Origin: Haladaptatus caseinilyticus
Lineage (GTDB): Archaea; Halobacteriota; Halobacteria; Halobacteriales; Haladaptataceae
Direction: 5' to 3'
Assembly (NCBI RefSeq): GCF_026248685.1
Contig: NZ_CP111037.1
Coordinates: 248,001 to 312,000 of the forward strand
Length of the DNA: 64,000 bases
Position numbers and translations under genes: made by a program
The notes under the pieces: generated by a model
Seen by the model: the letters and a program-made list of their open reading frames with translations, nothing else
Databases searched by the model: none
Told to the model about the DNA's origin: nothing
Part shown: piece by piece, positions 1 through 64,000 of the stretch
Layout of the letters: each line of letters begins with the position of its first letter
How positions within the stretch are numbered: the stretch's first letter is position 1

Positions 1-114
1 GTCACCGACATCGGTAACACCGACGAGCTCGGTGTTCGTTCGATCAGATAGCGAGGCGGCATAGGAGTCAGCATGAAGATGCGCGGTCGAACAAATACCG
101 ATTCGTACAGTCAT
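1..114 (-). CDS. Gfo/Idh/MocA family oxidoreductase, N-terminal fragment (runs off window)
   Basis: The ATG on the minus strand is at 112-114 and the frame stays open to the window edge, giving 38 codons. The translation begins MTVRIGICSTAHLHADSY and reaches LVGVTDVGD. This matches the first beta-alpha-beta of an NAD(P)-binding Rossmann fold as found in Gfo/Idh/MocA dehydrogenases. The start overlaps the stop of the upstream gene (111-1112) in an ATGA arrangement, so the two are probably translationally coupled. The substrate cannot be inferred from this fragment. Confidence 0.75.
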   Translation of the reverse strand, partial: MTVRIGICSTAHLHADSYAASLSDRTNTELVGVTDVGD

Positions 115-1112
115 GCGCCCACCTCCATGGGTGAGACGGGTTCACCGCGTTCGCTTGACTCGATAGCCGCGAGAGCGATTCTGACCGCTTGACGCGCATC
201 ATCCGGTGAGATATCTGGGTCGCGTCCATTCTCGGCACAGTCGATGAAGTGTTCGAGTTCCTTCGTGTATGGGCTCTTCGCCAGCGGACTGACAGGGGCA
301 TTTGTTCCCTCTGCACCACCAGAGATACGAACGGCATTCTCGTCTCGTGCGTCGAACTCTAGCAGCCCCTCGTCACCGGCGAGTTCGTAGCTGGTAATAA
401 AGGGTGATCCTTCTGGGTAACCCCATGACGCCTCAACATGAGCGGCCGTTCCATCTTCAAAGCGTAGTAGTACCGAAGAATGCTCATTCAGGTGGCCATC
501 ATCCCACTCGGCAGTGCGGGCGAACACGTGGTCAACCTCACCCACGACCCAGCGGAGATAGTCGAAATCATGAATTGCCATATCGAGTAGTACACCCCCA
601 CTTTGTTCTCTGTCACCGAACCATGAGTTAGTACCATATCGCGGCGGCGACGAGAGGCGTTCGGTGTGTAGAGTGCCTAGTATGCCGACTTCACCAGCGT
701 CGATACGTCGTTTCGCCTCAACGTACTCGGGAAAGTATCGAAGTACATGACCAGTCATAAAAGTGATGCTAGTATTGCTCACTATGTCGACGATTGCGTC
801 TGCGTCTTCTACAGTACGAGCAAGTGGTTTTTCACAGAATATATTCAGTTCGTGTTCGACGGCTGCCTCGACGAATGGTCGGTGCGTCGGCGTCGGTGTA
901 CAAATATCGACGGCCGTGATGTCAGCTTCAGCCATCATCTTCTCGGCATCGTTGTAGACGTCGGCGTCCGGTGTTTTTTCCGCCGCGAAGGTCTCTCGAT
1001 CCTCATCAAGCGATGCGACCGCAACCACCTCGGCACACTCTATTTCTTGGTAACTGGTAGCGTGAGTCATGGCCATAAAGCCACTACCCACTAACCCGAT
1101 TCGTTGCATCAA
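111..1112 (-). CDS. Gfo/Idh/MocA family NAD(P)-dependent oxidoreductase
   Basis: This 333-residue protein is a full-length member of the Gfo/Idh/MocA sugar or polyol dehydrogenases, which oxidise or epimerise cyclic sugars, inositols and their acids in the cytoplasm. The N-terminal Rossmann motif GLVGSGFMA lies near residue 5. The conserved catalytic segment EKPLARTVEDA, with the family lysine, is at about residues 94-104. The C-terminal half is the usual mixed alpha/beta substrate domain with a GGVLLDMAIHDFDYLRW segment. It overlaps a second dehydrogenase of the same family by 4 bases, and the nearby isomerase, deacetylase and ABC importer point to a carbohydrate pathway. The exact sugar is unknown. 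Confidence 0.9.
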   Translation of the reverse strand: MMQRIGLVGSGFMAMTHATSYQEIECAEVVAVASLDEDRETFAAEKTPDADVYNDAEKMMAEADITAVDICTPTPTHRPFVEAAVEHELNIFCEKPLARTVEDADAIVDIVSNTSITFMTGHVLRYFPEYVEAKRRIDAGEVGILGTLHTERLSSPPRYGTNSWFGDREQSGGVLLDMAIHDFDYLRWVVGEVDHVFARTAEWDDGHLNEHSSVLLRFEDGTAAHVEASWGYPEGSPFITSYELAGDEGLLEFDARDENAVRISGGAEGTNAPVSPLAKSPYTKELEHFIDCAENGRDPDISPDDARQAVRIALAAIESSERGEPVSPMEVGA

Positions 1113-1211
1113 CTCTAATGTGCGGAACTATCAGTATTAAAACTTCCCCAGCAAGAATTTGTGTGTAAACAACTACGGGTCACCTGACCAATGGAACTCT
1201 CACTATATTCT

Positions 1212-2489
1212 TTAGATATTCGACCAAGTAGTTGTAGTCGTACCGGCCGTAGTGCTGATCCGAGCAAATCGGTCGCTTTTCTCAAACGCTGAACGGATGA
1301 CCGACGGATCCTCAAGCAGGCGATGCCGGAGATAACTCCCACGAGCTCGTCCACCACCCGTCCGAGTGATTTCGAGCACTTCAAGGAACTCCCACTCCCG
1401 CAAGAGGTCATGGATGCGCCGCTTCGAGAGCGTCTCCAAGCCCAACTCAACGCAGATATCTTCGTAGGCAGCATACACTTCTGGTGTCCTAAACGTCCTT
1501 GTCTTCTCGACGAGTGCTAACGAGACGACTGCGAGTAGCGTTGCTTTCTGCTGAATCGTCGACCCAGCGAGAAGCGCATTGACTCGGTCACGCTCAGCTA
1601 AGTTATTGGCGCTATGCACGTGCTGGACAGTGATTTTATCTGCTCCGTTTGTTGTGGCGAGTTCACCAGCGTGGCGAAGCAGGTTAATCGCCTTTCGTGC
1701 GTCGCCATGTTCGTCTGCAGCGAGAGCTGCACACTTCGATACCACGTCGTCGGAAAGTACGTCGCTGTTGAAGGCGTTTGACCGACTTCGGATTATCGCA
1801 CGGAGTGCATCGCGGTCGTACGGTGTGAAGATGATTTCGCGCTCTTGGAGGCTGCTTTTAACACGTTCTTCGAGCCGATTCCGATATTTCATCTTATTGC
1901 TGAGACCAATGAGACCAACCGAACAGCGTTCGAGCTTGTTCGCTTCAGTTGCACGCGATAGTTGCATGAGAAAGTCCGTTCCTTCTAGCCGGTCGAGTTC
2001 GTCGAGGACGATAAGTACGACGTCGAAGCGTGTATCAAGAATGTTCCAGAGAAGACTGTAATATCGTGAGCGTCCAAACCCCGTTTCGGGAACGGTGAGC
2101 CCAGTCATTTCTGGGTCGTTTAATCCCCGTACAGTTGCCCTGATCGCACGAGTCTCGGTGTTCTCTTGTGAACAGTCGACGATAACGCGGCCGACCGAAA
2201 CATCATTTTGTGCTCCTTCAACGACCCGACGAGTAGTATATTTGGCACAAAGTGACTTTCCGGTTCCTGTTTTCCCGTACAGGAACACATTGTTCGGTTC
2301 CTCTCCTACAATGGCGGGAGTGAGCGAGCCTGCCAGACGGCGAATCTCCTCGTTCCGAGCTACGATATGATCCGGATCAGGGACGTATCCGACATCGAGG
2401 AACTGTTTCTTTGAGAAGACGTGATCTTGCACACTAAATGCGTCTCCAAGCGCACTTGCGTTCTCGACCGATTCGTCGCATCCTGGCAT
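1212..2489 (-). CDS. orc1: Orc1/Cdc6-type replication initiator (AAA+ ATPase)
   Basis: This 425-residue AAA+ protein of the Orc1/Cdc6 family would bind origin recognition boxes and load the MCM helicase. Walker A is GKTGTGKS (about residue 72), Walker B is VLIVLDELD, sensor 1 is GLIGLSNK and the sensor 2 region is GDARKAINLL. The last 100 residues form the winged-helix DNA-binding domain. I chose the ATG at 2489 (MPGCDESV) because a TTTATC box lies about 26 bases upstream, fitting a leaderless transcript. An in-frame ATG at 2543 would add 18 Cys-rich residues unlike the family. Haloarchaea carry many orc paralogues, often on plasmids or integrated elements. The intergenic DNA just upstream carries an ORB-like site. 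Confidence 0.92.
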   Translation of the reverse strand: MPGCDESVENASALGDAFSVQDHVFSKKQFLDVGYVPDPDHIVARNEEIRRLAGSLTPAIVGEEPNNVFLYGKTGTGKSLCAKYTTRRVVEGAQNDVSVGRVIVDCSQENTETRAIRATVRGLNDPEMTGLTVPETGFGRSRYYSLLWNILDTRFDVVLIVLDELDRLEGTDFLMQLSRATEANKLERCSVGLIGLSNKMKYRNRLEERVKSSLQEREIIFTPYDRDALRAIIRSRSNAFNSDVLSDDVVSKCAALAADEHGDARKAINLLRHAGELATTNGADKITVQHVHSANNLAERDRVNALLAGSTIQQKATLLAVVSLALVEKTRTFRTPEVYAAYEDICVELGLETLSKRRIHDLLREWEFLEVLEITRTGGGRARGSYLRHRLLEDPSVIRSAFEKSDRFARISTTAGTTTTTWSNI

Positions 2490-2767
2490 AGCTCGACAAT
2501 ACATACACGACCATGATAAATTTTGACAAACCACACATTTCATTGATAAATGTGACTAAATTTCGGTCGTATGGAATCGCTCCGGCCGTTAAAGAAAGAC
2601 ACTCCCCCACCCCTCATTTCACCTGTAAACCGTTACAGTACTACAGTCGTAAGCCAGAGAGGAGATCACTACTATGTCAAATATTATATTAAAGTGGTAG
2701 CTAATCAAATGGGCTACCGTCTCTGTCAATACGCTACCCTCGAATGTTATAGAAAGGCGGGCTATAC
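2490..2767. other. Candidate replication origin region beside orc1
   Basis: This gene-free stretch separates the orc1 promoter side from the PIG-L stop codon. It holds an ORB-like element (see 2603-2630), an overlapping cluster of CTGTAA half-sites at 2623-2646 (CTGTAA, then inverted TTACAG and CTACAG), and an AT-rich tract at about 2670-2715 that could serve as an unwinding element. Haloarchaeal origins usually lie next to an orc gene and contain such boxes. Only one convincing box was seen, so activity as an origin is an inference. Confidence 0.4.
2603..2630 (-). promoter_or_regulatory. ORB-like origin recognition box
   Basis: Read on the minus strand this is GTTTACAGGTGAAA followed by TGAGGGG and a further G-rich tail. 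Haloarchaeal ORBs have the same layout: an imperfect dyad of the type GTTnCAnnnGAAAC followed by a G-string. The match is by eye against the general pattern, and the box lies about 115 bases upstream of the chosen orc1 start. Confidence 0.45.
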
Positions 2768-3466
2768 TCAACTAAGAAACTCAGTGGCACTTTTATGGAG
2801 TGGAACGAAGCCTTCAGCGAATTTGACTCCACGAGTGCGACCCAATACACGAGCTTCGGCGCGTGTGTCCTCAATGAGTCCATCAAACTCCGCATCGATG
2901 CCGCCGTGCTCTTTGAGCCATTCAACCTGCGATTCATGTTTGAGAATTGCCTCCTCCTTTGTCGATTGGTAATCACCGATGTCAATATACATCTCGGGTT
3001 CGAACGAGGACGTTGGTTTGCCGAAATAATAGACGTTCTGTGGTTCCCACGGCTTTGCTTCCGTCTTCAATAGTGGGAGCGAGCACATGTAGTATGCGTC
3101 GCTCACCAACTGAGAGGTTGTTCGGTGATCAGGATGCATGTCATCGCCGAAGTGCGTGAGCACGATGTCCGGTCGGTGTTCGCGGAGTACGTCCACTAAC
3201 TGAAGTCGGTTTTCCATCGAGTACGTAATGCGACCATCCTCAAAATCAAGGAACTCCGCTTCAGCGCCGAGCGTTTCAGCGGCAGCTTCAGCTTCAGTTT
3301 CACGCGTGGCTGCCACTTCTGTTTCGGTCGTGTCGAAGCCACCATATTCGCCGCGAGTCATGTAGACTATCGTCACGTCATCACCGCGGTCGGCGTGCTT
3401 GGCGAGCGTTCCGCCACAAAAGATTTCCGCGTCATCGGGATGTGCAACTATTGCTGTGAGATGCAT
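2768..3466 (-). CDS. PIG-L/LmbE family deacetylase
   Basis: This 232-residue cytoplasmic enzyme belongs to the LmbE/PIG-L zinc-dependent N-acetyl hydrolases, which remove acetyl from GlcNAc-type sugars. The metal-binding motif AHPDD is at residues 8-12 and the second ligand region HPDHRTTSQ is near residue 115. An MTRGEYGG segment between them is also typical. The ATG at 3466 is preferred over an upstream TTG because a TTTATTAT box lies about 27 bases upstream. The sugar isomerase and dehydrogenases nearby suggest a role in breakdown of an acetylated or amino sugar, but the substrate is not shown. Confidence 0.88.
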   Translation of the reverse strand: MHLTAIVAHPDDAEIFCGGTLAKHADRGDDVTIVYMTRGEYGGFDTTETEVAATRETEAEAAAETLGAEAEFLDFEDGRITYSMENRLQLVDVLREHRPDIVLTHFGDDMHPDHRTTSQLVSDAYYMCSLPLLKTEAKPWEPQNVYYFGKPTSSFEPEMYIDIGDYQSTKEEAILKHESQVEWLKEHGGIDAEFDGLIEDTRAEARVLGRTRGVKFAEGFVPLHKSATEFLS

Positions 3467-3584
3467 ACGCAAGGAAATTTAAGTCAACAATAATAAACAT
3501 TGTGCCGAAGCCCATCAAGTTAACAATAATCTGATATCGTCACACGTCAGACCTAGACGAAAGGGCGACGCCGCGATTCTCACA

Positions 3585-4388
3585 CTACGAGAAAAGATAG
3601 TTGAGATCAGAACAGACGCGCGGTGGCATTCGTTCGGGTGCTGTCCGGTACGGTGGTACTTCGGCCGTCACCCATCCGTCGTAGCCAATGGCTAACAGTG
3701 CCTCAGTAACGGCCGTCCAGTCGACGTCACCTTCCAATGGGTAGGTGAAGGCGTCTATCGTATCTACATCGGCCCGGTAATCTTTCACGTGGATGCGTTC
3801 GATTCGTTCGCCGAGGATTCGAATCCACTGTTCAGGATGACCGAAGCGCTTGACGTTTCCAACGTCGAAATATGCCCCGACCGGCCCGGATTCAGATGCT
3901 TGATCGATAAATCTGGCAAACTCCAATGGCGAGAGCAAAAAGTTGTTCCAGACGTTTTCTACGCAGACTACCACATCATTTTGAGCTCCAACCTCGGCGA
4001 GGCGCCGAACTGAGTCTAGCGCACGGTCGTATGCCGTATCATAGGATGTCTCCTCGTCAACGATAGCTGGAACGATAAGCACAGCCCCAGCATCAAGTGT
4101 ATCTGCAACTTTAATCATCCGTTCACCGGCCTCGACGCCAGCCATGCGTGTTTCTTCGTCCGCGCTCGATAACTGCTGCTCCCAGTGGATTGTCGTTGAT
4201 ACGGCGGGAACATCAAGCCCGAGTTCGTCAACTCGGTCAGCGAATTCATCGACCACCTCGTCATCCCACAGCGGCCCGTCGACGGTCAAATTCGGTTCGA
4301 TACCGTCATATCCGGCGGCTGCAAGGAGTTCTGCATTCGTTTGAAGACTGGTCTCTGGGAACCCCATTTGATTGAGTGCAAATCTCAT
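3585..4388 (-). CDS. Sugar phosphate isomerase/epimerase (AP endonuclease family 2 TIM barrel)
   Basis: This 267-residue protein has the xylose-isomerase-like TIM-barrel fold used by sugar isomerases, epimerases and inosose dehydratases. Likely metal-binding segments are CVENVWNNFL, GAYFDVGNVKRFGHP with Asp and His, RIHVKDYR, and the C-terminal TAEVPPY with a Glu ligand. The ATG at 4388 sits about 30 bases after a TATAAAT box. A TTG nine bases upstream is less likely. It is divergent from a Gfo/Idh/MocA gene across a short shared promoter region. Isomerase plus Gfo/Idh/MocA pairs are common in inositol and keto-sugar pathways, so it probably acts in the same route. Confidence 0.88.
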   Translation of the reverse strand: MRFALNQMGFPETSLQTNAELLAAAGYDGIEPNLTVDGPLWDDEVVDEFADRVDELGLDVPAVSTTIHWEQQLSSADEETRMAGVEAGERMIKVADTLDAGAVLIVPAIVDEETSYDTAYDRALDSVRRLAEVGAQNDVVVCVENVWNNFLLSPLEFARFIDQASESGPVGAYFDVGNVKRFGHPEQWIRILGERIERIHVKDYRADVDTIDAFTYPLEGDVDWTAVTEALLAIGYDGWVTAEVPPYRTAPERMPPRVCSDLNYLFS

Positions 4389-4486
4389 GTATACCAATGT
4401 GCTCTTTACGCTGATTTATAGATTTATGTAAAATCACTTTCCTCGCTCAATAGCGGATACTTTTAACACCTCGTGAACGAGTATGG
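4389..4486. promoter_or_regulatory. Divergent promoter region
   Basis: This 98-base spacer feeds two divergent genes. Toward the left, a TATAAAT box lies about 30 bases before the isomerase ATG. Toward the right, TTTTAAC at 4461-4467 lies 26 bases before the GTG at 4487. Both spacings fit leaderless haloarchaeal transcripts, so the two arms of the sugar locus could share one operator. No clear dyad was found in it. Confidence 0.55.
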
Positions 4487-5515
4487 GTGAGCGTGACACT
4501 CTCGATCGGGTTCATCGGCGCAGGAGGCATCGCTTCGGTTCACTTAGAAACTCTGGATAATGCGATAGATGGGGGACTGAAAAATCACAACGGGGACACT
4601 ATCGACGTAGAACTAGCGGCCATCGCCGACGTCAACAAGAACCGAGCGCAGGAAGCCGCTACCTCTCAGAACGCCACAGCATACACTGACGGAGTGGAAC
4701 TTCTCAGATCCGAATCGATTGACGCGGTCGTCGTGACTGTTCCACCATTTGCTCATGGTGACTACGAACGGATAGCAGCAAAGCACGACATCGACGTTTT
4801 TGTCGAGAAACCAGTCGATCTGTCTCTCGACACAGCGCGCGAGACAGCGCGACGAATCAAAGAATCGAATATCCTTGCACAGGTTGGTTATGTCTGCCGC
4901 TATGGACATATAACAGAGCGAGCAATTGAATTGCTCGATGGCCGTCAGATCGGTCACATCGATAGCACATATTGGGCTCCGATTCCCGAGACACCATGGT
5001 GGCAAGAGCAAAGGCACTCGGGTGGACAGATTGTCGAACAGTCGACGCACGTGTACGACCTCCACCGATACCTCGCCGGTGAAGTAACGGATGTGGTTGG
5101 GAGTGGAACCGACCAGTTGCTCGTTGACGAAATCGACTTTCAGGACGCGACGTCGGTGACGCTCGATCACGAGTCGGGTGTCGTCTCACACATTTCCTCG
5201 ACCTGCACCTCCCCGACCTTCCGTTTCGAGGTGCGCATCGCCGCAGAAGATGCGTATCTCGAACTCGACTATAGTGATCACTCGCTCTCGGGCACCGTCG
5301 ACGGCGAGGTAGTTCAGTTCGAGACTGATGACAATTGGTATGCTCGTGAGTTTGAGTCGTTTATTCGTGCAGTAGCCGAACGTGACAGTACATGGGCGAA
5401 GACATCGAAACATGTCGATGTGCGATCGGATTTCGAAGACGCAGTAAAAACACTTGATCTCACTCTTTCCGCACGTGAAGCCGCTGAATCGTTTGAGCCG
5501 ACATTGCGTGAATAG
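4487..5515 (+). CDS. Gfo/Idh/MocA family NAD(P)-dependent oxidoreductase
   Basis: This 342-residue protein is the third Gfo/Idh/MocA dehydrogenase of the locus. It shows the Rossmann motif GFIGAGGIASVH at the N-terminus, the catalytic EKPVDLSLDTA segment at about residues 108-118, and SGGQIVEQSTHVYDLHRYL in the substrate domain where the family keeps its active-site His. A GTG start is inferred because TTTTAAC lies 26 bases upstream and the Rossmann strand begins directly after it. It precedes the ABC importer genes on the same strand by 83 bases, so it may open a transport and catabolism operon. The three paralogues probably act on related intermediates. Confidence 0.9.
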   Translation: MSVTLSIGFIGAGGIASVHLETLDNAIDGGLKNHNGDTIDVELAAIADVNKNRAQEAATSQNATAYTDGVELLRSESIDAVVVTVPPFAHGDYERIAAKHDIDVFVEKPVDLSLDTARETARRIKESNILAQVGYVCRYGHITERAIELLDGRQIGHIDSTYWAPIPETPWWQEQRHSGGQIVEQSTHVYDLHRYLAGEVTDVVGSGTDQLLVDEIDFQDATSVTLDHESGVVSHISSTCTSPTFRFEVRIAAEDAYLELDYSDHSLSGTVDGEVVQFETDDNWYAREFESFIRAVAERDSTWAKTSKHVDVRSDFEDAVKTLDLTLSAREAAESFEPTLRE

Positions 5516-5598
5516 TCTATGCGACGATCGCCCTCAACTCATGAAGTTACCTGTAAATTTATTATGGTCGATCGCAATGCGCCATGTAGTGACTTCGT

Positions 5599-6735
5599 AT
5601 GGGTAAGTTAGACATCCGCAACCTCCGGAAAGAGTTCGCGGACGAGAATCAGTCGATCATTGCAGTTGACGATCTGAACATCGATGTTAAAGATGGAGAA
5701 TTTCTCATCTTTGTTGGTCCATCGGGGTGTGGGAAGTCGACGACGCTTCGTTGCATTGCCGGACTGGAGTCGGTCACCAGCGGTGAAATTCTCCTCAACG
5801 GTGACTCGATCACGAATCAACCACCTACCGAGCGCGACATTGCAATGGTCTTCCAGAATTACGCACTGTACCCGCATATGTCCGCCCGAAAAAACATCGG
5901 TTTCGGGCTTAAGATGTCGACGAACATGTCGGGAGATGATATTGATCGGCGCGTAGAGCAGGTAGCAGAGATGATGGGCATTAATGACTTACTTGACAAG
6001 AAGCCGGGAGAACTTTCGGGCGGCCAACAACAGCGCGTCGCGCTTGGACGCGCTATTGTCCGGGAACCAGAAGTATTCCTGATGGACGAACCGCTGTCGA
6101 ACCTTGATGCGAAACTTCGGACGACAATGCGTACTGAACTTCAGAATCTCCAGCAGGATCTCGGAATCACTACGATCTACGTTACGCACGACCAGACCGA
6201 AGCGATGACGATGGGCGACCGAATTGCCATCCTCGATGGCGGTGAGCTTCAACAACTTGGGACGCCATTGGAATGTTATTACGAGCCAAACAACCGATTC
6301 GTCGCCGGTTTCATTGGATCCCCGTCGATGAACTTCTTTGAGGTCGAGTACACCAATGGCACGCTGGTTCACGATGGTTTCCAGCAGGAACTTTCACAGG
6401 AAACCCGGGAAGAACTTGCTGGACACGAAGGTCCATTGACGCTCGGTATTCGTCCCGAAAGCCTCGACATTGCTACAGGCAACGAACCCGGTTCGATTTC
6501 GGCTCCAGTTTCTGTGACGGAACCAATGGGGGAGATTACCTACGTTTACGTCGACATTGGCAGTAACCGGTGTACGGTGACGCTCAATGGAGAGCAGGTG
6601 GTCGAAACCGGAACGACGCTTAACCTTGTTATCCCTGAGGAAAAGATGCATCTCTTCGACGCCGAAACCGGCGAGGCGATCAAATCGCGAAACGTCTCCA
6701 CTGCTACCAACGTCGACGTGAACGCTCGCGCCTAA
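5599..6735 (+). CDS. CUT1-type sugar ABC importer, ATP-binding subunit (MalK/UgpC-like)
   Basis: This 378-residue ATPase energises the importer encoded by the next three genes. Walker A GPSGCGKST is at about residue 38, the Q-loop is FQNYALYPH, the signature LSGGQQQR is at about 139, Walker B is VFLMDEP, and the switch His is in VTHDQTEAMT. The C-terminal third (about 240-375) is the TOBE/OB regulatory domain that marks MalK, UgpC and MsmK proteins. AAATTTATTA at about 5554-5563 could be its promoter. The ATPase gene comes before the binding-protein gene, whereas many sugar operons end with it. Confidence 0.95.
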   Translation: MGKLDIRNLRKEFADENQSIIAVDDLNIDVKDGEFLIFVGPSGCGKSTTLRCIAGLESVTSGEILLNGDSITNQPPTERDIAMVFQNYALYPHMSARKNIGFGLKMSTNMSGDDIDRRVEQVAEMMGINDLLDKKPGELSGGQQQRVALGRAIVREPEVFLMDEPLSNLDAKLRTTMRTELQNLQQDLGITTIYVTHDQTEAMTMGDRIAILDGGELQQLGTPLECYYEPNNRFVAGFIGSPSMNFFEVEYTNGTLVHDGFQQELSQETREELAGHEGPLTLGIRPESLDIATGNEPGSISAPVSVTEPMGEITYVYVDIGSNRCTVTLNGEQVVETGTTLNLVIPEEKMHLFDAETGEAIKSRNVSTATNVDVNARA

Positions 6736-6821
6736 GTTCGAGATTTCGCACATACGGTATGTGTGTGCGCTTTGGTCAGAACTGGCAAGGCTCTAGCTAG
6801 ATATGTTATAACGTACCTAAG

Positions 6822-6836
6822 ATTTATTGTATATCA
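6822..6836 (+). promoter_or_regulatory. TATA-like promoter of the substrate-binding protein gene
   Basis: ATTTATTGTATATC lies about 26-38 bases before the ATG at 6861, within a 125-base gap after the ATPase gene. This gives the highly expressed binding protein and the permeases their own start besides any read-through from the ATPase gene. Confidence 0.5.
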
Positions 6837-6860
6837 CCTGTATGTTCTCTCAAGGGTAGT

Positions 6861-8144
6861 ATGAGCAACAGACATCTTACTCGACGACAGATCATGACTA
6901 TGGCCGGTGCGGCTGGTGCAGCAAGTTTAGCTGGCTGTTCGGGCAGTGGTGATAGCAATGGAAGCGGCTCCGGTAACGGAGGCGGAAACGGTGAATCATC
7001 GGCAACGCTGTGGGCATGGAATGACCCTGGTCTCTCACCGATTCGAAAGAAACAGGCGAAGGCTCTTGCAGAAAAGAGCGACAAAATATCCGACATTAGC
7101 TGGGAGTACTATCCGTTCGAGAACTACCTAGCGAAGGCAACAACGGCCATCCCTGCCGGAAACGCCCCAGATAGCCTGGCGCTTTCGGTCCTCTGGGTTC
7201 CACGATTTGCTGACAAAGGAGTCGCACTTGATCTCGAAAAGAACGGTTTCAACCCTGACGACTATGTCCCGGCTGCAAGGAGCAACGCTAGCTATAATGG
7301 GACGCTGTGGGCAGTGCCATGGTACGCAGACTGCCGCTTAGTCGCAATTAACAAGAAGATGTTCAAGGAGGCAGGACTGGAAGTACCTGACCCTACGCGC
7401 CGTCCTAGCTGGGAGGAATTCGGCTCTTGGGTCGATACGCTAGCCAAAGAGCATGGAACCGGCTACTCGATGTCGGCAGGCGAAGGGTTTGACTGCTTCG
7501 CGCTTTCGAACGGAAGCGGCTATCTCAACGACGATGGTACAAAGGCAATGATCAACAACGACGCTGCACTAGAGGCAGCGAACTTCCTGCAACCCAAGAT
7601 TGTCAAGGATAAGTCGATCATTGCACGTAACCCAGGTGGAACCTTAGCTATTGAGGATCTCCTCGCTGGGGAGTCGGCAATGTGTTTTGCTGGGTCCTGG
7701 AACTACCCACGTCTGCGCGACAGTGGGCTAGACTGGCAATACATTCCATACCCAAGTGGCCCACAGATAGATAAAAGCCATACATGGAGTGCTGGAGTAT
7801 TTTATAGCATTCCAAGTCGCGGCGGTGCAAACCAGGAAATTGGGCTAGAATGGCTGAACTATATTAACTCGATGGAAGTTCAAAAGTCCGTGACAAAATC
7901 TATGGGTGGCTTTCCTGGTCGTAAGGATGCATATGAAACGGACACTTTCAAGCAATTCATCAAGGACAATCCAAAACTAAAGCCGGTCGCTCAAGAGATG
8001 GAGAATACGGTTTCGTTCCCAAGCCATCCGGAAGTGTCGAAGATGTGGGATAGTGTTCATACACAGGCGCAGGCAATGTGGCAGGGGACGGACCCGAAAC
8101 AGGCGCTTGATAAGGCAGCCCAAGACATCAACGCATTACTCTAA
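6861..8144 (+). CDS. Extracellular sugar-binding lipoprotein of ABC importer
   Basis: This 427-residue solute-binding protein would capture the sugar outside the cell and deliver it to the permeases. The N-terminus has a twin-arginine signal (LTRRQIMTMAG) followed by a lipobox LAGC and a Gly/Ser/Asn-rich linker, so it is probably exported folded by Tat and lipid-anchored. The mature part follows the bacterial type 1 extracellular solute-binding family: ATLWAWNDPG start, aromatic residues for sugar stacking (WAVPWYAD), and a C-terminal helix bundle. The permease gene begins 2 bases after its stop. The ligand is not predictable from sequence. Confidence 0.93.
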   Translation: MSNRHLTRRQIMTMAGAAGAASLAGCSGSGDSNGSGSGNGGGNGESSATLWAWNDPGLSPIRKKQAKALAEKSDKISDISWEYYPFENYLAKATTAIPAGNAPDSLALSVLWVPRFADKGVALDLEKNGFNPDDYVPAARSNASYNGTLWAVPWYADCRLVAINKKMFKEAGLEVPDPTRRPSWEEFGSWVDTLAKEHGTGYSMSAGEGFDCFALSNGSGYLNDDGTKAMINNDAALEAANFLQPKIVKDKSIIARNPGGTLAIEDLLAGESAMCFAGSWNYPRLRDSGLDWQYIPYPSGPQIDKSHTWSAGVFYSIPSRGGANQEIGLEWLNYINSMEVQKSVTKSMGGFPGRKDAYETDTFKQFIKDNPKLKPVAQEMENTVSFPSHPEVSKMWDSVHTQAQAMWQGTDPKQALDKAAQDINALL

Positions 8145-8146
8145 CC

Positions 8147-9085
8147 ATGGCACAGTCACAAGAGTTACAGCGCATTCGACGTCGCTTTAGTGGATATTTG
8201 TCAGTCTCGAATGTTGGGGAGAACGATACCGACTTGTCATGGTATGCCATTGTGCTGCCAAAGGTGGTTCTCTTTGCGGCGATCCTCCTTGTGCCGTTTC
8301 TTGGAGCTTTTTACATCAGCCTTCACGAATGGGCCCCGCTAGCACAATCGCATCCCTTTGTTGGTCTAGACAACTATGTGAGGTTGTTCAATGATCCGGT
8401 CTTTTGGAATGCAATAATTAACACCGCAGGATACAGCTTCGCGCTCCTCGTCTTCGACGTGCCTATCGCGCTTGGGTTAGCACTGTTATTGAATATGAAC
8501 CTCCGCGGGACGAAGTTCTACTCTGGCGCGATTTTCCTCCCTGTCGTAACTTCGTGGGTTGTTGTTTCACTCATCTGGTCGTGGCTCTATAATCCCGAAT
8601 ACGGTTTGTTGAATGCCGCACTTGGAACGATTGGACTGCCGCAGCTATCATGGCTTCAAAGTTCAAGCACAGCGTTGGCATCAATTGCACTCATGAGCAT
8701 CTGGAAGCATATTGGCTTTAACATGGTCATCTTCCTTGCTGGGCTGAAAGGCATCCCAGACGATTTCTATGAAGCAGCGATTGTCGACGGGGCAAATCGC
8801 TGGGAACGCTTCCGCTACATCACACTGCCACTGTTGAAGCCGACGACATTCTTCGTGGTCGTCGTGACACTTATCTTCTCGTTCCGTGTCTATACACAAG
8901 TGTACGTGATGACACAGGGCGGGCCAGTGCGATCAACATACACCATCGTCTATTATTTCTGGCAGACAGGGTTCCAGCAGTTCGAAATGGGATATGCAAG
9001 TGCGATCGCAGTTGTGCTGTTCCTCATCGTTTTCGGGTTGAGCACCCTGCAACAACGTACCTGGGGTGATAACGTTGAGTACTGA
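8147..9085 (+). CDS. Sugar ABC importer permease (MalF-like)
   Basis: This 312-residue membrane protein has about six transmembrane segments and the cytoplasmic EAA loop EAAIVDGANRWERFRYITLP (about residues 206-225) that docks on the ATPase. The first membrane span (VVLFAAILLVPFLGAFYISL) is near residue 40 after a hydrophilic N-terminus, as in CUT1 MalF/UgpA-type subunits. It sits between the binding-protein gene (2-base gap) and the second permease (20-base overlap), so translation of all three is probably coupled. Confidence 0.93.
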   Translation: MAQSQELQRIRRRFSGYLSVSNVGENDTDLSWYAIVLPKVVLFAAILLVPFLGAFYISLHEWAPLAQSHPFVGLDNYVRLFNDPVFWNAIINTAGYSFALLVFDVPIALGLALLLNMNLRGTKFYSGAIFLPVVTSWVVVSLIWSWLYNPEYGLLNAALGTIGLPQLSWLQSSSTALASIALMSIWKHIGFNMVIFLAGLKGIPDDFYEAAIVDGANRWERFRYITLPLLKPTTFFVVVVTLIFSFRVYTQVYVMTQGGPVRSTYTIVYYFWQTGFQQFEMGYASAIAVVLFLIVFGLSTLQQRTWGDNVEY

Positions 9086-9956
9086 CGGACTTGAGTTCGA
9101 CGACAATCGACCAAGTGTTGAACAGGAGAGGTCGTGGTACGATCTGCTCGCAAAGAGTGTCGCCCACTTGATCCTGATCGCTGCAAGTGCGATCATGACT
9201 ATCCCGTTCATCTGGGCGTTTCTCACCTCTCTTAAGCCCGAAAACAAGATATTTACCACTATTAGGCAAATAATCCCAGCAAATCCGACATTTGCCAACT
9301 ACATTAATGTCTGGATGCAGAACCCACTCGACCGTTGGATTCTCAATAGTCTCGTGTTGGCAGTCGGTGTCGTGTTCTTTACGTTAGTGCTAGACACGCT
9401 TGCTGGATATGCGCTCGCAAAGGGTGACTTCAAGGGCAAGTCACTCGTCTACACTCTCGTCATTGGGACGCTCGTCATTCCACCCCAAGTGGTGCTCGTC
9501 CCACTATATTTGGAGATGAACGCACTAAACTGGTCGAACACGTACTGGGCGATTATGGTGTTGTATATCGCCAACCCATTTGGGACATTCATGATGCGTC
9601 AATTCTTCCTTGGGGTTCCAGACTCACTCCTTGAGGCGGCGCGGATGGACGGCTGTAGCACAATTCAAATCTATACGCGCATTATGCTGCCACTGGCGAA
9701 GCCGGCGCTCTCGTCGTTGGGTGTGTTCACCTTTATCTTCGTCTGGGGAGCGTTCCTCTGGCCCCTGGTCATTCTCAACGACTCGGCGATGTACCCCCTC
9801 CAGGTCGGTATCGGACTGCTCACCGGACGATATAGCTCGCAGTGGGGACAGCTACTTGCGGCGGTTATCCTGGCCGCATTGCCCGTCATTGCTGCATACC
9901 TGCTCGCGCAGCGAACCTTCATGGAAGGTATTGCACTCACAGGAGGGAAAGGATAG
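9066..9956 (+). CDS. Sugar ABC importer permease (MalG-like)
   Basis: This 296-residue second permease has six predicted spans and the EAA loop EAARMDGCSTIQIYTRIMLP (about residues 186-205). It pairs with the MalF-like subunit to form the channel. The GTG start at 9066 overlaps the upstream gene by 20 bases, and a TTG at 9075 is an alternative. The C-terminus ends with FMEGIALTGGKG, a tail seen in many MalG relatives. The next small gene starts at the base after its stop codon. Confidence 0.92.
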   Translation: MITLSTDGLEFDDNRPSVEQERSWYDLLAKSVAHLILIAASAIMTIPFIWAFLTSLKPENKIFTTIRQIIPANPTFANYINVWMQNPLDRWILNSLVLAVGVVFFTLVLDTLAGYALAKGDFKGKSLVYTLVIGTLVIPPQVVLVPLYLEMNALNWSNTYWAIMVLYIANPFGTFMMRQFFLGVPDSLLEAARMDGCSTIQIYTRIMLPLAKPALSSLGVFTFIFVWGAFLWPLVILNDSAMYPLQVGIGLLTGRYSSQWGQLLAAVILAALPVIAAYLLAQRTFMEGIALTGGKG

Positions 9957-10184
9957 ATGCTACTCGATATACCCACTATCGTGTTGCGTCTCGGCTACGC
10001 TGGTAAGAACGAGCCGGTTGTCGGTGGTGCACTCGTCTTTTTAGTTGCCGCGATCGGCGTGCTTTACATGTCATTTATCCGTGATGAGATGGACGCTGGC
10101 CCGCTGATGAAAATTGGAGGAATCCTCCTTCTTGGGATGACGCTCTTAGCGTACTTCTGGCCGATGCGTCCGTGGCCACACTAA
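9957..10184 (+). CDS. Small two-span membrane protein in the ABC importer operon
   Basis: This 75-residue protein begins immediately after the MalG-like stop. It has two hydrophobic segments (about residues 21-41 and 51-68) joined by a short acidic loop FIRDEMDAGP, and ends WPMRPWPH. I do not recognise a named family. Zero spacing to the permease gene argues that it is translated and may be an accessory membrane subunit, but no function can be assigned. Confidence 0.7.
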   Translation: MLLDIPTIVLRLGYAGKNEPVVGGALVFLVAAIGVLYMSFIRDEMDAGPLMKIGGILLLGMTLLAYFWPMRPWPH

Positions 10185-10325
10185 GAGGCACGAATACCGT
10201 TTCATCAGACAGAGAATAGCTTAGACCGCAGGTCCAAGTCTTTTTCCAAACAGCGTATTTGTTCAACATCATGCCCTCGACGCGACGTAGATTGCAGGGA
10301 GTTATTCATAATAGTTGGTCGTAAA

Positions 10326-11768
10326 ATGAGTTGTATGAAAATCGCTGTTGGAACGATGAGCCATGAGACTAACACGTTTGCGAAGGGTTCGACCGGATTA
10401 GGAGCGTTTTCGACCGCAATCGATACTGACCTATTGAAAACAGATAACGTAGGACGTTCCCTTGGCGGTATCGTCGAAAAGCTTGAGCAAAATGGTGTAG
10501 AAATTGTGCCAACGATTGGTGCGAGTGCCCTCCCGTCGGCGACTGTCGAGCGAGAAGCATTTGAGTGGGTAAAACAGCGTCTCGTTGATCGACTCGACGG
10601 CGAGGATATAGATGGGGTTTGTCTCGACCTTCACGGTTCAATGTTTGTTGAAGGCGAACCTGATCCAGAAGGGAACCTTCTCTTAGCGGTTCGCGACGCC
10701 GTTGGTAGTGATGTGCCAATAACCTCGGCACTCGACATGCATGCGACCATCACCGGACGGATGGTCGAGCAGCTTGACGGCATCGCAGGCTATCGAACTG
10801 CTCCACACACCGATGTATATGAAACGGGTGCCCGAGCAGCGAATTTGCTGCTCGCTGCTGTTCGCGGCAAAGTTTCGCTTGCTATAGGATGGAACCGGCT
10901 CCCCATGATACTATCTGGAGAGCAATCGGAGTCCGAGGCAGAACCAATGCGTACGCTCATCGGTCTGCTCCGTGAGGCAGATAAAATTGATGGCATCTAC
11001 GATGCAAACTATTTCTTGGGGTTCCCATGGGCCGATACGCCCCACATGGGATGTCACTCGCTCGTGACCGGGGACGCATCTGGATCAGCCATCGTCGATG
11101 AGACCGCAGCCGATCTTGCACGCGAGTTTTGGCAGCGACGGCATGGTTTTGCATTCACCACAGAAGCACATAAACCATCGACCGCACTGAATGAAGCGAT
11201 AAAAACGAATGTTCGACCGGTTGTTATCGCCGATACAGGTGACATCCCCGGCGCGGGTGCGAGCGAGAACGCAACAAACCTCCTTTCGGAGATTTTGAAC
11301 CGAACCGACCTCGGAACAACACTGATCGCTGTAATTGCTGACGCCGATAGCTACGATACGTGCTGCACAGCAAGCGTTGGAACCACAGTCTCGCTTTCAA
11401 TCGGTCGTGTCTATCCAGACAGATCACCGCTCGAAGTTACAGGAACATTGGTCAGACATCTCAATACCGATGCCGTCAGGACCGTCCTCATATCGATCGA
11501 CGACGGCACAGACGTGGTAATCAGCGATCGCCGGACAAACGTCCACCGCGACCCTGAATTTGTTCGACGGTTCGAAATCGAACCCACAGAACGGGATGTC
11601 GTCGTACTGAAAAGTGGATATCTTAGTCCAGCCTGGAAAGAAGTCGCTGCGAAGCGTCTCTTCGCGTTGACACCTGGTGAGACTAATCAGCGACTTACTG
11701 AATTGCCATACGAGCGTATTCCACGTCCCATCTTTCCACTAGACAGTGACACGACATGGTCGTCATGA
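10326..11768 (+). CDS. M81 family metallopeptidase, microcystinase C (MlrC)-like
   Basis: This 480-residue protein aligns with the MlrC/DUF1485 family, zinc enzymes first known from breakdown of linear microcystin and common beside transporters. Visible signatures are GTMSHETNTF at the N-terminus, DLHGSMF and DMHATIT as likely metal-binding segments, YRTAPHTDVYETG and FPWADTPHMGCH. The C-terminal domain begins near residue 300 (VIADTGDIPGAGAS). A TTATTCATAA box about 25 bases upstream supports the ATG at 10326; ATG four codons on is also possible. Its position after a sugar-type importer suggests an amide-bonded or modified sugar substrate, which is only an inference. Confidence 0.88.
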   Translation: MSCMKIAVGTMSHETNTFAKGSTGLGAFSTAIDTDLLKTDNVGRSLGGIVEKLEQNGVEIVPTIGASALPSATVEREAFEWVKQRLVDRLDGEDIDGVCLDLHGSMFVEGEPDPEGNLLLAVRDAVGSDVPITSALDMHATITGRMVEQLDGIAGYRTAPHTDVYETGARAANLLLAAVRGKVSLAIGWNRLPMILSGEQSESEAEPMRTLIGLLREADKIDGIYDANYFLGFPWADTPHMGCHSLVTGDASGSAIVDETAADLAREFWQRRHGFAFTTEAHKPSTALNEAIKTNVRPVVIADTGDIPGAGASENATNLLSEILNRTDLGTTLIAVIADADSYDTCCTASVGTTVSLSIGRVYPDRSPLEVTGTLVRHLNTDAVRTVLISIDDGTDVVISDRRTNVHRDPEFVRRFEIEPTERDVVVLKSGYLSPAWKEVAAKRLFALTPGETNQRLTELPYERIPRPIFPLDSDTTWSS

Positions 11769-11831
11769 AGTGACGTTCATTGTTAGTGGCGGATTTCACG
11801 AGAAATCAGACCACCCGTTGGCACAAACGGA

Positions 11832-12901
11832 TCACTGTGTACCAAACTCAACAACGGTTTTAATAACGTCGTTACCAGTCTCAAACGCTGTTTCGGTCTC
11901 ATCAGGTGCATATACACTAGTCACAAATACGTCGAAGAACCAGTCGGGAAATTCCGTAAGTCGCGCTTTTGCCGCCTCAAACTGCCTGACATTGGAGTTG
12001 ACGCTGCCAATGAGTGCTTTGTTTTTTAGTACAATTTCGCGGTGCAGTCGCCCGCCATCAACCTCAAATTCCCAGTCTCTCGGAATGCCGAGTAGCGCAC
12101 CAACCCCGTTCGGTGCGAGCGCATCTACCGTCTCAAAGGCATGCTTCGCATACTCCGTTGCCTCGTAGACGAAGTCGACCGCCTCATGAGCGTCGGGCAT
12201 CCCATCTACTGGTGTTTCGCGGGAGCCGACATACGTACTGCTGAGACGCTCGATGATTTCGATTGTTGGGTCAGGATGGTCGCGTCGAGCGAGACAGTAG
12301 TTTCGTTTAAATGATGACGACGGCGTTTCTAACAAAGCAAGCGTAAGAAGACCGAGCGGTCCGTTGCCAAGGACGAGTGCCGACTCCGGGTTCCACTCGA
12401 ATGCCGAGCGAGAGGCAACGGCGTGTTCAAACACCTTTTCAGAGTTCAATATCGGCTCAACAAGGAAGCCGTAATCTGAGAATGAATCTGGGACGAAATC
12501 AAGAAACTCCGGTGAACTCGTGAAAAATTTGGACATATAGCCATGTGCGCCAACAATTCCCCGCTCAACATAGTATCCATCAGATTTCATGTCAGGCTCA
12601 CCTGCTTGAAGTAGTTGTTTGTCTCATCTGGTGGTCGACGGACTGTCGGCACGACAAGGTCTCCGTCTTCAAGGTTAGTACCGTTGGCGTCTTCAACGAC
12701 AGCGACGGCCTCATGACCGAGAACTTGGTAGTCATCTCCCTCAGGATATCCACCGTGATTTCCTTGTATTACTTCGTGGTCTGTGCCGTCGATGCCAACC
12801 CGCAGCGTCCGAAGGTGTGCTTCGCCCGCCGCGGGAACTGGGTCAGGTACTTCGGCAAGTTCCCGGTGAGAGTTCCCACGTTTCACAACGATGGCTCTCA
12901 T
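11832..12901 (-). pseudogene. gdh: Glucose 1-dehydrogenase (zinc-dependent MDR type), split by a frameshift
   Basis: Two adjacent minus-strand frames make one haloarchaeal glucose dehydrogenase. The first, 12587-12901 (104 residues), carries the catalytic-zinc segments GIDGTDHEV and LGHEAV. The second, 11832-12590 (252 residues), carries FLVEPI with the further zinc ligand, the NADP Rossmann motif LGNGPLG and the C-terminus. Adding one base near 12598 restores the family reading FKQ-GEPDMKSDGYYVERG, so about one base is missing. A GGAGGTG ribosome site just before 12901 supports that start. The shifted frame stops in an ATGA overlap with the second ATG, so coupled translation of two fragments is possible. 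In family members the enzyme starts the semi-phosphorylative Entner-Doudoroff route. Confidence 0.85.
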
Positions 12902-13304
12902 TTGGTGGCACCTCCGATCGACGCTGTGCGATCAAATTGCTCTGTTTGATAAGTAATTGGATAACCAATGAATACCATATAAAGACATTTCGCAATAGAT
13001 AATGAATATTCCGACAATAAGAAGTAGTTTCATAAAATTCAATGATTATTAAACATAATACACCAGTTGAGATTAGTCACTGATGGGCATTAGAATCAGG
13101 GTTGAAGACTGTGATGAACGGCTTGACACTAGTCGAACGATACTTGGAACAGAACAAGAACATCATCATATGGATAATATGATACTTAAGTTGTCATGTG
13201 GAGCATCCGTACTGATGCAACGTTTGTCGGTGATGCTAGAGTATCAGGACAATTCAAAAGTAGTATTGACACGTGTGAGTCATCAATTCATTAGATCAGC
13301 AGCT
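12902..13304. other. AT-rich intergenic region
   Basis: This 403-base gap is AT-rich, unlike the flanking dehydrogenase gene. It contains the gdh ribosome-binding site at its left edge and several TATA-like tracts. A 79-codon open frame at 13083-13322 on the plus strand has no recognisable family and overlaps the kinase 3' end, so I do not count it as a gene. Confidence 0.5.
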
Positions 13305-14258
13305 TCAAAGAGGTGTTTGTGAAAGTGCCAGTGAACCATATAAACCAATATGTTCACCTAGTTTGCTTACTGTGATATCCGGCTCTTGGACATATACATA
13401 TGAATCCAAATACTCATATAATGGGTTCAATATTGATTCTTGATTGTTTAGTACGACACTTCCACTGAGTGTCACTAACCCAGGGTTATATGCATTAATC
13501 AGATTTCCCATGCCTGCTGCATTATATCTTCCAATTTGGTCGAGATAATTTCTCGCTACATCGTCTCCTTGTGCTGCTTCGTAAAAGAGATCTTTCGCAC
13601 TCAAGCTATTATATGAATAAAGTGAAGAATCACTATTTTCTTGTGTTAATTTCTGCGCCACGAACGAAGGAATTCCACGTCCAGAACAATACGCTTCCCA
13701 CGCCCCTTTTACCCCGCAGCTACTATGATCACTTGAATAGTCTACAGTTAGAAGTCCGATTTCAGCACTTTGACCATCTTCTCCGGTTAAAAGATTCCCA
13801 TTTTGAACGATACCGCCACCAATTCCTGTGGAGATTGATACATGAGCAACCGTATTATATTCGCTTCCTTCTCCAAAAACCCATTCTCCTAATACTGCAC
13901 TATTGCAGTCATTCATCAATAGCACGTTGACATTATACTTGTCTTCGATCTCATCTTTTACTCTTATATTATTATATTCAGATCCTTCAGATGAGTCCAA
14001 GCTGGTAATTATACCGTCTTCTTTACTGATTAGACCCGTGCTAGAGATATTGATAGAGCTAATGTCGAATTTACTGTAAGATTGTGCCCATTGAATAACC
14101 TCATCAATTTGCTCAATAAGTCTAGCCGGTTGTGTAAATTGGCAGTTGACCTCTGTGAGAAATTCACCGTTATGCGTACCGACAACAGCCTGTAATCGTG
14201 TACTTCCGATATCTATGGCAAGAACTTTTTCTTGTAATCCTATTTGTGATTTAATCAT
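13305..14258 (-). CDS. ROK family sugar kinase
   Basis: This 317-residue protein follows the ROK fold (repressor, ORF, kinase) of sugar kinases. It has an N-terminal phosphate loop LAIDIGSTRLQAV, the catalytic region VLLMNDCNSAVLGE, the second ATP loop STGIGGGIV and a YNPGLVTLSGSV segment near the C-terminus. The usual zinc site is degenerate (DHSSCGVKGAWEAYCSGRG): one His and two Cys remain. No helix-turn-helix precedes the kinase domain, so it is a kinase and not a repressor. The gene is clearly more AT-rich than the rest of the locus and is flanked by AT-rich gaps, which suggests separate acquisition. It may phosphorylate the imported sugar. Confidence 0.85.
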   Translation of the reverse strand: MIKSQIGLQEKVLAIDIGSTRLQAVVGTHNGEFLTEVNCQFTQPARLIEQIDEVIQWAQSYSKFDISSINISSTGLISKEDGIITSLDSSEGSEYNNIRVKDEIEDKYNVNVLLMNDCNSAVLGEWVFGEGSEYNTVAHVSISTGIGGGIVQNGNLLTGEDGQSAEIGLLTVDYSSDHSSCGVKGAWEAYCSGRGIPSFVAQKLTQENSDSSLYSYNSLSAKDLFYEAAQGDDVARNYLDQIGRYNAAGMGNLINAYNPGLVTLSGSVVLNNQESILNPLYEYLDSYVYVQEPDITVSKLGEHIGLYGSLALSQTPL

Positions 14259-14777
14259 CGATGTTTAACAATGAGCCGACCTCCGACAAATAGCTTCATA
14301 GGTTAATTTTCATCTGGTCTTGCTACTCTCGATGTTCTGCAGCTAATTGTGCGTACAAACGCTCAAAACTTTAGCTACTGAACTATACTCTCTATATCTC
14401 TCGCTCTGTGAGTTGTCTCGGAACGTGACCCTAAAACACTCACCTTGTGCTTTTGTAGAAGATCATACCAGCGCCAAATTACGTCAAAAGTGATTTGTTA
14501 AACACCAAACCCGACGGTTTCAGTCGATCCACAGGTAAGTCATGTCTGTCCGGTCGTGTTGAGTGACGTCCCGTAGTGACGACATTCGCAAATAACACTC
14601 TCATCCCTAGAGAGCCACCACTGTACTATGCCAGGGAGCGTCATATTATCTGTCCTTTCTGGCTCAACGAAATAAAAATCTTTTCCACCCTTATATTGAA
14701 TTAATTATATATAAGAAATAAAATCAGTCACGCAAAGACACACAGATTCCCAAAATCGAACGACTCCACTAAGGATA
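14259..14777. other. Intergenic region with a decayed zinc-ribbon fragment
   Basis: No intact gene is visible in these 519 bases. On the minus strand at about 14505-14640 a frame reads ESVICECRHYGTSLNTTGQT, stop, LTCGSTETVGFGV. This resembles a small zinc-ribbon protein (CRHCGT...CPTCGS type) with one Cys changed to Tyr and an in-frame TGA. The right part (14640-14760) is very AT-rich. Confidence 0.35.
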
Positions 14778-15029
14778 TTATTTCGCCCCCAAGGGATGCG
14801 GGCGCTCGATAAAAGTGTCCGTATTCGAAAAGCAATAGCGACGAGTTCCAACTCTGCGGTGTCGTTCGATGATATCTTCGGCAGTTGGCTGCTCGAGCTC
14901 TTCACGATCTTTGAGGGTGGTGTACGCTTGCTCGTATGTGAGTTCTCCGTCACTCGGCAGTGCGTTTGCGAGTGTCTCGAGCGATTCTTGCGCAAGTGGT
15001 GTGAGTGGCGATTGCCGATTCGAAATCAT
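14778..15029 (-). CDS. Small SPLTPLAQE-type protein, C-terminus altered
   Basis: From the ATG at 15029 this reads MISNRQSPLTPLAQESLETL and continues through YEQAYTTLKDREELEQPTAED. The first 50 residues align closely with the 75-residue protein at 19779-20006 (SPLTPLAQEAIDAFA, YDQAYTILAEEEDLERPAAED). After DIIER the two diverge: the expected LYMKGYLYEV-type end is replaced by HRRVGTRRYCFSN. This suggests a frameshift or recombination at about 14880. The family looks like a compact helical, possibly winged-helix, domain; no function is known to me. A perfect palindrome lies 118 bases upstream. Confidence 0.5.
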   Translation of the reverse strand: MISNRQSPLTPLAQESLETLANALPSDGELTYEQAYTTLKDREELEQPTAEDIIERHRRVGTRRYCFSNTDTFIERPHPLGAK

Positions 15030-15145
15030 CGATATTTGCAAAAACACGAGCCAGCGGCCTAAATCCTCGGGACAAATTGACACACGCTCGCCTCATTAGG
15101 GGTCTGATGATGTAAGGGAAATACACGACGTACCGGGTGCTGAAA

Positions 15146-15164
15146 GTTAGTATAGTATACTAAC
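15146..15164. repeat. 19-bp perfect palindrome, copy 1
   Basis: GTTAGTATA-G-TATACTAAC has 9-base perfect arms around one base. Near-identical sites lie at 20323, 36531 and 37349, and a related inverted repeat at 43911. It sits between the eutA stop and the small gene at 14778-15029. Possible roles are an operator, a bidirectional TATA element or the end of a mobile element. Confidence 0.8.
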
Positions 15165-15447
15165 CAAGAGTGATCGACCAAACCCAGGAAAGATGCGCCC
15201 CATCGACTTGTCCACCGAATCCCCTCCGGGATCTCGAGTATCCGATATTCTAGGTGAGCAGTCGCAACCGAATGGATTTTTGAACTATTTATTCGGTAAC
15301 ATTCTGGCGTTGCTGGCGAAAGCAAATAGAGAGCAGAATACACAAACAGCCGGTGGTTACAATAATATACTAACAACGCCGGTTCGCAATCGGAATAGCA
15401 AAACCCAATAGAATGTTGCGGAAGAAATTCAATTTGAGCTGATAGCG

Positions 15448-16902
15448 TTAGTTTCCAAAAGCAAGTGACTTAACCACGACCGGGACAGTCCTGCCAGTCA
15501 TAATCGACTCACCAATATCTATGTAATCGCCATCGTTAGCTGCAATTTCGTCGATGACAATAAGGGGCGCAGACGATTCAGAGACAGCTCTCAGCCGCTG
15601 TGCAAGCGCTTTCGCACAATTCTGCTGTGTAAGTATAATACGAGGTTGATCGTTGGTAAATCGAGTTTCGTAAACGTCCGCTAGAGCCTGAGCGAGAGTT
15701 GATATCCGATCATAGCTCAGGGTTTCAATCAACGGAAGCGAAAGTACAATCGGGTTACTGTTGGTCGTATCATATAGTTCATGCCCTCGATCAACACAGT
15801 ACCCAATTTCATGCGCGATGTAATCTCGATCCTGACCAGATTCAATCGGCGGTCCTTCGATGACGGGGAGGTTCTTTAATGGCAGTAGTGAGTCATCGAT
15901 ATGTACAGTGGTCCCGCTGAAAGATGTTGTCTGCGTACCAGCCCCGATAACAGTTGCACGAATATCTTCGGTCGGCTCATAGACAGAAAGAGACGATTGC
16001 TCGAGTCGGGAGTGTATCCTTGACGCAAGGACCTCTCCAAAGTCATGAACGGTGAATTGTGAGTCGATCGATGGATTTCTTTCTGCTTGAACGAGACGGC
16101 CCACACCACCACTAAACATGACAGTGGAGACCCCACGAGTAGAATATTCAGTATCCCCGATTGTCAGGGCTCTAGTGTCGGACTGGATGGAATCTCCGAC
16201 AATCGTCTCAAAGATAGCATCAACCATCACTGTAGCGAGCTGAGACAACTGTTCATCACTTGGTTTCGTGTCAGCACGAATCTCGAGTTCACACGCATCG
16301 ATCAGAAACTTTGCTGGCTCAGAGAGGTGCGTGATACGGCCATCCGAAGTGAATCGAAGCAATCGCCCACCGACATTGAGACAGCGAGTTTCCACGACCT
16401 TCGATCCAGAAAAGAGGCACATGTTTGTAGTCCCGCCACCAATATCCACATTGAGAATCGATTGGTGGTTTTCTGCAGCCCATGTCGCAGCACCGGATCC
16501 ATATCCTGCTAGTACTGATTCGAGTTCGGGGCCTGCCGTTGCAACGACAAACTCCCCTGTATCTTCAGCAAGTAGCTTCACCAGTTCCTCTGCGTTCTCC
16601 TTGTAAGAGGATTCACCAGTGACAATAACGGCCCCGCTATCGATATCTGTCGGTGAGTAGCCCGCTATCTCGAACTCGGATTCGATCAGATTTTGAATTG
16701 TAGGGACATCGAGTGTGTGCTCATCCACGAGTGGTGTCTCGTAAATTTCCCCTCGATACGTAATCTGAGACTCCTCAATATCGGCAGTGACAGCACCGAT
16801 ACCCGAAGAAGAAACGGTGAGTTCACTGATGATGACCTGCGTCGTCGTCGTCCCGATATCGATACCGACACTGGTCAATACGGTAGAATTAGAACCAGAC
16901 AT
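15448..16902 (-). CDS. eutA: Ethanolamine ammonia-lyase reactivating factor EutA
   Basis: This 484-residue ATPase of the actin/Hsp70-like fold matches EutA, which releases damaged cobalamin from ethanolamine ammonia-lyase so that the enzyme can be reloaded. Diagnostic segments are VGIDIGTTTTQVI at the N-terminus, GAVIVTGESSYKENA, VATAGPELESVLAGYGSGA, the phosphate loop LNVDIGGGTTNMCLF, and CLNVGGRLLRF. These match the bacterial EutA order over its whole length. It lies 13 bases after eutC and is the last gene of a eutB-eutC-eutA operon. No microcompartment shell genes are seen. A MutL/GlmL-type assignment was considered, but the EutA motifs and neighbours decide it. Confidence 0.93.
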   Translation of the reverse strand: MSGSNSTVLTSVGIDIGTTTTQVIISELTVSSSGIGAVTADIEESQITYRGEIYETPLVDEHTLDVPTIQNLIESEFEIAGYSPTDIDSGAVIVTGESSYKENAEELVKLLAEDTGEFVVATAGPELESVLAGYGSGAATWAAENHQSILNVDIGGGTTNMCLFSGSKVVETRCLNVGGRLLRFTSDGRITHLSEPAKFLIDACELEIRADTKPSDEQLSQLATVMVDAIFETIVGDSIQSDTRALTIGDTEYSTRGVSTVMFSGGVGRLVQAERNPSIDSQFTVHDFGEVLASRIHSRLEQSSLSVYEPTEDIRATVIGAGTQTTSFSGTTVHIDDSLLPLKNLPVIEGPPIESGQDRDYIAHEIGYCVDRGHELYDTTNSNPIVLSLPLIETLSYDRISTLAQALADVYETRFTNDQPRIILTQQNCAKALAQRLRAVSESSAPLIVIDEIAANDGDYIDIGESIMTGRTVPVVVKSLAFGN

Positions 16903-16915
16903 AGTTCACTCACCG

Positions 16916-17650
16916 TTACTCAAGATCAAGACCACTCCCCTCGTTCTCATCCATCTGTTTGACAAGGTCAACAATTTGAGCGCCTGCTTCGATTGCGGGA
17001 AGTCCATCAGGGTGTATATTCGAGATAACGGATTTCTTTGCCGTCGCCATTCCTCGTTGCGGACTATAGACGAGGTATGCACTCAAGCTCTTAGCCGTGT
17101 TCAATCCTGGTCGTTCTCCAATCAGGTTCACAATGATGGTTGCGCCGAGCTCCTCGCCGATTGCATCCATCACATCGACACGACCATATCTTACAAAGAG
17201 TGGTGTTCCAACCTCGAATCCTTGCTCTTCAAGACCGTCGGTAAGCATCGGTAAGAGATCTGGGATGTTCTCTTCCACTGCTGTGGAGCTTAACCCATCA
17301 CAGACGATGATCTGGACATCTGGATCCTGGATACATTTCTTTCGAATCAGACTCATCGTTTCGTCCGATAGCTGGCGCCCCAGATCGGGTCGGGCAAGAT
17401 ATTGATCTTGATTGGTAACGCAACTCTGGATCTGCATGAGTCCCAGTTCTTCAAGCGCTTCTTCATCGACCTGTGTGAGGACTGCATCACGTGCTTGTGC
17501 ATGATCTGCCCGAAACGAGAGGATAGAGGATGTGCGAGGCCGGGTGCCACTCCGTCCAACCCCAAGTCGGGATGCACTTATATTTCTAATTTGCTCTAAG
17601 GCGTTCTCGTGGTCTGTATCATCCACGTGCTGGGTTTCTTTATTAGTCAT
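16916..17650 (-). CDS. eutC: Ethanolamine ammonia-lyase small subunit EutC
   Basis: This 244-residue subunit pairs with EutB in the adenosylcobalamin-dependent enzyme that splits ethanolamine into acetaldehyde and ammonia. It shows the family features SASRLGVGRSGTRPRTSS, FRADHAQARDAV, QIIVCDGLSSTAVEEN, and the C-terminal ERPGLNTAKSLSAYLVY signature. The length is somewhat below the roughly 290 residues of the enterobacterial protein because the N-terminal extension is short. The start overlaps the eutB stop by 4 bases (ATGA), which implies coupled translation of the two subunits. Confidence 0.94.
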   Translation of the reverse strand: MTNKETQHVDDTDHENALEQIRNISASRLGVGRSGTRPRTSSILSFRADHAQARDAVLTQVDEEALEELGLMQIQSCVTNQDQYLARPDLGRQLSDETMSLIRKKCIQDPDVQIIVCDGLSSTAVEENIPDLLPMLTDGLEEQGFEVGTPLFVRYGRVDVMDAIGEELGATIIVNLIGERPGLNTAKSLSAYLVYSPQRGMATAKKSVISNIHPDGLPAIEAGAQIVDLVKQMDENEGSGLDLE

Positions 17651-19020
17651 TGGTTGTTTTTGAGGAACACAGTTGGGTCACCAGCTTTCTCGGTGAGCCG
17701 TCCGTTATCAGTGATTCCCATTGCTTCGAGCCATTTTGCAAATTCGGGTGCTGGCCGCACATCAAAAATGTTCCAGAGAGCAGAGGCATCGTGATAACTA
17801 TTTGATTGATAGTTGAGCATGGTGTCATCGCCCATCGGAACACTAATGAAATAATTTGAACCCGCAGCGGTCAGCAACACCGCGAGATTCTCGATATCGT
17901 TCTGATCGGCTTGGATGTGATTCGTATAGCATGCATCGATACCCATCGAAATGCCCGTGAGTTTGCCCATAAAGACATCCTCAAGACCAGCTCTAATGAC
18001 CTGCTTTCCATCATAGAGATACTCGGGACCAATGAAGCCAACAACGGTGTTCACGATGAAGGGATCATAGCGTTTGGCGAGTCCGTAGCATCGTGCCTCC
18101 AACGTAACCTGGTCAATGCCTGCATGTGCATCACTCGAGAGTTCAGATCCTTGTCCTGTCTCGAAGTACATGAAGTTCGGGCCGGAACCAGTACAGTGCT
18201 CCTTGCCAAATTCGTAGGCATCATCGAGGAGATCAACATCAATTCCGAAGCTTTCGTTACCAGCTTCTGTACCGGCGAGACTCTGAAAGAGGAGGTCGGC
18301 AGGAGCGCCATTCTTCACCGCTTTGATCTGTGTTGTGAGATGCGAAAGAACACAGTTTTGAGTGGGAATATCCCACTCATCGATGAACTCTTTCGTCATC
18401 TCGAGCAGCCGCCTTGTATTGTCAGCATTATCCACAACTGGGTTAATACCGATAACAGCGTCACCAACTCCATAAGAGAGACCCTCACGTATTGAATGTT
18501 GGATATTATCTACATCATCAGTTGGGTCGTTTGGCTGGAGTCGGAATGAGAGTGATCCCGCCGATCCAATTGTGTTATTACACCGGGCGGTGATGACCAT
18601 CTTCGATGATGCCTGGGTCAAATCCATGTTCGACATGACCTTTGTAACCGCTGCAATCATCTCGCTGGTCAATCCTGGTCGAATTCGATCTATATCCTCC
18701 TCAGTCGTCTGTTCATCAACGAGGAACTCACGAAGATCAGCAACTGTCCAGTCACTGATTTCGTCATAAATAGCATCATCCACTGCATCCTGGATAACGC
18801 GTGTCACTTCATCGTCTTCGTATGGGACAACTGGATTCTCCCGAAGAGTCGCAAGTGAAATTCGGCTGAGTGCGTCTTTAGCAGCGACGCGTTCGGCTGC
18901 CGATGAGGCGCCAATGTCTGCAAGCTCGTCTCCAGATTTTTCCTCATTTGCTTTCGCTAACAGCTCTTGCATCGAATCGAACGATTGTTGTGATCCAGTG
19001 ATTGATGATTCTAGCTTCAT
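17647..19020 (-). CDS. eutB: Ethanolamine ammonia-lyase large subunit EutB
   Basis: This 457-residue TIM-barrel subunit carries the active site and binds adenosylcobalamin with EutC. Conserved stretches include SSAAERVAAKDAL, NPVVPYEDDEVTRVIQD, GLSYGVGDAVIGINPV, NCVLSHLTTQIKAV, MYFETGQGSELSSDAH, DPFIVNTVVGFIGPEYLYD and TNHIQADQNDIENL. The length fits EutB from bacteria. It is the first gene of the operon. TATTATAA at about 19101-19108 (minus strand) would give a leader of some 55-60 bases with a small dyad at 19039-19054. No acetaldehyde dehydrogenase or ethanolamine carrier is present in the window. Confidence 0.95.
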   Translation of the reverse strand: MKLESSITGSQQSFDSMQELLAKANEEKSGDELADIGASSAAERVAAKDALSRISLATLRENPVVPYEDDEVTRVIQDAVDDAIYDEISDWTVADLREFLVDEQTTEEDIDRIRPGLTSEMIAAVTKVMSNMDLTQASSKMVITARCNNTIGSAGSLSFRLQPNDPTDDVDNIQHSIREGLSYGVGDAVIGINPVVDNADNTRRLLEMTKEFIDEWDIPTQNCVLSHLTTQIKAVKNGAPADLLFQSLAGTEAGNESFGIDVDLLDDAYEFGKEHCTGSGPNFMYFETGQGSELSSDAHAGIDQVTLEARCYGLAKRYDPFIVNTVVGFIGPEYLYDGKQVIRAGLEDVFMGKLTGISMGIDACYTNHIQADQNDIENLAVLLTAAGSNYFISVPMGDDTMLNYQSNSYHDASALWNIFDVRPAPEFAKWLEAMGITDNGRLTEKAGDPTVFLKNNQ

Positions 19021-19494
19021 CGTCCAATTCTCATATTGGTAGGAAGGAACCTACTAGAATCCATTCTCGGAGCTGGTTGCGATTCGGTACTGTGGTCTGT
19101 TATAATACCCGAATCTGAATATTGTGACGCGCTAGCTTGAACCATGTAACGGTGCGTAAGGACATTCTATTGGAACTTAATTATCCCGTTTCTTCATGGG
19201 CGCTTGTGACAGAGATAGATGAACGAACGACATGAGTGACACGAACACTTCACGACGTACCGTAGCGAATCAAAATTACAGCAAGTGTGTCGGAAAAGAG
19301 TGACGTAGGGGTGTGATTCACAGTTGTGGACTATTTCGTCACCGTCCGCAGAACAGCACCATCTTCATTTACGAACCACTCGGGGTCGGTCAATAGAAGA
19401 AAAATATCGGCCCAAGCCGCCGCTATAGTTCTTCCACGCCAAACATGATATGGCGAAAAATGTTATCATCCCTCATGTCATAAACTCTCACACG
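19021..19494. promoter_or_regulatory. Upstream region of the eut operon with dyad
   Basis: This gap separates eutB from the divergent regulator gene. It holds GTAGG-AAGGAA-CCTAC at 19039-19054, a 5-base inverted repeat within the eutB leader, and a TATTATAA box at 19101-19108. The dyad could be an operator or leader hairpin. The rest shows nothing recognisable. Confidence 0.4.
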
Positions 19495-19782
19495 ATGATT
19501 GATAAGGTGGAAGAGGAGGTAGAGATACTTAATCGGCATCTGATGATTCTCCAACAGGTTTCTGACAGTGAGCCGATCGGGATTGTGAAAATGTCTGATG
19601 AGTTGGGGCATGCGCATCACGAAATCCGCTATTCGTTGCGACTGCTCGAAGGGGAGAGTCTGATCAATCCAACGCAAGAAGGTGCGATTACAACTGACGA
19701 GACAGACCCATTCATTGAGACCCTTGATGACCAGATCGACGATGTCATAACTAGACTCAGTACAATGAATATGAGCGACTAG
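19495..19782 (+). CDS. Small winged-helix transcriptional regulator
   Basis: From the ATG at 19495 this 95-residue protein starts MIDKVEEEVEILNRHLMI and has a helix-turn-helix region PIGIVKMSDELGHAHHEIRYSLRLLEGESLI followed by an acidic coiled end. It looks like a small haloarchaeal winged-helix regulator in which the recognition helix is HHEIRYSLRLL. An in-frame ATG at 19450 would add 15 non-conserved residues. It is divergent from eutB and could control it, but this rests on position only. It converges with the next gene and their stops share a CTAG tetranucleotide. Confidence 0.7.
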   Translation: MIDKVEEEVEILNRHLMILQQVSDSEPIGIVKMSDELGHAHHEIRYSLRLLEGESLINPTQEGAITTDETDPFIETLDDQIDDVITRLSTMNMSD

Positions 19783-20006
19783 TGATCAGTGATTCGGAAT
19801 TTTCCTTCAACCTCATACAGATAGCCCTTCATGTATAACTGTTCGACGATATCTTCGGCAGCGGGTCGCTCGAGGTCTTCTTCCTCCGCTAAAATTGTAT
19901 ACGCTTGGTCGTAGGAGAACTCCTCACCGCTTGGGACTGCCATCGCAAACGCGTCTATTGCTTCTTGTGCAAGTGGTGTGAGTGGCGACTTCCCATCTGA
20001 ATTCAT
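19779..20006 (-). CDS. Small conserved SPLTPLAQE-type protein
   Basis: This 75-residue acidic protein starts MNSDGKSPLTPLAQEAIDAF and ends LYMKGYLYEVEGKFRITDH. The predicted three helices followed by a beta-hairpin with a GYLYEV-like wing resemble a winged helix, but I cannot name the family. A second copy with a changed C-terminus is at 14778-15029. In both cases a GTTAGTATA palindrome lies upstream (here 317 bases). The ends of this gene and the regulator at 19495-19782 overlap by four bases. Confidence 0.65.
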   Translation of the reverse strand: MNSDGKSPLTPLAQEAIDAFAMAVPSGEEFSYDQAYTILAEEEDLERPAAEDIVEQLYMKGYLYEVEGKFRITDH

Positions 20007-20322
20007 AGCTACTAGCGGATTCAGCAGTCGTAAAGTAAATATCTAGGGAGAGACGTGGAACGCTGGCTGATTCACTGCGACAAGGGGAATGAGCACACGG
20101 TGTGGAAGAATGGATTGGATTGAGCACAGAACCACACCGCCTGCTGGGGTACACTGACTGCGTTCTACTGTTGGTACTCCATGGATAAAGTCGTCAGCCA
20201 ACCGGAGCGAAAGTGAAACTGCACGCAGGCGCGTGAGAGAGAATCGAGCACGTCCTCGAACGTTCCACAGACGACTAGAGATACTGCACCAAGAACGCGA
20301 CTGTTTAGACGACCATTCATAC

Positions 20323-20342
20323 GGTAGTATAATATACTAACC
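20323..20342. repeat. Palindrome, copy 2 (one base missing in one arm)
   Basis: GGTAGTATA-A-TATACTAACC differs from the perfect site at 15146 by loss of one T in the left arm. It lies in a 474-base gap (20007-20480) that holds no gene. The stretches at 20133 and 20448 share a CCGCCTG..GG..TACACT core, the only other pattern noticed there. Confidence 0.7.
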
Positions 20343-20480
20343 TAGTAATGCCCAACAAAATCTAAACGCTTCGGCGATGGTCTCGCCCACCAAGTTACGA
20401 AATCCGCACGGACATCTGGACTCATTGCAGAGCCCAACATTAATACACCCGCCTGGTGGTACACTCGTACAGAAAAGCGA

Positions 20481-21149
20481 TCACTGTCGTTGTTCAAGTG
20501 ACCCATACAGTTCTTCGTTTTGAATATGAGTACAGAACTGAGCACACAGCCGACAACACTCGGTTGCATCGTTGAACGTTCGAACACTGGCATCCCAGCG
20601 AGCATGGACTGACGCGAGCATTGCACTTCGAACCGCTGGCTCTGTGGCAACCATCACTCGTCGTGTCTGTTTCGAGGGGGTTGTAGTAGCTGCCGACCCC
20701 TGCATTTCGTCAAACGGCAATAAATCCTCGAGTACGCTACCGATTTCAATCCCAACTCCAAGGTTGTCGCCGACCTGTGGAGCAAGAAAAACGACGACGT
20801 TACTAGCGCGAGCAAAGGCAATGCTCTGTGTCGCAGCATCCATCTCGTCCAGCGGTATTCCTACGTCGATTGCAAGAAAGGCATTGAATCCACGGTCTCG
20901 AAGACAATCACGCGTTCGCTGCAGTAGTTCTAAAACTTCGTCTTCAGAGTATTCACCAGAAGCGGTGTCCCACGTTGCGAACGACGGAGCACTTGTGGCA
21001 CCAGTTGCGTCTTCCGAAAGAAGTGCATCAACATCGAACGTTCGGTATGGACCCATCAGATACACGAGAAACTGCTCACGACGCACTGGTGGAAGGGCGT
21101 CCGAGTCGTCCACTTCACGGGGAAGGTGATCGATAATCCGCTGGCGCAT
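20481..21149 (-). CDS. Deoxyribosyltransferase-like protein (DUF7509-type)
   Basis: This 222-residue protein contains FLVYLMGPYRTFDVDALL near residue 28, FNAFLAIDVGIPLDEMDAATQSIAFARAS in the middle and VVVFLAPQVGDNLGVGIEIGSVLEDL. The order (a GPY loop, an Asp, and a GxGxExGSVLE loop) recalls nucleoside 2-deoxyribosyltransferase-like folds, which bind nucleosides or NAD. Haloarchaea carry a family of such proteins of unknown role. A TTTATATAC box about 30 bases before the ATG at 21149 supports the start. The activity is not shown, and a role in nucleotide salvage or signalling is speculative. Confidence 0.7.
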   Translation of the reverse strand: MRQRIIDHLPREVDDSDALPPVRREQFLVYLMGPYRTFDVDALLSEDATGATSAPSFATWDTASGEYSEDEVLELLQRTRDCLRDRGFNAFLAIDVGIPLDEMDAATQSIAFARASNVVVFLAPQVGDNLGVGIEIGSVLEDLLPFDEMQGSAATTTPSKQTRRVMVATEPAVRSAMLASVHARWDASVRTFNDATECCRLCAQFCTHIQNEELYGSLEQRQ

Positions 21150-21260
21150 TCAGTGAATAGAACAATGCGGCCGTATATAAATCCCGGAGTTCTTAGGTAT
21201 CGTCTAGTCGAGAATGGCTAAGTAGCTGGAAAAACAATCGTGTAGTAGAGGAGATCAGAA

Positions 21261-21653
21261 ATGTCCGGAACCGATAACCACCCCCGAAAAAAGGTACGGC
21301 AACCAGAGCCACCGCTCCCGAAGGAAAGCGGATTAACGCTCGAAGAATATCTTGCCATGCAACAGGCGATTGGCCACCCAACTCGGTTTCGTATTCTGCG
21401 AACACTTGTCGCCAATGAGGAGCTGAGTGCCTCGGATCTCAAGACAGCGGTTGACGTCGAATCCCACAACTTCCACTATCATCTTGAGGAATTAGTTGAC
21501 GTCGGTCTCGTTGACAAACGCCAACGACGGACGGCAGACAGCCAGGGATTCTACACATACTATCGGACGACAGGAATGGGTCGAGGGATTCTTGAACACG
21601 GCGTTGAGGAGCTCATGCGTCGTGAGCAAGAGTTCAATGATGTGTATTCGTAG
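21261..21653 (+). CDS. ArsR-type winged-helix transcriptional regulator
   Basis: This 130-residue protein has a basic N-terminal tail (KKVRQPEPP) followed by an ArsR-like winged helix. The helices are LEEYLAMQQAIGHPTRFRILRTL and LSASDLKTAVDVESHNFHYHLEELV, and the wing is VDKRQRRTADSQGFYTYYRTT. No metal-binding Cys pair is present, so it is unlikely to be a metal sensor. A purine-rich GGAGATCAG precedes the ATG. It is divergent from the DUF7509-type gene. Its targets are unknown. Confidence 0.8.
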   Translation: MSGTDNHPRKKVRQPEPPLPKESGLTLEEYLAMQQAIGHPTRFRILRTLVANEELSASDLKTAVDVESHNFHYHLEELVDVGLVDKRQRRTADSQGFYTYYRTTGMGRGILEHGVEELMRREQEFNDVYS

Positions 21654-22050
21654 TGGCTTCACTACGGAGTACAAGAATGATAAGGACGTGCGTTTGGATA
21701 GCACGATGTTGAATATGAGCGATCAGGACATACTCCTTGCACCTCTTGAAAATGACAGAGAACGATAATTCACGTAATAGTCCGATCTTCAACGAAGTTA
21801 TTATTATTTTATTATAAACACCCCTCCATTATATTCCATGGAACTCAAATATGATAATATACAGTAGAGTACGGAAAGCGCTATTTTTCTAAGAAAATAT
21901 TTAACATTCACAGAAGAATAGATATCCGATGCTCCCAAATAAAGGGATAGATGAGCCACGCGCACCGGACGAGTCTTCCCGAGGTTGTTTTATCGAGGTT
22001 TGGGTCTCAAAGCCGCAAGAGCGAATCATCTGAAGCCCTTAGTACTAGAG
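21654..22050. other. AT-rich intergenic region
   Basis: A 397-base gap with long A/T runs (for example 21795-21830 and 21880-21910). It contains several TATA-like boxes upstream of the phosphoribosyltransferase gene, but none at the usual leaderless distance from the chosen start. No gene was recognised. Confidence 0.4.
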
Positions 22051-22599
22051 ATGGAAGTGCTTCACCGAACTCTTGAGAACGCACCCGTCATCACCCGTAA
22101 CGAGTACGAATATTTCGTGCATCCAGTGACCGATGGCATTCCGTTAGTCGAAGCAGACTTACTTCGCGAGATTGTCGATGGTATCCTGAAACTCACGACA
22201 ATCGATACGGTGGATGTGATCGTCACACCAGAGTCGATGGGGATACATCACGCAACAGCACTTACCCTTGAGACTGGTGTCCCATTCACCGTCGTTAGAA
22301 AGCGACCGTACAACTTCGAGGACGAGGTCGCGGTCGAACAACGGACTGCTTACAGCGAACAGAAATTGTATATCAACAACGTACACACAGGTGACCGCGT
22401 TCTCGTTCTTGACGATGTCTGTTCGACCGGTGGGACACTCACGGCGATTTGTTCCGGTCTCCTCGATGTCGGTGCCGAAATCGTCGATGTAATCGTCGTT
22501 ATTCAACGGAAAAATGACCAACGCGCAATCCTCCCTGTCGAGGTGAAAAGTCTTGTTAATGTGGAAATCACAGATGGACGGGTCGTCGTTCACCCGTGA
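22051..22599 (+). CDS. Purine phosphoribosyltransferase (HGPRTase-like)
   Basis: This 182-residue type I phosphoribosyltransferase transfers ribose phosphate from PRPP to a purine base. The PRPP-binding motif is VLVLDDVCSTGGT, and the family's YFVHPVTDGIPLVEADLLREIV, VTPESMGIHHATAL and YSEQKLYINNVHTGD segments are clear. Haloarchaeal HGPRTase-like proteins begin at MEVLHRTL-type sequences, so I use the ATG at 22051; a TTG 66 bases upstream would add residues outside the family. It stands alone and may be a second copy beside a housekeeping gene elsewhere. Confidence 0.88.
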   Translation: MEVLHRTLENAPVITRNEYEYFVHPVTDGIPLVEADLLREIVDGILKLTTIDTVDVIVTPESMGIHHATALTLETGVPFTVVRKRPYNFEDEVAVEQRTAYSEQKLYINNVHTGDRVLVLDDVCSTGGTLTAICSGLLDVGAEIVDVIVVIQRKNDQRAILPVEVKSLVNVEITDGRVVVHP

Positions 22600-22706
22600 G
22601 TTTCATTCGTTTCCATCAGTGTGAATCTCAATCCAAGTAGAGTGAATAGGCTATATTTAAATCATCAAAGTACAGGTTCGACCAGTAGATGGAGAGGACC
22701 ATGCGA

Positions 22707-23021
22707 TCACAGTCGTCTCGATAGCAGAACTGCTGCCGTCACAATAGGTGTGAGTATCCCTGTGATCCCACCGAGAAGTCCAGTACGAAATCCAGCGACA
22801 TCTGGGTTTGTCGAACGGAGTCTAGATAGAACTCCCGCGATGAACGCACCGAAAATCATGATGCCACCCGCCATCTCTGCCTTGGAATTCGGAAGCCAGT
22901 TCACAAAAACAGTGACAGGGAATGAAGCGAGTGCGCCAATGAGCGCGAATCGCCATGTCGATGGAACAAAGCGGAGGGATGATATAGATATTTTTCTCAT
23001 AATATGATCGAGAGAAACCAT
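22707..23021 (-). CDS. DUF5518-type small membrane protein
   Basis: This protein of about 104 residues has three hydrophobic segments: FALIGALASFPVTVFVNW, GGIMIFGAFIAGVLSRL and GLLGGITGILTPIVTAAVLL. The layout and Gly-rich second span match the haloarchaeal DUF5518 family, with no known function. ATGs at 23021 and 23000 are both possible starts. It faces the frameshifted membrane gene at 23106. Confidence 0.65.
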   Translation of the reverse strand: MVSLDHIMRKISISSLRFVPSTWRFALIGALASFPVTVFVNWLPNSKAEMAGGIMIFGAFIAGVLSRLRSTNPDVAGFRTGLLGGITGILTPIVTAAVLLSRRL

Positions 23022-23105
23022 ATACCCTTCGTAAGGATGAATTGGGAGATACTATTTATAAGAGGATGGTGGTATTTTGAATGGTCCGCTCCGAGACTAG
23101 TAGGC

Positions 23106-23385
23106 ATGAGTAGCCAAGTAGCAATTGCTCTTCGCCGTGCGTTACTCTATATCGCAGCCGCTACCGGATTAGCAGTCGTTATTGGTAGTCTCAAATTTGA
23201 CTCAATTGGGGGGCGGAGTAGCAGTCGGGATTGGCGCGACTATCGGTATCACTTTCCTCAAAGTAATTTCTCGCTACCGAAATGGGTACTTATGGATACT
23301 TCGTCACTACTGGGTTGATCGACTCGTTGTCTCTCGCGGGTCGTCACACATATGGCCTCACGAACGCGACCAGTATCGAAGTTGA
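23106..23385 (+). pseudogene. Small membrane protein gene, frameshifted at a G-run
   Basis: The frame from the ATG at 23106 reads MSSQVAIALRRALLYIAAA and then TGLAVVIGSLKFDSIGG. A run of six G at 23208-23213 then throws it into non-sense. Removing one G joins it to a second hydrophobic stretch, GGGVAVGIGATIGITFLKVI, and on to a stop at 23385. The two-span product is typical of small haloarchaeal membrane proteins. Either the gene is broken or the G-run is a sequencing or phase-variable site. Frames to the right of 23385 are not convincing. Confidence 0.4.
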
Positions 23386-23499
23386 ATTCTTGGGTATAAT
23401 CGAGTGCTCAAAAACAGGAGACACTCATTACTCTCTGCGCGTCGCAATGAAACGAACACTCGAGAGTGCAGGTCGGCCAGAGAACAACGACTGGTGTAT

Positions 23500-23712
23500 T
23501 CAGTCGGGACTCTCAGGATAGCGGCGTCGCCCACAGAATGGTTGAAATGAGCGAGGTGGGAGAGATGTGTGCGAGCGCCTACGCACGGGAGAATGATTGG
23601 TTTCCAGATAGTGGATGATGCCGGCCCGCGTGACAGCCATACGCGAGTCACCATCGGCGGTGCTGGCAGACCATTCACAGACATCGCAAAAAAGACCGTA
23701 TGGGTCAGTCAT
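23500..23712 (-). CDS. Small C2H2-like zinc-finger protein
   Basis: This 70-residue protein starts MTDPYGLFCDVCEWS and continues to AGIIHYLETNHSPV. The pair CDVC and the pair H-x5-H (HYLETNH) have the spacing of a treble-clef or C2H2-like finger. Small proteins of this kind are common in haloarchaea. Its ATG overlaps the stop of the HalOD1 gene in an ATGA arrangement, so they form an operon. The C-terminal 25 residues are basic and probably disordered. Confidence 0.65.
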   Translation of the reverse strand: MTDPYGLFCDVCEWSASTADGDSRMAVTRAGIIHYLETNHSPVRRRSHTSLPPRSFQPFCGRRRYPESPD

Positions 23713-23978
23713 ATCGTCTGGACAGTCACTCTCCTGGCAGGTGTGACTTCGATGTGGTAGTCAGCGTAGTCGAACTCAATTCGTGGTGACGCTCGCACAT
23801 AGAGGGCATCGAGTGCCTCAGGATCAAGCGCATCGTACAGTGGCGGCGCGACCATCGACGGGTCGCATTCCTCAGCGTCGGCGATTGCTTGGATCACGAG
23901 TTCGCTCATTGGCGTCTGTGGTGAGCGGGTGGTGCGAAGCGGATCGGTCGGAGGCGTTTGTGTGTTGGTGTCGTCCAT
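23709..23978 (-). CDS. HalOD1 output-domain protein
   Basis: From the ATG at 23978 (MDDTNTQTPP) this 89-residue protein has the haloarchaeal output domain 1: MSELVIQAIADAEECDPSM, then PPLYDALDPEALDALY, and a final strand pair IEFDYADYHIEVTPARRVTV. Such stand-alone domains occur with HTH-10 regulators and receivers and are thought to pass on signals. An upstream in-frame ATG at 24116 adds a Pro/Thr-rich stretch not seen in the family. The zinc-finger gene follows with a 4-base overlap, and an HTH-10 gene lies upstream on the same strand. Confidence 0.75.
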   Translation of the reverse strand: MDDTNTQTPPTDPLRTTRSPQTPMSELVIQAIADAEECDPSMVAPPLYDALDPEALDALYVRASPRIEFDYADYHIEVTPARRVTVQTI

Positions 23979-24179
23979 TGGATCCTCTGAAGTGGGTTGT
24001 CTGTCGGTGTGTACCAGGCGAGTGGGGGACACGAGTCGTGGCCGAGTGTTCTTCAGAGTATTCTCTATATCGCCACAGGGGTAAGGGCCACTCTCAGGCT
24101 TAAGGGGGGTTGTCATGAACCCCCATCAGTTATACTCAAACGCGAATGTTCGATTGGGAGCACACCCAGCCACACAGCG

Positions 24180-24824
24180 TTACTGCGTAGCATCCGGAAA
24201 CAGGACTTCCGCGACGAGAGTCGTGATTCCACGCCGTAGGCGTTGGGAGGCTGAATTCCCACTGATGCTGAGCTCTGCCGCCACATCTTCAAGCGTCGCG
24301 TCACGCGGAATATTCCAAAAGCCGCGCTCATAGGCCGTTGCGATGATCTCGTATTGATCGTCAGTCAGTTGGCCGCCCTCGTCTGGAAGCGTAGGATTGT
24401 AGAGCCGACGAAGCTCGATTGCAACGCCGTGCTCGCGACATTGGGTTAAAAAGTCGGTGAGTGCCTGTCGGGTCGGAAATTGCAGGCGGAACTCCCAAGC
24501 ATCAACGGTGCCTTCTGCGATGAGCATCTCGGCATCTGTCGAGAGCAAGGGTTGGACGAGATGGTTGACATCCGAGCTCCATTCGATCTCAAACAGCAGG
24601 CGACCATCTGCTTCGGTGAGCAAGCGGATGTCCTGTGTCAGCGGATCATTTCGGAGCGTGGCTTCGATGGCGTCGCTCTCACCACCTTCAACCCAGAACA
24701 AGGGAATGATGCCTGATTGGAGTGGGACGAGGCGTTCGATTTCGATCTTGATGTTGGGGTATTCGTCAAGGAGGCGTCCGAGGGCGAATTGGTCGGCGGG
24801 CACCGTGATATCGGTGATGATCAT
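24180..24824 (-). CDS. HTH-10 (bacterio-opsin activator-like) regulator
   Basis: This 214-residue protein has the N-terminal Bat-type sensory half of about 150 residues and a C-terminal HTH-10 domain. The DNA-binding part reads LTDDQYEIIATAYERGFWNIPRD followed by LEDVAAELSISGNSASQRLRRG. The sensory half (ITVPADQFALGRLLDEYPNIKIEIERLVP) matches many haloarchaeal paralogues with unknown ligands. The protein at 33338-33988 has the same architecture. HalOD1 and zinc-finger genes follow on the same strand. Confidence 0.88.
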   Translation of the reverse strand: MIITDITVPADQFALGRLLDEYPNIKIEIERLVPLQSGIIPLFWVEGGESDAIEATLRNDPLTQDIRLLTEADGRLLFEIEWSSDVNHLVQPLLSTDAEMLIAEGTVDAWEFRLQFPTRQALTDFLTQCREHGVAIELRRLYNPTLPDEGGQLTDDQYEIIATAYERGFWNIPRDATLEDVAAELSISGNSASQRLRRGITTLVAEVLFPDATQ

Positions 24825-25711
24825 GGGAGGGTCTCTGTGCAGGGGTATAGATATAGGGCTACTAACTCGATCAAAACAACCCTTTCGCTTGTAATGTCAG
24901 GGGTGGTGCTCGGTATCAATAGATGGTGAAAATTGGGTTATCGTTTCCGGGGAAGGATCAGAGACTGACATACCCTCTCTGATCCCCTTTTGGCGAGTTG
25001 AAAGTCGGCGGAGACGTGGTGGTGAACGAACTATCGTCATACTAGTGAACCGCCTGGCACTCGATATCAGTCTGGTGTCGGGAAGTCACATGCGACCAAG
25101 CACTGCACCCACCTGTTGACGGCCCTGACATCACGTGGGAGGTAGCAACCGATTGCATAATCATAACCCACACTCACACGGTTTTCCGAAGTATAAAGCG
25201 GTTAATATTCTCGTCCATTCTCGATGTCAAGAGCGGATGAACCAAATAATTTTGATTGGAAGGCGTGTACATGTGTTTACGAGAATATTATCGAAGAGCG
25301 CAAGAGGCAACCTTTGAGAGAATCGGCGTCTCCAAAACGTCCAAGCTACTGCTGGTCGATGATGTTGGACAACCCTCAGCATCTACTCTTCGGTTTGGTG
25401 AGATTCACCTACAGATGAGTAAAATGAATCTCAAACACGTCGTTGTTGAGCCGTCCATTCGAGTAGTCGACTGACGTCCAGGCAAGGGAGTGCGTGCCCC
25501 ATAGATCGACTCGACTTTGAGAATGAGCTCGGTGGGATCACTCGTAAAGCCGACGGTGAGCTCATTGATGGTGACGCCAGGTAAATCGGCGACAACAGTG
25601 CGTGAGGGGACAGAGTAGTCCTTGTAAGTCTGTTTCCCCCCAGACAGCCAGCAATTGTTATCCAGTAACTTGTTCGATAGTTTTACCACCCCGGTTTGTT
25701 TGTCTCCAGTA
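24825..25711. other. Long intergenic region with a hairpin and possible gene remnants
   Basis: No intact gene is supported in these 887 bases. GGATCAGAGA (24955-24964) and TCTCTGATCC (24976-24985) form a perfect 10-base stem with an 11-base loop followed by CCTTTT, as in a terminator or regulatory hairpin. On the minus strand at about 25470-25620 a frame reads TVVADLPGVTINELTVGF and ELILKVE, which resembles the start of an Hsp20/alpha-crystallin core but lacks the rest. Other frames are short and unrecognised. Confidence 0.4.
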
Positions 25712-25987
25712 ATGGAGGGCGTTTTGTGGTACGTGTTTACTGGAACCCGCGGGGGACCCAATCGCGTTCGTATCGTTCGTACCCTCCGTGAGCGACCTCG
25801 TAACGCAAACCAACTTGCTGAGGATCTGAATCTCGATTATAAGACGGTCCGTCATCACCTAGATGTACTTCTGGAGAACAATATCCTCGACTGTGGTGGG
25901 GATGGGTATGGCGCAATCTACCTTATCAGTGACCAGGCGGGGCAGCATTGGGAGACTATTGAGCAAATTAGTGAGCAGATGGGTTAA
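25712..25987 (+). CDS. ArsR-type winged-helix regulator
   Basis: This 91-residue protein starts MEGVLWYVFTGTRGGPNRVR and carries a compact winged helix: IVRTLRERPRNANQLAEDLNLDYKTVRHHLDVLLENNIL with the wing CGGDGYGAIYLISD. The HHLDVL recognition helix marks a widespread haloarchaeal one-domain regulator usually paired with a small membrane protein, as here. I use the ATG at 25712; an upstream in-frame start at 25655 adds non-conserved residues. The partner gene begins 60 bases downstream. Confidence 0.85.
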   Translation: MEGVLWYVFTGTRGGPNRVRIVRTLRERPRNANQLAEDLNLDYKTVRHHLDVLLENNILDCGGDGYGAIYLISDQAGQHWETIEQISEQMG

Positions 25988-26047
25988 ACTATGGTTGAAA
26001 TTGGGAAAGCACGTAACCGTATCCGCGACCGAGGGAGGAATAGATAG

Positions 26048-26353
26048 ATGGCAATCTGGATCGACGCACTGCGTCTCACCATCGGTGTCAATCTGCTATT
26101 GATACTGGGATTGCTCTCGGTTTGGGGCCAAAATTACCTGCAATTTCGATCAAAGCATACGCTTGGTCTCTTCGTCTTCGGGCTCATGTTGTTCTCTGAG
26201 AACCTCTTAGCGTTGTACTTTTTCCTCTTTGATCCGGTACTGCACGTGTGGTTTTCGGCGGACATGCCGATGATTGCTCAGCGAGCCATCATGCTCATTC
26301 GGGTCTTTGAGACGATTGCACTTGTCTTTTTGACCTGGATCACCTGGGATTGA
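26048..26353 (+). CDS. DUF7521-type three-span membrane protein
   Basis: This 101-residue protein has three hydrophobic segments: LRLTIGVNLLLILGLLSVW, TLGLFVFGLMLFSENLLALY and IMLIRVFETIALVFLTWI, the middle one with a Glu-Asn pair. Short membrane proteins of this kind follow ArsR-like regulators of the MEGVLWYV type in haloarchaea, and the regulator may sense through it. Function is unknown. The following 151 bases hold the 26-bp box at 26420-26445. Confidence 0.75.
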   Translation: MAIWIDALRLTIGVNLLLILGLLSVWGQNYLQFRSKHTLGLFVFGLMLFSENLLALYFFLFDPVLHVWFSADMPMIAQRAIMLIRVFETIALVFLTWITWD

Positions 26354-26419
26354 GGTCGCTATTTTTAGTTGGGTTGGATATCGGAGTATCATCTATCTGG
26401 GTTCTGGCAGTGATATTGG

Positions 26420-26445
26420 GTTGAATTTGGGTGAGAATCCGGAAA
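26420..26445 (+). repeat. 26-bp upstream box, copy 1
   Basis: The box has the core ATTTGGGTGAGAAT and differs at two of 26 positions from the copy at 28218-28243. It lies 59 bases before the ATG of the ferritin-like gene at 26505. The other copy lies 41 bases before the DUF4397 gene. A shared regulatory site for exported-protein genes is the simplest reading. Confidence 0.65.
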
Positions 26446-26504
26446 TCGTTCTTGTAGTACATGGCTGTATCTAACGATGTACCAGCTGGGTACAGTGATC
26501 GATC

Positions 26505-27239
26505 ATGACCCAGGATCCACCTACCAAGCTAGACACCAAAGGCATCGAACAAGCAAATACCAGCATGCGCGAGCAACTCAGTTCTCGGCGCACGTTCCTT
26601 GCTGGCGCTGCAGCTGTCGGGGCGGCGGGGATGACGGGCCTCGGCATGGGGACGGCCGGAGCGGATGAGCATGGATCGGACGGCGACGATAGCGACAGCG
26701 GTTCCGGAGACAACAGCATGAACGACGTTGACATTCTGAATTACGCACTGACCCTTGAACACCTCGAAGCAACCTTCTACCAAGAAGGGCTTGAGGAATT
26801 CTCCGCTGACGACTTTATGGACGCCGATCTGGGCTGTGGTGTCTGTGATGAAGTCAAAGAACAGATCCCAGAACAGGTCAAAGTCGTTGGTGAACACGAG
26901 GCAGCTCACGTCGACCAACTCACGAAAGTGATTAACGATCTCGGTGGCACGCCTGTCGAAGCCGCTGAGTATGACTTCGGCTACGAGACACCTGCTGAGT
27001 TCTTGGGCGTGGCGATGGCCCTCGAAAACACGGGCGTGGCCGCCTATGCGGGTGCCGCACCCTCGATTCAAAACAGTGACTTGCTGTCGGCAGCGCTCTC
27101 GATTCACAGTGTCGAAGCCCGCCACGCAGCAGTCTTCAACGGGGTGAACATGGAGTCGCCGTATCCAGATGCCTTTGACGAGGCCAAGCCGATGGACGAA
27201 GTTCTAGAAATCGCTGGCCAATTCATCGTCTCGGAGTAA
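26505..27239 (+). CDS. Tat-exported ferritin-like domain protein
   Basis: This 244-residue protein has a twin-arginine signal (SSRRTFLAGAAAVGAAG, about residues 26-42) and a Ser/Gly/Asp-rich linker, then a ferritin-like four-helix bundle. The helices include DILNYALTLEHLEATFYQEG, VVGEHEAAHVDQLTKVINDL, FLGVAMALENTGVAAYAGA and SIHSVEARHAAVFN. The Glu and His residues in E-x2-H positions (LEHLEATFY, GEHEAAH, SVEARHA) could bind two metals. It resembles desiccation-associated or DUF4439-type proteins outside the membrane. A paralogue is at 29734-30408. The ATG at 26565 would remove 20 residues and still keep the signal. Confidence 0.85.
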   Translation: MTQDPPTKLDTKGIEQANTSMREQLSSRRTFLAGAAAVGAAGMTGLGMGTAGADEHGSDGDDSDSGSGDNSMNDVDILNYALTLEHLEATFYQEGLEEFSADDFMDADLGCGVCDEVKEQIPEQVKVVGEHEAAHVDQLTKVINDLGGTPVEAAEYDFGYETPAEFLGVAMALENTGVAAYAGAAPSIQNSDLLSAALSIHSVEARHAAVFNGVNMESPYPDAFDEAKPMDEVLEIAGQFIVSE

Positions 27240-27291
27240 TCAATCGGCGTTCCAAGTCGATTCACATAATAAAGCAATATTTTATCCAGTC

Positions 27292-28086
27292 ATGCCAGAG
27301 GGAAGTTCACGACGACAGATTCTGCAATTACTCGGAGCCACGGCGACCACATCACTAAGCGGGTGTGCAAGTGTCTTCGGTCGAAATGAAACCACGACCA
27401 CAGCAACCACACCAGATCAGCATACTACGACAGCAGTCGACATCTCGACACCCACGACAACAACAATAAAGCGCGAAATCGAATCACCGTCGAGCGTCGT
27501 TAGTGACGTTTCAATTCCGGAATCCCCGACAAAATATACCTACGCACGAATGGGGCCAGCCACTGCTCCAGTCACTGCAACAATCTACGGTAGCTGGAAG
27601 TGTACGTATACACAGGACTTTGTCCAAACCCTTCTCCAGACGATTATACGGAAATTTGTACAGCCAGGACAGATATCGCTTGTCTTCCGCGAAGTCGCAT
27701 ATCGAGATGGCAAACCGTTTCATGGCCCAGATGAACTCACTGCTGGGCATGCTGGGCTCGCAATGTGGAATCACGCTCCTGAGTCGTATTGGTCGTATTT
27801 CGCTACTGTCTTCGCAAATCAAGAGGCAGGAACCGAACCATGGGCAACCGCTGATCGACTGCTCGCATTAGCAGAGGCTGCTGGTGTTCCAAATCAGAAA
27901 CAACTCCGTCGTGAAATCAAACAGGGTGCCTATCAGTCGGAACTCAAACAGACAATGGAACAGGTCGCGAACTTCGGATTCGGAGCTGTGCCGCGAGTTG
28001 TCGTCGATGATAGTGTGACCGCACCCACCGCTGATCCTCAATCCACGATCACCCAGCTCAAACGAGCACTCGCGAACTCAAACTGA
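27292..28086 (+). CDS. DsbA/thioredoxin-fold lipoprotein with incomplete CxxC
   Basis: This 264-residue protein has a twin-arginine signal (SSRRQILQLLGA), a lipobox (LSGC) and a Thr-rich linker, so it is probably a surface lipoprotein. The rest is a DsbA-like fold: RMGPATAPVTATIYGSWKC with the motif position reading CTYT in place of CxxC, a helical insert with HAGLAMWNHAPESYWSYF, and the cis-Pro region FGFGAVPRVVVDD. Only the first Cys of the redox motif is kept, so a dithiol oxidase role is doubtful. A reductase or chaperone role working with one Cys is possible. It lies 52 bases after the ferritin-like gene. Confidence 0.85.
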   Translation: MPEGSSRRQILQLLGATATTSLSGCASVFGRNETTTTATTPDQHTTTAVDISTPTTTTIKREIESPSSVVSDVSIPESPTKYTYARMGPATAPVTATIYGSWKCTYTQDFVQTLLQTIIRKFVQPGQISLVFREVAYRDGKPFHGPDELTAGHAGLAMWNHAPESYWSYFATVFANQEAGTEPWATADRLLALAEAAGVPNQKQLRREIKQGAYQSELKQTMEQVANFGFGAVPRVVVDDSVTAPTADPQSTITQLKRALANSN

Positions 28087-28217
28087 CTCTGACGATTAGC
28101 GCTTTTTCTGATCAGTGGTGAGAATTACGGTGGTATTTACTAGGATATAATGGTGAGCAGCCAGACAAATCCCCGTGTATGACCTGGTTATACTATGTAT
28201 GAGGGTGAGAAATTTGA

Positions 28218-28243
28218 GTTGGATTTGGGTGAGAATTCGGAAA
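28218..28243 (+). repeat. 26-bp upstream box, copy 2
   Basis: This copy matches 24 of 26 positions of the box at 26420-26445, with the same ATTTGGGTGAGAAT core. It lies 41 bases before the ATG of the DUF4397 gene. Confidence 0.65.
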
Positions 28244-28284
28244 ACACTCTTTGAAAATAGAGACCAGCACTACGGTAGACCACC

Positions 28285-29067
28285 ATGACTGACCCAACTC
28301 GGCGGAACCTCCTCCTAGGAATTGGTGCTAGTGTAAGTACAGCGGCACTCGGGAGTACTCGGCTCGTCCAGGGTGCGACCCAATCGAGGGCACAATCGAA
28401 CCAGGCACCACGTAATTCGACACAGGAAAGCAACCGTACAAACAAAGGTCGCGTACGAATCATCCATCTCTCACCGGATGCACCGCCGGTAGATGTGTAC
28501 ATCAATGGAACACTGCTCTATCAGAATGTCACCCCGTTCAATACGGGGAGTGGATATGTGGATTATAAAGCGGGAACACACAGAGTGAGTTTCGTTCCCG
28601 CTGGAAAAGGACTTGAAGAGGCGGTGATCGATACGCGAGTGACTATACAAGCGAATGACTATACACTTGCTGCAATTGGGGAAGTTGCGGGGTGTACTGA
28701 TACCCCCCTTCGGTTAGTGCAGTTCACCGATGACAATAGCGAACTTGAGCAAAACAGGGCCCGGCTGCGATTGATTCACGCATCGCCGGATGCGTCGCAG
28801 GTTGATGTCACAACCGCAGAGGAGGGACGTACCCTCTTTGAGAATATAGAATTTGGTGATGGTGAGTACGCGACCCTTGCCGCTGGTGACTATACAGTGT
28901 CAGTCGGGGCAAAAGAAAGTAGCTGTGGTGGGACAAATGCCCATTTTCCCCTAACCTTGCGTGGTAGGAGAATTTATACAGCGTTTATTGAGGGGTATCT
29001 GACGCCGGACAATGAACCAGCAGATAAATCGCTTGTCCTTGCACTTTCCCCACCAGTAACGCCATAA
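28285..29067 (+). CDS. Tat-exported DUF4397 protein (two repeats)
   Basis: This 260-residue protein starts with a twin-arginine signal (TRRNLLLGIGASVSTAAL). It then has two DUF4397 beta-sandwich repeats, each opening with a RxxHxSPDAxxVDV motif: VRIIHLSPDAPPVDVYI near residue 57 and LRLIHASPDASQVDVTT near 160. The fold is found in extracellular and cell-wall proteins of bacteria and archaea, and its ligand is unknown. One Cys in each half (GCTDTP and SCGGTN) could form a disulfide outside the cell, which would fit the neighbouring DsbA-like gene. Confidence 0.9.
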   Translation: MTDPTRRNLLLGIGASVSTAALGSTRLVQGATQSRAQSNQAPRNSTQESNRTNKGRVRIIHLSPDAPPVDVYINGTLLYQNVTPFNTGSGYVDYKAGTHRVSFVPAGKGLEEAVIDTRVTIQANDYTLAAIGEVAGCTDTPLRLVQFTDDNSELEQNRARLRLIHASPDASQVDVTTAEEGRTLFENIEFGDGEYATLAAGDYTVSVGAKESSCGGTNAHFPLTLRGRRIYTAFIEGYLTPDNEPADKSLVLALSPPVTP

Positions 29068-29116
29068 TTCAAGTTCTCCAGAGTCGATCGATGAGCAACG
29101 AATCATTACCATCCAA

Positions 29117-29755
29117 ATGAGTCAAAAAGATCCGAATCAGACATTTAATCGCGTCTTTATCGGCTTGGGAATTGTTTTGTTTAGTATTGGTATCAGCATG
29201 ACTGGGCTGGGTAGCACACTTTTGGGGACATCGGGTCCAAGCGGAGGAAATGCGGTAGACAATTTATCATCAGCACAGGCGTCTGGAGCCACTACGACTC
29301 CACAACAATCAACAGAAGCAGCAACTACTGCAGGAACGACGACCCTCGCACAAACATCGTTACCAACACAGTTGAGTACACTAACCCCTATATCTTCAAC
29401 GATATCGACACCGACAGATACGACTCCGAATCAGACCGATATACCACCATCTGAGCCAGAAACATCCCGACAGGATGCATCTACAACCCACGATACAAGA
29501 ACCACGATACAGTCGGGGTCGGGAGAAGTCACAACAACTGAACAAGAATCAGTAACGATAACGACAGAGGTGCCAAATCGGTCAAAACAGGATTTCGCTG
29601 ACGGAGAACATGCTGGTGAAACCCACCCATCATCTCGTGATTCCGAGAACCATCCCGATGAGTGGACAACTGGTGACTCGATGGCACTGTTTACGGTCTG
29701 TTTTGGCGTCTTACTTCTCGTGAGTCCGACTGTCTACTCGCATTTTCCCCTGTAG
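29117..29755 (+). CDS. Thr/Ser-rich surface stalk protein with two membrane segments
   Basis: This 212-residue protein has a hydrophobic segment at residues 13-35 (VFIGLGIVLFSIGISMTGLG), a central stretch of about 110 residues dominated by Thr, Ser, Pro and Gln, and a C-terminal span (ALFTVCFGVLLLVSPTVY). The middle is mucin-like and probably O-glycosylated outside the cell. Its place after the DUF4397 gene suggests an envelope role. The last 22 bases overlap the 3' end of the convergent ferritin-like gene. Confidence 0.7.
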   Translation: MSQKDPNQTFNRVFIGLGIVLFSIGISMTGLGSTLLGTSGPSGGNAVDNLSSAQASGATTTPQQSTEAATTAGTTTLAQTSLPTQLSTLTPISSTISTPTDTTPNQTDIPPSEPETSRQDASTTHDTRTTIQSGSGEVTTTEQESVTITTEVPNRSKQDFADGEHAGETHPSSRDSENHPDEWTTGDSMALFTVCFGVLLLVSPTVYSHFPL

Positions 29756-30408
29756 AAAGAAATACGTCTGTCCTGGACGACAATTTCTTGATCTAATTGG
29801 TCAATGATGAATTGCCCGGCAGCAGCCAGTACCTCCTCCGTCGTCTTCGGCTCGTCGAACGCCATCGAGAACGGCATGTCCTGATTGAGGATATTGAAAT
29901 AGGATGCGTGATGGGCTTCAATAGTCGCAATCGTCGCGCCTGCCGTGTGGAGATCCGGAATCTCAATGAGTGCAATCGCGCCATCATAGGCGGACACACC
30001 GAGATTTTCGAATGTTTGGGCGAGCGCGAAATACTCCTCACCAGTGTCGAATGGGAGTTCGAATTCGAGGTCAGAAACGGGCTCACCACCGAGATCTTTG
30101 CTCACCTGCGTTAGCGTCTTGACGTGCGTCTGTTCGTGATCACGGATGAGATTGAAATAGCCGTAGATTGACATCTGCAGTTCTTCTCTGAGTCGCTTGG
30201 CAGCCGCAGAGCTTTCGGTTTCACATTCGCTGAACATCTGCTGGCCCTGCGTGTAGAAGGCAGCCTCTAACTTTTCGAGTATTAGCGCATAATTCAGTAT
30301 GTCGATGTCAGTGATGGAGTCTTCCATTCCGTCACCCGTAACCTGCGTTGCCTTCCCCGACATGAGATCGATCGTGTACAGTCCAGTCTTCCCATCAACA
30401 GTCAACAC
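29734..30408 (-). CDS. Ferritin-like domain protein, apparently 5'-truncated
   Basis: The ferritin-like part (from DILNYALILEKLEAAFYTQG) is a paralogue of the protein at 26505-27239, with the same E-x2-H type helices (RDHEQTHVKTLTQV, ATIEAHHASYFN) and the same AAGQFI end. It has no Tat signal. The frame upstream is open to about 30515 and reads GELGIDVVAINGFDISGTTG and LTVDGKTGLYTIDLMSGKA, like the end of a DUF4394-type beta-propeller. It then meets a TGA without a good start. The gene therefore looks like the 3' part of a larger fusion. GTG at 30408 or ATG at 30327 could still start a soluble ferritin-like protein. Confidence 0.65.
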   Translation of the reverse strand: MLTVDGKTGLYTIDLMSGKATQVTGDGMEDSITDIDILNYALILEKLEAAFYTQGQQMFSECETESSAAAKRLREELQMSIYGYFNLIRDHEQTHVKTLTQVSKDLGGEPVSDLEFELPFDTGEEYFALAQTFENLGVSAYDGAIALIEIPDLHTAGATIATIEAHHASYFNILNQDMPFSMAFDEPKTTEEVLAAAGQFIIDQLDQEIVVQDRRISFYRGKCE

Positions 30409-30529
30409 TGTGGAGGCCGTCCCAGTTGTCCCCGAGATGTCGAAACCGTTGATCGCGACGACATCAATGCCGAGCTCACCGATCGTTGTGAGTTCACTAG
30501 TGTTCGGTCAACGATTTTCGTAACAACAA

Positions 30530-30661
30530 TTATTCTGGTCGAACGATTTCACGACAACCAGGGCATTCCGCATAGACTGTGTTCCCAATCTCTGTCTCGT
30601 ATTCGATGTGGAGACTACTTCTTGGAACCGTCGCCCGACAGAATGGGCACGTGCCTAACAT
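30530..30661 (-). CDS. 43-residue zinc-ribbon protein
   Basis: This short frame from the ATG at 30661 to the TAA at 30530 reads MLGTCPFCRATVPRSSLHIE, then YETEIGNTVYAECPGCREIV and RPE. Two CPxC pairs (CPFC and CPGC) 28 residues apart form a classical zinc ribbon. Stand-alone ribbons of this size with an MLGTCP start are common in haloarchaea. Its function is unknown; it may bind nucleic acid or a protein partner. It lies immediately upstream of the truncated ferritin-like frame. Confidence 0.65.
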   Translation of the reverse strand: MLGTCPFCRATVPRSSLHIEYETEIGNTVYAECPGCREIVRPE

Positions 30662-30827
30662 CGAATTACAGTTTGTCACGCACTAGCACCCACTCAAGTC
30701 GCTACTGTGGCAACACACAAACGCTTTGTGAACAGAAATCTGCTTTGCATCGTTACGACCACGCGATGATCGATAAATGGAATACAAATTATGCCGCTAT
30801 ACGTCACGGTCAAATCTATAACTGGAA

Positions 30828-31715
30828 TCAATCGACAGTGAGCTGTGGATCAGGAACCGTTTCGGTCGCAGCGGTGTCCCACGAATGATCTGGCACCCAC
30901 TCAAGGAGTTCTTGAGCCTTTCGTGTCGTGAATGCCGATCCATCACCATCCACGTCGAACGTTTCAGGAACTTCTCTAAAGTACTCGGCGATCAACTCTC
31001 GTAATGGTCGATCCATGTAATTCTCCGCAGCTACACCTAAGAATGGTTCGTGACCATCGAAGTCCGCTTCTAGTCCTGCTTGAACGAGCGATGCGATATC
31101 ACGCACGTCGACGTATGACCAAAAGTTTCCAACACCTGCAGAGAGGTCGTCACGGGTATCGAGACATCGATATTCATTTGGATATTGAATCCACGATGGG
31201 CGGATCGACGCGATCTTGACGCCGTTTTTCCGTGTGACCATGTCTGCAATATTCTCCCCGACGACCTTCGATGTCCCGTAGGAGTCCTCAGGTCGCAATT
31301 CATGTGTCTCATCGATCGGGAAATAATCGGGGAGCCACGGTTCTTCAGCGAATGCAGTTCCGTACGCGCTCTCACTTGAGGCCGCGACGATGTCGGCGCC
31401 TGCTCTACCCGCGGTAACCAACACGTTGTACGTTGCCATGACATTGTTCTCAAATACTTCGACCCCAGCGGTTCGTCCCATTGCTGGAATTGCACCCCAG
31501 TGAACAACGTGATCCGGATCGATCTCGGCGACGATATCCGCTACTTTTCCGAACTCGGTAAGGCCACATCTCCGAAATCCGACATTTTCTCGGCCCTGAA
31601 TGCCCCACCCGGGATGGGAGAAGTCGACAGAGACGACGTCGTAACCCGCATCTGCGAGAGTGGTAACTATCCACCGTCCTGAACGACCAAGGCCACCGGT
31701 TACAAGAGTTGTCAT
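30828..31715 (-). CDS. NAD-dependent epimerase/dehydratase (extended SDR)
   Basis: This 295-residue cytoplasmic enzyme has the extended short-chain dehydrogenase fold. The nucleotide motif TGGLGRSGRW is at residues 6-15, HWGAIP marks the fourth strand, SSESAYG carries the active-site Ser, and the catalytic pair is in SYGTSKVVGE. The C-terminal part resembles nucleotide-sugar epimerases and uronate dehydrogenases. It stands alone in the minus orientation. Without other sugar-nucleotide genes nearby the substrate cannot be named. Confidence 0.88.
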   Translation of the reverse strand: MTTLVTGGLGRSGRWIVTTLADAGYDVVSVDFSHPGWGIQGRENVGFRRCGLTEFGKVADIVAEIDPDHVVHWGAIPAMGRTAGVEVFENNVMATYNVLVTAGRAGADIVAASSESAYGTAFAEEPWLPDYFPIDETHELRPEDSYGTSKVVGENIADMVTRKNGVKIASIRPSWIQYPNEYRCLDTRDDLSAGVGNFWSYVDVRDIASLVQAGLEADFDGHEPFLGVAAENYMDRPLRELIAEYFREVPETFDVDGDGSAFTTRKAQELLEWVPDHSWDTAATETVPDPQLTVD

Positions 31716-32390
31716 TTTTTATCCTCAAAAAGAGTACCCAGAATACCGTTGTAAATCTTTGTGAACCAGTACATTGAACGGTAGTTATCGGCTGTCTCAT
31801 CAGAAAAGTTGGAGCCTGTACTGACGGTTGCGTAGCGACATTGGGAGTGTATATAGATAAATTAAATTACTCCTTTATTATCAAATTATCTAGCCGTTGT
31901 TCGTTCTCGCGAACCGCCACCCCTATCGAAGGGGTTCACGCAAGAATGGAATATCCTCATCAATCGCTTGTAAGATCGTGGCGGTTGAATCGAGAAACAG
32001 TCTCCTACTGGTGGAACAAATTTCGTGCTGTCCCGAGACGGAGACTCATACTCCCACATTTTGCACTAAGCAGACGTGGACACACCCACTCTCGAGCGAA
32101 ATACAGTGATCGTATGATTCCCGTCCTGTCGCACTGGGTTTGCCCCGAAAATCCACCATTAGTATCTCCTTCTCGTCAGAAACGACGATGAACAAAAAAG
32201 TACGACGCACGAATAGCTCACTAGCGGTGATGCGGACAGTGATAACGAGTGGTGTAGACCGGTGGGGTGAACCTCGAAGTTTCGAGGGGAAGTAGACGTA
32301 AAATAGGCAGTGCGAGGCGAATCTATAAAATCAGTCTCACCAGTAGATTGTCAAAAAGGTTGATACTGATCCCGACTAGAATGCACTCAA
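31716..32390. other. Intergenic region with a hairpin; possible transposase remnant
   Basis: These 675 bases hold no intact gene. ACCCCT-ATCGA-AGGGGT within 31909-31941 forms a small hairpin extended by GCGAA and TTCaCGC. On the plus strand at about 31950-32040 a frame reads RLNRETVSYWWNKFRAV, reminiscent of the helix-turn-helix of IS6-type transposases, but it breaks at once. A TATATA-rich tract at 31850-31890 follows the epimerase promoter side. Confidence 0.35.
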
Positions 32391-32843
32391 ATGACCCAGC
32401 ATCACGATGACGACGACGATACGGCATCGGAGGTGCCTTCCGATGCCGGTACCCTCCCGGCGATCCCCGAGCACATTCTGGAGTTAGACTACGTCTTTCA
32501 ATCAGTCGCGAACTCTCGGCGTCGCTATCTGTTATACACGCTCGACTCGAACACCGAATGGTCAGTGACCGACCTTGCAATCAAGATTGTTGCCTGGGAG
32601 ACCGATACGCCAGAACAGGCTGTCTCCCAAGAGGAAATCGATCGGATGTACGCATCGCTGTATCATGCGCACATTCCCAAACTGGTTGACGAGCGGGTGA
32701 TTGAGTTCGACAAAGAGAGCGAGACAATTCGGCCTGGTGACTACGCCGAGCAAGTCCTGACCGCCTTGGCAGGCGCGGGTGCCAGCCTTGATACCCGGCA
32801 AGAAATCCACGCACGGAGGGAGATGGATGACGAGAAGTTCTGA
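32391..32843 (+). CDS. DUF7344 winged-helix protein
   Basis: This 150-residue protein has an acidic His/Asp-rich N-terminus and then the haloarchaeal DUF7344 winged-helix domain: LDYVFQSVANSRRRYLLYTL, TDLAIKIVAWE, and YASLYHAHIPKLVDERVIEFDK. The HIPKL-D element marks the family, thought to be DNA-binding output proteins of HTH-10 networks. It overlaps the next gene by 17 bases. A second DUF7344 protein is at 34067-34438, so four small signalling genes line up on this strand. Confidence 0.82.
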   Translation: MTQHHDDDDDTASEVPSDAGTLPAIPEHILELDYVFQSVANSRRRYLLYTLDSNTEWSVTDLAIKIVAWETDTPEQAVSQEEIDRMYASLYHAHIPKLVDERVIEFDKESETIRPGDYAEQVLTALAGAGASLDTRQEIHARREMDDEKF

Positions 32844-33177
32844 CAATGAGAGTGACGACGAACATCTTGATACCGACACCAACGCAGACGGTGGTGAGTA
32901 CCTCGTCGAGCAGGCGCATTACGAGCGGGCGGGCCGAGATGATCTCACGACCACGATTATTGGGGCGATTGCAGCCGCCGAAGGCGTCTCACCACGGGAG
33001 CTGAAAGAGCCGGTGTTGTACGACTGTGTTGATATCGCCGCCTTGGAAGATTCGTTCTTTGGGCCGACGGTTGCCGGACGGCGCCGTAATGCGATTGGGA
33101 GTGTCGAATTCCACTTTGGTGAGTATCGCGTTGAAGTCAAAAGCGATGGCTGGGTTTCCGTGTACGGAGAGTCCTGA
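32827..33177 (+). CDS. HalOD1 output-domain protein
   Basis: From the ATG at 32827 this 116-residue protein has an acidic N-terminal tail and a HalOD1 domain: DDLTTTIIGAIAAAEGVSP, VLYDCVDIAALEDSFF, and the strands SVEFHFGEYRVEVKSDGWVSV. The domain matches the one at 23709-23978. The start is chosen because it overlaps the upstream DUF7344 gene by 17 bases and keeps the acidic tail; an earlier in-frame ATG at 32779 lies deep inside the upstream gene. Confidence 0.78.
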   Translation: MTRSSDNESDDEHLDTDTNADGGEYLVEQAHYERAGRDDLTTTIIGAIAAAEGVSPRELKEPVLYDCVDIAALEDSFFGPTVAGRRRNAIGSVEFHFGEYRVEVKSDGWVSVYGES

Positions 33178-33337
33178 ATCTCCAATCGCACTCGCGATTC
33201 ACACTCGACGGAATTGCTGATAGGAACGACTCATCTAACGGTGCTGAAGGTAGTAAATCAGCACTCCGCCTGAGAGACGCGAGTGTTCGGATTGTCGTGA
33301 ACACGAATTTTTCTGTCTGTAGCCGCTATGCGGCTCC

Positions 33338-33988
33338 ATGTTCGTTGCAACGTTTTCGCTCCCAGCGCAGGGATTTGCCCTCGGACACACGCTCGATGCA
33401 GCACCAGAAATGACAGTCTCCGCTGAACGTGTCGCTGCTCATGGCACGGTGCAGGTCATGTCGTGTCTGTGGGTCACAGGTGGTGATTTCGACGCCTTCG
33501 ATGCAGCACTGGCTGCTGATCCGACAGTTGAACGGGTGATTGAAACCGAGTCGTTCGACGACGAAACATACTACCAGGTCGAGTGGGGTGACGGCGTTGG
33601 AGATTTTGTGGATGCGCTGATCGACTCGGAGGGCTCAGTACTCAATGCGAAAGCGCATGACGGCACGTGGGACCTCCGAATTCGCTTTGCCTCCCGTGAG
33701 CAGCTGCAGATGTTTCAAGCGTATCTCTCGCGCCACGACCACCCGTTTCAGTTGCGAAACCTGTTCGAACCACGGTTTCCGCGCCAAGAGCGCGACCAAC
33801 TCACCGCCGCGCAGCGTGACGCCCTCGCCATGGCGGTTGAGCAGGGGTACTATCGGATTCCTCGTGATGTAACACTCGAGGAACTCGCGGACTCGCTGGG
33901 GATTTCGCGGCAAGCTGCGTCAGAACGGCTGCGTCGGGGTATCGACCAACTGGTCACGAGTGTGCTGCTCGAGCCGGAAAGCGGGTAG
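33338..33988 (+). CDS. HTH-10 (bacterio-opsin activator-like) regulator
   Basis: This 216-residue protein is a second HTH-10 regulator with the same architecture as the one at 24180-24824. The sensory half starts MFVATFSLPAQGFALGHTLD, and the DNA-binding end reads LTAAQRDALAMAVEQGYYRIPRD and LEELADSLGISRQAASERLRRG. It follows the DUF7344-HalOD1 pair and precedes another DUF7344 gene on the same strand. These genes probably share one signalling task, but the signal is unknown. Confidence 0.9.
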   Translation: MFVATFSLPAQGFALGHTLDAAPEMTVSAERVAAHGTVQVMSCLWVTGGDFDAFDAALAADPTVERVIETESFDDETYYQVEWGDGVGDFVDALIDSEGSVLNAKAHDGTWDLRIRFASREQLQMFQAYLSRHDHPFQLRNLFEPRFPRQERDQLTAAQRDALAMAVEQGYYRIPRDVTLEELADSLGISRQAASERLRRGIDQLVTSVLLEPESG

Positions 33989-34066
33989 ATCACTCAGTCG
34001 AGTAGTATATAAAAGCATGAACGGTCATGCCGTTTTCTTTCCTTACTAAGTGAATGTATTACTGCT

Positions 34067-34438
34067 ATGGAGACAGATTCGCTACCAAATCAACCGAGCG
34101 ATGGGAGAACAGCTGCTCCCTCATTAGATGCCGTCTTTGATGTGCTTGCTAATCTTCGTCGGCGCTTCGCCCTCTCGTATCTCCAGGATCGGTCCACACC
34201 GATCGCGATTGCGGATCTAATTGCGGAAGTTGCGGCACATCAGCACGAGACAACCCCGAACGAGATTCCTGATGAGATTGTACAGAGAGAAAGGATCCGA
34301 TTTCACCATATTCATCTCCCGAAGTTAGTGGATGCAAATCTGGTGGCTGTCGATACCGATCGAAATACCGTGGTGGCAACGGACGCACTCCAAGCCATCG
34401 ACCACTTGCTCGCAATCGCAACGGAGAATGATCCATAA
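34067..34438 (+). CDS. DUF7344 winged-helix protein
   Basis: This 123-residue protein is a second DUF7344 domain: LDAVFDVLANLRRRFALSYL, IADLIAEVAAHQ, and FHHIHLPKLVDANLVAVDTDRNTVV. It differs from the copy at 32391 by a longer interhelical Pro/Glu segment. A TATATAAAAGC tract at 34008-34018 and further AT-rich DNA lie upstream, so it may be transcribed on its own as well as from the HTH-10 gene. Confidence 0.82.
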   Translation: METDSLPNQPSDGRTAAPSLDAVFDVLANLRRRFALSYLQDRSTPIAIADLIAEVAAHQHETTPNEIPDEIVQRERIRFHHIHLPKLVDANLVAVDTDRNTVVATDALQAIDHLLAIATENDP

Positions 34439-34514
34439 TTGGTCAGGTCGGTAAAGTGCTCGAGAAGTGAGGGACAGTGCGCTGTGAGGAGACCGTAGAT
34501 GCGAGCCGGTGGTT

Positions 34515-34952
34515 TCACTGTGCGTCCGGTTTGTGAGACGGGTCGATGAGCCGAATTGCGAGCACTGGGGCTTCGGCGCGTCGAATGACTTTCTCAGTGA
34601 CGCTACACCGTAATGCATGTCGAAACCCACTCCGCCCGTGTGTCCCCATCACGATCAAATCAATGTCCTGCTTGGCGGCGTATTGCAAAATCGCTTGATG
34701 TGGTTTGCCCTCGGCGATCGATCCTGCGGTGGTGCTAATGTCGCGACGTTCGGCTTGTTCAACAACGTCTTCGACCATCTGTTTGGCTTCGACTTCGAAC
34801 TCTTCATACATCGCTGCACGCTTCTTATCGAGATCCGATTCATCCGTCTCAACCACAGAAACAGTGTGAAGAGCCGCATCGTATTGCTCGGCGATGTCGA
34901 GTACATAGGGGATTGCATTCTGTGCAGTGTCACTCCCATCGATTGGTAACAA
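34515..34952 (-). CDS. Universal stress protein (UspA family), start codon unclear
   Basis: This protein of about 145 residues has the UspA alpha/beta fold: LLPIDGSDTAQNAIPYVL at the N-terminus and the ATP-binding signature GTHGRSGFRHALRCSVTEKVIRRA near the C-terminus. The family normally starts with a short strand such as M-x-x-TILVPxDGSD. Here the frame upstream reads TLLLPID with no ATG and meets a stop within about 15 codons. A TTG start at 34952 would clip the first strand, so either an atypical start is used or the 5' end is damaged. A role in stress response is general to the family. Confidence 0.75.
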   Translation of the reverse strand: MLPIDGSDTAQNAIPYVLDIAEQYDAALHTVSVVETDESDLDKKRAAMYEEFEVEAKQMVEDVVEQAERRDISTTAGSIAEGKPHQAILQYAAKQDIDLIVMGTHGRSGFRHALRCSVTEKVIRRAEAPVLAIRLIDPSHKPDAQ

Positions 34953-35496
34953 AAGTGTGAAAAATAATATGGAGAAGTTACGTGCTTAATTTTTATAACT
35001 ATATCGCTGGCGAGCGGAGGCACACCTCTGATCGCCAAGGCGAGCAGTGAGCCAAAAGAAAAGGTATACTCGGAGTCGCCCACTCCTCGTACAGAAACGT
35101 GATGTTGCTATCGGTAGGCTCGAATCACCAATACTTTTGAAGAGAATCCACTTCTGCTTATACTGCCCACAGGAAGTCAACCACCCAAATTAGACAAATT
35201 CAGGAAATCGACCTTACCGCCGTCGTACGTTCTACTTTAGATATAGAACCAATCGCGCATCTTGAAACACGTCGAGCTCCTAGAAATCAGACTGCTTTTT
35301 GCATAACTGGTTAGAACAACTGAACATGGTTGCCTATTTCATTACCGTCTCACAGATTCAGTCGACTGTATGGGCTCCATCGACCCCTCAGCAATAGTAG
35401 AAGAGCCCTAATCGGTATTTTCGCTTCTAAGACGTGAAATCGGTTAAACGGGCCATTGAGAACAAAGCTTATGCCATTTGATATCTAATTAAAATT
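34953..35496. other. Intergenic region, nothing recognised
   Basis: These 544 bases carry TATA-like tracts near both ends but no frame with a recognisable protein. The segment CACTTCTGCTTA at about 35149 resembles part of the motif shared by 36366 and 42667. It may include the promoter of the lipoprotein gene at 35497, where AATTAAAATT precedes the ATG closely. Confidence 0.4.
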
Positions 35497-36057
35497 ATGA
35501 CATATCCAAATAGTTCTCGCCGTGCAGTTCTCACTGGAGCAGCAGCGCTCGGAGCATCTTCACTAAGCGGCTGTGCAAATCTTTCACTCGGTGCAACTGA
35601 AGAACCGACGTTCAAACACGGTTCGCAGGTGCCTCTCGATCAGCAGCCACTCACCAATACGTCTTCCTCGGCTGATGCGGTGTCACTCCAGGCAGCGGTG
35701 TTCACAGCGAAACAGGATATGCATCAACGAATCAAGTGGAGTGCACTTCCAAAACCAACACAGCATTTACTCCGGACAACTGATTACTCGACGCATTTCA
35801 TTGCGACGCTTATCGCAGATACACAGCTGGTTTCGCCAACTACGAACACTAGTTGGTGCCCCACCTCAAGCGTTGACGGCGATCAATTTGTCTTTCAGCT
35901 GCCGGTGAAACAGTGGCCGACGCAAAAAGCGCTAAAAAGTCCGTCGCTGGTTGGAAAGTTCGAACAGTGGAAAATTGGGAAGAATGCTGCCCCATCTCGA
36001 GCGGTTGTTGAAATCGAGTTTCTGGCGCCAGACGAAGACAAAATATGTGGCGAATAA
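35497..36057 (+). CDS. Tat-exported lipoprotein of unknown function
   Basis: This 186-residue protein has a twin-arginine signal (SSRRAVLTGAAALGAS) and a lipobox (LSGC) at about residue 26, so it is probably exported folded and lipid-anchored. The mature part has no recognised domain. It contains FIATLIADTQLV, TNTSWCPTSSV and a final strand VVEIEFLAPDEDKICGE. Two Cys remain after the lipobox. The signal resembles that of the DsbA-like lipoprotein at 27292, but the proteins are not otherwise related. The gene is at the edge of the decayed SprT region. Confidence 0.65.
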   Translation: MTYPNSSRRAVLTGAAALGASSLSGCANLSLGATEEPTFKHGSQVPLDQQPLTNTSSSADAVSLQAAVFTAKQDMHQRIKWSALPKPTQHLLRTTDYSTHFIATLIADTQLVSPTTNTSWCPTSSVDGDQFVFQLPVKQWPTQKALKSPSLVGKFEQWKIGKNAAPSRAVVEIEFLAPDEDKICGE

Positions 36058-36116
36058 ACGGTATCTCAAATACTACGGCCCTCCACGTTCGGTAGTGAAC
36101 CTAGTAACTGCTCATT

Positions 36117-36330
36117 CTAGCGCATTCGCGTTGCAAGCCGTTCATCGTCAATTCTCTCGTCTCGTGTCTCCCCCAACACGGTAGTAAGCTCATCCACGAG
36201 TACATCAGCCTCCTCGACATGAAGGATACCGCCACAGTCACCACAACTGTACTTCTCGGGGTGTATGGCCTTCGAGCGCCGATAGGTGCGAACCGTTCGT
36301 TACAATCCTCTTAGATCGGCCACCAGTTCA
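36117..36330 (-). pseudogene. SprT-like gene remnant A (C-terminal part)
   Basis: On the minus strand the frame reads NWWPI, then an in-frame TAA at 36311-36313, then EDCNERFA. After a frameshift near 36290 it continues RTYRRSKAIHPEKYSCGDCG and GILHVEEAD before a stop at 36117. This matches the zinc-ribbon end of the better kept remnant at 37632 (NWWVICEDCKGRLARYRRSK and KYSCGDCGGILRV). One zinc-ligand Cys is replaced by the stop codon. No 5' part is attached. Confidence 0.7.
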
Positions 36331-36530
36331 GGGTGAGAAAGCGTTGCGCACAGATTGATTCGAGGGTACCGGGGTGGTTGCACTTCCGCTTATGGATTTA
36401 GTAGACGCTCGACGGCTGAATGCCATTCACAACTCAACAGCACTCATTAATTCGATACTGTTCGCTTTGGTAGATGAAGCGAGATATAATAGTTTTCAAT
36501 CGCTAGCCGAGTAAAAGAGAATATACGAAA

Positions 36531-36549
36531 GTTAGTATATTATACTAAC
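36531..36549. repeat. 19-bp perfect palindrome, copy 3
   Basis: GTTAGTATA-T-TATACTAAC is identical to the site at 15146 except for the central base, and both follow GAAA. It lies 70 bases beyond the 3' end of the zinc-ribbon remnant. About 50 bases after it (CGCCTGTACCGTTC, ACAAACGAATGAGAGA) are repeated after the palindrome at 37349. Confidence 0.8.
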
Positions 36550-36618
36550 CTACGTTATCGCCTGTACCGTTCGAAAACAAACGAATGAGAGAATGGGAAG
36601 GGCCGATGCTTCAGAGAG

Positions 36619-36812
36619 CTAGTTTTCGTCAGCGGCGGCGAGAAACTCTGTGACCCACTCACTGGGCGACAATGGATCAAGGGCCGGAACGTCGATCAAC
36701 CGGCCTTGTGGCCGATTTTGTGCCCGCAGGGAGAGACCGTAATCGACGACGGGCCGCGGGTCGTCGTTACCAGCACCGTTTGGCCGCACACCGGGCAGCG
36801 TTGTGGATTCAT
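36619..36812 (-). pseudogene. Zinc-ribbon gene remnant B (frameshifted copy)
   Basis: The frame begins MNPQRCPVCGQTVLVTTTRG and reaches PCGHKIGHKAG before a TGA. One missing base then shifts the rest (LIDVPALDPLSPSEWVTEFL) into another frame. The intact relative at 37441-37635 has the same order. The start overlaps the stop of SprT remnant B in an ATGA arrangement, as in the intact copy. This marks the SprT and zinc-ribbon genes as an old two-gene unit. Confidence 0.75.
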
Positions 36813-36900
36813 TCGGTGGCCACCTCAACCCGCAGCGACCCACCGCAATCGCCGCAACTGTACGTCTCAGGCTGTTTGACCAGCTTCGAGGCGAGGGTGA
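36809..36900 (-). pseudogene. SprT-like gene remnant B (last 30 codons)
   Basis: The frame reads VTLASKLVKQPETYSCGDCG and GSLRVEVATE, stop. This matches the C-terminal zinc ribbon of the SprT-like remnant at 37632 (RSKVVKQPEKYSCGDCGG, ILRVKEATE). Nothing upstream of it belongs to the gene, so only the 3' end survives. Confidence 0.7.
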
Positions 36901-37348
36901 CGAAAATCGTCGATCCTGTTCATTTGGCCACCGATGACCTTTTTGAACCATAAGAATAGTGCGATTGTATATTTATCCATGGTATTACCCACATACCCAG
37001 TAGTATTTCGCGCTATATTATTATAATATTCATTCTATAGACCCATAACCACATATTTGGCCAAAGATTTATACCCACCCAACCCATGCTATGAGTTGGC
37101 ATGAAACTTTCACACGGAGGTGGGAAACCGAATTACGTACCACTGCATTGACTAAGAACACCCTCTAGTTCAGGTTTTAACCAACCCACCTCAACTACCT
37201 TCCTGGTTGTGAACAGATGCTATCTTGGGAATGATACCCATTCCCAGTTCCAACTTAGATAAGCATCCAAATTTCACTCATGTGATGAGGTATTTCGCTA
37301 GAATACATCATAACCAATAGCCAACCAAGCTGGAAGTGATCACATGCG
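36901..37348. other. AT-rich intergenic region
   Basis: A 448-base gap with a very AT-rich core (36960-37070). A TTTATACCC box at 37069-37077 precedes a short frame MKLSHGGGKPNYVPLH at about 37100-37150 that stops after 16 codons. This could be a decapitated gene start or a short peptide. No family was recognised. Confidence 0.35.
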
Positions 37349-37369
37349 GGTTAGTATAGAATACCAACC
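37349..37369. repeat. Palindrome, copy 4 (two mismatches)
   Basis: GGTTAGTATA-G-AATACCAACC is an imperfect version of the 19-bp site. The DNA to its right repeats that beside the copy at 36531, so palindrome, spacer, zinc-ribbon and SprT end were duplicated together. It lies 71 bases beyond the zinc-ribbon stop. Confidence 0.65.
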
Positions 37370-37440
37370 ATCGTTAGCGCCTGTACCGTTCAAACACAAA
37401 CGAATGAGAGACAGGGGGAGGGCCGAATCGTCAGGGGGTG

Positions 37441-37635
37441 TTAGTCGTCGTCAGTGGCGGTCAAGAATTCCGTCACCCACTTACCGGGTGAGAGCGGGTC
37501 AAGGGACGGAGCGTCGATCAACGCCGCCCTGTGACTGATCTCGTGCCCGCAGGAAGAGACTGTAATCGCCGACGGGCCGCGAATTGCCGTCACTGTCACC
37601 GTTTGGCCGCACACCGGACAGCGTTGTGGACTCAT
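37441..37635 (-). CDS. Small zinc-ribbon protein (SprT partner), intact copy
   Basis: This 64-residue protein starts MSPQRCPVCGQTVTVTAIRG and includes the second metal pair SSCGHEISHRA, so Cys-x2-Cys and Cys-x1-His ligands can bind one zinc. The end is DPLSPGKWVTEFLTATDDD. Its ATG overlaps the stop of the SprT-like frame by four bases (37632-37635). It is the only copy without a frameshift and may still be translated even though its partner gene is broken. No function beyond metal or nucleic-acid binding can be suggested. Confidence 0.6.
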   Translation of the reverse strand: MSPQRCPVCGQTVTVTAIRGPSAITVSSCGHEISHRAALIDAPSLDPLSPGKWVTEFLTATDDD

Positions 37636-37970
37636 TCGGTAGCCTCCTTAACGCGGAGAATACCACCACAGTCACCACAACTGTACTTCTCAGGCTGTTT
37701 CACAACCTTCGAGCGCCGGTAGCGCGCAAGTCGTCCCTTACAGTCCTCGCAAATTACCCACCAGTTCGGCGAGTTGAACCGCTCACAGTGCTGGGTTGTG
37801 TCGAGGGCGTCCGTCCACCGCTCGAACGTTCGCCCGTGATCTGCCTCGCCGAACTCGTGATACTTCCAGGCGTGAATGAGTTCGTGACGCATCGTCGAAC
37901 TGAATTGCTCCCAGCCGTGTTGCTCGAAGGCGTCCCATGCGAGCGAGATCGTGATCTCGCCTTCTCAGGG
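37632..37970 (-). pseudogene. SprT-like gene remnant C (catalytic motif and zinc ribbon)
   Basis: From about 37970 the frame reads EGEITISLAWDAFEQHGWEQ, then SSTMRHELIHAWKYHEFGEA and ends with the ribbon CEDC...CGDCGG and VKEATE. The HELIH-x-W-x3-H-x3 segment is the SprT/Spartan metalloprotease active site, a family that cuts DNA-protein crosslinks. Directly upstream is an in-frame TGA after KTRSNP, and no start codon precedes the motif apart from the internal ATG at 37892. The protein-coding 5' half is therefore missing here; a related 5' half is at 38624-38848. Confidence 0.8.
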
Positions 37971-38120
37971 GTTGGATCTTGTTTTGACGGCGAAGGAAAC
38001 GGATAGATCCGACGATTTATCCAATATCAGGCATATTGTGGATTGACCCCGTCTCCGTGGAGACTGTAAACATAGGAATTGAAGATCATCCGTCACAAAG
38101 AATCTGAGTGAAGAACACTA

Positions 38121-38549
38121 ATGCCCTCACTGCTGGGTTCTGATGACCACTGGTTCACCCTCCTCACAGCGACGATTGTTGTTGGAGTATTGTATGGAGC
38201 GTTCTCGGTGCCCTGGTATTGGGCGCTGGTTGCTGGTATGATCGTCTCTGGTGTGGTTGAATTTGCAATTAAAGAGGTTCCACCGGAGACTGATGCATAT
38301 GATCCAAACCAGTATCAACTATGGCATAAGGCGTTCGGGGATCCCCAGGATAGCAACAAGGGTGCTATGAGAAAAACACCCGCTGAGACAGACGGGTCTT
38401 TAGACACTCTCCGTAATCGATACGCCAATGGGGAACTCACTGACGAGCAGTTCGAGCAGAAAGTTGAGAAGGTGTTAGAGTCCAAGTCGGTAGATGGATC
38501 CAACGAACGCGAAAAAGCACATGATGTACTCACCGAGAGTAACGACTGA
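38121..38549 (+). CDS. Membrane protein with C-terminal SHOCT motif
   Basis: This 142-residue protein has two hydrophobic segments near the N-terminus (FTLLTATIVVGVLYGAF and WALVAGMIVSGVVEFAI), a charged middle and a SHOCT-like helix pair LDTLRNRYANGELTDEQFEQ. SHOCT motifs often end membrane or oligomerising proteins in archaea and are thought to mediate assembly. It lies in opposite orientation between the two halves of SprT-like sequence, so it may have arrived with the event that broke that gene. No detailed role is known. Confidence 0.8.
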   Translation: MPSLLGSDDHWFTLLTATIVVGVLYGAFSVPWYWALVAGMIVSGVVEFAIKEVPPETDAYDPNQYQLWHKAFGDPQDSNKGAMRKTPAETDGSLDTLRNRYANGELTDEQFEQKVEKVLESKSVDGSNEREKAHDVLTESND

Positions 38550-38623
38550 AATCCCATCAATTCATTCGCAGTGTAACTGAACGTCTACCGTACGGAGAAT
38601 CGTCCTTCAGTTCGCGTCTTAAC

Positions 38624-38848
38624 AAGGTTTCAGGATTAGATTTCGTCGCCCCTGCTGACCGCTGACGGCGGTGGGTCACTTCCCATTCAATCGACTCAAA
38701 AAGTAACTCTGGGAAATGTTCTGCAGCGACGTCCGCCGCGTGCGCCTGCACTCGGTTGAGCAGCCCGCGCTCAGTCCTCGGTGTGTTCGAGCTTTCGGTC
38801 AGCGTTCGCTGGGTAGCGACATCCGCAAAATCCTCCTTGCTCTGTCAT
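38624..38848 (-). pseudogene. SprT-like gene remnant D (N-terminal part)
   Basis: The minus-strand frame runs through EDFADVATQRTLTESSNTPR, RVQAHAADVAAEHFPELLFE and SIEWEVTHRRQRSAGATKSN before it diverges after PET. This matches the N-terminal helical part of SprT-like proteins (AAEHFPELxxExIEWEVxxRxxRxAG). The ATG at 38848 is one frame off, so the start region is also shifted. It overlaps remnant C by about eight codons (TKSNPET against TRSNP-stop-E). The two are thus not the clean halves of one gene. Confidence 0.6.
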
Positions 38849-39050
38849 AGTCTCACGAAATGCCACTGCACCGTCTCAGGACTACTGTGATGTTGCTCCA
38901 AAATCCACCTTTCCCGTTGTCGGTATTAACCGCTGTATCATACTTTCCGACCAGACTACCTCCAGTCTGGATGCTGTTGACCAGTTCGTTCAATAAGCGG
39001 TGTGCATTCTGAGGAACCGTTAAGGTTGTTCACGGCGTCTCATTCTCCGT

Positions 39051-40028
39051 GTGGCGACGGATACAACGGCCGTCAAGAACGCGATCGTTGTCGAGAACCT
39101 GACAAAGTACTACGGCGACGTTCGGGGGGTGGAAGACCTATCGTTCACAGTCACGACAGGGGAGATATTTGGGTTTCTTGGACCGAACGGCGCAGGGAAG
39201 TCGACGGCCATCCGGGTATTGCTCGGACTCTTGAAGCCGACGCATGGGACGGCGAGGATACTGGAAAACGATGTAACCGACCGTCATGCAGCCATCGCAG
39301 CCCGCAAGAACATCGGGTACGTCCCAGGCGATGTGGGGTTTTACGAGGACGCGACCGGTGAGAGATTGCTCGATTATTTCGGATCACTATCAGGTGATGA
39401 GCGTCGCGAGGAACTGCTCGAACGATTTCCCATCCCTCGCAATCGGAAGGTGAAGGCCTACTCGCGAGGGAACAAACAGAAGCTCGCACTGATTCAGGCA
39501 TTCATGCACGATCCTGACCTCGTCGTGATGGACGAACCGACTGCCGGGTTAGATCCGCTGGCACAGAACGCAGTCTACGAGTTCCTCCAAGCCGAACAGC
39601 AGCGCGGTGTTACCGTTTTCTTCTCGACCCACATCCTGAGCGAGGTACGAAAGCTCTGTGATCGGGTGTGTATCATCCGCAACGGCCGACGCGTCGCGTT
39701 GGAACAGATCGACACCCTGGTCGAGAAGAGTGGGAAGGTCATCCGTCTCGACTTGGCGGAATCCCCGGCACCTGATGACCTCACCTTCGAGGGTGTCGCA
39801 AGCGCGAGCCGCGACGCAGACGACTACTATCGGTTAGTCGTGACTGGCAACGACTTCGAGGGAATGGTGGACGTTCTTGACCAGTACACGATTAGAGACA
39901 TGGAGATTCGGGAAACGTCACTGGAGGATGTCTTCATCGAATTCTACGCCGAGGATGTGGATCGCGAGATGAAACGTATAGAACCGCCACCAGAGAGGGA
40001 CTGGAAAACGGAAGGAGAGCGATCGTAA
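39051..40028 (+). CDS. ABC-2 type exporter ATP-binding protein
   Basis: This 325-residue ATPase belongs to the CcmA/DrrA group that drives ABC-2 exporters. Walker A GPNGAGKST is at about residue 44, the signature region is KAYSRGNKQKLALIQAF, Walker B is LVVMDEPTAGLD and the switch His is in STHILSEV. The C-terminal extension of about 90 residues (VIRLDLAESPAP onward) is usual for this group. The GTG start has GTTAAGG some 30 bases upstream. The permease GTG begins 2 bases after its stop. Substrates could be lipids, antibiotics or proteins. Confidence 0.93.
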   Translation: MATDTTAVKNAIVVENLTKYYGDVRGVEDLSFTVTTGEIFGFLGPNGAGKSTAIRVLLGLLKPTHGTARILENDVTDRHAAIAARKNIGYVPGDVGFYEDATGERLLDYFGSLSGDERREELLERFPIPRNRKVKAYSRGNKQKLALIQAFMHDPDLVVMDEPTAGLDPLAQNAVYEFLQAEQQRGVTVFFSTHILSEVRKLCDRVCIIRNGRRVALEQIDTLVEKSGKVIRLDLAESPAPDDLTFEGVASASRDADDYYRLVVTGNDFEGMVDVLDQYTIRDMEIRETSLEDVFIEFYAEDVDREMKRIEPPPERDWKTEGERS

Positions 40029-40029
40029 C

Positions 40030-40824
40030 GTGTTCGAGATTACGCAGTTCGAAACCACCAAACGCGTCCGAGGGACGCTGATATTGACGGTGGCACTGGT
40101 CATGCTCATCGCACTCACCGTCGGCCTGTTTCCCTCGATAGAGAGTGCCGGTATCGACCTGGACGCCTATATCGAAAGCCTTCCTGAAGAGACCCGACGT
40201 GCCTTTATCGGCAACGTCACGACTATTACCACTATCGAGGGCTATCTGGCCTCGCAGTTCTACCAACTGGCGTGGCTGCTCGTGCTCGGCGTCTACTACG
40301 CGTACGCGGCGGCATCGAGCGTTGCGAGTGAGGTAGAGAACAAAACGCTAGAACTGGTGCTCGTTCACTCGGTCAGCCGGTCACAACTCGTCGTCGGAAA
40401 GTTCTTCGCCCTCGTCCCGAGTATGATCGCCGTCAACGCACTCAGCTATCTCGCCGTCTACGGTGGCGTCCGCTACATCGACGAAGTCATCGACCCGATG
40501 GATCTCTTTGCGCTTCACGCTTACTCCATCGGGTATCTCCTCGCCTGCGCGGCCCTGGGGATGGTCGCGTCGGTCGTCTTCGATACGGCACGGCGTGCGC
40601 AGATGGTTGCTATCGGGAGTGTCTTCGGAATGTTTATCATCGACTCCTTTACTTTCGATACTGACTATGAGTGGGTGGGTGACTTCGCCTTCACTCGCTA
40701 CTATGATGTCGGTGAGATACTGACAGAAGGAACGGTTGCGTGGAGCGACCTGGCCCTCCTCGTCGTCTCCGCCGTTCTCCTGCTCATCGTCAGCGCTGAG
40801 TTGTTCGAACGCAAAGACGTCTGA
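40030..40824 (+). CDS. ABC-2 type exporter permease
   Basis: This 264-residue membrane protein starts MFEITQFETTKRVRGTLILT and has six predicted spans, with a larger outside loop between the first two. The SSVASEVENKTLELVLVHSVSR segment after the second span is the cytoplasmic coupling helix typical of ABC-2 permeases. It forms an exporter with the ATPase gene two bases upstream. Its stop is directly adjacent to the stop of the convergent gene at 40825. Confidence 0.9.
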   Translation: MFEITQFETTKRVRGTLILTVALVMLIALTVGLFPSIESAGIDLDAYIESLPEETRRAFIGNVTTITTIEGYLASQFYQLAWLLVLGVYYAYAAASSVASEVENKTLELVLVHSVSRSQLVVGKFFALVPSMIAVNALSYLAVYGGVRYIDEVIDPMDLFALHAYSIGYLLACAALGMVASVVFDTARRAQMVAIGSVFGMFIIDSFTFDTDYEWVGDFAFTRYYDVGEILTEGTVAWSDLALLVVSAVLLLIVSAELFERKDV

Positions 40825-42432
40825 CTACGTTCCTCGTCGCAACCACCACCCGACGGCCACGAGCACTGCGGCGATGACAGCGACCGTCGCAATGACTGGA
40901 AATCCCGGTCCGCGTTCCCGTTCTACCTGCACGGGAACCTGATAGGGACCAGCGACGCGGCGCTCTCTATTGGGTGTCTCATAGGTGATCGTCACGGTTG
41001 CTGGATGTCGCCCTGCTATGGCTTCATCCCCCACCGTCAACTGGAACGCGGCGGTTCTGGACTCGTTGGGGGAGAGTACACCGACGTACGCGTTTGGATC
41101 GTCACTGGTCAGTGGTTCATCAACCTGCAGCCGCGCCGTCACGTTCGTCAGTGGCTGCCCAGCATTGTTGCTGACCTGGACGCGTAACACCCCACTCTCA
41201 TCACCGCCGAACGACGCTGCCACTGGATCGATGACGAACGGTTCGCGCTTGTTTCCGACTCGGATTGGTGCCTGAAGTGGATCGCTCGCCGTCCGTTCTC
41301 CCTCCCGATTGCGGTACACGACGCGGAACGTGAGCTCGCGTGGCCCCGCATTTGTGGCATTGATCGCGTTGATGTCGAATCGGAACGGCCGTTGTTCGCC
41401 GGCTGGAATCGTTCCGAGTGGGTAGATCCTTTCCTCGGGTTGGAGAGTAGTCGTGTTTGTCTCGAGGATGAGCACCGCGTCTTGCACCGCCCTCGGCCCG
41501 GTGTTGACGACTGCACCGGTCGCTCGTCCCTCGTCGCCGACGCGAAGTGTGCTCGTCACGTTCTGGAGCGCGAACGACTGCTCAGCGTTCGGGATTACTC
41601 CGAACAGTTCGGTTGTCGTCCGAGTACGCGTGCCATTCGCCCGATAGGACACGGCGACCGAGAAGGGGTAACTCGCGACGACAGTGTTGTTGGTCGCCGT
41701 AGCTTCAAACTCGAATGTGATATCCTCGTTCGTGGCCCATTCGCCGACGAACTGCGTAGCGTTTTGTGTCCGCCCGAGCCGAATGTTCCGGCTCCGCGAT
41801 TGCAGGGTGACAATTGCGTCACTGACATCCGGCCCCGTGTTCTCAATCGTGACTGCGATCGTACCAGAGTCTCCAACTTGGACGTTCGATCGAATCGATG
41901 TGACTTCGAACTGCTCGAGACGGATTGCCTCGGAGGGCTGGACGGTGAAAGTGAACGGGGCGGTGCGTACACGAGAGCCGTTCGCTGCGGTATAGGCGAT
42001 GACCGCTTGAAATGGGTAGCTCCGTGTCTCCGCGAACTCCTCGGCAAGGATGTCGAACGTCACCGACCGCCGCTCGCCGCTCGCCCACGGGCCGATGGAC
42101 TTGGTAGCGTTCTGATCCGAGCCGAATCGAACGCTCTCGTTTGGAGCCATAACAAGGATACTCGCATTCGTGACGGTGTCGCCAGTGTTGACGAACGTCA
42201 GTGCGAGCGTGCCCGATCCGTCGACTGGTACGTTTGACGAGGTCGAAATCAACCGGAACCGTCCGTCTTGTTCGGTTACAGTTAGTCCACCATTCCCCGC
42301 CGTGGTTGGCGACGTCTCCTGTGCGATGACAGAATCGGTCGGGCTAGTGCTCGCTACAACGGACGCGACGCCAAGTGACACGAGCGAGACCGTCAGAACC
42401 ACCGTGAGCCACCGGTTGGTCACCTCAGACAT
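40825..42432 (-). CDS. Exported CARDB-repeat (COG1361-type) surface protein
   Basis: This 535-residue protein has a signal peptide (VVLTVSLVSLGVASVVAS), then four Ig-like CARDB repeats of about 100-120 residues. Each repeat carries a version of VxNTGxxxxxAxVxL and a W- or L-containing strand before xGExxxFxF. A C-terminal span (VIATVAVIAAVLVAVGWWL) and RRGT tail anchor it. COG1361 proteins are thought to be surface or export-associated and often lie beside ABC exporters, as here. Many NxT/S sites suggest N-glycosylation. It converges on the permease gene with no spacer. Confidence 0.88.
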   Translation of the reverse strand: MSEVTNRWLTVVLTVSLVSLGVASVVASTSPTDSVIAQETSPTTAGNGGLTVTEQDGRFRLISTSSNVPVDGSGTLALTFVNTGDTVTNASILVMAPNESVRFGSDQNATKSIGPWASGERRSVTFDILAEEFAETRSYPFQAVIAYTAANGSRVRTAPFTFTVQPSEAIRLEQFEVTSIRSNVQVGDSGTIAVTIENTGPDVSDAIVTLQSRSRNIRLGRTQNATQFVGEWATNEDITFEFEATATNNTVVASYPFSVAVSYRANGTRTRTTTELFGVIPNAEQSFALQNVTSTLRVGDEGRATGAVVNTGPRAVQDAVLILETNTTTLQPEERIYPLGTIPAGEQRPFRFDINAINATNAGPRELTFRVVYRNREGERTASDPLQAPIRVGNKREPFVIDPVAASFGGDESGVLRVQVSNNAGQPLTNVTARLQVDEPLTSDDPNAYVGVLSPNESRTAAFQLTVGDEAIAGRHPATVTITYETPNRERRVAGPYQVPVQVERERGPGFPVIATVAVIAAVLVAVGWWLRRGT

Positions 42433-43018
42433 TCGTCCTGATTATCCGTACATATGCAGTGACGCTTGCTATCGCCTGAGAGCATTATGTTCGTCATTTG
42501 GCCCTCACTGCTCGATTCGGCTGCGTCGTATACCGGAAACCATCCCCCATTCCGATAGATGGCATCTATTTCTCCCCCGTCAGGGTACACGACGACGAGG
42601 CCTATAGGTTTGACTCCTGGTTGTTCGGCCGATTACGTACCAAATTATGCATAGATTGATCCGGGAATACCGGGGGTTATCCACTTCCGCTTTGTGATCT
42701 AATGGGAAGTGAATCTACCAACAGCTCATTGGTCGAAATCGGGTTTCTGAGGCACTGAAATTGGTAATAAAGATACAATAAATCCTATACTGCGATATTA
42801 AATCAATAATACACAGTGGCGAGAGCCCTCAGCAGGTAGCGTTCCTGGAATGAACGACTTCAGTGATCACAACGGATTCGTACTTCTGCAAACCGTCGCC
42901 GTGTCGTTCGCGCTTCTCCTCGGAATTGAGGATAGATAACGAATTCCCGGTAGTAGAAGAACCGACAGCGGTGTGAAAATCCACGGGATTTAACGAGTCG
43001 TGCGTGAACGACCGAGTA
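42433..43018. other. Intergenic region with a motif shared with 36366
   Basis: These 586 bases hold no supported gene. TACCGGGG at 42669 followed at the same spacing by CACTTCCGCTT is found again at about 36368-36393. AT-rich DNA follows at 42765-42815. A GATTTAACG box at about 42986 is at the right distance for the gene at 43019. Confidence 0.45.
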
Positions 43019-43759
43019 ATGCAATCCATCGATGAAATTCACATCGCACCGCTGGGATACGAATTCGACCGAATCGTCGGCCCAGTCCATCAACACGGTG
43101 TCGATGTCCTCTATCTCCTCGAACACGACGGTCCGGCGAGCGAGCGGCCTGACTATCACGACGAACTGAAATCCGTTCTTCGGGGCGACGGTATCGACGT
43201 CAGGAGTAAAGCCGTCGATCTGCTCGACATCTACGACGTGCTTGGCGTCGTTACGACACTCGTCTCCGACCACGAGGACGATATCGTTCGCGTGAACGTT
43301 TCGAGCGGGTCGAAACTCTCTGCGGTCGGCGCGGCCATCGCCTGTATGGCGACCGATGCGACGGCGTACTACGTGCAACCGGAAGGATACGCACATCAAG
43401 ACCGTAACGAACGACAAAGCTACGGATACGTCGGCGAAGAGGTACTCCCCACCTATCCCATCGAATCACCGACGCGGGACCAAGTCGCTGTGATGGATTA
43501 CGTAGACGAAGCGGATACCGAGGTGTACACGCCGAAGAAAAAGGACATCATCGACTACGCGGAGGCCGCACATCTGTCGTTCATTTCCGACAGCGACCCG
43601 GCGAACGACAAGGCAAAATTCGCTCTGTTGAATGCCAATATCGTCGATCCGCTCGTGGAGGACGGCTACGTCAATGTGAAAAAAGTGGGGCGACAAAAGC
43701 AAGTGACGTTGACCGAGACGGGTCGAGACGTGCTTCGGGCCTTTCGACACAAGCTCTGA
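43019..43759 (+). CDS. HFX_2341-type CARF/winged-helix regulator (DUF6293)
   Basis: This 246-residue protein has an N-terminal CARF-like Rossmann domain (IHIAPLGYEFDRIVGPV, VLYLLEHD, IVRVNVSSGSKLSAVGAAIA) and a C-terminal winged helix (TPKKKDIIDYAEAAHLSFI to QVTLTETGRDVLRAF). HFX_2341-type proteins resemble Csa3 regulators of CRISPR systems, whose CARF domain binds cyclic oligoadenylates. The S-S-G-S-K loop is the expected ligand site. No cas gene or repeat array is near, so the ligand and target are unknown. I use the ATG at 43019 with GATTTAACG about 30 bases upstream; a GTG 15 bases earlier is possible. Confidence 0.85.
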   Translation: MQSIDEIHIAPLGYEFDRIVGPVHQHGVDVLYLLEHDGPASERPDYHDELKSVLRGDGIDVRSKAVDLLDIYDVLGVVTTLVSDHEDDIVRVNVSSGSKLSAVGAAIACMATDATAYYVQPEGYAHQDRNERQSYGYVGEEVLPTYPIESPTRDQVAVMDYVDEADTEVYTPKKKDIIDYAEAAHLSFISDSDPANDKAKFALLNANIVDPLVEDGYVNVKKVGRQKQVTLTETGRDVLRAFRHKL

Positions 43760-43910
43760 GAGACTGTTTCGGTCGAAGCTATCGTGTTCAGGTCGCATAG
43801 CTGGCCGAGAGCCCAGAATTCGACCGATGTTCCCGTGAAACCTATCGTGTCCGCTTCTTTCATTGCGCACGTGATCGAAGACAGGGTCGGTCAGGTCGAA
43901 AGAACAGTTT

Positions 43911-43939
43911 CGATAGTATAGATAGTTAGTATACTATCG
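43911..43939. repeat. 10-bp inverted repeat related to the 19-bp palindrome
   Basis: CGATAGTATA (43911-43920) and TATACTATCG (43930-43939) are perfect arms around GATAGTTAG. The inner part, GTTAGTATACTATC, resembles the GTTAGTATAnTATACTAAC palindromes. It lies 150 bases after the CARF-type regulator. The region from here to 44218 has a C-rich, repetitive look and no gene. Confidence 0.6.
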
Positions 43940-44218
43940 ATAGTTTTGTAATAGTACTGAATAAGGTACTGGCCGAACTACTATTTGATGACGACGTAGC
44001 ACTACTCCACCCCCTCGGCCGACGACAGCCCCCTGTGCGGTCCCCCCGCTTCGGCCCTCACTCCAAAACAGTTCGGTTCACCAACCGACAGTCTCCCCCC
44101 GCTAACCGCTTCGGCTCCCTCCACTCGTCGGACGAACCCTACTCGTCATCGGTTCTCACCCTCCTGTCGAAAGCGTTCGCTCGAAACCGAAACGCGAAAA
44201 CGAAAATTCGACCCGTGA

Positions 44219-44596
44219 TCAGTTCATCCGGATATATTCCATCAGGCCGCGTATCGTCGCCTGCAAATCCGCCTTATCGACCGGCTTTTCGAGAATGGTT
44301 TGTGCCCCCCGGCTGACCGCTTTCTGACGCATTGCGGGCGGAATCTGTGCGGCGAGGACGAGCATGGGAATATCTCGGTTGTTGAGCTGCTCACATCGCT
44401 TCCAGATGTCCTCGGTGAATCCGTCCACGTCGAGAACGGCGAGCGCCACGTCGTCACGATGCTGAAGCAGTTCGTCGAACTCCCCCATATTCGTCGCTAT
44501 CTCGACGTCGTATCCACCGTTTTCGAGGAGTCCAGCGAGCAGTTCGAGGTTTCGCTCTCGCTTACCGAGCGCGAGAATGAGGGCCGCCTCACCCAT
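44219..44596 (-). CDS. Atypical receiver-domain protein (module 1)
   Basis: This 125-residue protein has the receiver fold: ALILALGKRERNLELLAGLL, then VALAVLDVDGF with the phospho-acceptor Asp position, MLVLAAQIPP, and ILEKPVDKADL with the conserved Lys. The acidic pair that normally follows the first strand is missing (LGKRER instead of VDDD), so Mg2+-dependent phosphorylation may be lost. It overlaps the KaiC-like gene by 8 bases. The receiver at 48145-48507 is a clear paralogue with the same overlap. Confidence 0.82.
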   Translation of the reverse strand: MGEAALILALGKRERNLELLAGLLENGGYDVEIATNMGEFDELLQHRDDVALAVLDVDGFTEDIWKRCEQLNNRDIPMLVLAAQIPPAMRQKAVSRGAQTILEKPVDKADLQATIRGLMEYIRMN

Positions 44597-46064
44597 TGTG
44601 GTTTCCTGATGCCGACTGCGCCACCTCCGGAGAACCCGAAAGGACGCTGTTCAGTTCGGTCAAGGGTTCCCCGACCTTGAGACCGTGTTCCGTGATTTTG
44701 AACTCCCGAAGGCTTCGCTCGAAGTCGCTCGTGCGCTTTTTCAGGACGCCAATAGCTTTGCGCATCTCGCCGGTGACTTCGAGATGACGAAGAAAAACAA
44801 TATTGTCCGCAAGGTAGCTGATTCCCGCTTCGGTCGCTTGAAACTCACCAGTAATGGTGTCGATTTCGTCCACGAGAATGACGGTGACCCCCATGTTCTT
44901 TAGATAGCGACAAAGCGAATGGAGTTTTCGAACCAACACACGGTCGTCGTCGTCCCTGAGCGAGAGTTTGTAGCCGTCGATACCGTCTATCATCACGATG
45001 CTCGTGTCGTTTTCTTCGACCTCCTTTCGTACTCGGTAGGCGAATTCGGTCGCGGAGCAATCGAGGGGTTTCATCTCCTCGACTTCGAGGGCACCCTGTT
45101 CTTGCATCCGTTTGACGGGGATATTGATGGTCTGGCTCCGTTCGCGGAACGTTTCTAGCGTTTCCTCGAACATATACATAACCGAGCGCTCGCCGCGACC
45201 GGCAGCCTCCTTCATGAACTGCGTTCCGACGGTGGTCTTCCCAACTCCTGTCGGGCCGCTGAGAATGCTGATGGTGCCGCGTTCGAGGCCACCGTGGAGC
45301 AGTTCGTCAACCTCCGGAATCCCCGATGAAACGGATTCGATTTCGAAGGACCGGGAATGTTCTGTCGGAGAGATTTCCGGATAGACGGAGAGACCACCCT
45401 GTCCGATGCGCATCGCATGGTCACCTTCGTTGACGGAGGAACCACGGAATTTCGGGACGCTGATGGTTCGCCCGTGGGAGGAGTGTTCGAGTTCAATCGT
45501 GCCGTCGGTCATGTATTGTAGGTCGTCGTCGGACGACTCATCACTGTGTTGTGACGTGAACAGAACCGTTGCACCTTGCTCCTTCAGATAGTGCATGAAC
45601 GCGATGACCTGTTTTCTGAACTGATACTCGTCGGAAGTGAGGTGACGAAGGCGAGTGAGCGGGTCGATAAACACGCGGTCGGGGTCGATGGACTCGACAC
45701 GGTCAGTAATCGCCGTCGTCAGTGGTTCCTGTTCAACTTCGCTCGGTGTGAAAATGTCATACGATTGTTCATCGACGAACACGTCCGAATCCGGACTCAA
45801 ATCGAGGAAATGGACGTCCGAAAGGTCGATATCGAGCGTCGATGCGTTGTCCCGAATATCGTCTGCCGACTCCTCGAGATTAACAAATAACACCGTTTCG
45901 TCCGCTTCGACACCTGCGGTGAGGTATTTCATTCCGAGGATCGTTTTCCCCGTACCTGGGTCGCCTCGGAGAAGGTAACTCCGCTTCGCGATAAAACCCC
46001 CTTGTAAAATTTCGTCTAGCCCCGTCGTTCCCGTCGATATTTTTGTCAATTGACTGTTACTCAT
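44589..46064 (-). CDS. KaiC-like two-domain RecA ATPase (module 1)
   Basis: This 491-residue protein has two RecA-like KaiC domains. The first has Walker A RGDPGTGKT (residue 34), catalytic Glu pair NLEES and Walker B RVFIDPL. The second has Walker A SGPTGVGKT (about 268), MFEET and SIVMIDGIDGY. The linker between them carries FRGSSVNEGDHAMRIG. Archaeal KaiC-like proteins act as signalling ATPases or kinases. The receiver-like gene follows with an 8-base overlap, so the two proteins are likely to interact. The paralogue at 48500-49975 has the same length. Confidence 0.92.
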   Translation of the reverse strand: MSNSQLTKISTGTTGLDEILQGGFIAKRSYLLRGDPGTGKTILGMKYLTAGVEADETVLFVNLEESADDIRDNASTLDIDLSDVHFLDLSPDSDVFVDEQSYDIFTPSEVEQEPLTTAITDRVESIDPDRVFIDPLTRLRHLTSDEYQFRKQVIAFMHYLKEQGATVLFTSQHSDESSDDDLQYMTDGTIELEHSSHGRTISVPKFRGSSVNEGDHAMRIGQGGLSVYPEISPTEHSRSFEIESVSSGIPEVDELLHGGLERGTISILSGPTGVGKTTVGTQFMKEAAGRGERSVMYMFEETLETFRERSQTINIPVKRMQEQGALEVEEMKPLDCSATEFAYRVRKEVEENDTSIVMIDGIDGYKLSLRDDDDRVLVRKLHSLCRYLKNMGVTVILVDEIDTITGEFQATEAGISYLADNIVFLRHLEVTGEMRKAIGVLKKRTSDFERSLREFKITEHGLKVGEPLTELNSVLSGSPEVAQSASGNHNG

Positions 46065-46216
46065 ACGCGGCGTTGCTATACCTGCACAATGAAACCGTAT
46101 ATTTCTATCGGAGTGGATAGCGGGAAATCAGTGGAGAGTGGTGCAAGTACCATGATTTATAAAATGGAGATCGAACGACCGGGTTTTATTTCGACACCAC
46201 CTTCAAACAGTCGAGA

Positions 46217-46879
46217 ATGTATCACGACTGCACACAGGTACTCGACTCCGATGCGACGACGTATCCCGATGACCCGCCTGTCGAACTCGCGCCGCACACA
46301 ACCTTCGAGAAGGATGGCTATCGAGTCACCGAACTCGGGTTCGGAACGCACAGTGGCACGCATATCGATGCGCCATCCCATACCGAACCCGACGGGCGGA
46401 CGCTCGATTCGTTTCCCATCGAGACGTTCGTTTTCGATGCAGTACTGGTCGACTGCCGTGGCAAAGCGGCGCGCGAACCGATCGACCGTACCGACCTCCC
46501 GAAATCAACAGGCGGTGACCTGCTCGTCTTTCACACCGGATGGGACGCCCATTGGGGGACGGATGCGTACTTCGACCATCCGTATCTATCTGCGGAAGCC
46601 GCGAGATGGTGCGCCGACAACGGATACCATGTCGCCATAGACGCGCTAAACGTGGACCCGACGCCCACCGAGGGGGCAGGCGACGTATCAGGGAACGCTA
46701 AAGACAAACCTGAGGGAGTTCCTGCTCACCACGCACTTCTCGGGACCGACCACCTCATCGTGGAAAACTTGACCAACCTCGACGGATTGCCGGAACAATT
46801 CACCCTCGACGCGTTCCCATTATCGGTGAGCGATGCCGACGGTTCACCGGTTCGTGCCGTAGCGGAGTTCCAACCGTAG
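46217..46879 (+). CDS. Cyclase family protein (kynurenine formamidase-like)
   Basis: This 220-residue enzyme has the cyclase/KynB fold. The metal-binding motif HSGTHIDAPSH is at about residues 45-55, with GTHSGTHID as the family signature, and AIDALNVDP and PAHHALLG supply further His/Asp ligands. Family members hydrolyse formylkynurenine, isatin or other amides. No tryptophan degradation genes are near, so the substrate is open. The gene stands in plus orientation between the two KaiC-type modules. Confidence 0.88.
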   Translation: MYHDCTQVLDSDATTYPDDPPVELAPHTTFEKDGYRVTELGFGTHSGTHIDAPSHTEPDGRTLDSFPIETFVFDAVLVDCRGKAAREPIDRTDLPKSTGGDLLVFHTGWDAHWGTDAYFDHPYLSAEAARWCADNGYHVAIDALNVDPTPTEGAGDVSGNAKDKPEGVPAHHALLGTDHLIVENLTNLDGLPEQFTLDAFPLSVSDADGSPVRAVAEFQP

Positions 46880-47189
46880 CAATCGAGACAGTCAGCCATG
46901 GAGGAGATCGATTCGTCGACCGGAAGACGCCATCGACGTGGAACACGGTGGGTACATCCCCGTCACGAGGGTCAGTCGCGGGGTCGCTGCCGTAGCTGGC
47001 CCATTCTACACAGTAAAATGAGATGCTCGCAATCACGGCAATGACGACAATCGGAACCGCCTGCGTGAGGTAGGTGACTTCCCACAAGACGATAGAGATA
47101 GCCGTAATCAATGCACCCTAGATGAGCGCGTTCGCAGTAATTAGGTCGTTCCAGTACACCTCGAAGAGCGGTGTGGTTCGACACTTCAT
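46880..47189 (-). pseudogene. Small membrane protein gene interrupted by TAG
   Basis: From the ATG at 47189 the frame reads MKCRTTPLFEVYWNDLITAN then ALI, TAG (47118-47120), and goes on in the same frame GALITAISIVLWEVTYLTQA and VPIVVIAVIASISFYCVEWA. A TATATTTA box about 30 bases before the ATG supports a real leaderless gene. Removing the stop gives a membrane protein with one or two spans and an acidic tail. The frame continues beyond the true end into the cyclase gene, which suggests a further shift. Most likely a nonsense-mutated gene; read-through is possible but unsupported. Confidence 0.5.
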
Positions 47190-47250
47190 ACCAAGTGAAT
47201 ATCTTCGAACAGTAAATATAGATCATTCGAGGCGGGTCGATAGCTGGGTT

Positions 47251-47997
47251 TCAGGGCAAATGACAGGCGAATACGTCGTCGTGAAGCGTCCCTGTGGCGG
47301 TGTCCAAGATCGTTTCCAAATTCTGCGTGTCGTACTGGTTGTACCGAACAAGCGTGTCCAGCGCATCCTCGTCGCCCGCTTCGTACTGGTGCCAGAGTCG
47401 GACCGCGTCCTGTCCATCAATGTCCATTCCGCCGCGACTGATGCCGAGTTCGTCTTCCACCGCACTCAACCCGCCCGTGAGGCCGAGACGTTTGCAGGTG
47501 TACATCAGATCGACGTGCGGCGTATCGAGCGAGAGATCGAAGTTGTGTTCGAGGAATGGTTGGTCGAACCGTTTTCCGTTGAATGAGACGATGAGGTCGG
47601 ATCCGCCGAGTTCGCGCTGAAGCGCCTCGGCGGTAAGGTCGTCCCCTCGGACGAGCGTTTTCGTCTCGCCGTCCTGATGAAGACTGACGGTCGTGACGAC
47701 ACTCGAATACTTGCTCAAGCCGGTCGTCTCGATGTCGAAAAAGCAGGTATTTTCCTTGAAGTTTTCGTACAGTCGCCAGTTCTCACCGCTAGGGAACTCG
47801 GACGCGAAAAACCGTGAGTTGCCGTCGTCCAGATGCTCGTGCGCGGTAGCGATGAACGACTCGATTCTGTCGGCCGTCGCGTCCCCGACGAGCGACGGAT
47901 CGAACTCATCCCAGTTGATGCTGCCGTTCCGCCACAGTTTCTGCTCCGTCTTCTCGCCCACCCCGCGGACGGGAATGAAACTGTTCTCAATTCGCAT
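47251..47997 (-). CDS. Ribonuclease H-like 3'-5' exonuclease (YprB type)
   Basis: This 248-residue protein has a helix-hairpin-helix-like N-terminus (IPVRGVGEKTEQKLWRNG) and then a DEDD-type exonuclease domain. The motifs are FFDIETTGL (Asp, Glu), VSFNGKRFDQPFLEHNF (Asp), and RYNQYDTQNLETI (Tyr, Asp), which fits the DEDDy group of YprB. The length is at the short end of the family. It would trim RNA or DNA ends, and its partners are unknown. It sits between the KaiC-type modules and is separated from module 2 by 147 bases. Confidence 0.85.
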   Translation of the reverse strand: MRIENSFIPVRGVGEKTEQKLWRNGSINWDEFDPSLVGDATADRIESFIATAHEHLDDGNSRFFASEFPSGENWRLYENFKENTCFFDIETTGLSKYSSVVTTVSLHQDGETKTLVRGDDLTAEALQRELGGSDLIVSFNGKRFDQPFLEHNFDLSLDTPHVDLMYTCKRLGLTGGLSAVEDELGISRGGMDIDGQDAVRLWHQYEAGDEDALDTLVRYNQYDTQNLETILDTATGTLHDDVFACHLP

Positions 47998-48144
47998 TGC
48001 CGAAAAAATTCGGCGAGAGGCTTAAAGAGGTTGCCTCTCGCGGGCGATAATCGCCAACTCAAAACAAGTAACAAATTATTTATAATATTTCATATGTAAG
48101 ATAGTCTGATGAATTCTATAAAACGAACGAGCAGGTTCGAGTAC

Positions 48145-48507
48145 TCACTGCTGTTGAATCATCCCTCGGATCGTCGCTCGAAGGTCAGCCGAATCGACCG
48201 GTTTCTCGAGAATCGAACGGACACCACGACTGATCGCCTCCCGTCGAACGTGGGCAGGGGTCGATGGCGTGAGGACAACGGTAGAGACATTGTTCTCGTT
48301 GAGGTATTCACATCGTTTCCACAGGTCCGCCGAGAACCCCTCCGTATCGAGGACAGCGATTTTGACGGTGTCGTCCCTGCGAAGGAAGGTATCGAACTGC
48401 TGTACGGTAGTTGCGAGATGGGCCTCACATCCCTCCTCGTCTACGAGGTCTGCAAGGAGTTCGAGATTCTGTTCGTTCTTACTGAGGACGAGCAGTGTTT
48501 CAGCCAT
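48145..48507 (-). CDS. Atypical receiver-domain protein (module 2)
   Basis: From the ATG at 48507 this 120-residue protein reads MAETLLVLSKNEQNLELLAD and follows the receiver fold with VKIAVLDTEGF (Asp), STVVLTPSTP and ILEKPVDSADLRATIRGM (Lys). As in module 1, the acidic pair after the first strand is absent (LSKNEQ). The overlap with the KaiC-like gene is again 8 bases (48500-48507). The two receivers share ERNLELL/EQNLELL, DLWKRCE/DIWKRCE and EKPVD. Confidence 0.82.
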   Translation of the reverse strand: MAETLLVLSKNEQNLELLADLVDEEGCEAHLATTVQQFDTFLRRDDTVKIAVLDTEGFSADLWKRCEYLNENNVSTVVLTPSTPAHVRREAISRGVRSILEKPVDSADLRATIRGMIQQQ

Positions 48508-49975
48508 CGTTCGACACGGATTCGGATTCGACCCACTCCGGTTCACCTGACAGGACACCTCGGAGACCGGTGAGCGGTTCGCCGACTTCGAGACCGTGAT
48601 CCGTGATGCGGAACTCACGGAGGGTCCGCTCGAAATCGCTCGTGCGCTTCTTCAGGACTCCGATGGCCTTGCGCATCTCACCGGAGATCTCGAGATGGCG
48701 GAGGAAAACGATGTTGTCGGCGAGATAGCTGATTCCCGCCTCAGTGGCTTGGAAATCACCGGTAACGGACTGGATTTCGTCCACGAGGATAACGGACACA
48801 CCCATATCCTTGAGATAGCGAGAGAGCGTGTGGAGTTTCCTAACGAGCATCTGATCGTTTTCGCCCCTTACCGACAGCTTGTACCCCTGCAAACCGTCTA
48901 TCATGACGATATCGGTGTCGTTTTCTTCGACTTCCCGGCGCACTTCGCGAGCGAACTCCATAGCCGAGTGGTCGAGGGGTTCCACCTCTTCGACCATGAG
49001 CGAATCCTGCTCGATCATCGCCTCAACGGGAATATCGATGGTACGGTTGCGCCGCATGAACGTCTCCCGACTCTCCTCGAACATGTAGATGACGGAGCGC
49101 TCGCCGCGACTGGCAGCCTCCTTCATGAACTGCGTTCCGGCGGTCGTTTTTCCGACACCGGTCGGTCCACTCAGGACGGTGACCGTCCCTCGTTCGATAC
49201 CGCCGTGCAGTAGATCGTCGATTTCGGTGACACCGGACGGTATCGGTTCGGCGACGAACTCCCGGTCGTTGCCGGTCGGTGTGAGTTCCGGATAGACGGC
49301 GAGACCACCCGGTTCGATACGCATCGAGTGTTGGCCCTCTCGAATCGATGACCCACGGAACTTTGGAACGCTGATTATTCGGCCCATCTCCGGACGTTCT
49401 AGTTGGATGGTTCCGTCAGTCATGTACTGAAGGTCGTTGTCTGGCGAATCCGGCGTGTTCTCCGAAGTAAGCAGTATCGTTGCGCTCTGTTCTTTCAGGT
49501 AGCGCATGAACGCGATAACTTGCTTTCGAAAATGGTAGGTATCAGCGGTAAGATGACGAAGCTTCGTCAGTGGGTCGATAAACACGCGGTCGGGGTCGAT
49601 GGACTCGACACGGTCGGTAATCGCCGTCGTCAGTGGTTCCTGCTCTACCTCGCTCGGTGAGAAAATGTCGTAGGATTGCTCATCGACGAACACGTCCGAA
49701 TCCGGACTCAAATCGAGAAAATGAACTCCGGAGAGGTCTACGTCCAATGACTCTGCGTTCTGCTCGATTTCGTCATTTGATTCCTCCAAGTTGACGAACA
49801 TAGCCGTCTCGTCTGCCTCGGTACCGGCAGTGAGGTAGTTCATCCCGAGAATCGTCTTTCCTGTTCCCGGGTCGCCCCGAACGAGATAACTCCGTTCTGG
49901 AATAAGGCCACCGTGTAGTATCTCGTCCAGTCCAGGCACACCCGTCGATATCCGCTCTGGTGGACTGTGCGTCAT
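48500..49975 (-). CDS. KaiC-like two-domain RecA ATPase (module 2)
   Basis: This 491-residue protein is a paralogue of the KaiC-like ATPase at 44589-46064 over its full length. Walker A motifs are RGDPGTGKT and SGPTGVGKT, with NLEES, RVFIDPL, MFEES and IVMIDGLQGY in the usual order. The largest differences are around residues 170-250 and in the C-terminal tail (ESVSNDG). The stop overlaps the receiver start by 8 bases. Conserved length, order and overlap show that the pair was duplicated as a unit. Confidence 0.92.
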   Translation of the reverse strand: MTHSPPERISTGVPGLDEILHGGLIPERSYLVRGDPGTGKTILGMNYLTAGTEADETAMFVNLEESNDEIEQNAESLDVDLSGVHFLDLSPDSDVFVDEQSYDIFSPSEVEQEPLTTAITDRVESIDPDRVFIDPLTKLRHLTADTYHFRKQVIAFMRYLKEQSATILLTSENTPDSPDNDLQYMTDGTIQLERPEMGRIISVPKFRGSSIREGQHSMRIEPGGLAVYPELTPTGNDREFVAEPIPSGVTEIDDLLHGGIERGTVTVLSGPTGVGKTTAGTQFMKEAASRGERSVIYMFEESRETFMRRNRTIDIPVEAMIEQDSLMVEEVEPLDHSAMEFAREVRREVEENDTDIVMIDGLQGYKLSVRGENDQMLVRKLHTLSRYLKDMGVSVILVDEIQSVTGDFQATEAGISYLADNIVFLRHLEISGEMRKAIGVLKKRTSDFERTLREFRITDHGLEVGEPLTGLRGVLSGEPEWVESESVSNDG

Positions 49976-50320
49976 ACCCTACTATAGAATCACTGTAACC
50001 CGCATATATCTCTATTGGGCGCGGAAGTAAGGGGCCAAACAACTTGCCGACCAGTCGAGGGGGGGTTTCGAACGAGTGTTATCGAATAGTTTTGCAGGAA
50101 TTCGAACACTAGTGGGAAAAAATGGAATTATCAATACGAATTTGAAGAGTCAATTAGGGAGGCATTACCCATTTGAAGCTCGAAGTAAGCGAAGCAGTCG
50201 GTCGGGTGGGACGACGAATAACAAAGCACGGCGAGGCCCTAGACCGAATGATTGCGTGGAGCGGCGACAGAACATAACGGTTAGACTTGGACCGTCGATC
50301 CACGCAGGGTGAACAATACG
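49976..50320. other. Intergenic region, nothing firm
   Basis: These 345 bases separate the KaiC-type module from the Rieske gene, which are divergent. A CATATATC tract near 50004 lies close to the KaiC-like start and could serve it. TTCGAAC occurs twice (about 50070 and 50100). No gene or clear Rieske promoter was recognised. Confidence 0.4.
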
Positions 50321-51187
50321 ATGTCAGAGGCGGATAAATATCCGGAAGACACGTCACGCCGCCGCTTCGTCAAAGGAGTTGTCGGAAGCGCGGCATTGGC
50401 TGGTATCGGAACTGGAACGGTCGCGACGCTGAAATCTGCAACGGCGCCGTCCGGCGCAGGGGGTGGTATCGTCCAATACTACGGCGTCGAGAACGTCGCG
50501 GGACCGGCACCGCGGGGAATGCCACAGATTCCGGTCGAAATCGAAGACAACGGCGACGTGAAAGGAGTCTGGCCGAAGGTCCAACAGCGAGAACAAGAAG
50601 GCAGAACAGTAACCGTCGCCGAAATGCAACTCGGGGGAGTCACGTACTCATCCCAGTGGTTCCAGTACTGTGGTGTCCAAACATATCCCGGTATCGCACC
50701 GGATGCCGAACAGGATAACTACTTCAGGTACACCTCGTCCTCACAGTACGAGTGGCAGTCCGAAGACGTCGAAGCTGGGGCCATCGTGAACATCAACGAT
50801 TTCGAGGATTACGAGTCGTGGGGGAACGGGATCGGCAAATCCGGACTCGGGAAACCCGCCACCGCGACGTGGCGGTCACAGGACGTTCCAGCGAGCGGAA
50901 CGATACCCGTACAACTCATCCGAAGTCCACGTATCGAGGAGATGGCGAACCAGAACCAGTGGATAGGGGCGAGCACGCAGGAGGGCTTCATCGCTATCAT
51001 GGACAAATGTACACACTTCTGTTGTGTACCTCTGTTTAAAGGCGACCCCGGTAGTGCGAAGTTCAACGCCGAGAACGAGATTTACTGCCCGTGCCACCAG
51101 TCAGTGTATGACCCGTTCTCGATCGAAAAAGTGTCGTTCGTCGCGCTTCCACGGCCGGACGATTCCTCCGGCGGCGGAAGCGCGTAG
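50321..51187 (+). CDS. Rieske [2Fe-2S] protein with Tat signal
   Basis: This 288-residue protein starts MSEADKYPED and has a twin-arginine signal (TSRRRFVKGVVGSAALAG). The Rieske cluster motifs are CTHFC (about residues 233-237) and CPCHQS (256-261), giving two Cys and two His ligands. A long insert of about 120 residues precedes them, as in haloarchaeal Rieske subunits of cytochrome bc-type complexes. It would act in electron transport on the outer face of the membrane. No cytochrome b or halocyanin gene is adjacent. A GTG 12 bases upstream is an alternative start. Confidence 0.92.
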   Translation: MSEADKYPEDTSRRRFVKGVVGSAALAGIGTGTVATLKSATAPSGAGGGIVQYYGVENVAGPAPRGMPQIPVEIEDNGDVKGVWPKVQQREQEGRTVTVAEMQLGGVTYSSQWFQYCGVQTYPGIAPDAEQDNYFRYTSSSQYEWQSEDVEAGAIVNINDFEDYESWGNGIGKSGLGKPATATWRSQDVPASGTIPVQLIRSPRIEEMANQNQWIGASTQEGFIAIMDKCTHFCCVPLFKGDPGSAKFNAENEIYCPCHQSVYDPFSIEKVSFVALPRPDDSSGGGSA

Positions 51188-51396
51188 CTCGACCGTTCGG
51201 TTATCGTTTCTCAACCGATCGCCACGTCCGACCCGTCTCGCCGCCGCATTTCGACCGCGGACGGATGATACGAGTGTCTCCAACTGCTCCAAATAATGGT
51301 AATCCAACCGCCGACACGGGCGATGGCGAACGTCGTTGTGAACGGTTCTGTGGAATGCCAATTCCGTCGAGCAGGACAGCACGTCGAATCCGGTCG

Positions 51397-52590
51397 TCAT
51401 TCCGTCGGGCGTGATGACTCGAAAGGATCTGCAGTCAATCGAATGACCGAAACGATCCCAACGGCGAGACAGCCGAACCCGGCAAGCGCGAACAGTGGCG
51501 ACGTAGCGTCCGCTACTACGCCGCCAGCAGCTCTGGCGAAGAGAAATACGAGCGCGTGAACCATCGAGACACCACTCAGTGTGGTTGCTCTCCCGTGAGA
51601 AGCCACCCGGTCGTTGACGAATGTGCTTCCGAGCGTATCGGTAACCGTGTTCGCACCCCGGGAGAGGAAGAACACCGGCAGCGCGACGGCGTGTACCGAG
51701 CTGGCGACGAGCAAAACGATGGCGAGCGTCGTCGGACCGAGGACGAACCATCGGCCCACCCCGATTCGACGACCGACCGCGTCGGCCGTGGAAGAACCGA
51801 GCGCTGCGGCGAACATGAGGGCCGAGTACAACGGTCCGAGCGAAGACGGTTGAAACCCGATGGACAGAGCGACCGGTTGTACGAACACCTCGACGGTCTC
51901 CGGTACGGCGAGAACAATCCCCGACAGGAGAACGAACGACCGGACCGTTCGATTGGAAACGACCGAGAGAAGAGCGGTTCGTGCTTCAGTGAGCGAGAAT
52001 TCACCGTCCGAACCGGATACGGTGGGTTCCGGAAGCGTGAGGACGACCAACGCGCCGATGGTTGTCAACACGCCAGCGAGGAGAAACGGTAGTGCGGACC
52101 AACGTTCGTAGAGGACGCCGCCGACGAGGGCGGAGAGTGCTGCTGAAGCGTAGAAGACGCCAGTACCTCTGCCACGGACGCGAGTGTACGAGTCGGTCGC
52201 GTGATGGTCCACGAGGGTATCGTAAAGCCACGCGTCGGTGCTTCCGGAGCGGAACGTCGCGGCGACACCCCAAAACCCCCAACAGAAGACGAATCCGACG
52301 AGCGAATCGGCGAACGCGAACCCGAAATGCGTCACGGAGATGAGAACGGAACCGACGAAGAGGCTGTTTCGGCGCCCGATTAGGTCGCCGACGTAGCCCG
52401 TCGGAATCTCGCCGAGAAGCGTTCCGGCGAAGAACATCCCTGCGGCGAACCCGACGCCCGCGAGGTCGAGACCCTGCGCGAGTGCGTGAACCGTGAGGAT
52501 CGGGTAGACGAACCCACCGGAGGTGAGGGCACGATAGCTGTAAAACCGGTGGACGAGCAAATCGACGGAGGAGTGAGCGTGTCGTGACAT
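51397..52590 (-). CDS. MFS transporter
   Basis: From the ATG at 52590 (MSRHAHSSVDLLVHRFYSYR) this 397-residue protein has about twelve hydrophobic segments. The MFS loop motif between spans 2 and 3 reads GEIPTGYVGDLIGRRN, and a second version, ADAVGRRIGVGRW, lies between spans 8 and 9. It would export drugs or metabolites using the ion gradient. An open frame extends 65 codons further upstream but is Arg/Pro-rich and lacks spans, so I exclude it. The gene converges with the Rieske gene and is divergent from the chromate transporter. Confidence 0.88.
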   Translation of the reverse strand: MSRHAHSSVDLLVHRFYSYRALTSGGFVYPILTVHALAQGLDLAGVGFAAGMFFAGTLLGEIPTGYVGDLIGRRNSLFVGSVLISVTHFGFAFADSLVGFVFCWGFWGVAATFRSGSTDAWLYDTLVDHHATDSYTRVRGRGTGVFYASAALSALVGGVLYERWSALPFLLAGVLTTIGALVVLTLPEPTVSGSDGEFSLTEARTALLSVVSNRTVRSFVLLSGIVLAVPETVEVFVQPVALSIGFQPSSLGPLYSALMFAAALGSSTADAVGRRIGVGRWFVLGPTTLAIVLLVASSVHAVALPVFFLSRGANTVTDTLGSTFVNDRVASHGRATTLSGVSMVHALVFLFARAAGGVVADATSPLFALAGFGCLAVGIVSVIRLTADPFESSRPTE

Positions 52591-52721
52591 CGAGAGCGGT
52601 GTTCGGTTTCGAGAATGCAGAGGGGGGATAATAATCGCTCGTCGAAACACGACACCGTTTGGCAGCAGAACCATCCGAGGGCGGACCGAGCGAAACTTTA
52701 TATTCGAAAACGAAGCAATCG

Positions 52722-54074
52722 ATGGGGATGGCCGACGAAACCGTGAATCCCGAACGTCACTACAAGGGCCACCCTTCTCCGGCAAACCTCCGCGAAATCG
52801 CGGGGTTCTTCCTGAAAATCGGAGTCGTAGGGTTCGGCGGACCGTTGGTTCACATCGCCATGATGGAAGACGAACTCGTGGGAGAGGGGAGTCGGCAGTG
52901 GACGGACGAATCGACGTTCATGGAGGGACTTGCCATCTGCAACATGCTTCCGGGGCCAGCATCGACGCAACTGGGGATATTTATGGGATGGGTCCGCGGT
53001 GGAACTCCGGGTGCGGTGGTCGCCGGGGCGTGTTTCATGCTCCCCGCATTCGCGATCATCGTCGCGCTCTCGTATCTCTACTTCGCCTACGGGGAACTAC
53101 CGGCGATACGGGATGGTCTTCTGTACGCGATCAATCCGGTCGTCATCGGCCTTATCGTCGGGTCAGCCTACTCAATGGCTCGGAGCGCATTGGGTGCGGC
53201 TGAAACCGACCTATCGTTCGAAATCGGCGACGATTCGTGGAGCGTTGACGTAAGACTCCTCTTTCTGTTGGTCGCTGCACTCGTCGCAACCATCCTGTTC
53301 AATCCGAATCCGGTGTTGGAGTTCGCGGTGGCTGGATTCGTCGCGCTCCTTATCTATCGATGGTCGTGGGTCGCGTCGAATCTCGGCCGGATGTCGCTCA
53401 CAGCAGCGATCAGTATCACACTCGCGGGATTGTATTTCAGCCGGGACAAAATCGTCGAGTTCGCGTCCTCACGGGCGAAGGGAACCGGCTGGTACGCTGC
53501 CGTCGCCAGCATCGCCGGAGCGCTGTGGGCGAACACCTGGGTGAAACTCGTCCTGTTCATGCTCTACACGGGATCGTTCATCTACGGTGGTGGTTTGGTA
53601 CTCATCCCGTTTATCGAGAAATACGTCGTCGACGAATTCGGCTGGATGGACACCGCGACCTTCGTGGATGGCATCGCACTCGGCCAACTAACCCCCGGGC
53701 CCGTGGTAATGACGACCGCGTTCGTCGGGTACGAGCTCTTCCTCTCGCAGGGCATCCCGATGGCAGTCTTCGGCGCGTTCGTCGCCGCTTTCGCGGCGTT
53801 CGCACCCTCGTTCGTCTTCATTGTGGCGATGTTTCCCTATGTTGCGAGGGTTCGTGACAACCCGCAAATCAGAACCGCGCTCGTCGGCATTAACGCCGCA
53901 GTCGTCGGTGCGATTTTGGGTGCGACAGTCTCATTAGCCCAGGAGGCAATCGTAGACCCGCTGACCACGATGGTTGCGTTCGGTACCTTCGTGCTGTTCG
54001 TCCGCGGAGTCAAGGCTGTGACCCTCATCCTCGGTGGTGGCGTAATCGGGATCGTCGCGTACTATCTGCTCTAA
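52722..54074 (+). CDS. chrA: Chromate transporter (ChrA, two-domain CHR family)
   Basis: This 450-residue membrane protein has two homologous halves of the CHR superfamily. Each half carries GFGGPLVHIAMM or GGGLVLIPFIEKY near its start and a GxLTPGP-type motif: CNMLPGPASTQLGIFMG in the first half and GQLTPGPVVMTTAFVGY in the second. It has ten or more spans. Family members export chromate or take up sulfate-like anions. TTTATA at 52697-52702 is 25 bases before the ATG at 52722, which decides this start. A T-rich CTATTTTGAGTCTTTT just after the stop may be its terminator. Confidence 0.92.
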   Translation: MGMADETVNPERHYKGHPSPANLREIAGFFLKIGVVGFGGPLVHIAMMEDELVGEGSRQWTDESTFMEGLAICNMLPGPASTQLGIFMGWVRGGTPGAVVAGACFMLPAFAIIVALSYLYFAYGELPAIRDGLLYAINPVVIGLIVGSAYSMARSALGAAETDLSFEIGDDSWSVDVRLLFLLVAALVATILFNPNPVLEFAVAGFVALLIYRWSWVASNLGRMSLTAAISITLAGLYFSRDKIVEFASSRAKGTGWYAAVASIAGALWANTWVKLVLFMLYTGSFIYGGGLVLIPFIEKYVVDEFGWMDTATFVDGIALGQLTPGPVVMTTAFVGYELFLSQGIPMAVFGAFVAAFAAFAPSFVFIVAMFPYVARVRDNPQIRTALVGINAAVVGAILGATVSLAQEAIVDPLTTMVAFGTFVLFVRGVKAVTLILGGGVIGIVAYYLL

Positions 54075-54204
54075 ACCTATTTTGAGTCTTTTGCGTGGCG
54101 GATGTCCGGGTAGATAGCTAGAAAGCTATCCAAAAATATTTCCGAATAGTTAGTTAGGTGGGTAGAAATACAGTCGAACCGTTCGGCGGACAATTCCGGA
54201 AGGA

Positions 54205-55242
54205 ATGTGGGGAAACAGCATGGCTAAGGCTGAATCGAGCGTATCGATATCCATGAGAATGCTCGTCGATGGGGAGTGGAAAGACGCGTACGAGACGACG
54301 AACGAGGAGGGTGAGTTCGAGCGACAGACCACGACGTTCCGGGAGTGGGTCGAAGCCGACGAGGACGCCGAATTTTCGGCCGAATCGGGACGATATCACC
54401 TCTACGTCTCGTACGCCTGTCCGTGGGCACATCGAACGCTCATCACGAGAGTACTAAAGGGACTGGATGCCGCGATTTCGGTGTCGGTAGTGGACCCGTA
54501 CCGCCAAAACGATGGATGGGAGTTTTCCCCCGACCGAATCGGCTGTACCGCTGACACCGTCAACGGGACGGAGTATTTGCGGGACGTGTACGTCCAAGCG
54601 GACCGGGAATTTACGGGACGCGTGACTGTACCAGTGCTGTGGGACACGGAGCGAGAAACCATCGTCAACAACGAGTCGGTGGAAATCATGCGGATGCTGG
54701 ACACCGAATTCGATGACGTAGCGGAGCGAGACGTGACGTTCTATTCCGAGGAATACCGCGACGAAATCGATGACACCATCGAGGCGATTTACGAACCCAT
54801 CAACAACGGTGTCTATCGGGCGGGGTTCGCGAACACCCAAGCCGCATACGAAAGCGCAGTGACCGAGTTGTTCGACGCGCTTGACCACTGGGAGGGCGTC
54901 CTCGCCGACCAGCGCTTTCTCGCTGGACCGGAATTGACGGAAGCCGATTTCGCCATGTTCACTACGCTCGTGCGCTTCGATGCAGTGTACGAGACGCACT
55001 TCAAGTGCAACCTGCGACGCATCGTTGACTATCCGAACCTGTGGAATTACTTAAAAGAGCTGTACCAACTGCCCGGTATTGCCGAAACGGTCCGAATGGA
55101 TCACATCAAAGAACACTACTACCGAAGCCATACGGATATCAACCCGAAACAGATCGTTCCGAAGGGACCGAAACTCGACCTCGGTGAAACACACGACCGG
55201 GGTTCGTTGGCGGGCGGTCCTCCCGAGGGACTTCGACGGTAA
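54205..55242 (+). CDS. Glutathionyl-hydroquinone reductase-like protein (GST family, YqjG/ECM4)
   Basis: This protein of up to 345 residues has the YqjG/ECM4 type of glutathione transferase. The catalytic motif YACPWAHR is at about residue 72, VVDPYRQNDGWEFS follows, VPVLWDT and NNESVEIMRML form the thioredoxin-like part, and the helical C-terminal domain ends in DINPKQIVPKGPKLDL. Haloarchaea use other thiols such as gamma-glutamylcysteine, so the real thiol donor may differ. The ATG at 54205 follows GGAAGGA; ATGs at 54220 and 54253 (MRMLVDGEWKDAYET) are closer to where family homology starts. Confidence 0.9.
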   Translation: MWGNSMAKAESSVSISMRMLVDGEWKDAYETTNEEGEFERQTTTFREWVEADEDAEFSAESGRYHLYVSYACPWAHRTLITRVLKGLDAAISVSVVDPYRQNDGWEFSPDRIGCTADTVNGTEYLRDVYVQADREFTGRVTVPVLWDTERETIVNNESVEIMRMLDTEFDDVAERDVTFYSEEYRDEIDDTIEAIYEPINNGVYRAGFANTQAAYESAVTELFDALDHWEGVLADQRFLAGPELTEADFAMFTTLVRFDAVYETHFKCNLRRIVDYPNLWNYLKELYQLPGIAETVRMDHIKEHYYRSHTDINPKQIVPKGPKLDLGETHDRGSLAGGPPEGLRR

Positions 55243-55293
55243 ATATCGCCGGTTGATACGGTTCGAAGAACGGTCGGTCTTCAGCAGTCACGG

Positions 55294-56961
55294 TTACGCA
55301 CGCTCGTCATCCCGGAGTTTTCGCCGCTGAATCTTCCCTGTCGTCGTCTGGGGAAGTTCGGCGACGAACTCGATATCACGTGGGTATTCGTATTTCGCCA
55401 ATCGGTCGCGCACGAGCGTTCGCAGTTCCTGCCGGAAAGAATCGCTTCCCTTACGGGTCGAGACCGGTTGCACGTACGCCTTGACGATTTCGCCACGGGT
55501 TTCATCCGGGACGCCGATGACGCCGACCTGCTCCACGTCCGGGTGTTCGAGTATCGCGCTTTCGACCTCTCCAGGACCGACACGATACCCGCTCGTGATT
55601 ATGACGTCATCGTCGCGTGATTTAAACCAGAAATAGCCGTCCTCGTCGCGATAACCGAGGTCGCCCGTCAAGTGCCACCCATCGACGGTTACCGCCGCGG
55701 TTTGTTCGGGCTGGTTCCAATACGCCTCGAAAACGACGGGGTCGTTACCTCGCTTGACCGCAATCATGCCCACGTCGCCGACGGCTTTTTTCTCGCCGGA
55801 GTTGGGGTCGATAATCGCAACCTCGTGACCGGGAACCGGTTTGCCCATGCTTCCGGCGCGAACGGGGAACCAGTCGCTACAGTTCGAGACCAACAAGTTC
55901 GCTTCAGTTTGGCCGTATAGTTCGTTAACCGAGACCCCATCCAACTCCTCCGCAGCCCATTCGATGATTTCGGGTGTGAGCGGCTCACCGCCGGAGCAGA
56001 TGCTGTCGAGCGCCAAATCATACGTTTTTACTGGCTCTTCGACGCTCATCATCATTCGAATCGCAGTGGGTGGAAGGAACGTGTGTGTGACCGAAAATCG
56101 TTCCAGCAGTTCGTACGCGGTTTGGACGTCAAAACCGCCCATCGGATAGCCGACTACGGAGTGACCGTAATGCCACGCTGGGAACACTAAATCGCCGAGC
56201 GCACCGATCCACGCCCAATCCGCTGGCGTCCAGTAGACCGGAGTTTCATCGGGAACATTCGAATCCGTATCGGTCCGTTCGAAATACATGTGAAACGCGG
56301 GACAGTGTCCGAGCCAGACGTCGTGCGTGTGGAGAACTCCTTTCGGCGGACCAGTCGAACCGCTCGTGTAGATGATGATGGCGGGGGTGTCGGGAGTCGT
56401 CTCCGCGATGTCGAACGAACGCGGACGCCCGGCTCGAAACTCGTCGAAGTCGTGGCTAGCGTGGTTCCCGGTCGAATCGGCTCCATCGATTTCGATGACG
56501 TGTTCCAACGCCGGACAGTCGTCCCGAACCGTATCGAGCGTGTCGTAGACGGTGGAATCGACGACGGCGACTTTGGCACCGCTGTCGTTCAATCGATAGC
56601 GCAACGAGTCGTCACCGAACAGAATCGAGAGGGGGAGCGAAATAGCGCCGATTTTCCAGCAAGCGAGATGAGTTAGCGGATTCACCGGTTTCTGCGGGGC
56701 GATAACCGCAACACGGTCGCCATACTCGACGCCGAGTGCGGTCAGTCCGTGTGCGAGTTGGTTGGAGAGAACGTCCAGATCGTGGAACGAGAAAGTCTCG
56801 TGCCGACCGTCAGGATAGCACTGTTCGAGCGCGATCGAATCGGTATCGTCGTGCTTGCGAAGCAGGTCGAAGGCGAGATTGTAATCTTTCGGTATATTCC
56901 ACGTAAACGTCGTTCTCGCTTCTTCGTGGGAGGAACCGGCAGGGGAGAGATGCCAAGACAT
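55294..56961 (-). CDS. Acyl-CoA synthetase (AMP-forming, acetyl/medium-chain type)
   Basis: This 555-residue ANL-superfamily enzyme activates a carboxylic acid to its CoA thioester via an acyl-adenylate. The P-loop A3 motif is IIYTSGSTGPPKG (about residue 203), A5 is NELYGQTEANLL, A7 is WHLTGDLGYRD, A8 is FKSRDDDVIITSGYRVGPGEVE, and the catalytic Lys is in TTGKIQRRKL. The overall pattern (SWHLSP start, WTPADWAWIGAL, PVYWTPADWAW) fits the haloarchaeal AcsA/medium-chain group. It stands alone, and the acid is not determined. Confidence 0.92.
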   Translation of the reverse strand: MSWHLSPAGSSHEEARTTFTWNIPKDYNLAFDLLRKHDDTDSIALEQCYPDGRHETFSFHDLDVLSNQLAHGLTALGVEYGDRVAVIAPQKPVNPLTHLACWKIGAISLPLSILFGDDSLRYRLNDSGAKVAVVDSTVYDTLDTVRDDCPALEHVIEIDGADSTGNHASHDFDEFRAGRPRSFDIAETTPDTPAIIIYTSGSTGPPKGVLHTHDVWLGHCPAFHMYFERTDTDSNVPDETPVYWTPADWAWIGALGDLVFPAWHYGHSVVGYPMGGFDVQTAYELLERFSVTHTFLPPTAIRMMMSVEEPVKTYDLALDSICSGGEPLTPEIIEWAAEELDGVSVNELYGQTEANLLVSNCSDWFPVRAGSMGKPVPGHEVAIIDPNSGEKKAVGDVGMIAVKRGNDPVVFEAYWNQPEQTAAVTVDGWHLTGDLGYRDEDGYFWFKSRDDDVIITSGYRVGPGEVESAILEHPDVEQVGVIGVPDETRGEIVKAYVQPVSTRKGSDSFRQELRTLVRDRLAKYEYPRDIEFVAELPQTTTGKIQRRKLRDDERA

Positions 56962-57062
56962 GGCAGTATATTCGAGAGCTACTCGTATAAGTTCGCACGT
57001 CGCATCATGAGAGTATCCGTCACTGCCAGCGGATTTATTGTGATACGGGAGCAGTGATCTGC

Positions 57063-57515
57063 ATGAACCACACCGGAGACGACCTCAACAACGAATTCGA
57101 CTTCGACGGAGAACTACCGAGATCGGTAGATAGAGCCGCAATCGAGCGGATGCGGACCGTCGCCCGAATTTTCGATGACCTCGTTCGCGTCCCCGGAACT
57201 GATTTCCGCGTCGGAATCGACCCGATTCTCGGCGCACTACCGGTGGCAGGGGACGTAATCAGTGCCGGACTCTCGTTGTATATCGTCCTCGAAGCTGGCC
57301 GATTGGGCGTTTCGTTTACGACCCTCCTGCGAATGATCGCGAACGTGAGTATCGATGTCGTCGGTGGGGCGATTCCGATAGTCGGCGGTATCGTCGATGC
57401 GGTCTGGAAGGCGAACAAACGCAATCTCGAACTGGTATTGGACGAACTTGCAGGGAACCCGGAGAGCGATGGATTCGAAGGCGAAGACGAAGTTATCGAA
57501 ATCGAAGTAGAATAG
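57063..57515 (+). CDS. DUF4112 protein
   Basis: This 150-residue protein matches the DUF4112 family: VARIFDDLVRVPGTDFRVGI, DPILGALPVAGDVISAGLSL, VSIDVVGGAIPIVGGIVDAV and WKANKRNLELVL. Two Gly/Pro-rich hydrophobic segments suggest membrane association. An acidic C-terminal tail is typical for haloarchaea. No function is known. TTTATT at about 57032 is some 30 bases before the ATG at 57063; a GTG nine bases upstream is an alternative. Confidence 0.88.
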   Translation: MNHTGDDLNNEFDFDGELPRSVDRAAIERMRTVARIFDDLVRVPGTDFRVGIDPILGALPVAGDVISAGLSLYIVLEAGRLGVSFTTLLRMIANVSIDVVGGAIPIVGGIVDAVWKANKRNLELVLDELAGNPESDGFEGEDEVIEIEVE

Positions 57516-57607
57516 CGGCCGAGAAGCCGTACAGGACCCTTTCGGGATCGACCGTTCTAATAACCGCGGCAGCGAGCATCGTTCGCCACCACACTTCGGG
57601 GTCCGTT

Positions 57608-59221
57608 TCAACATCGTTCGTCTATCCCAGCGTTCGAACCGGGATTCGGACCGGAGTCCCCTCGCTCCCCTAGCACGGTAAACACCGCCCGATCCGGTCG
57701 GGAAAGGGTCGCTGAAACGACGGCATGGTCCGTGTCAATGCGGCTATCACACACCGGTGACCAGTTACCATCGTAGCGCCACAGCCGGAGCTTTCGCTCG
57801 ATAACGTCGGCGTCGGAAACGGCGCGTCGGTCGTACTCGAATTGCGCATCGAGCATACCAGCAGCTGTCGTTCTACTGATGACGAGCGACCGGCCGAAAG
57901 CCACTCGTTTCGTCGGGTGCGACGGAAGCGGCGGTCGCCTCGTCGAATCGAGCGCGATATCCGTCCCGACGAACGAAAGTCGTGTTTCATCGAGTGAAAC
58001 GTGCGTCGCATCGAGATTCGACTCCCGCTCTGCGAAGATCGTCCAGTTGTCGTTGTTTGCTGTCGTTACGTCCTCGAGTCGGGCGTCGGAGCCGTTGAGG
58101 TAGATTCCGGCGCTCGTCGCTCCCGAGACGGATTCGTTACCTGCCGTGGTTTCGATCGTCGTGTTGGAAAGTCGGGTTGCGGTCGTCTCGACCAGCGCGG
58201 CGCCGATGAACTCGTTTCCGCTGATTTCGCTTTCGGAGAGCGTGCTGCGACGAGATTCGAGGAAGTTGATGCCGACGAAATCGTTTTTCGCCGTAATGTT
58301 ACCCATCGAAACGCCGTGCGACCGAACGACGCTGATCCCGAGGAAGTTCGAGCTGGCGTTCGCGTCGTTCAATCTGGCGTTCGTGGTATTCTCGACACCG
58401 AAACCGACCCGGTTGGAGACGGCCGAAACGTTCGCAAGCGAACTGCCGGTCGCATTGTCGGCGAAGAAGCCGACATTGTTTCCGGCGGCGACACTCCCGC
58501 GAACGGTGTCGTTCGCCCCGCGGAGAAAGAATCCGATCTCGTTCGCGGTCGCGACGCTGTTGCTGACGACGATATCGGTGGAACCGACGAACGAGATTCC
58601 ACCGACGTTGCGCGAGACGTTCGCGTCGGAGAGGCGGGTGTTACGACTGTCGATGGCGAGAACCCCTGCCGACTGCGATGGACGAGGGAACGGGGAGAGT
58701 TCGGGTGCGACGTTGTCGGCCGCCGTAATGTTCGTGAGCGTCATGCTCGTCGCTTTTTCGAGACAGATTCCCGTTCGACGGTTGTCGATAGCGACGACGT
58801 TCCGAACGGTTCCATCGACGGTGTTCTCGAAATGGATTCCCGTCTCCCATTTCGTGACGGAGAGGTTTCGCACGGTGACGTTCGTGGACTGACGAACGAG
58901 AAGACCGTCGGATCCGCCGTTTCCGTTGCTCGCCAGTACATGACCGCGGCCGTCGAGCACGACATCGTCTGCTCGAACTCTGATGCACGTCTCGGCAGGA
59001 GTATCCTCGATATCGTCCGAGAGGGCGTACTTACCGGACTCGGAGATGACGGTACAGGAGTCGATTTGCGTGGAATCGGGACGGTCGACGGTACCGTCAA
59101 CCGCAGCGATTTCGATAGCTCCGCCGGATCCGATAGCAGGTGGGAAAGGGGAGATGACCAGCAAGGCAGCGAAGGAAACGGCCATGAGTTCGATCAGTGC
59201 GGTCGGCGATGTCGTTCGCAT
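57608..59221 (-). CDS. Exported NosD-like parallel beta-helix protein
   Basis: From the ATG at 59221 this 537-residue protein has a signal peptide (LIELMAVSFAALLVISPFPP) and then many short right-handed beta-helix repeats of about 22 residues, such as VTVRNLSVTKWETGIHFEN, LTNITAADN and DTVRGSVAAGNNVGFFADN. The NosD/PbH1 pattern with Asn/Gly turns is clear over residues 90-400. The C-terminal 120 residues are different. Such proteins occur on haloarchaeal surfaces and may bind or process polysaccharide. NosD itself helps copper loading, but no nos genes are here. Confidence 0.85.
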   Translation of the reverse strand: MRTTSPTALIELMAVSFAALLVISPFPPAIGSGGAIEIAAVDGTVDRPDSTQIDSCTVISESGKYALSDDIEDTPAETCIRVRADDVVLDGRGHVLASNGNGGSDGLLVRQSTNVTVRNLSVTKWETGIHFENTVDGTVRNVVAIDNRRTGICLEKATSMTLTNITAADNVAPELSPFPRPSQSAGVLAIDSRNTRLSDANVSRNVGGISFVGSTDIVVSNSVATANEIGFFLRGANDTVRGSVAAGNNVGFFADNATGSSLANVSAVSNRVGFGVENTTNARLNDANASSNFLGISVVRSHGVSMGNITAKNDFVGINFLESRRSTLSESEISGNEFIGAALVETTATRLSNTTIETTAGNESVSGATSAGIYLNGSDARLEDVTTANNDNWTIFAERESNLDATHVSLDETRLSFVGTDIALDSTRRPPLPSHPTKRVAFGRSLVISRTTAAGMLDAQFEYDRRAVSDADVIERKLRLWRYDGNWSPVCDSRIDTDHAVVSATLSRPDRAVFTVLGERGDSGPNPGSNAGIDERC

Positions 59222-59433
59222 GGCACATCTATCGTGCGAGGTATGCTTTGTTATTGACCGATAGAGCACTCGAAACTGGGATATTTCGATCTCGTGCGGA
59301 AGTAACGGCGGCTACTTCGACAGGATCGAGCGCCGGAGGCCGTCGTGAACAACGGCTCCGAGGGGAATGGGTTGGCCAGGGGCGACCGAATTCGGGAAAA
59401 CGTATTTTTACGCTCGATGAACAATCTGTCTAC

Positions 59434-59991
59434 ATGGTAATGAAAGAATCCGAGGCCGAAATCGAGCGCGGCGATCCGGTGCCGAACTTCCAACTTCGAG
59501 GCACGGACGGGGAGAGATACACGCTCGACGACTTCTCAGGATACGAAGCCGTTCTGCTGGTGTTTACCTGCAACCACTGTCCCTACGCACAGGCAAAGTT
59601 CGACCTCCTAAACGACATCGCAGCAGAATATGAGGAGGTGGCAGTCGTCGGCGTGAACCCGAACGATGCCGAGGAATACCCCGACGATTCCTTCGAAGCG
59701 ATGCAGGAGTGGGTCGAGGAGGGACGTATCCAGTACGACGCCTACCTCCACGACGAGACGCAGGACGTGGCGGACGCGTACGGTGCCGTCTGTACCCCGG
59801 ACCCCTTCCTCCTCCGAAACGAAGGCGACGAGTTCACCCTTGCGTACCACGGACGACTGGACGACGCACTCAATCCCGACGCTGAACCCACCGAGTACCA
59901 CATCCACGACGCGATCGAGTCGGTGCTTGCGGGCGAAGACGTCGCGTTGGAGTTCCTCCCGTCGCGGGGTTGTTCGATCAAGTGGAAGTGA
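59434..59991 (+). CDS. Redoxin/AhpC-TSA-type thioredoxin-fold protein
   Basis: From the ATG at 59434 (MVMKESEAEIERGDPVPNFQ) this 185-residue protein has a peroxiredoxin-like thioredoxin fold: FQLRGTDGERYTLDDFSGYE, VLLVFTCNHCPYAQAKFDLL with a CNHC redox motif, and AYGAVCTPDPFLL with the cis-Pro. It matches the thioredoxin-family redoxins with CxxC that reduce peroxides or disulfides in the cytoplasm. TATTTTTA at 59403-59410 lies 24-30 bases upstream and fixes the start. Longer open frames upstream overlap the NosD-like 5' end and are not used. Confidence 0.9.
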   Translation: MVMKESEAEIERGDPVPNFQLRGTDGERYTLDDFSGYEAVLLVFTCNHCPYAQAKFDLLNDIAAEYEEVAVVGVNPNDAEEYPDDSFEAMQEWVEEGRIQYDAYLHDETQDVADAYGAVCTPDPFLLRNEGDEFTLAYHGRLDDALNPDAEPTEYHIHDAIESVLAGEDVALEFLPSRGCSIKWK

Positions 59992-60101
59992 CTCCGCTGT
60001 GAGAGCCACGAGCGAGGTAACACTCACGTCAGGAAGCGACACGGATGTAACCGAATCGATTGGGCGTCGGCTATAACTCGGCGACCATCGTAATCGGGAA
60101 C

Positions 60102-60515
60102 ATGTCCGAACAAACAGACGACACGACAGGAACTGCCGTTTCCGAGACGACCGCCTTTAGAGTCGCCCGACTCCTGTACGGGGGCGTTCTCGTACTGACT
60201 GCCATCTCGGGACTTCGAAATATCGACGCGCAGGCAGGCTACGCCGAATCCAAGGGAATTCCGTTGCCGGAAGAGTCGGTCGTCTCCTCGCACGGCCTGC
60301 TACTTCTCGGCGGAATCGGTATCAGTATCTGGCGCCTCCCCGCGCTCGCAGCCAGCGCCGTCGTCGCGTTCTTCGTCGGCGTGACCCCGACGATACACGA
60401 CTACTGGGCACACGACGGACAGGAGCGGCAGAACGAGCGAAACCACTTCCTGAAAAACGCCGCCCTCGCGGGTGCGGCCCTCGCGTTCCTTGGGGTCGGG
60501 GAGAAAAAGAAGTAG
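60102..60515 (+). CDS. DoxX family membrane protein
   Basis: From the ATG at 60102 this 137-residue protein has four hydrophobic segments and DoxX features: VARLLYGGVLVLTAISGLRN, YAESKGIPLPEESVVSS, LLLLGGIGISIWRLPALAAS and VVAFFVGVTPTIHDYWAHDG. DoxX proteins are membrane parts of quinol or thiosulfate oxidoreductases or of redox-protection complexes. The redoxin gene upstream on the same strand fits a redox role. CTATAACT about 28 bases before the ATG supports the start. Confidence 0.88.
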   Translation: MSEQTDDTTGTAVSETTAFRVARLLYGGVLVLTAISGLRNIDAQAGYAESKGIPLPEESVVSSHGLLLLGGIGISIWRLPALAASAVVAFFVGVTPTIHDYWAHDGQERQNERNHFLKNAALAGAALAFLGVGEKKK

Positions 60516-60564
60516 AAGTTCGACTGCTCGGCCGTAGCGACCGACCGCATCTGCCGGAAGTGGC

Positions 60565-60795
60565 TCAGCGACGAACCCGTTCGACGCGCTTTTGCCCCCG
60601 TTCTTTTACTTGGTCGAATCGAGCGCGAGCGACCGGACGTTTTTCGCCGACGACCGCACCGACGAACGCACCGACGGCGCCGCCAGTGCTTGCCGCTCTG
60701 CTACTGATGAGTCCACCGAGACCACCGCCGATTGCCCCTCCGATTGCTGCGTGACGAGCACGACTGATAGCGCGCTCGATGCGAATGGAACGCAT
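60565..60795 (-). CDS. Glycine-zipper membrane protein
   Basis: From the ATG at 60795 this 76-residue protein reads MRSIRIERAISRARHAAIGG and then a glycine-zipper AIGGGLGGLISSRAASTGGA, VGAFVGAVVGEKRPVARARF. The two Gly-rich hydrophobic segments are framed by Arg/Lys-rich ends. Such proteins insert in membranes and may oligomerise. TTTATCC about 30 bases upstream supports the start. Function is unknown. Confidence 0.65.
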   Translation of the reverse strand: MRSIRIERAISRARHAAIGGAIGGGLGGLISSRAASTGGAVGAFVGAVVGEKRPVARARFDQVKERGQKRVERVRR

Positions 60796-60961
60796 GTCTA
60801 AAGCTAACGTCGTACAAACGGATAAATGATTCCTGAGAAAAAGACCGACGGACTGCCGCATCCCGTCGTAATTCACGGGATGTCGTTCGGATTGCTGAGC
60901 ACGGGCCACGTAATCACCGTCACAAACCTTTAGGCCGAAACCACACGAACCCAGACGCAAC

Positions 60962-62305
60962 GTGCCTGCACTCGAAGACCCCCTCGAAATCGGGGGTGTC
61001 GAACTGCCGAACCGCCTCTACCGCGCACCGCTACTCGAATGTGCCGGAAACGGCCCAAACGCGGTGGACACGCTAATTCGGGAACTCGAACCGGCCGCCG
61101 AGTCCGGAGTCGGCCTGATATGTCAGGGTGCGACGATCGTTCGTGGGGAAGGTGGCTGTGCCGCGCCGGGAATGACTCACGTTCACGACCCGAAATTCGT
61201 CTCGAAATTGGGCCGACTGACGGACGCGATCCACGGCCACGGGAGTAGGATTTTCGTTCAGTTGGAACACGGCGGGCTTCGGAGCATGGAGACGTGGCAT
61301 GCGGGCTATCGCGCCGAAAATCCGAACGTACGACAACTCGCCGTTTCGCGCCCACCTACCGTGCTCCGGGCACTCAGCCGAATCGGATTCCTGTCCTACG
61401 ATGCACACGTCCTCAGCACCGAGGAGGTGTATGACCTCGCTGCCGATTTCGGTCGGAGCGCCGAGTATGCCATCGACGCGGGCTACGACGGTGTTCACAT
61501 CGCCGGGGCGAACATGGGAATCGTCCAGCAGTTCCTCTCACCGTTTTACAACCGTCGAGACGACGAGTTCGGCGGATCGCTCGCCGAACGAACGAAATTC
61601 CTCGAAGTCGTTCACGGCGAGATTCGAAAACGCGTCGGCTCCGACGTGCCGATCGTGACGAAAGTGCCCGCCGAGACCACCGCACCGCCATTCGTTCGTC
61701 GGCATCTCTCCCTTAGCGACGGGGTTCGAATCTGCGATCGACTGGCGGAGGTTGGGTTCGACGCCCTGGTTCCGGTACAGGCATCCGTGTTCTGGGACGC
61801 GAGCATCGTGCGTGGCGCGTTTCCCGCTCGTGCGTGGCGTGACGAGCGATTCCGCGATGGCTATGCTGAGGCGTTCGGAAGCAAGACTCGGGGCGGTCTC
61901 GTCGCCGCGCTCAACTGGATACAATCGAGAAAATACGATTTCGAACCAGCCTGGAACCGGCCGTTTACCCGCCGGGTGACGGAACGAACTTCCGTTCCAG
62001 TGCTCGCGGAGGGCGGCATCCGAACCCGAGACGGGATCGATCGGCTACTCACGCATGGCGACTGTGACGCGGTCGGAATGGGACGCCCGTTTTACGCCGA
62101 GCCGCGACTTCCGGCGCGAATTCTCGAAACGGATGTCGAAAACGACCGAGCAGCGCGCGTCATCTGCGAGAACTGTAACAACTGTACCGTCCCACAGGCA
62201 ACCGGCGCTCACGGTGTGTGCCGAACACCGGATGTCCTCGAAAAACGAGGGACACTGCGGAAGGCAGGTGCCTACGGCCGGGGAGGCTCAGACAGCGAAC
62301 GTTGA
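60962..62305 (+). CDS. Old Yellow Enzyme-like NADH:flavin oxidoreductase
   Basis: This 447-residue FMN TIM-barrel enzyme reduces alkenes or unsaturated acids. It shows ELPNRLYRAPLLECAGNG, VQLEHGGLRSMETW, YDGVHIAGANMGIVQQFLSP and the domain-ending CNNCTVPQATGAHGVC with Cys residues that could ligate an iron-sulfur cluster. The usual FMN-binding HLxEHGR-like loops are present as DDEFGGSLAERTKF. The C-terminal Cys group resembles 2,4-dienoyl-CoA reductase relatives without their flavin-NAD domain. The GTG start at 60962 directly precedes family homology. A helicase gene follows 52 bases downstream. Confidence 0.88.
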   Translation: MPALEDPLEIGGVELPNRLYRAPLLECAGNGPNAVDTLIRELEPAAESGVGLICQGATIVRGEGGCAAPGMTHVHDPKFVSKLGRLTDAIHGHGSRIFVQLEHGGLRSMETWHAGYRAENPNVRQLAVSRPPTVLRALSRIGFLSYDAHVLSTEEVYDLAADFGRSAEYAIDAGYDGVHIAGANMGIVQQFLSPFYNRRDDEFGGSLAERTKFLEVVHGEIRKRVGSDVPIVTKVPAETTAPPFVRRHLSLSDGVRICDRLAEVGFDALVPVQASVFWDASIVRGAFPARAWRDERFRDGYAEAFGSKTRGGLVAALNWIQSRKYDFEPAWNRPFTRRVTERTSVPVLAEGGIRTRDGIDRLLTHGDCDAVGMGRPFYAEPRLPARILETDVENDRAARVICENCNNCTVPQATGAHGVCRTPDVLEKRGTLRKAGAYGRGGSDSER

Positions 62306-62357
62306 CCACCCGATGGAGTCGTAACGGGTATTCCACGGGGGACCCAATCAGGGAGCA

Positions 62358-64000
62358 GTGACCGACGAGGATATCGAGATTTCGGACGTATTTGACGCCG
62401 TCGAGGACATCGGTCGGCCGGTGCTCACCGCGGAGGAAGTCGCTCGGGTACTCGGCTGTTCCCACGAGGAAGCGAATCGTGCACTGGAACGGCTCGCGAA
62501 CGAACAGGAAGTCTCCCGTCTCGACGTGGAGCGCGACCCAGTCGTCTGGTTTCCGACGGAGTGGGAACGATTGGCCGACCGTGAACGAATCGTCGTCTTT
62601 CCGAAACGACGAGAAATCATCGCCGACCATCCCCGGCAGTTCACTCGGGCGCAACTCTCGCAGTTCGCGCACCTAACGGACACGACTCGTACCGGTGGGT
62701 ACAGCTATCGGATCCGTCAAGAGGATATCTGGTCCGCGCCGTACGACTCGCTCGAGACACTGATGCGAACGGTCAGACAGGTCCTACCGGAACCGTCGCC
62801 GGATTTGGAGGCGTTCGTCGAACAGCAGTGGAAACGCGCCAAGCAGTTCCGTCTATACACCCACGAGGACGACTACGTCGTTCTCGAAGCCGCGAGCGAT
62901 GACCTCATGGGAAACGTTGCACGACAGAAATTGGACGATAGCCACTTGCGTGCGCCGCTTTCGGATAACGAGAGTTGGGTGGCGGCAGAAAAGGTCGCGG
63001 AGGTCAAACGAATCCTCTACGAGGCGGGGTATCCAGTACAGGACGAGCGGGAGTTGGAATCGGGCGACGAACTGGACATCGATTGCTCGCTCGATCTGCG
63101 CAAATACCAGCGTGCGTGGGTGGAGGAGTTCGTGGACCTCAAATCCGGCGTCCTCGTCGGTCCGCCAGGAAGTGGAAAAACGGTTGCCGCGATGGGCGTT
63201 CTCGAAGCGATTTCAGGCGAAACGTTGGTCCTGGTTCCGAGTAGGGAGCTCGCCGGACAGTGGCGCGAGGAACTGCTGACTCACACCAGCCTCGCTCCGG
63301 AACAGGTCGGCGAATATCATGGCGGTGAAAAGAACGTCCGCCCGGTGACGATTGCGACCTACCAGACCGCAGGAATGGACAGGCATCGCCAGTTGTTCGA
63401 TCAGCGACGCTGGGGTCTCATCGTATATGATGAATGCCAGCACATTCCAAGCCGGGTCTTCCGCCGAAGTGCGAACCTCCAGAGCAAACATCGGCTCGGA
63501 CTGTCTGCCACCCCCGTTCGAGAGGACGACAAGGAAAAGGACATCTTCACCCTGATCGGTCCACCGATCGGGACGGATTGGGACGCCCTGTTCGAAGCCG
63601 GGTTCGTCGCCGAACCGGAGGTAGAAATCAGGTACGTCAGTTGGGACGACGAAACGTATCACGGCGAGTACGCCGACGCCGACCAGCGCGGAAAGCGTCA
63701 GGTGGCCGCATCGAACCCCGCGAAAGTGGACGAAATCCGCTATCTATTGGCCGAACACCCCACCGCGAAAGCGTTGGTGTTTGTGGAGTATCTGGAACAA
63801 GGAGCCGACATCTCGGAGGCGCTCTCCGTCCCGTTCATTAGCGGGGAGATGCCCCATCCGGAACGCGAGCGCCACTTACAGGCGTTCCGTGATGGCCGCC
63901 TCGACACGCTCGTCATCTCCCGCGTCGGGGACGAAGGGATCGACCTGCCGGATGCCGAACTCGCGGTCGTCGCCTCCGGACTCGGCGGGTCACGGCGACA
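62358..64000 (+). CDS. XPB/Ssl2-like DEAH helicase, partial (runs off window)
   Basis: This open frame from the GTG at 62358 reaches the window end after 547 codons. The first 260 residues form an N-terminal region with a winged-helix stretch (LTAEEVARVLGCSHEEANRA). The helicase core follows with Walker A VGPPGSGKT, motif Ia VLVPSRELAGQW, motif II VYDECQH (a DEAH variant), motif III GLSATP, and motifs around ALVFVEYL and VISRVGDEGIDLP. The XPB-type order and the RED-like charged segments fit DNA repair or transcription helicases of haloarchaea. The C-terminus lies outside the window. Confidence 0.88.
   Translation, partial: MTDEDIEISDVFDAVEDIGRPVLTAEEVARVLGCSHEEANRALERLANEQEVSRLDVERDPVVWFPTEWERLADRERIVVFPKRREIIADHPRQFTRAQLSQFAHLTDTTRTGGYSYRIRQEDIWSAPYDSLETLMRTVRQVLPEPSPDLEAFVEQQWKRAKQFRLYTHEDDYVVLEAASDDLMGNVARQKLDDSHLRAPLSDNESWVAAEKVAEVKRILYEAGYPVQDERELESGDELDIDCSLDLRKYQRAWVEEFVDLKSGVLVGPPGSGKTVAAMGVLEAISGETLVLVPSRELAGQWREELLTHTSLAPEQVGEYHGGEKNVRPVTIATYQTAGMDRHRQLFDQRRWGLIVYDECQHIPSRVFRRSANLQSKHRLGLSATPVREDDKEKDIFTLIGPPIGTDWDALFEAGFVAEPEVEIRYVSWDDETYHGEYADADQRGKRQVAASNPAKVDEIRYLLAEHPTAKALVFVEYLEQGADISEALSVPFISGEMPHPERERHLQAFRDGRLDTLVISRVGDEGIDLPDAELAVVASGLGGSRR

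What the first reader, a model, noticed from the sequence alone, without database searches (positions are those of the whole stretch)
44219..49975. Duplicated KaiC-like ATPase plus receiver module flanking two unrelated enzymes
The 491-residue KaiC-like ATPase genes at 44589-46064 and 48500-49975 have equal length, each followed by a receiver gene with an 8-base overlap. The retained overlap shows duplication as a unit. Between them are a cyclase, a broken membrane gene and a YprB-type nuclease. Diverged two-gene copies kept side by side suggest two specialised channels of one signalling system. The receiver is the natural output or regulator of its own ATPase.
Basis: partly seen in the sequence, partly recalled or inferred. 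Interest (0 to 1): 0.6.

Follow-up and report, generated by a model that had tools for sequence, protein, structure and literature searches.

The report
Twin KaiC–pseudo-receiver gene pairs
A salt-loving archaeon (Haladaptatus) carries two old, side-by-side copies of a clock-like ATPase gene, each coupled to a small 'receiver' protein that has lost key parts of its phosphorylation site, and these pairs look like the detached half of a four-part signalling system whose sensor kinase now sits elsewhere in the genome.

Summary
Two double-domain KaiC-like ATPases (A 44589-46064, B 48500-49975; 491 aa each, 73% identical) are each followed by a receiver gene (A/B 49% identical) overlapping by 8 bases. 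The two-unit locus is syntenic in all nine Haladaptatus genomes, as genes or pseudogenes, so the pair predates the genus.

Much of the interpretation changes. The 8-base overlap does not prove unit duplication: overlaps vary from 4 to 11 bases between species. The receivers are pseudo-receivers that lack the acidic Mg2+ pair, also in the bacterial homologues. Copy B evolves faster (receiver dN about 5-fold). The ATPases show patches of gene conversion. Either copy can be lost: A has a stop in G008, B is broken in G007, and both are pseudogenes in G002.

Elsewhere this KaiC clade usually sits beside a histidine kinase with a cryptic N-terminal receiver-like domain. In Chloroflexi/Bacteroidetes MAGs the order is KaiC, pseudo-receiver, that kinase, canonical receiver. 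Every Haladaptatus genome keeps exactly one such kinase beside a HalX regulator; its own KaiC gene is intact in only one of nine.

Best model: the two units are KaiC-adaptor modules acting in trans on that kinase. The architecture is shown; the mechanism is inferred.

The parts
44589..46064 (-). KaiC-like double-domain ATPase, copy A (slowly evolving copy)
   Evidence: Walker A at residues 34 and 270, catalytic EE at 63-66 and 299-302
44219..44596 (-). stand-alone pseudo-receiver A (PsR-A), 125 aa, 8-nt overlap with ATPase A
   Evidence: AF2 model pLDDT 90.4 with receiver fold
48500..49975 (-). KaiC-like double-domain ATPase, copy B (faster evolving copy)
48145..48507 (-). stand-alone pseudo-receiver B (PsR-B), 120 aa, 8-nt overlap with ATPase B
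45654..45806 (-). putative gene-conversion patch in ATPase A (about codons 87-137; permutation-tested core codons 112-134)
   Evidence: silent-site segment P=0.005 before correction for six genomes; A/B codon identity 41/53 in codons 81-135 vs 21/54 in codons 1-80
49565..49717 (-). matching gene-conversion patch in ATPase B
46217..46879 (+). cyclase/arylformamidase-like gene, conserved neighbour of unit A, opposite strand; not part of the module
   Evidence: PF04199 1e-27; next to A in the genus genomes, including G005/G008 where the units are separated
47251..47997 (-). RNase_H_2 (YprB-type) nuclease gene, conserved neighbour of unit B; not part of the module
   Evidence: PF13482 6.5e-39; next to PsR-B in the genus genomes

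Best explanation
The locus holds two ancient paralogous 'KaiC plus pseudo-receiver' modules. Each is a translationally coupled gene pair encoding a KaiC-type double-ATPase and a receiver-fold protein that should not take up phosphate in the normal Mg2+-dependent way. I infer that the pseudo-receiver is the ATPase's dedicated docking/adaptor partner. I also infer that the ATPase's nucleotide or phosphorylation state is passed, through receiver-fold contacts, to the one histidine kinase in the genome that carries the related N-terminal receiver-like domain (encoded with a HalX response regulator on contig C5). The stand-alone pseudo-receiver would either bridge KaiC to that kinase or compete with the kinase's own N-terminal domain for KaiC. 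In relatives these parts are encoded together; in Haladaptatus they are split and the KaiC half is doubled. Shown: gene architecture, conservation, loss of the acidic pair, co-occurrence, and loss of the cis KaiC beside the kinase. Inferred: physical contact, direction of signalling, and action in trans.
For: Receivers: all 21 family receivers, from haloarchaea and from Chloroflexi/Bacteroidetes MAGs, lack the DD pair but keep Asp56 and Lys104. The AF2 model is a full receiver fold. Neighbours: of 90 family ATPases without a stand-alone pseudo-receiver, 75 have a kinase with the receiver-like N-terminus within 2.5 kb. That N-terminus has no Pfam hit in the kinases scanned, but matches the pseudo-receiver profile (hhalign 96.2%, E 2.5e-9) and canonical receivers (97.1%), and folds like a receiver. 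Four-gene order: KaiC - pseudo-receiver - PsR-kinase - canonical receiver in Chloroflexi/Bacteroidetes MAGs. KaiC - pseudo-receiver - PsR-kinase is contiguous in haloarchaeon G143. Co-occurrence: 13 of 13 genomes with the stand-alone pseudo-receiver have a PsR-kinase, against 255 of 391 overall. Splitting: each of nine Haladaptatus genomes has exactly one PsR-kinase. HalX-KaiC-kinase is intact only in G001; KaiC remnants remain in G003 and G006; the gene is absent in the others, including this genome, where 255 nt separate HalX and kinase.
Against: No interaction was tested. G002 keeps HalX, the kinase and PsR-A although both its KaiC copies are pseudogenes, so the kinase need not depend on KaiC. 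The kinase N-terminus is as close to canonical receivers as to the stand-alone pseudo-receivers, so their special kinship is not shown. Asp56 and Lys104 are retained, so some unorthodox phosphorylation is not excluded. The 13/13 co-occurrence is not corrected for shared ancestry.
Confidence: 0.45

Rival explanations
1. KaiA-like local regulation: the pseudo-receiver binds its own KaiC-like ATPase and sets its ATPase or autophosphorylation activity, possibly in response to a ligand, independently of any histidine kinase.
For: Translational coupling without a kinase in 18 haloarchaeal units. In cyanobacteria the pseudo-receivers of KaiA and CikA bind quinones and act on the KaiC system (PMC12632262). 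Both CI and CII Walker A and EE motifs are intact.
Against: The bacterial operons and G143 place the same pseudo-receiver directly before the PsR-kinase, and all 13 pseudo-receiver genomes also keep a PsR-kinase.
Confidence: 0.25
2. One reading: two specialised two-component channels, each with a phosphorylatable receiver as output of its ATPase.
For: Two diverged pairs in conserved synteny; the acceptor Asp and the Lys are kept.
Against: The acidic pair is absent in every member; the T position is Ala in receiver A; single or double loss occurs in three of nine species.
Confidence: 0.12
3. Redundant paralogues in slow decay: A keeps the function while B is drifting and is maintained mainly by gene conversion and chance.
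For: B evolves faster (ATPase dN 1.4-2.5x, receiver dN about 2-6x) and is broken in G007; both ATPases are lost in G002; conversion patches between the ATPases.
Against: dN/dS stays below 0.25 in both copies, B is intact in G008 where A has a stop codon, and B is a well-supported clade across the genus.
Confidence: 0.15
4. A KaiC-type circadian oscillator.
For: Homology to solved KaiC (best 1.3e-62); the H. volcanii cir genes are light/dark regulated (PMC3941300).
Against: No KaiB homologue in the genome; scores far below the KaiC equivalog cut-offs; the Thr of the Ser-Thr phosphosite pair is Tyr (alignment).
Confidence: 0.03

Closest known systems
Haloferax volcanii CirC, adjacent to a gene annotated fixL (PMC3941300)
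   Same: Double-domain KaiC-like ATPase of a haloarchaeon; the neighbour is a sensor kinase, matching the KaiC - PsR-kinase layout seen in most of this family.
   Different: The window's copies have a stand-alone pseudo-receiver instead of the kinase, and are duplicated. CirC itself was not aligned here.
Cyanobacterial KaiC with the pseudo-receivers of KaiA and CikA
   Same: KaiC fold with two ATPase domains and receiver-fold partners unable to take part in ordinary phosphotransfer (PMC12632262).
   Different: No KaiB, phosphosite altered, receiver is a separate short protein that keeps the acceptor Asp.
iKaiC-REC fusions of Methanosarcinaceae (PMC5847659)
   Same: KaiC-family domain combined with a receiver.
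   Different: Those are single fused proteins with a possibly inactive KaiC domain; here there are two genes and an intact double ATPase.
Archaeal REC-PAS-HK kinases (PMC5847659, REC-HisK)
   Same: N-terminal receiver, PAS, HisKA and HATPase order.
   Different: In the KaiC-linked kinases scanned the N-terminus is too diverged for Pfam to see.

Membership tests
KaiC superfamily, double-domain type | Two KaiC (PF06745) domains, each with Walker A and catalytic Glu pair | tested here: met
Circadian-clock KaiC (equivalog) | Score above the curated KaiC cut-offs (NF006799 408 bits, TIGR02655 546 bits) | tested here: not met
   A 285.6 and 180.3; B 269.3 and 169.4 bits
Circadian-clock KaiC (equivalog) | Adjacent Ser-Thr phosphosites in CII | tested here: not met
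   Aligned pair is Ser-Tyr (GISYLAD vs HISTITD) in the alignment
KaiABC clock | KaiB present in the genome | tested here: not met
   PF07689 no match, while the control genome S. elongatus rings
Receiver-domain fold | Alternating beta-alpha receiver fold | tested here: met
   AF2 model pLDDT 90.4; Foldseek hits are receivers, TM about 0.8
Canonical phosphorylatable receiver | Acidic pair (DD) binding Mg2+ | tested here: not met
   Gly-Lys or Ser-Lys in the window, absent in all 21 members
Canonical phosphorylatable receiver | Acceptor Asp and conserved Lys | tested here: met
   Asp56 and Lys104 invariant
[quoted passage not shown]
   Definition read; residues
KaiC - PsR-kinase module (this clade's usual layout) | PsR-type histidine kinase gene beside the KaiC gene | tested here: not met
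   None beside A or B; a single one on contig C5
KaiC - PsR-kinase module | Physical KaiC-kinase or KaiC-PsR contact | not testable with these tools
   No complex prediction or binding assay available

The most novel reading that the evidence does not exclude
KaiC-family ATPases in haloarchaea and some bacteria feed into two-component signalling through a dedicated pseudo-receiver adaptor, found as a free protein or as the cryptic N-terminal domain of a histidine kinase. Haladaptatus has split this system, keeping two KaiC-adaptor modules that share one remote kinase/HalX pair.
Probability: 0.35. Interest if true: 0.75.

Novelty: new variant of a known kind. Interest (0 to 1): 0.5.

Why it matters
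KaiC-like ATPases have been proposed as archaeal signalling hubs, but how they connect to two-component systems is unclear. A 2025 review knows of no functional study of any archaeal pseudo-receiver (PMC12632262). A conserved KaiC - pseudo-receiver - kinase set, with natural losses in single species, gives a concrete interface to test. It also suggests why receiver-fold domains recur as KaiC partners, as in KaiA and CikA.

Tried and rejected
Overlap as proof of unit duplication: rejected, because overlap length is labile.
Receiver tree to prove unit duplication: inconclusive.
ATPase A+B as an exclusive clade: not resolved, because the KaiC of the HalX operon in G001 falls beside A (77/66 support); a clade of A+B alone is not rejected (AU p 0.199).
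Special kinship of the kinase N-terminus to the stand-alone pseudo-receiver over canonical receivers: not shown (20 of 47 score better). The first canonical set was contaminated by two family members; this was corrected.
G002 as a genome that never had the locus: wrong, since it has both ATPases as pseudogenes.
Small 'membrane gene': no homologue found.
Automatic regex for the phosphosite pair across the family failed, so only the alignment is used.
Makarova et al. 2017 on KaiC hubs is not held in the library, so its content was not checked.
Full report
WHAT IS THERE. The window lies on a 394-kb contig of a Haladaptatus genome. Two minus-strand gene pairs were confirmed at the stated coordinates. 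ATPase A/B are 73% identical over 491 residues without a gap. Receivers A/B are 49% identical. Both pairs overlap by 8 nt. A cyclase-like gene and an RNase_H_2 nuclease lie between them. The proposed broken membrane gene is a short frame with one stop and no homologue in the loci searched.

CONSERVATION. The order HFX_2341/DUF6293 - PsR-A - ATPase A - cyclase - nuclease - PsR-B - ATPase B - Rieske is recognisable across the genus. In G005 and G008 the locus is split between cyclase and nuclease, leaving the units 72 and 94 kb apart. B is broken in G007. A has an internal TAG in G008. Both are fragmentary pseudogenes in G002, which keeps PsR-A at 76% identity.

HISTORY. A and B form separate well-supported clades whose inner order agrees. 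The doubling therefore predates the genus as sampled. The nearest outside sequences are in Halorussus. Unit duplication is plausible from co-linearity and the ATPase tree, but not proven. The receiver tree is unresolved (AU p 0.113 against RA+RB), and the HalX-operon KaiC of G001 falls beside A with weak support. Overlap length is labile: A 8 nt in six of seven genomes and 4 in G006; B 8 in G000 and G006, 11 in G001/G003/G004, 4 the likely value in G005/G008; 8 nt also occurs in G015 and G073. The overlap therefore says 'translationally coupled', not 'duplicated as a unit'.

ASYMMETRY AND CONVERSION. Receiver dN between species is 0.149 for B vs 0.032 for A (G000/G003) and 0.245 vs 0.039 (G000/G005). 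ATPase dN is 0.070 vs 0.028 and 0.121 vs 0.071. All dN/dS values are below 0.25. In this genome codons about 87-137 of the two ATPases share synonymous codons more than either does with its orthologues; a permutation test gives P=0.005, with P=0.011 in G004 and 0.015 in G006, uncorrected for six genomes. Gene conversion is the likely cause. It appears confined to the ATPases; the receivers were compared only by overall divergence.

THE RECEIVERS ARE PSEUDO-RECEIVERS. Where a canonical receiver has Asp-Asp after strand 1, receiver A has Gly-Lys and receiver B Ser-Lys. By the definition in PMC12632262 they are pseudo-receivers. The AF2 model (pLDDT 90.4) is a complete receiver fold.

THE MISSING PARTNER. 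In 391 haloarchaeal genomes, 232 have a strong relative of the ATPase. Among 111 family ATPases read in detail, 21 are followed by the stand-alone pseudo-receiver and 47 by a histidine kinase on the same strand. Counting divergent neighbours, 75 of the 90 ATPases without a pseudo-receiver have a kinase with the receiver-like N-terminus within 2.5 kb; some of the other 15 have short flanks. In the kinases scanned Pfam sees PAS, HisKA and HATPase but nothing in the first 120-130 residues. Profile comparison and an AF2 model show a receiver-like domain there. In MAGs assigned to Chloroflexi and Bacteroidetes the operon is ATPase - pseudo-receiver - PsR-kinase - canonical receiver. G143 has ATPase - pseudo-receiver - PsR-kinase contiguously. 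Across 391 genomes, 13 have the stand-alone pseudo-receiver at E<=1e-15, and all 13 also have the PsR-kinase domain, which 255 of 391 have overall.

IN HALADAPTATUS THE SET IS SPLIT. Each of nine genomes has exactly one PsR-PAS-kinase, next to a HalX response regulator where that could be read. Only G001 keeps a KaiC gene between them. G006 keeps an N-terminal scrap and G003 a C-terminal scrap; the others, including this genome at C5:289526, have none. G001 and G003 are close relatives, so the loss happened more than once.

MECHANISM. I infer that KaiC A/B work with their pseudo-receivers as KaiC-adaptor modules acting on the C5 kinase/HalX pair in trans (0.45). The chief objection is G002, which keeps HalX, kinase and PsR-A without an intact KaiC. 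Local KaiA-like control of the ATPase (0.25) and drifting redundancy (0.15) are the main rivals. A circadian clock is unlikely: no KaiB, scores far below the KaiC equivalog cut-offs, and a Ser-Tyr pair in place of Ser-Thr.

RELATION TO THE LITERATURE. H. volcanii CirC, its only double-domain KaiC homologue, lies next to a gene annotated fixL, and the cir genes respond to light/dark cycles (PMC3941300). PMC5847659 describes stand-alone receivers, KaiC-REC fusions in Methanosarcinaceae and N-terminal REC kinases, but in the passages read not this pairing. PMC12632262 reports no functional study of an archaeal pseudo-receiver.

Noticed in passing
L154 (G000:C5:289526): HalX regulator and PsR-PAS histidine kinase separated by 255 nt where relatives have a KaiC gene: an apparent KaiC deletion.
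   Followed up: yes
L161 (G006) and L163 (G003): Different KaiC scraps (N-terminal vs C-terminal) beside the PsR-kinase point to independent losses of the cis KaiC.
   Followed up: partly
L004, L005, L006: Chloroflexi/Bacteroidetes MAG loci with KaiC - pseudo-receiver followed by a canonical receiver; a PsR-kinase (histidine kinase core) lies between in L004 and L006. About 52% ATPase identity to a haloarchaeon suggests inter-domain transfer, direction unresolved.
   Followed up: partly
G000:C1:1821197-1822633 (L080): A third double-KaiC paralogue, 51% identical, with neither pseudo-receiver nor PsR-kinase found nearby.
   Followed up: no
L146 9692-12153 (H. salinisoli): MFS transporter and hypothetical gene directly follow PsR-B in H. 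salinisoli; absent from this window, where PsR-B is followed by the nuclease.
   Followed up: partly
window 43004-43759 and 50309-51187: An HFX_2341/DUF6293 gene and a Rieske-like gene flank the two units in the genus genomes read; role unknown.
   Followed up: no
L002/L003 (NZ_CP085301.1): The whole two-unit locus occurs twice, about 552 kb apart, in the H. pallidirubidus chromosome: recent large duplication or assembly artefact.
   Followed up: no
window 46965-47189: Short minus-strand membrane-like frame with one in-frame TAG and no homologue in relatives.
   Followed up: yes
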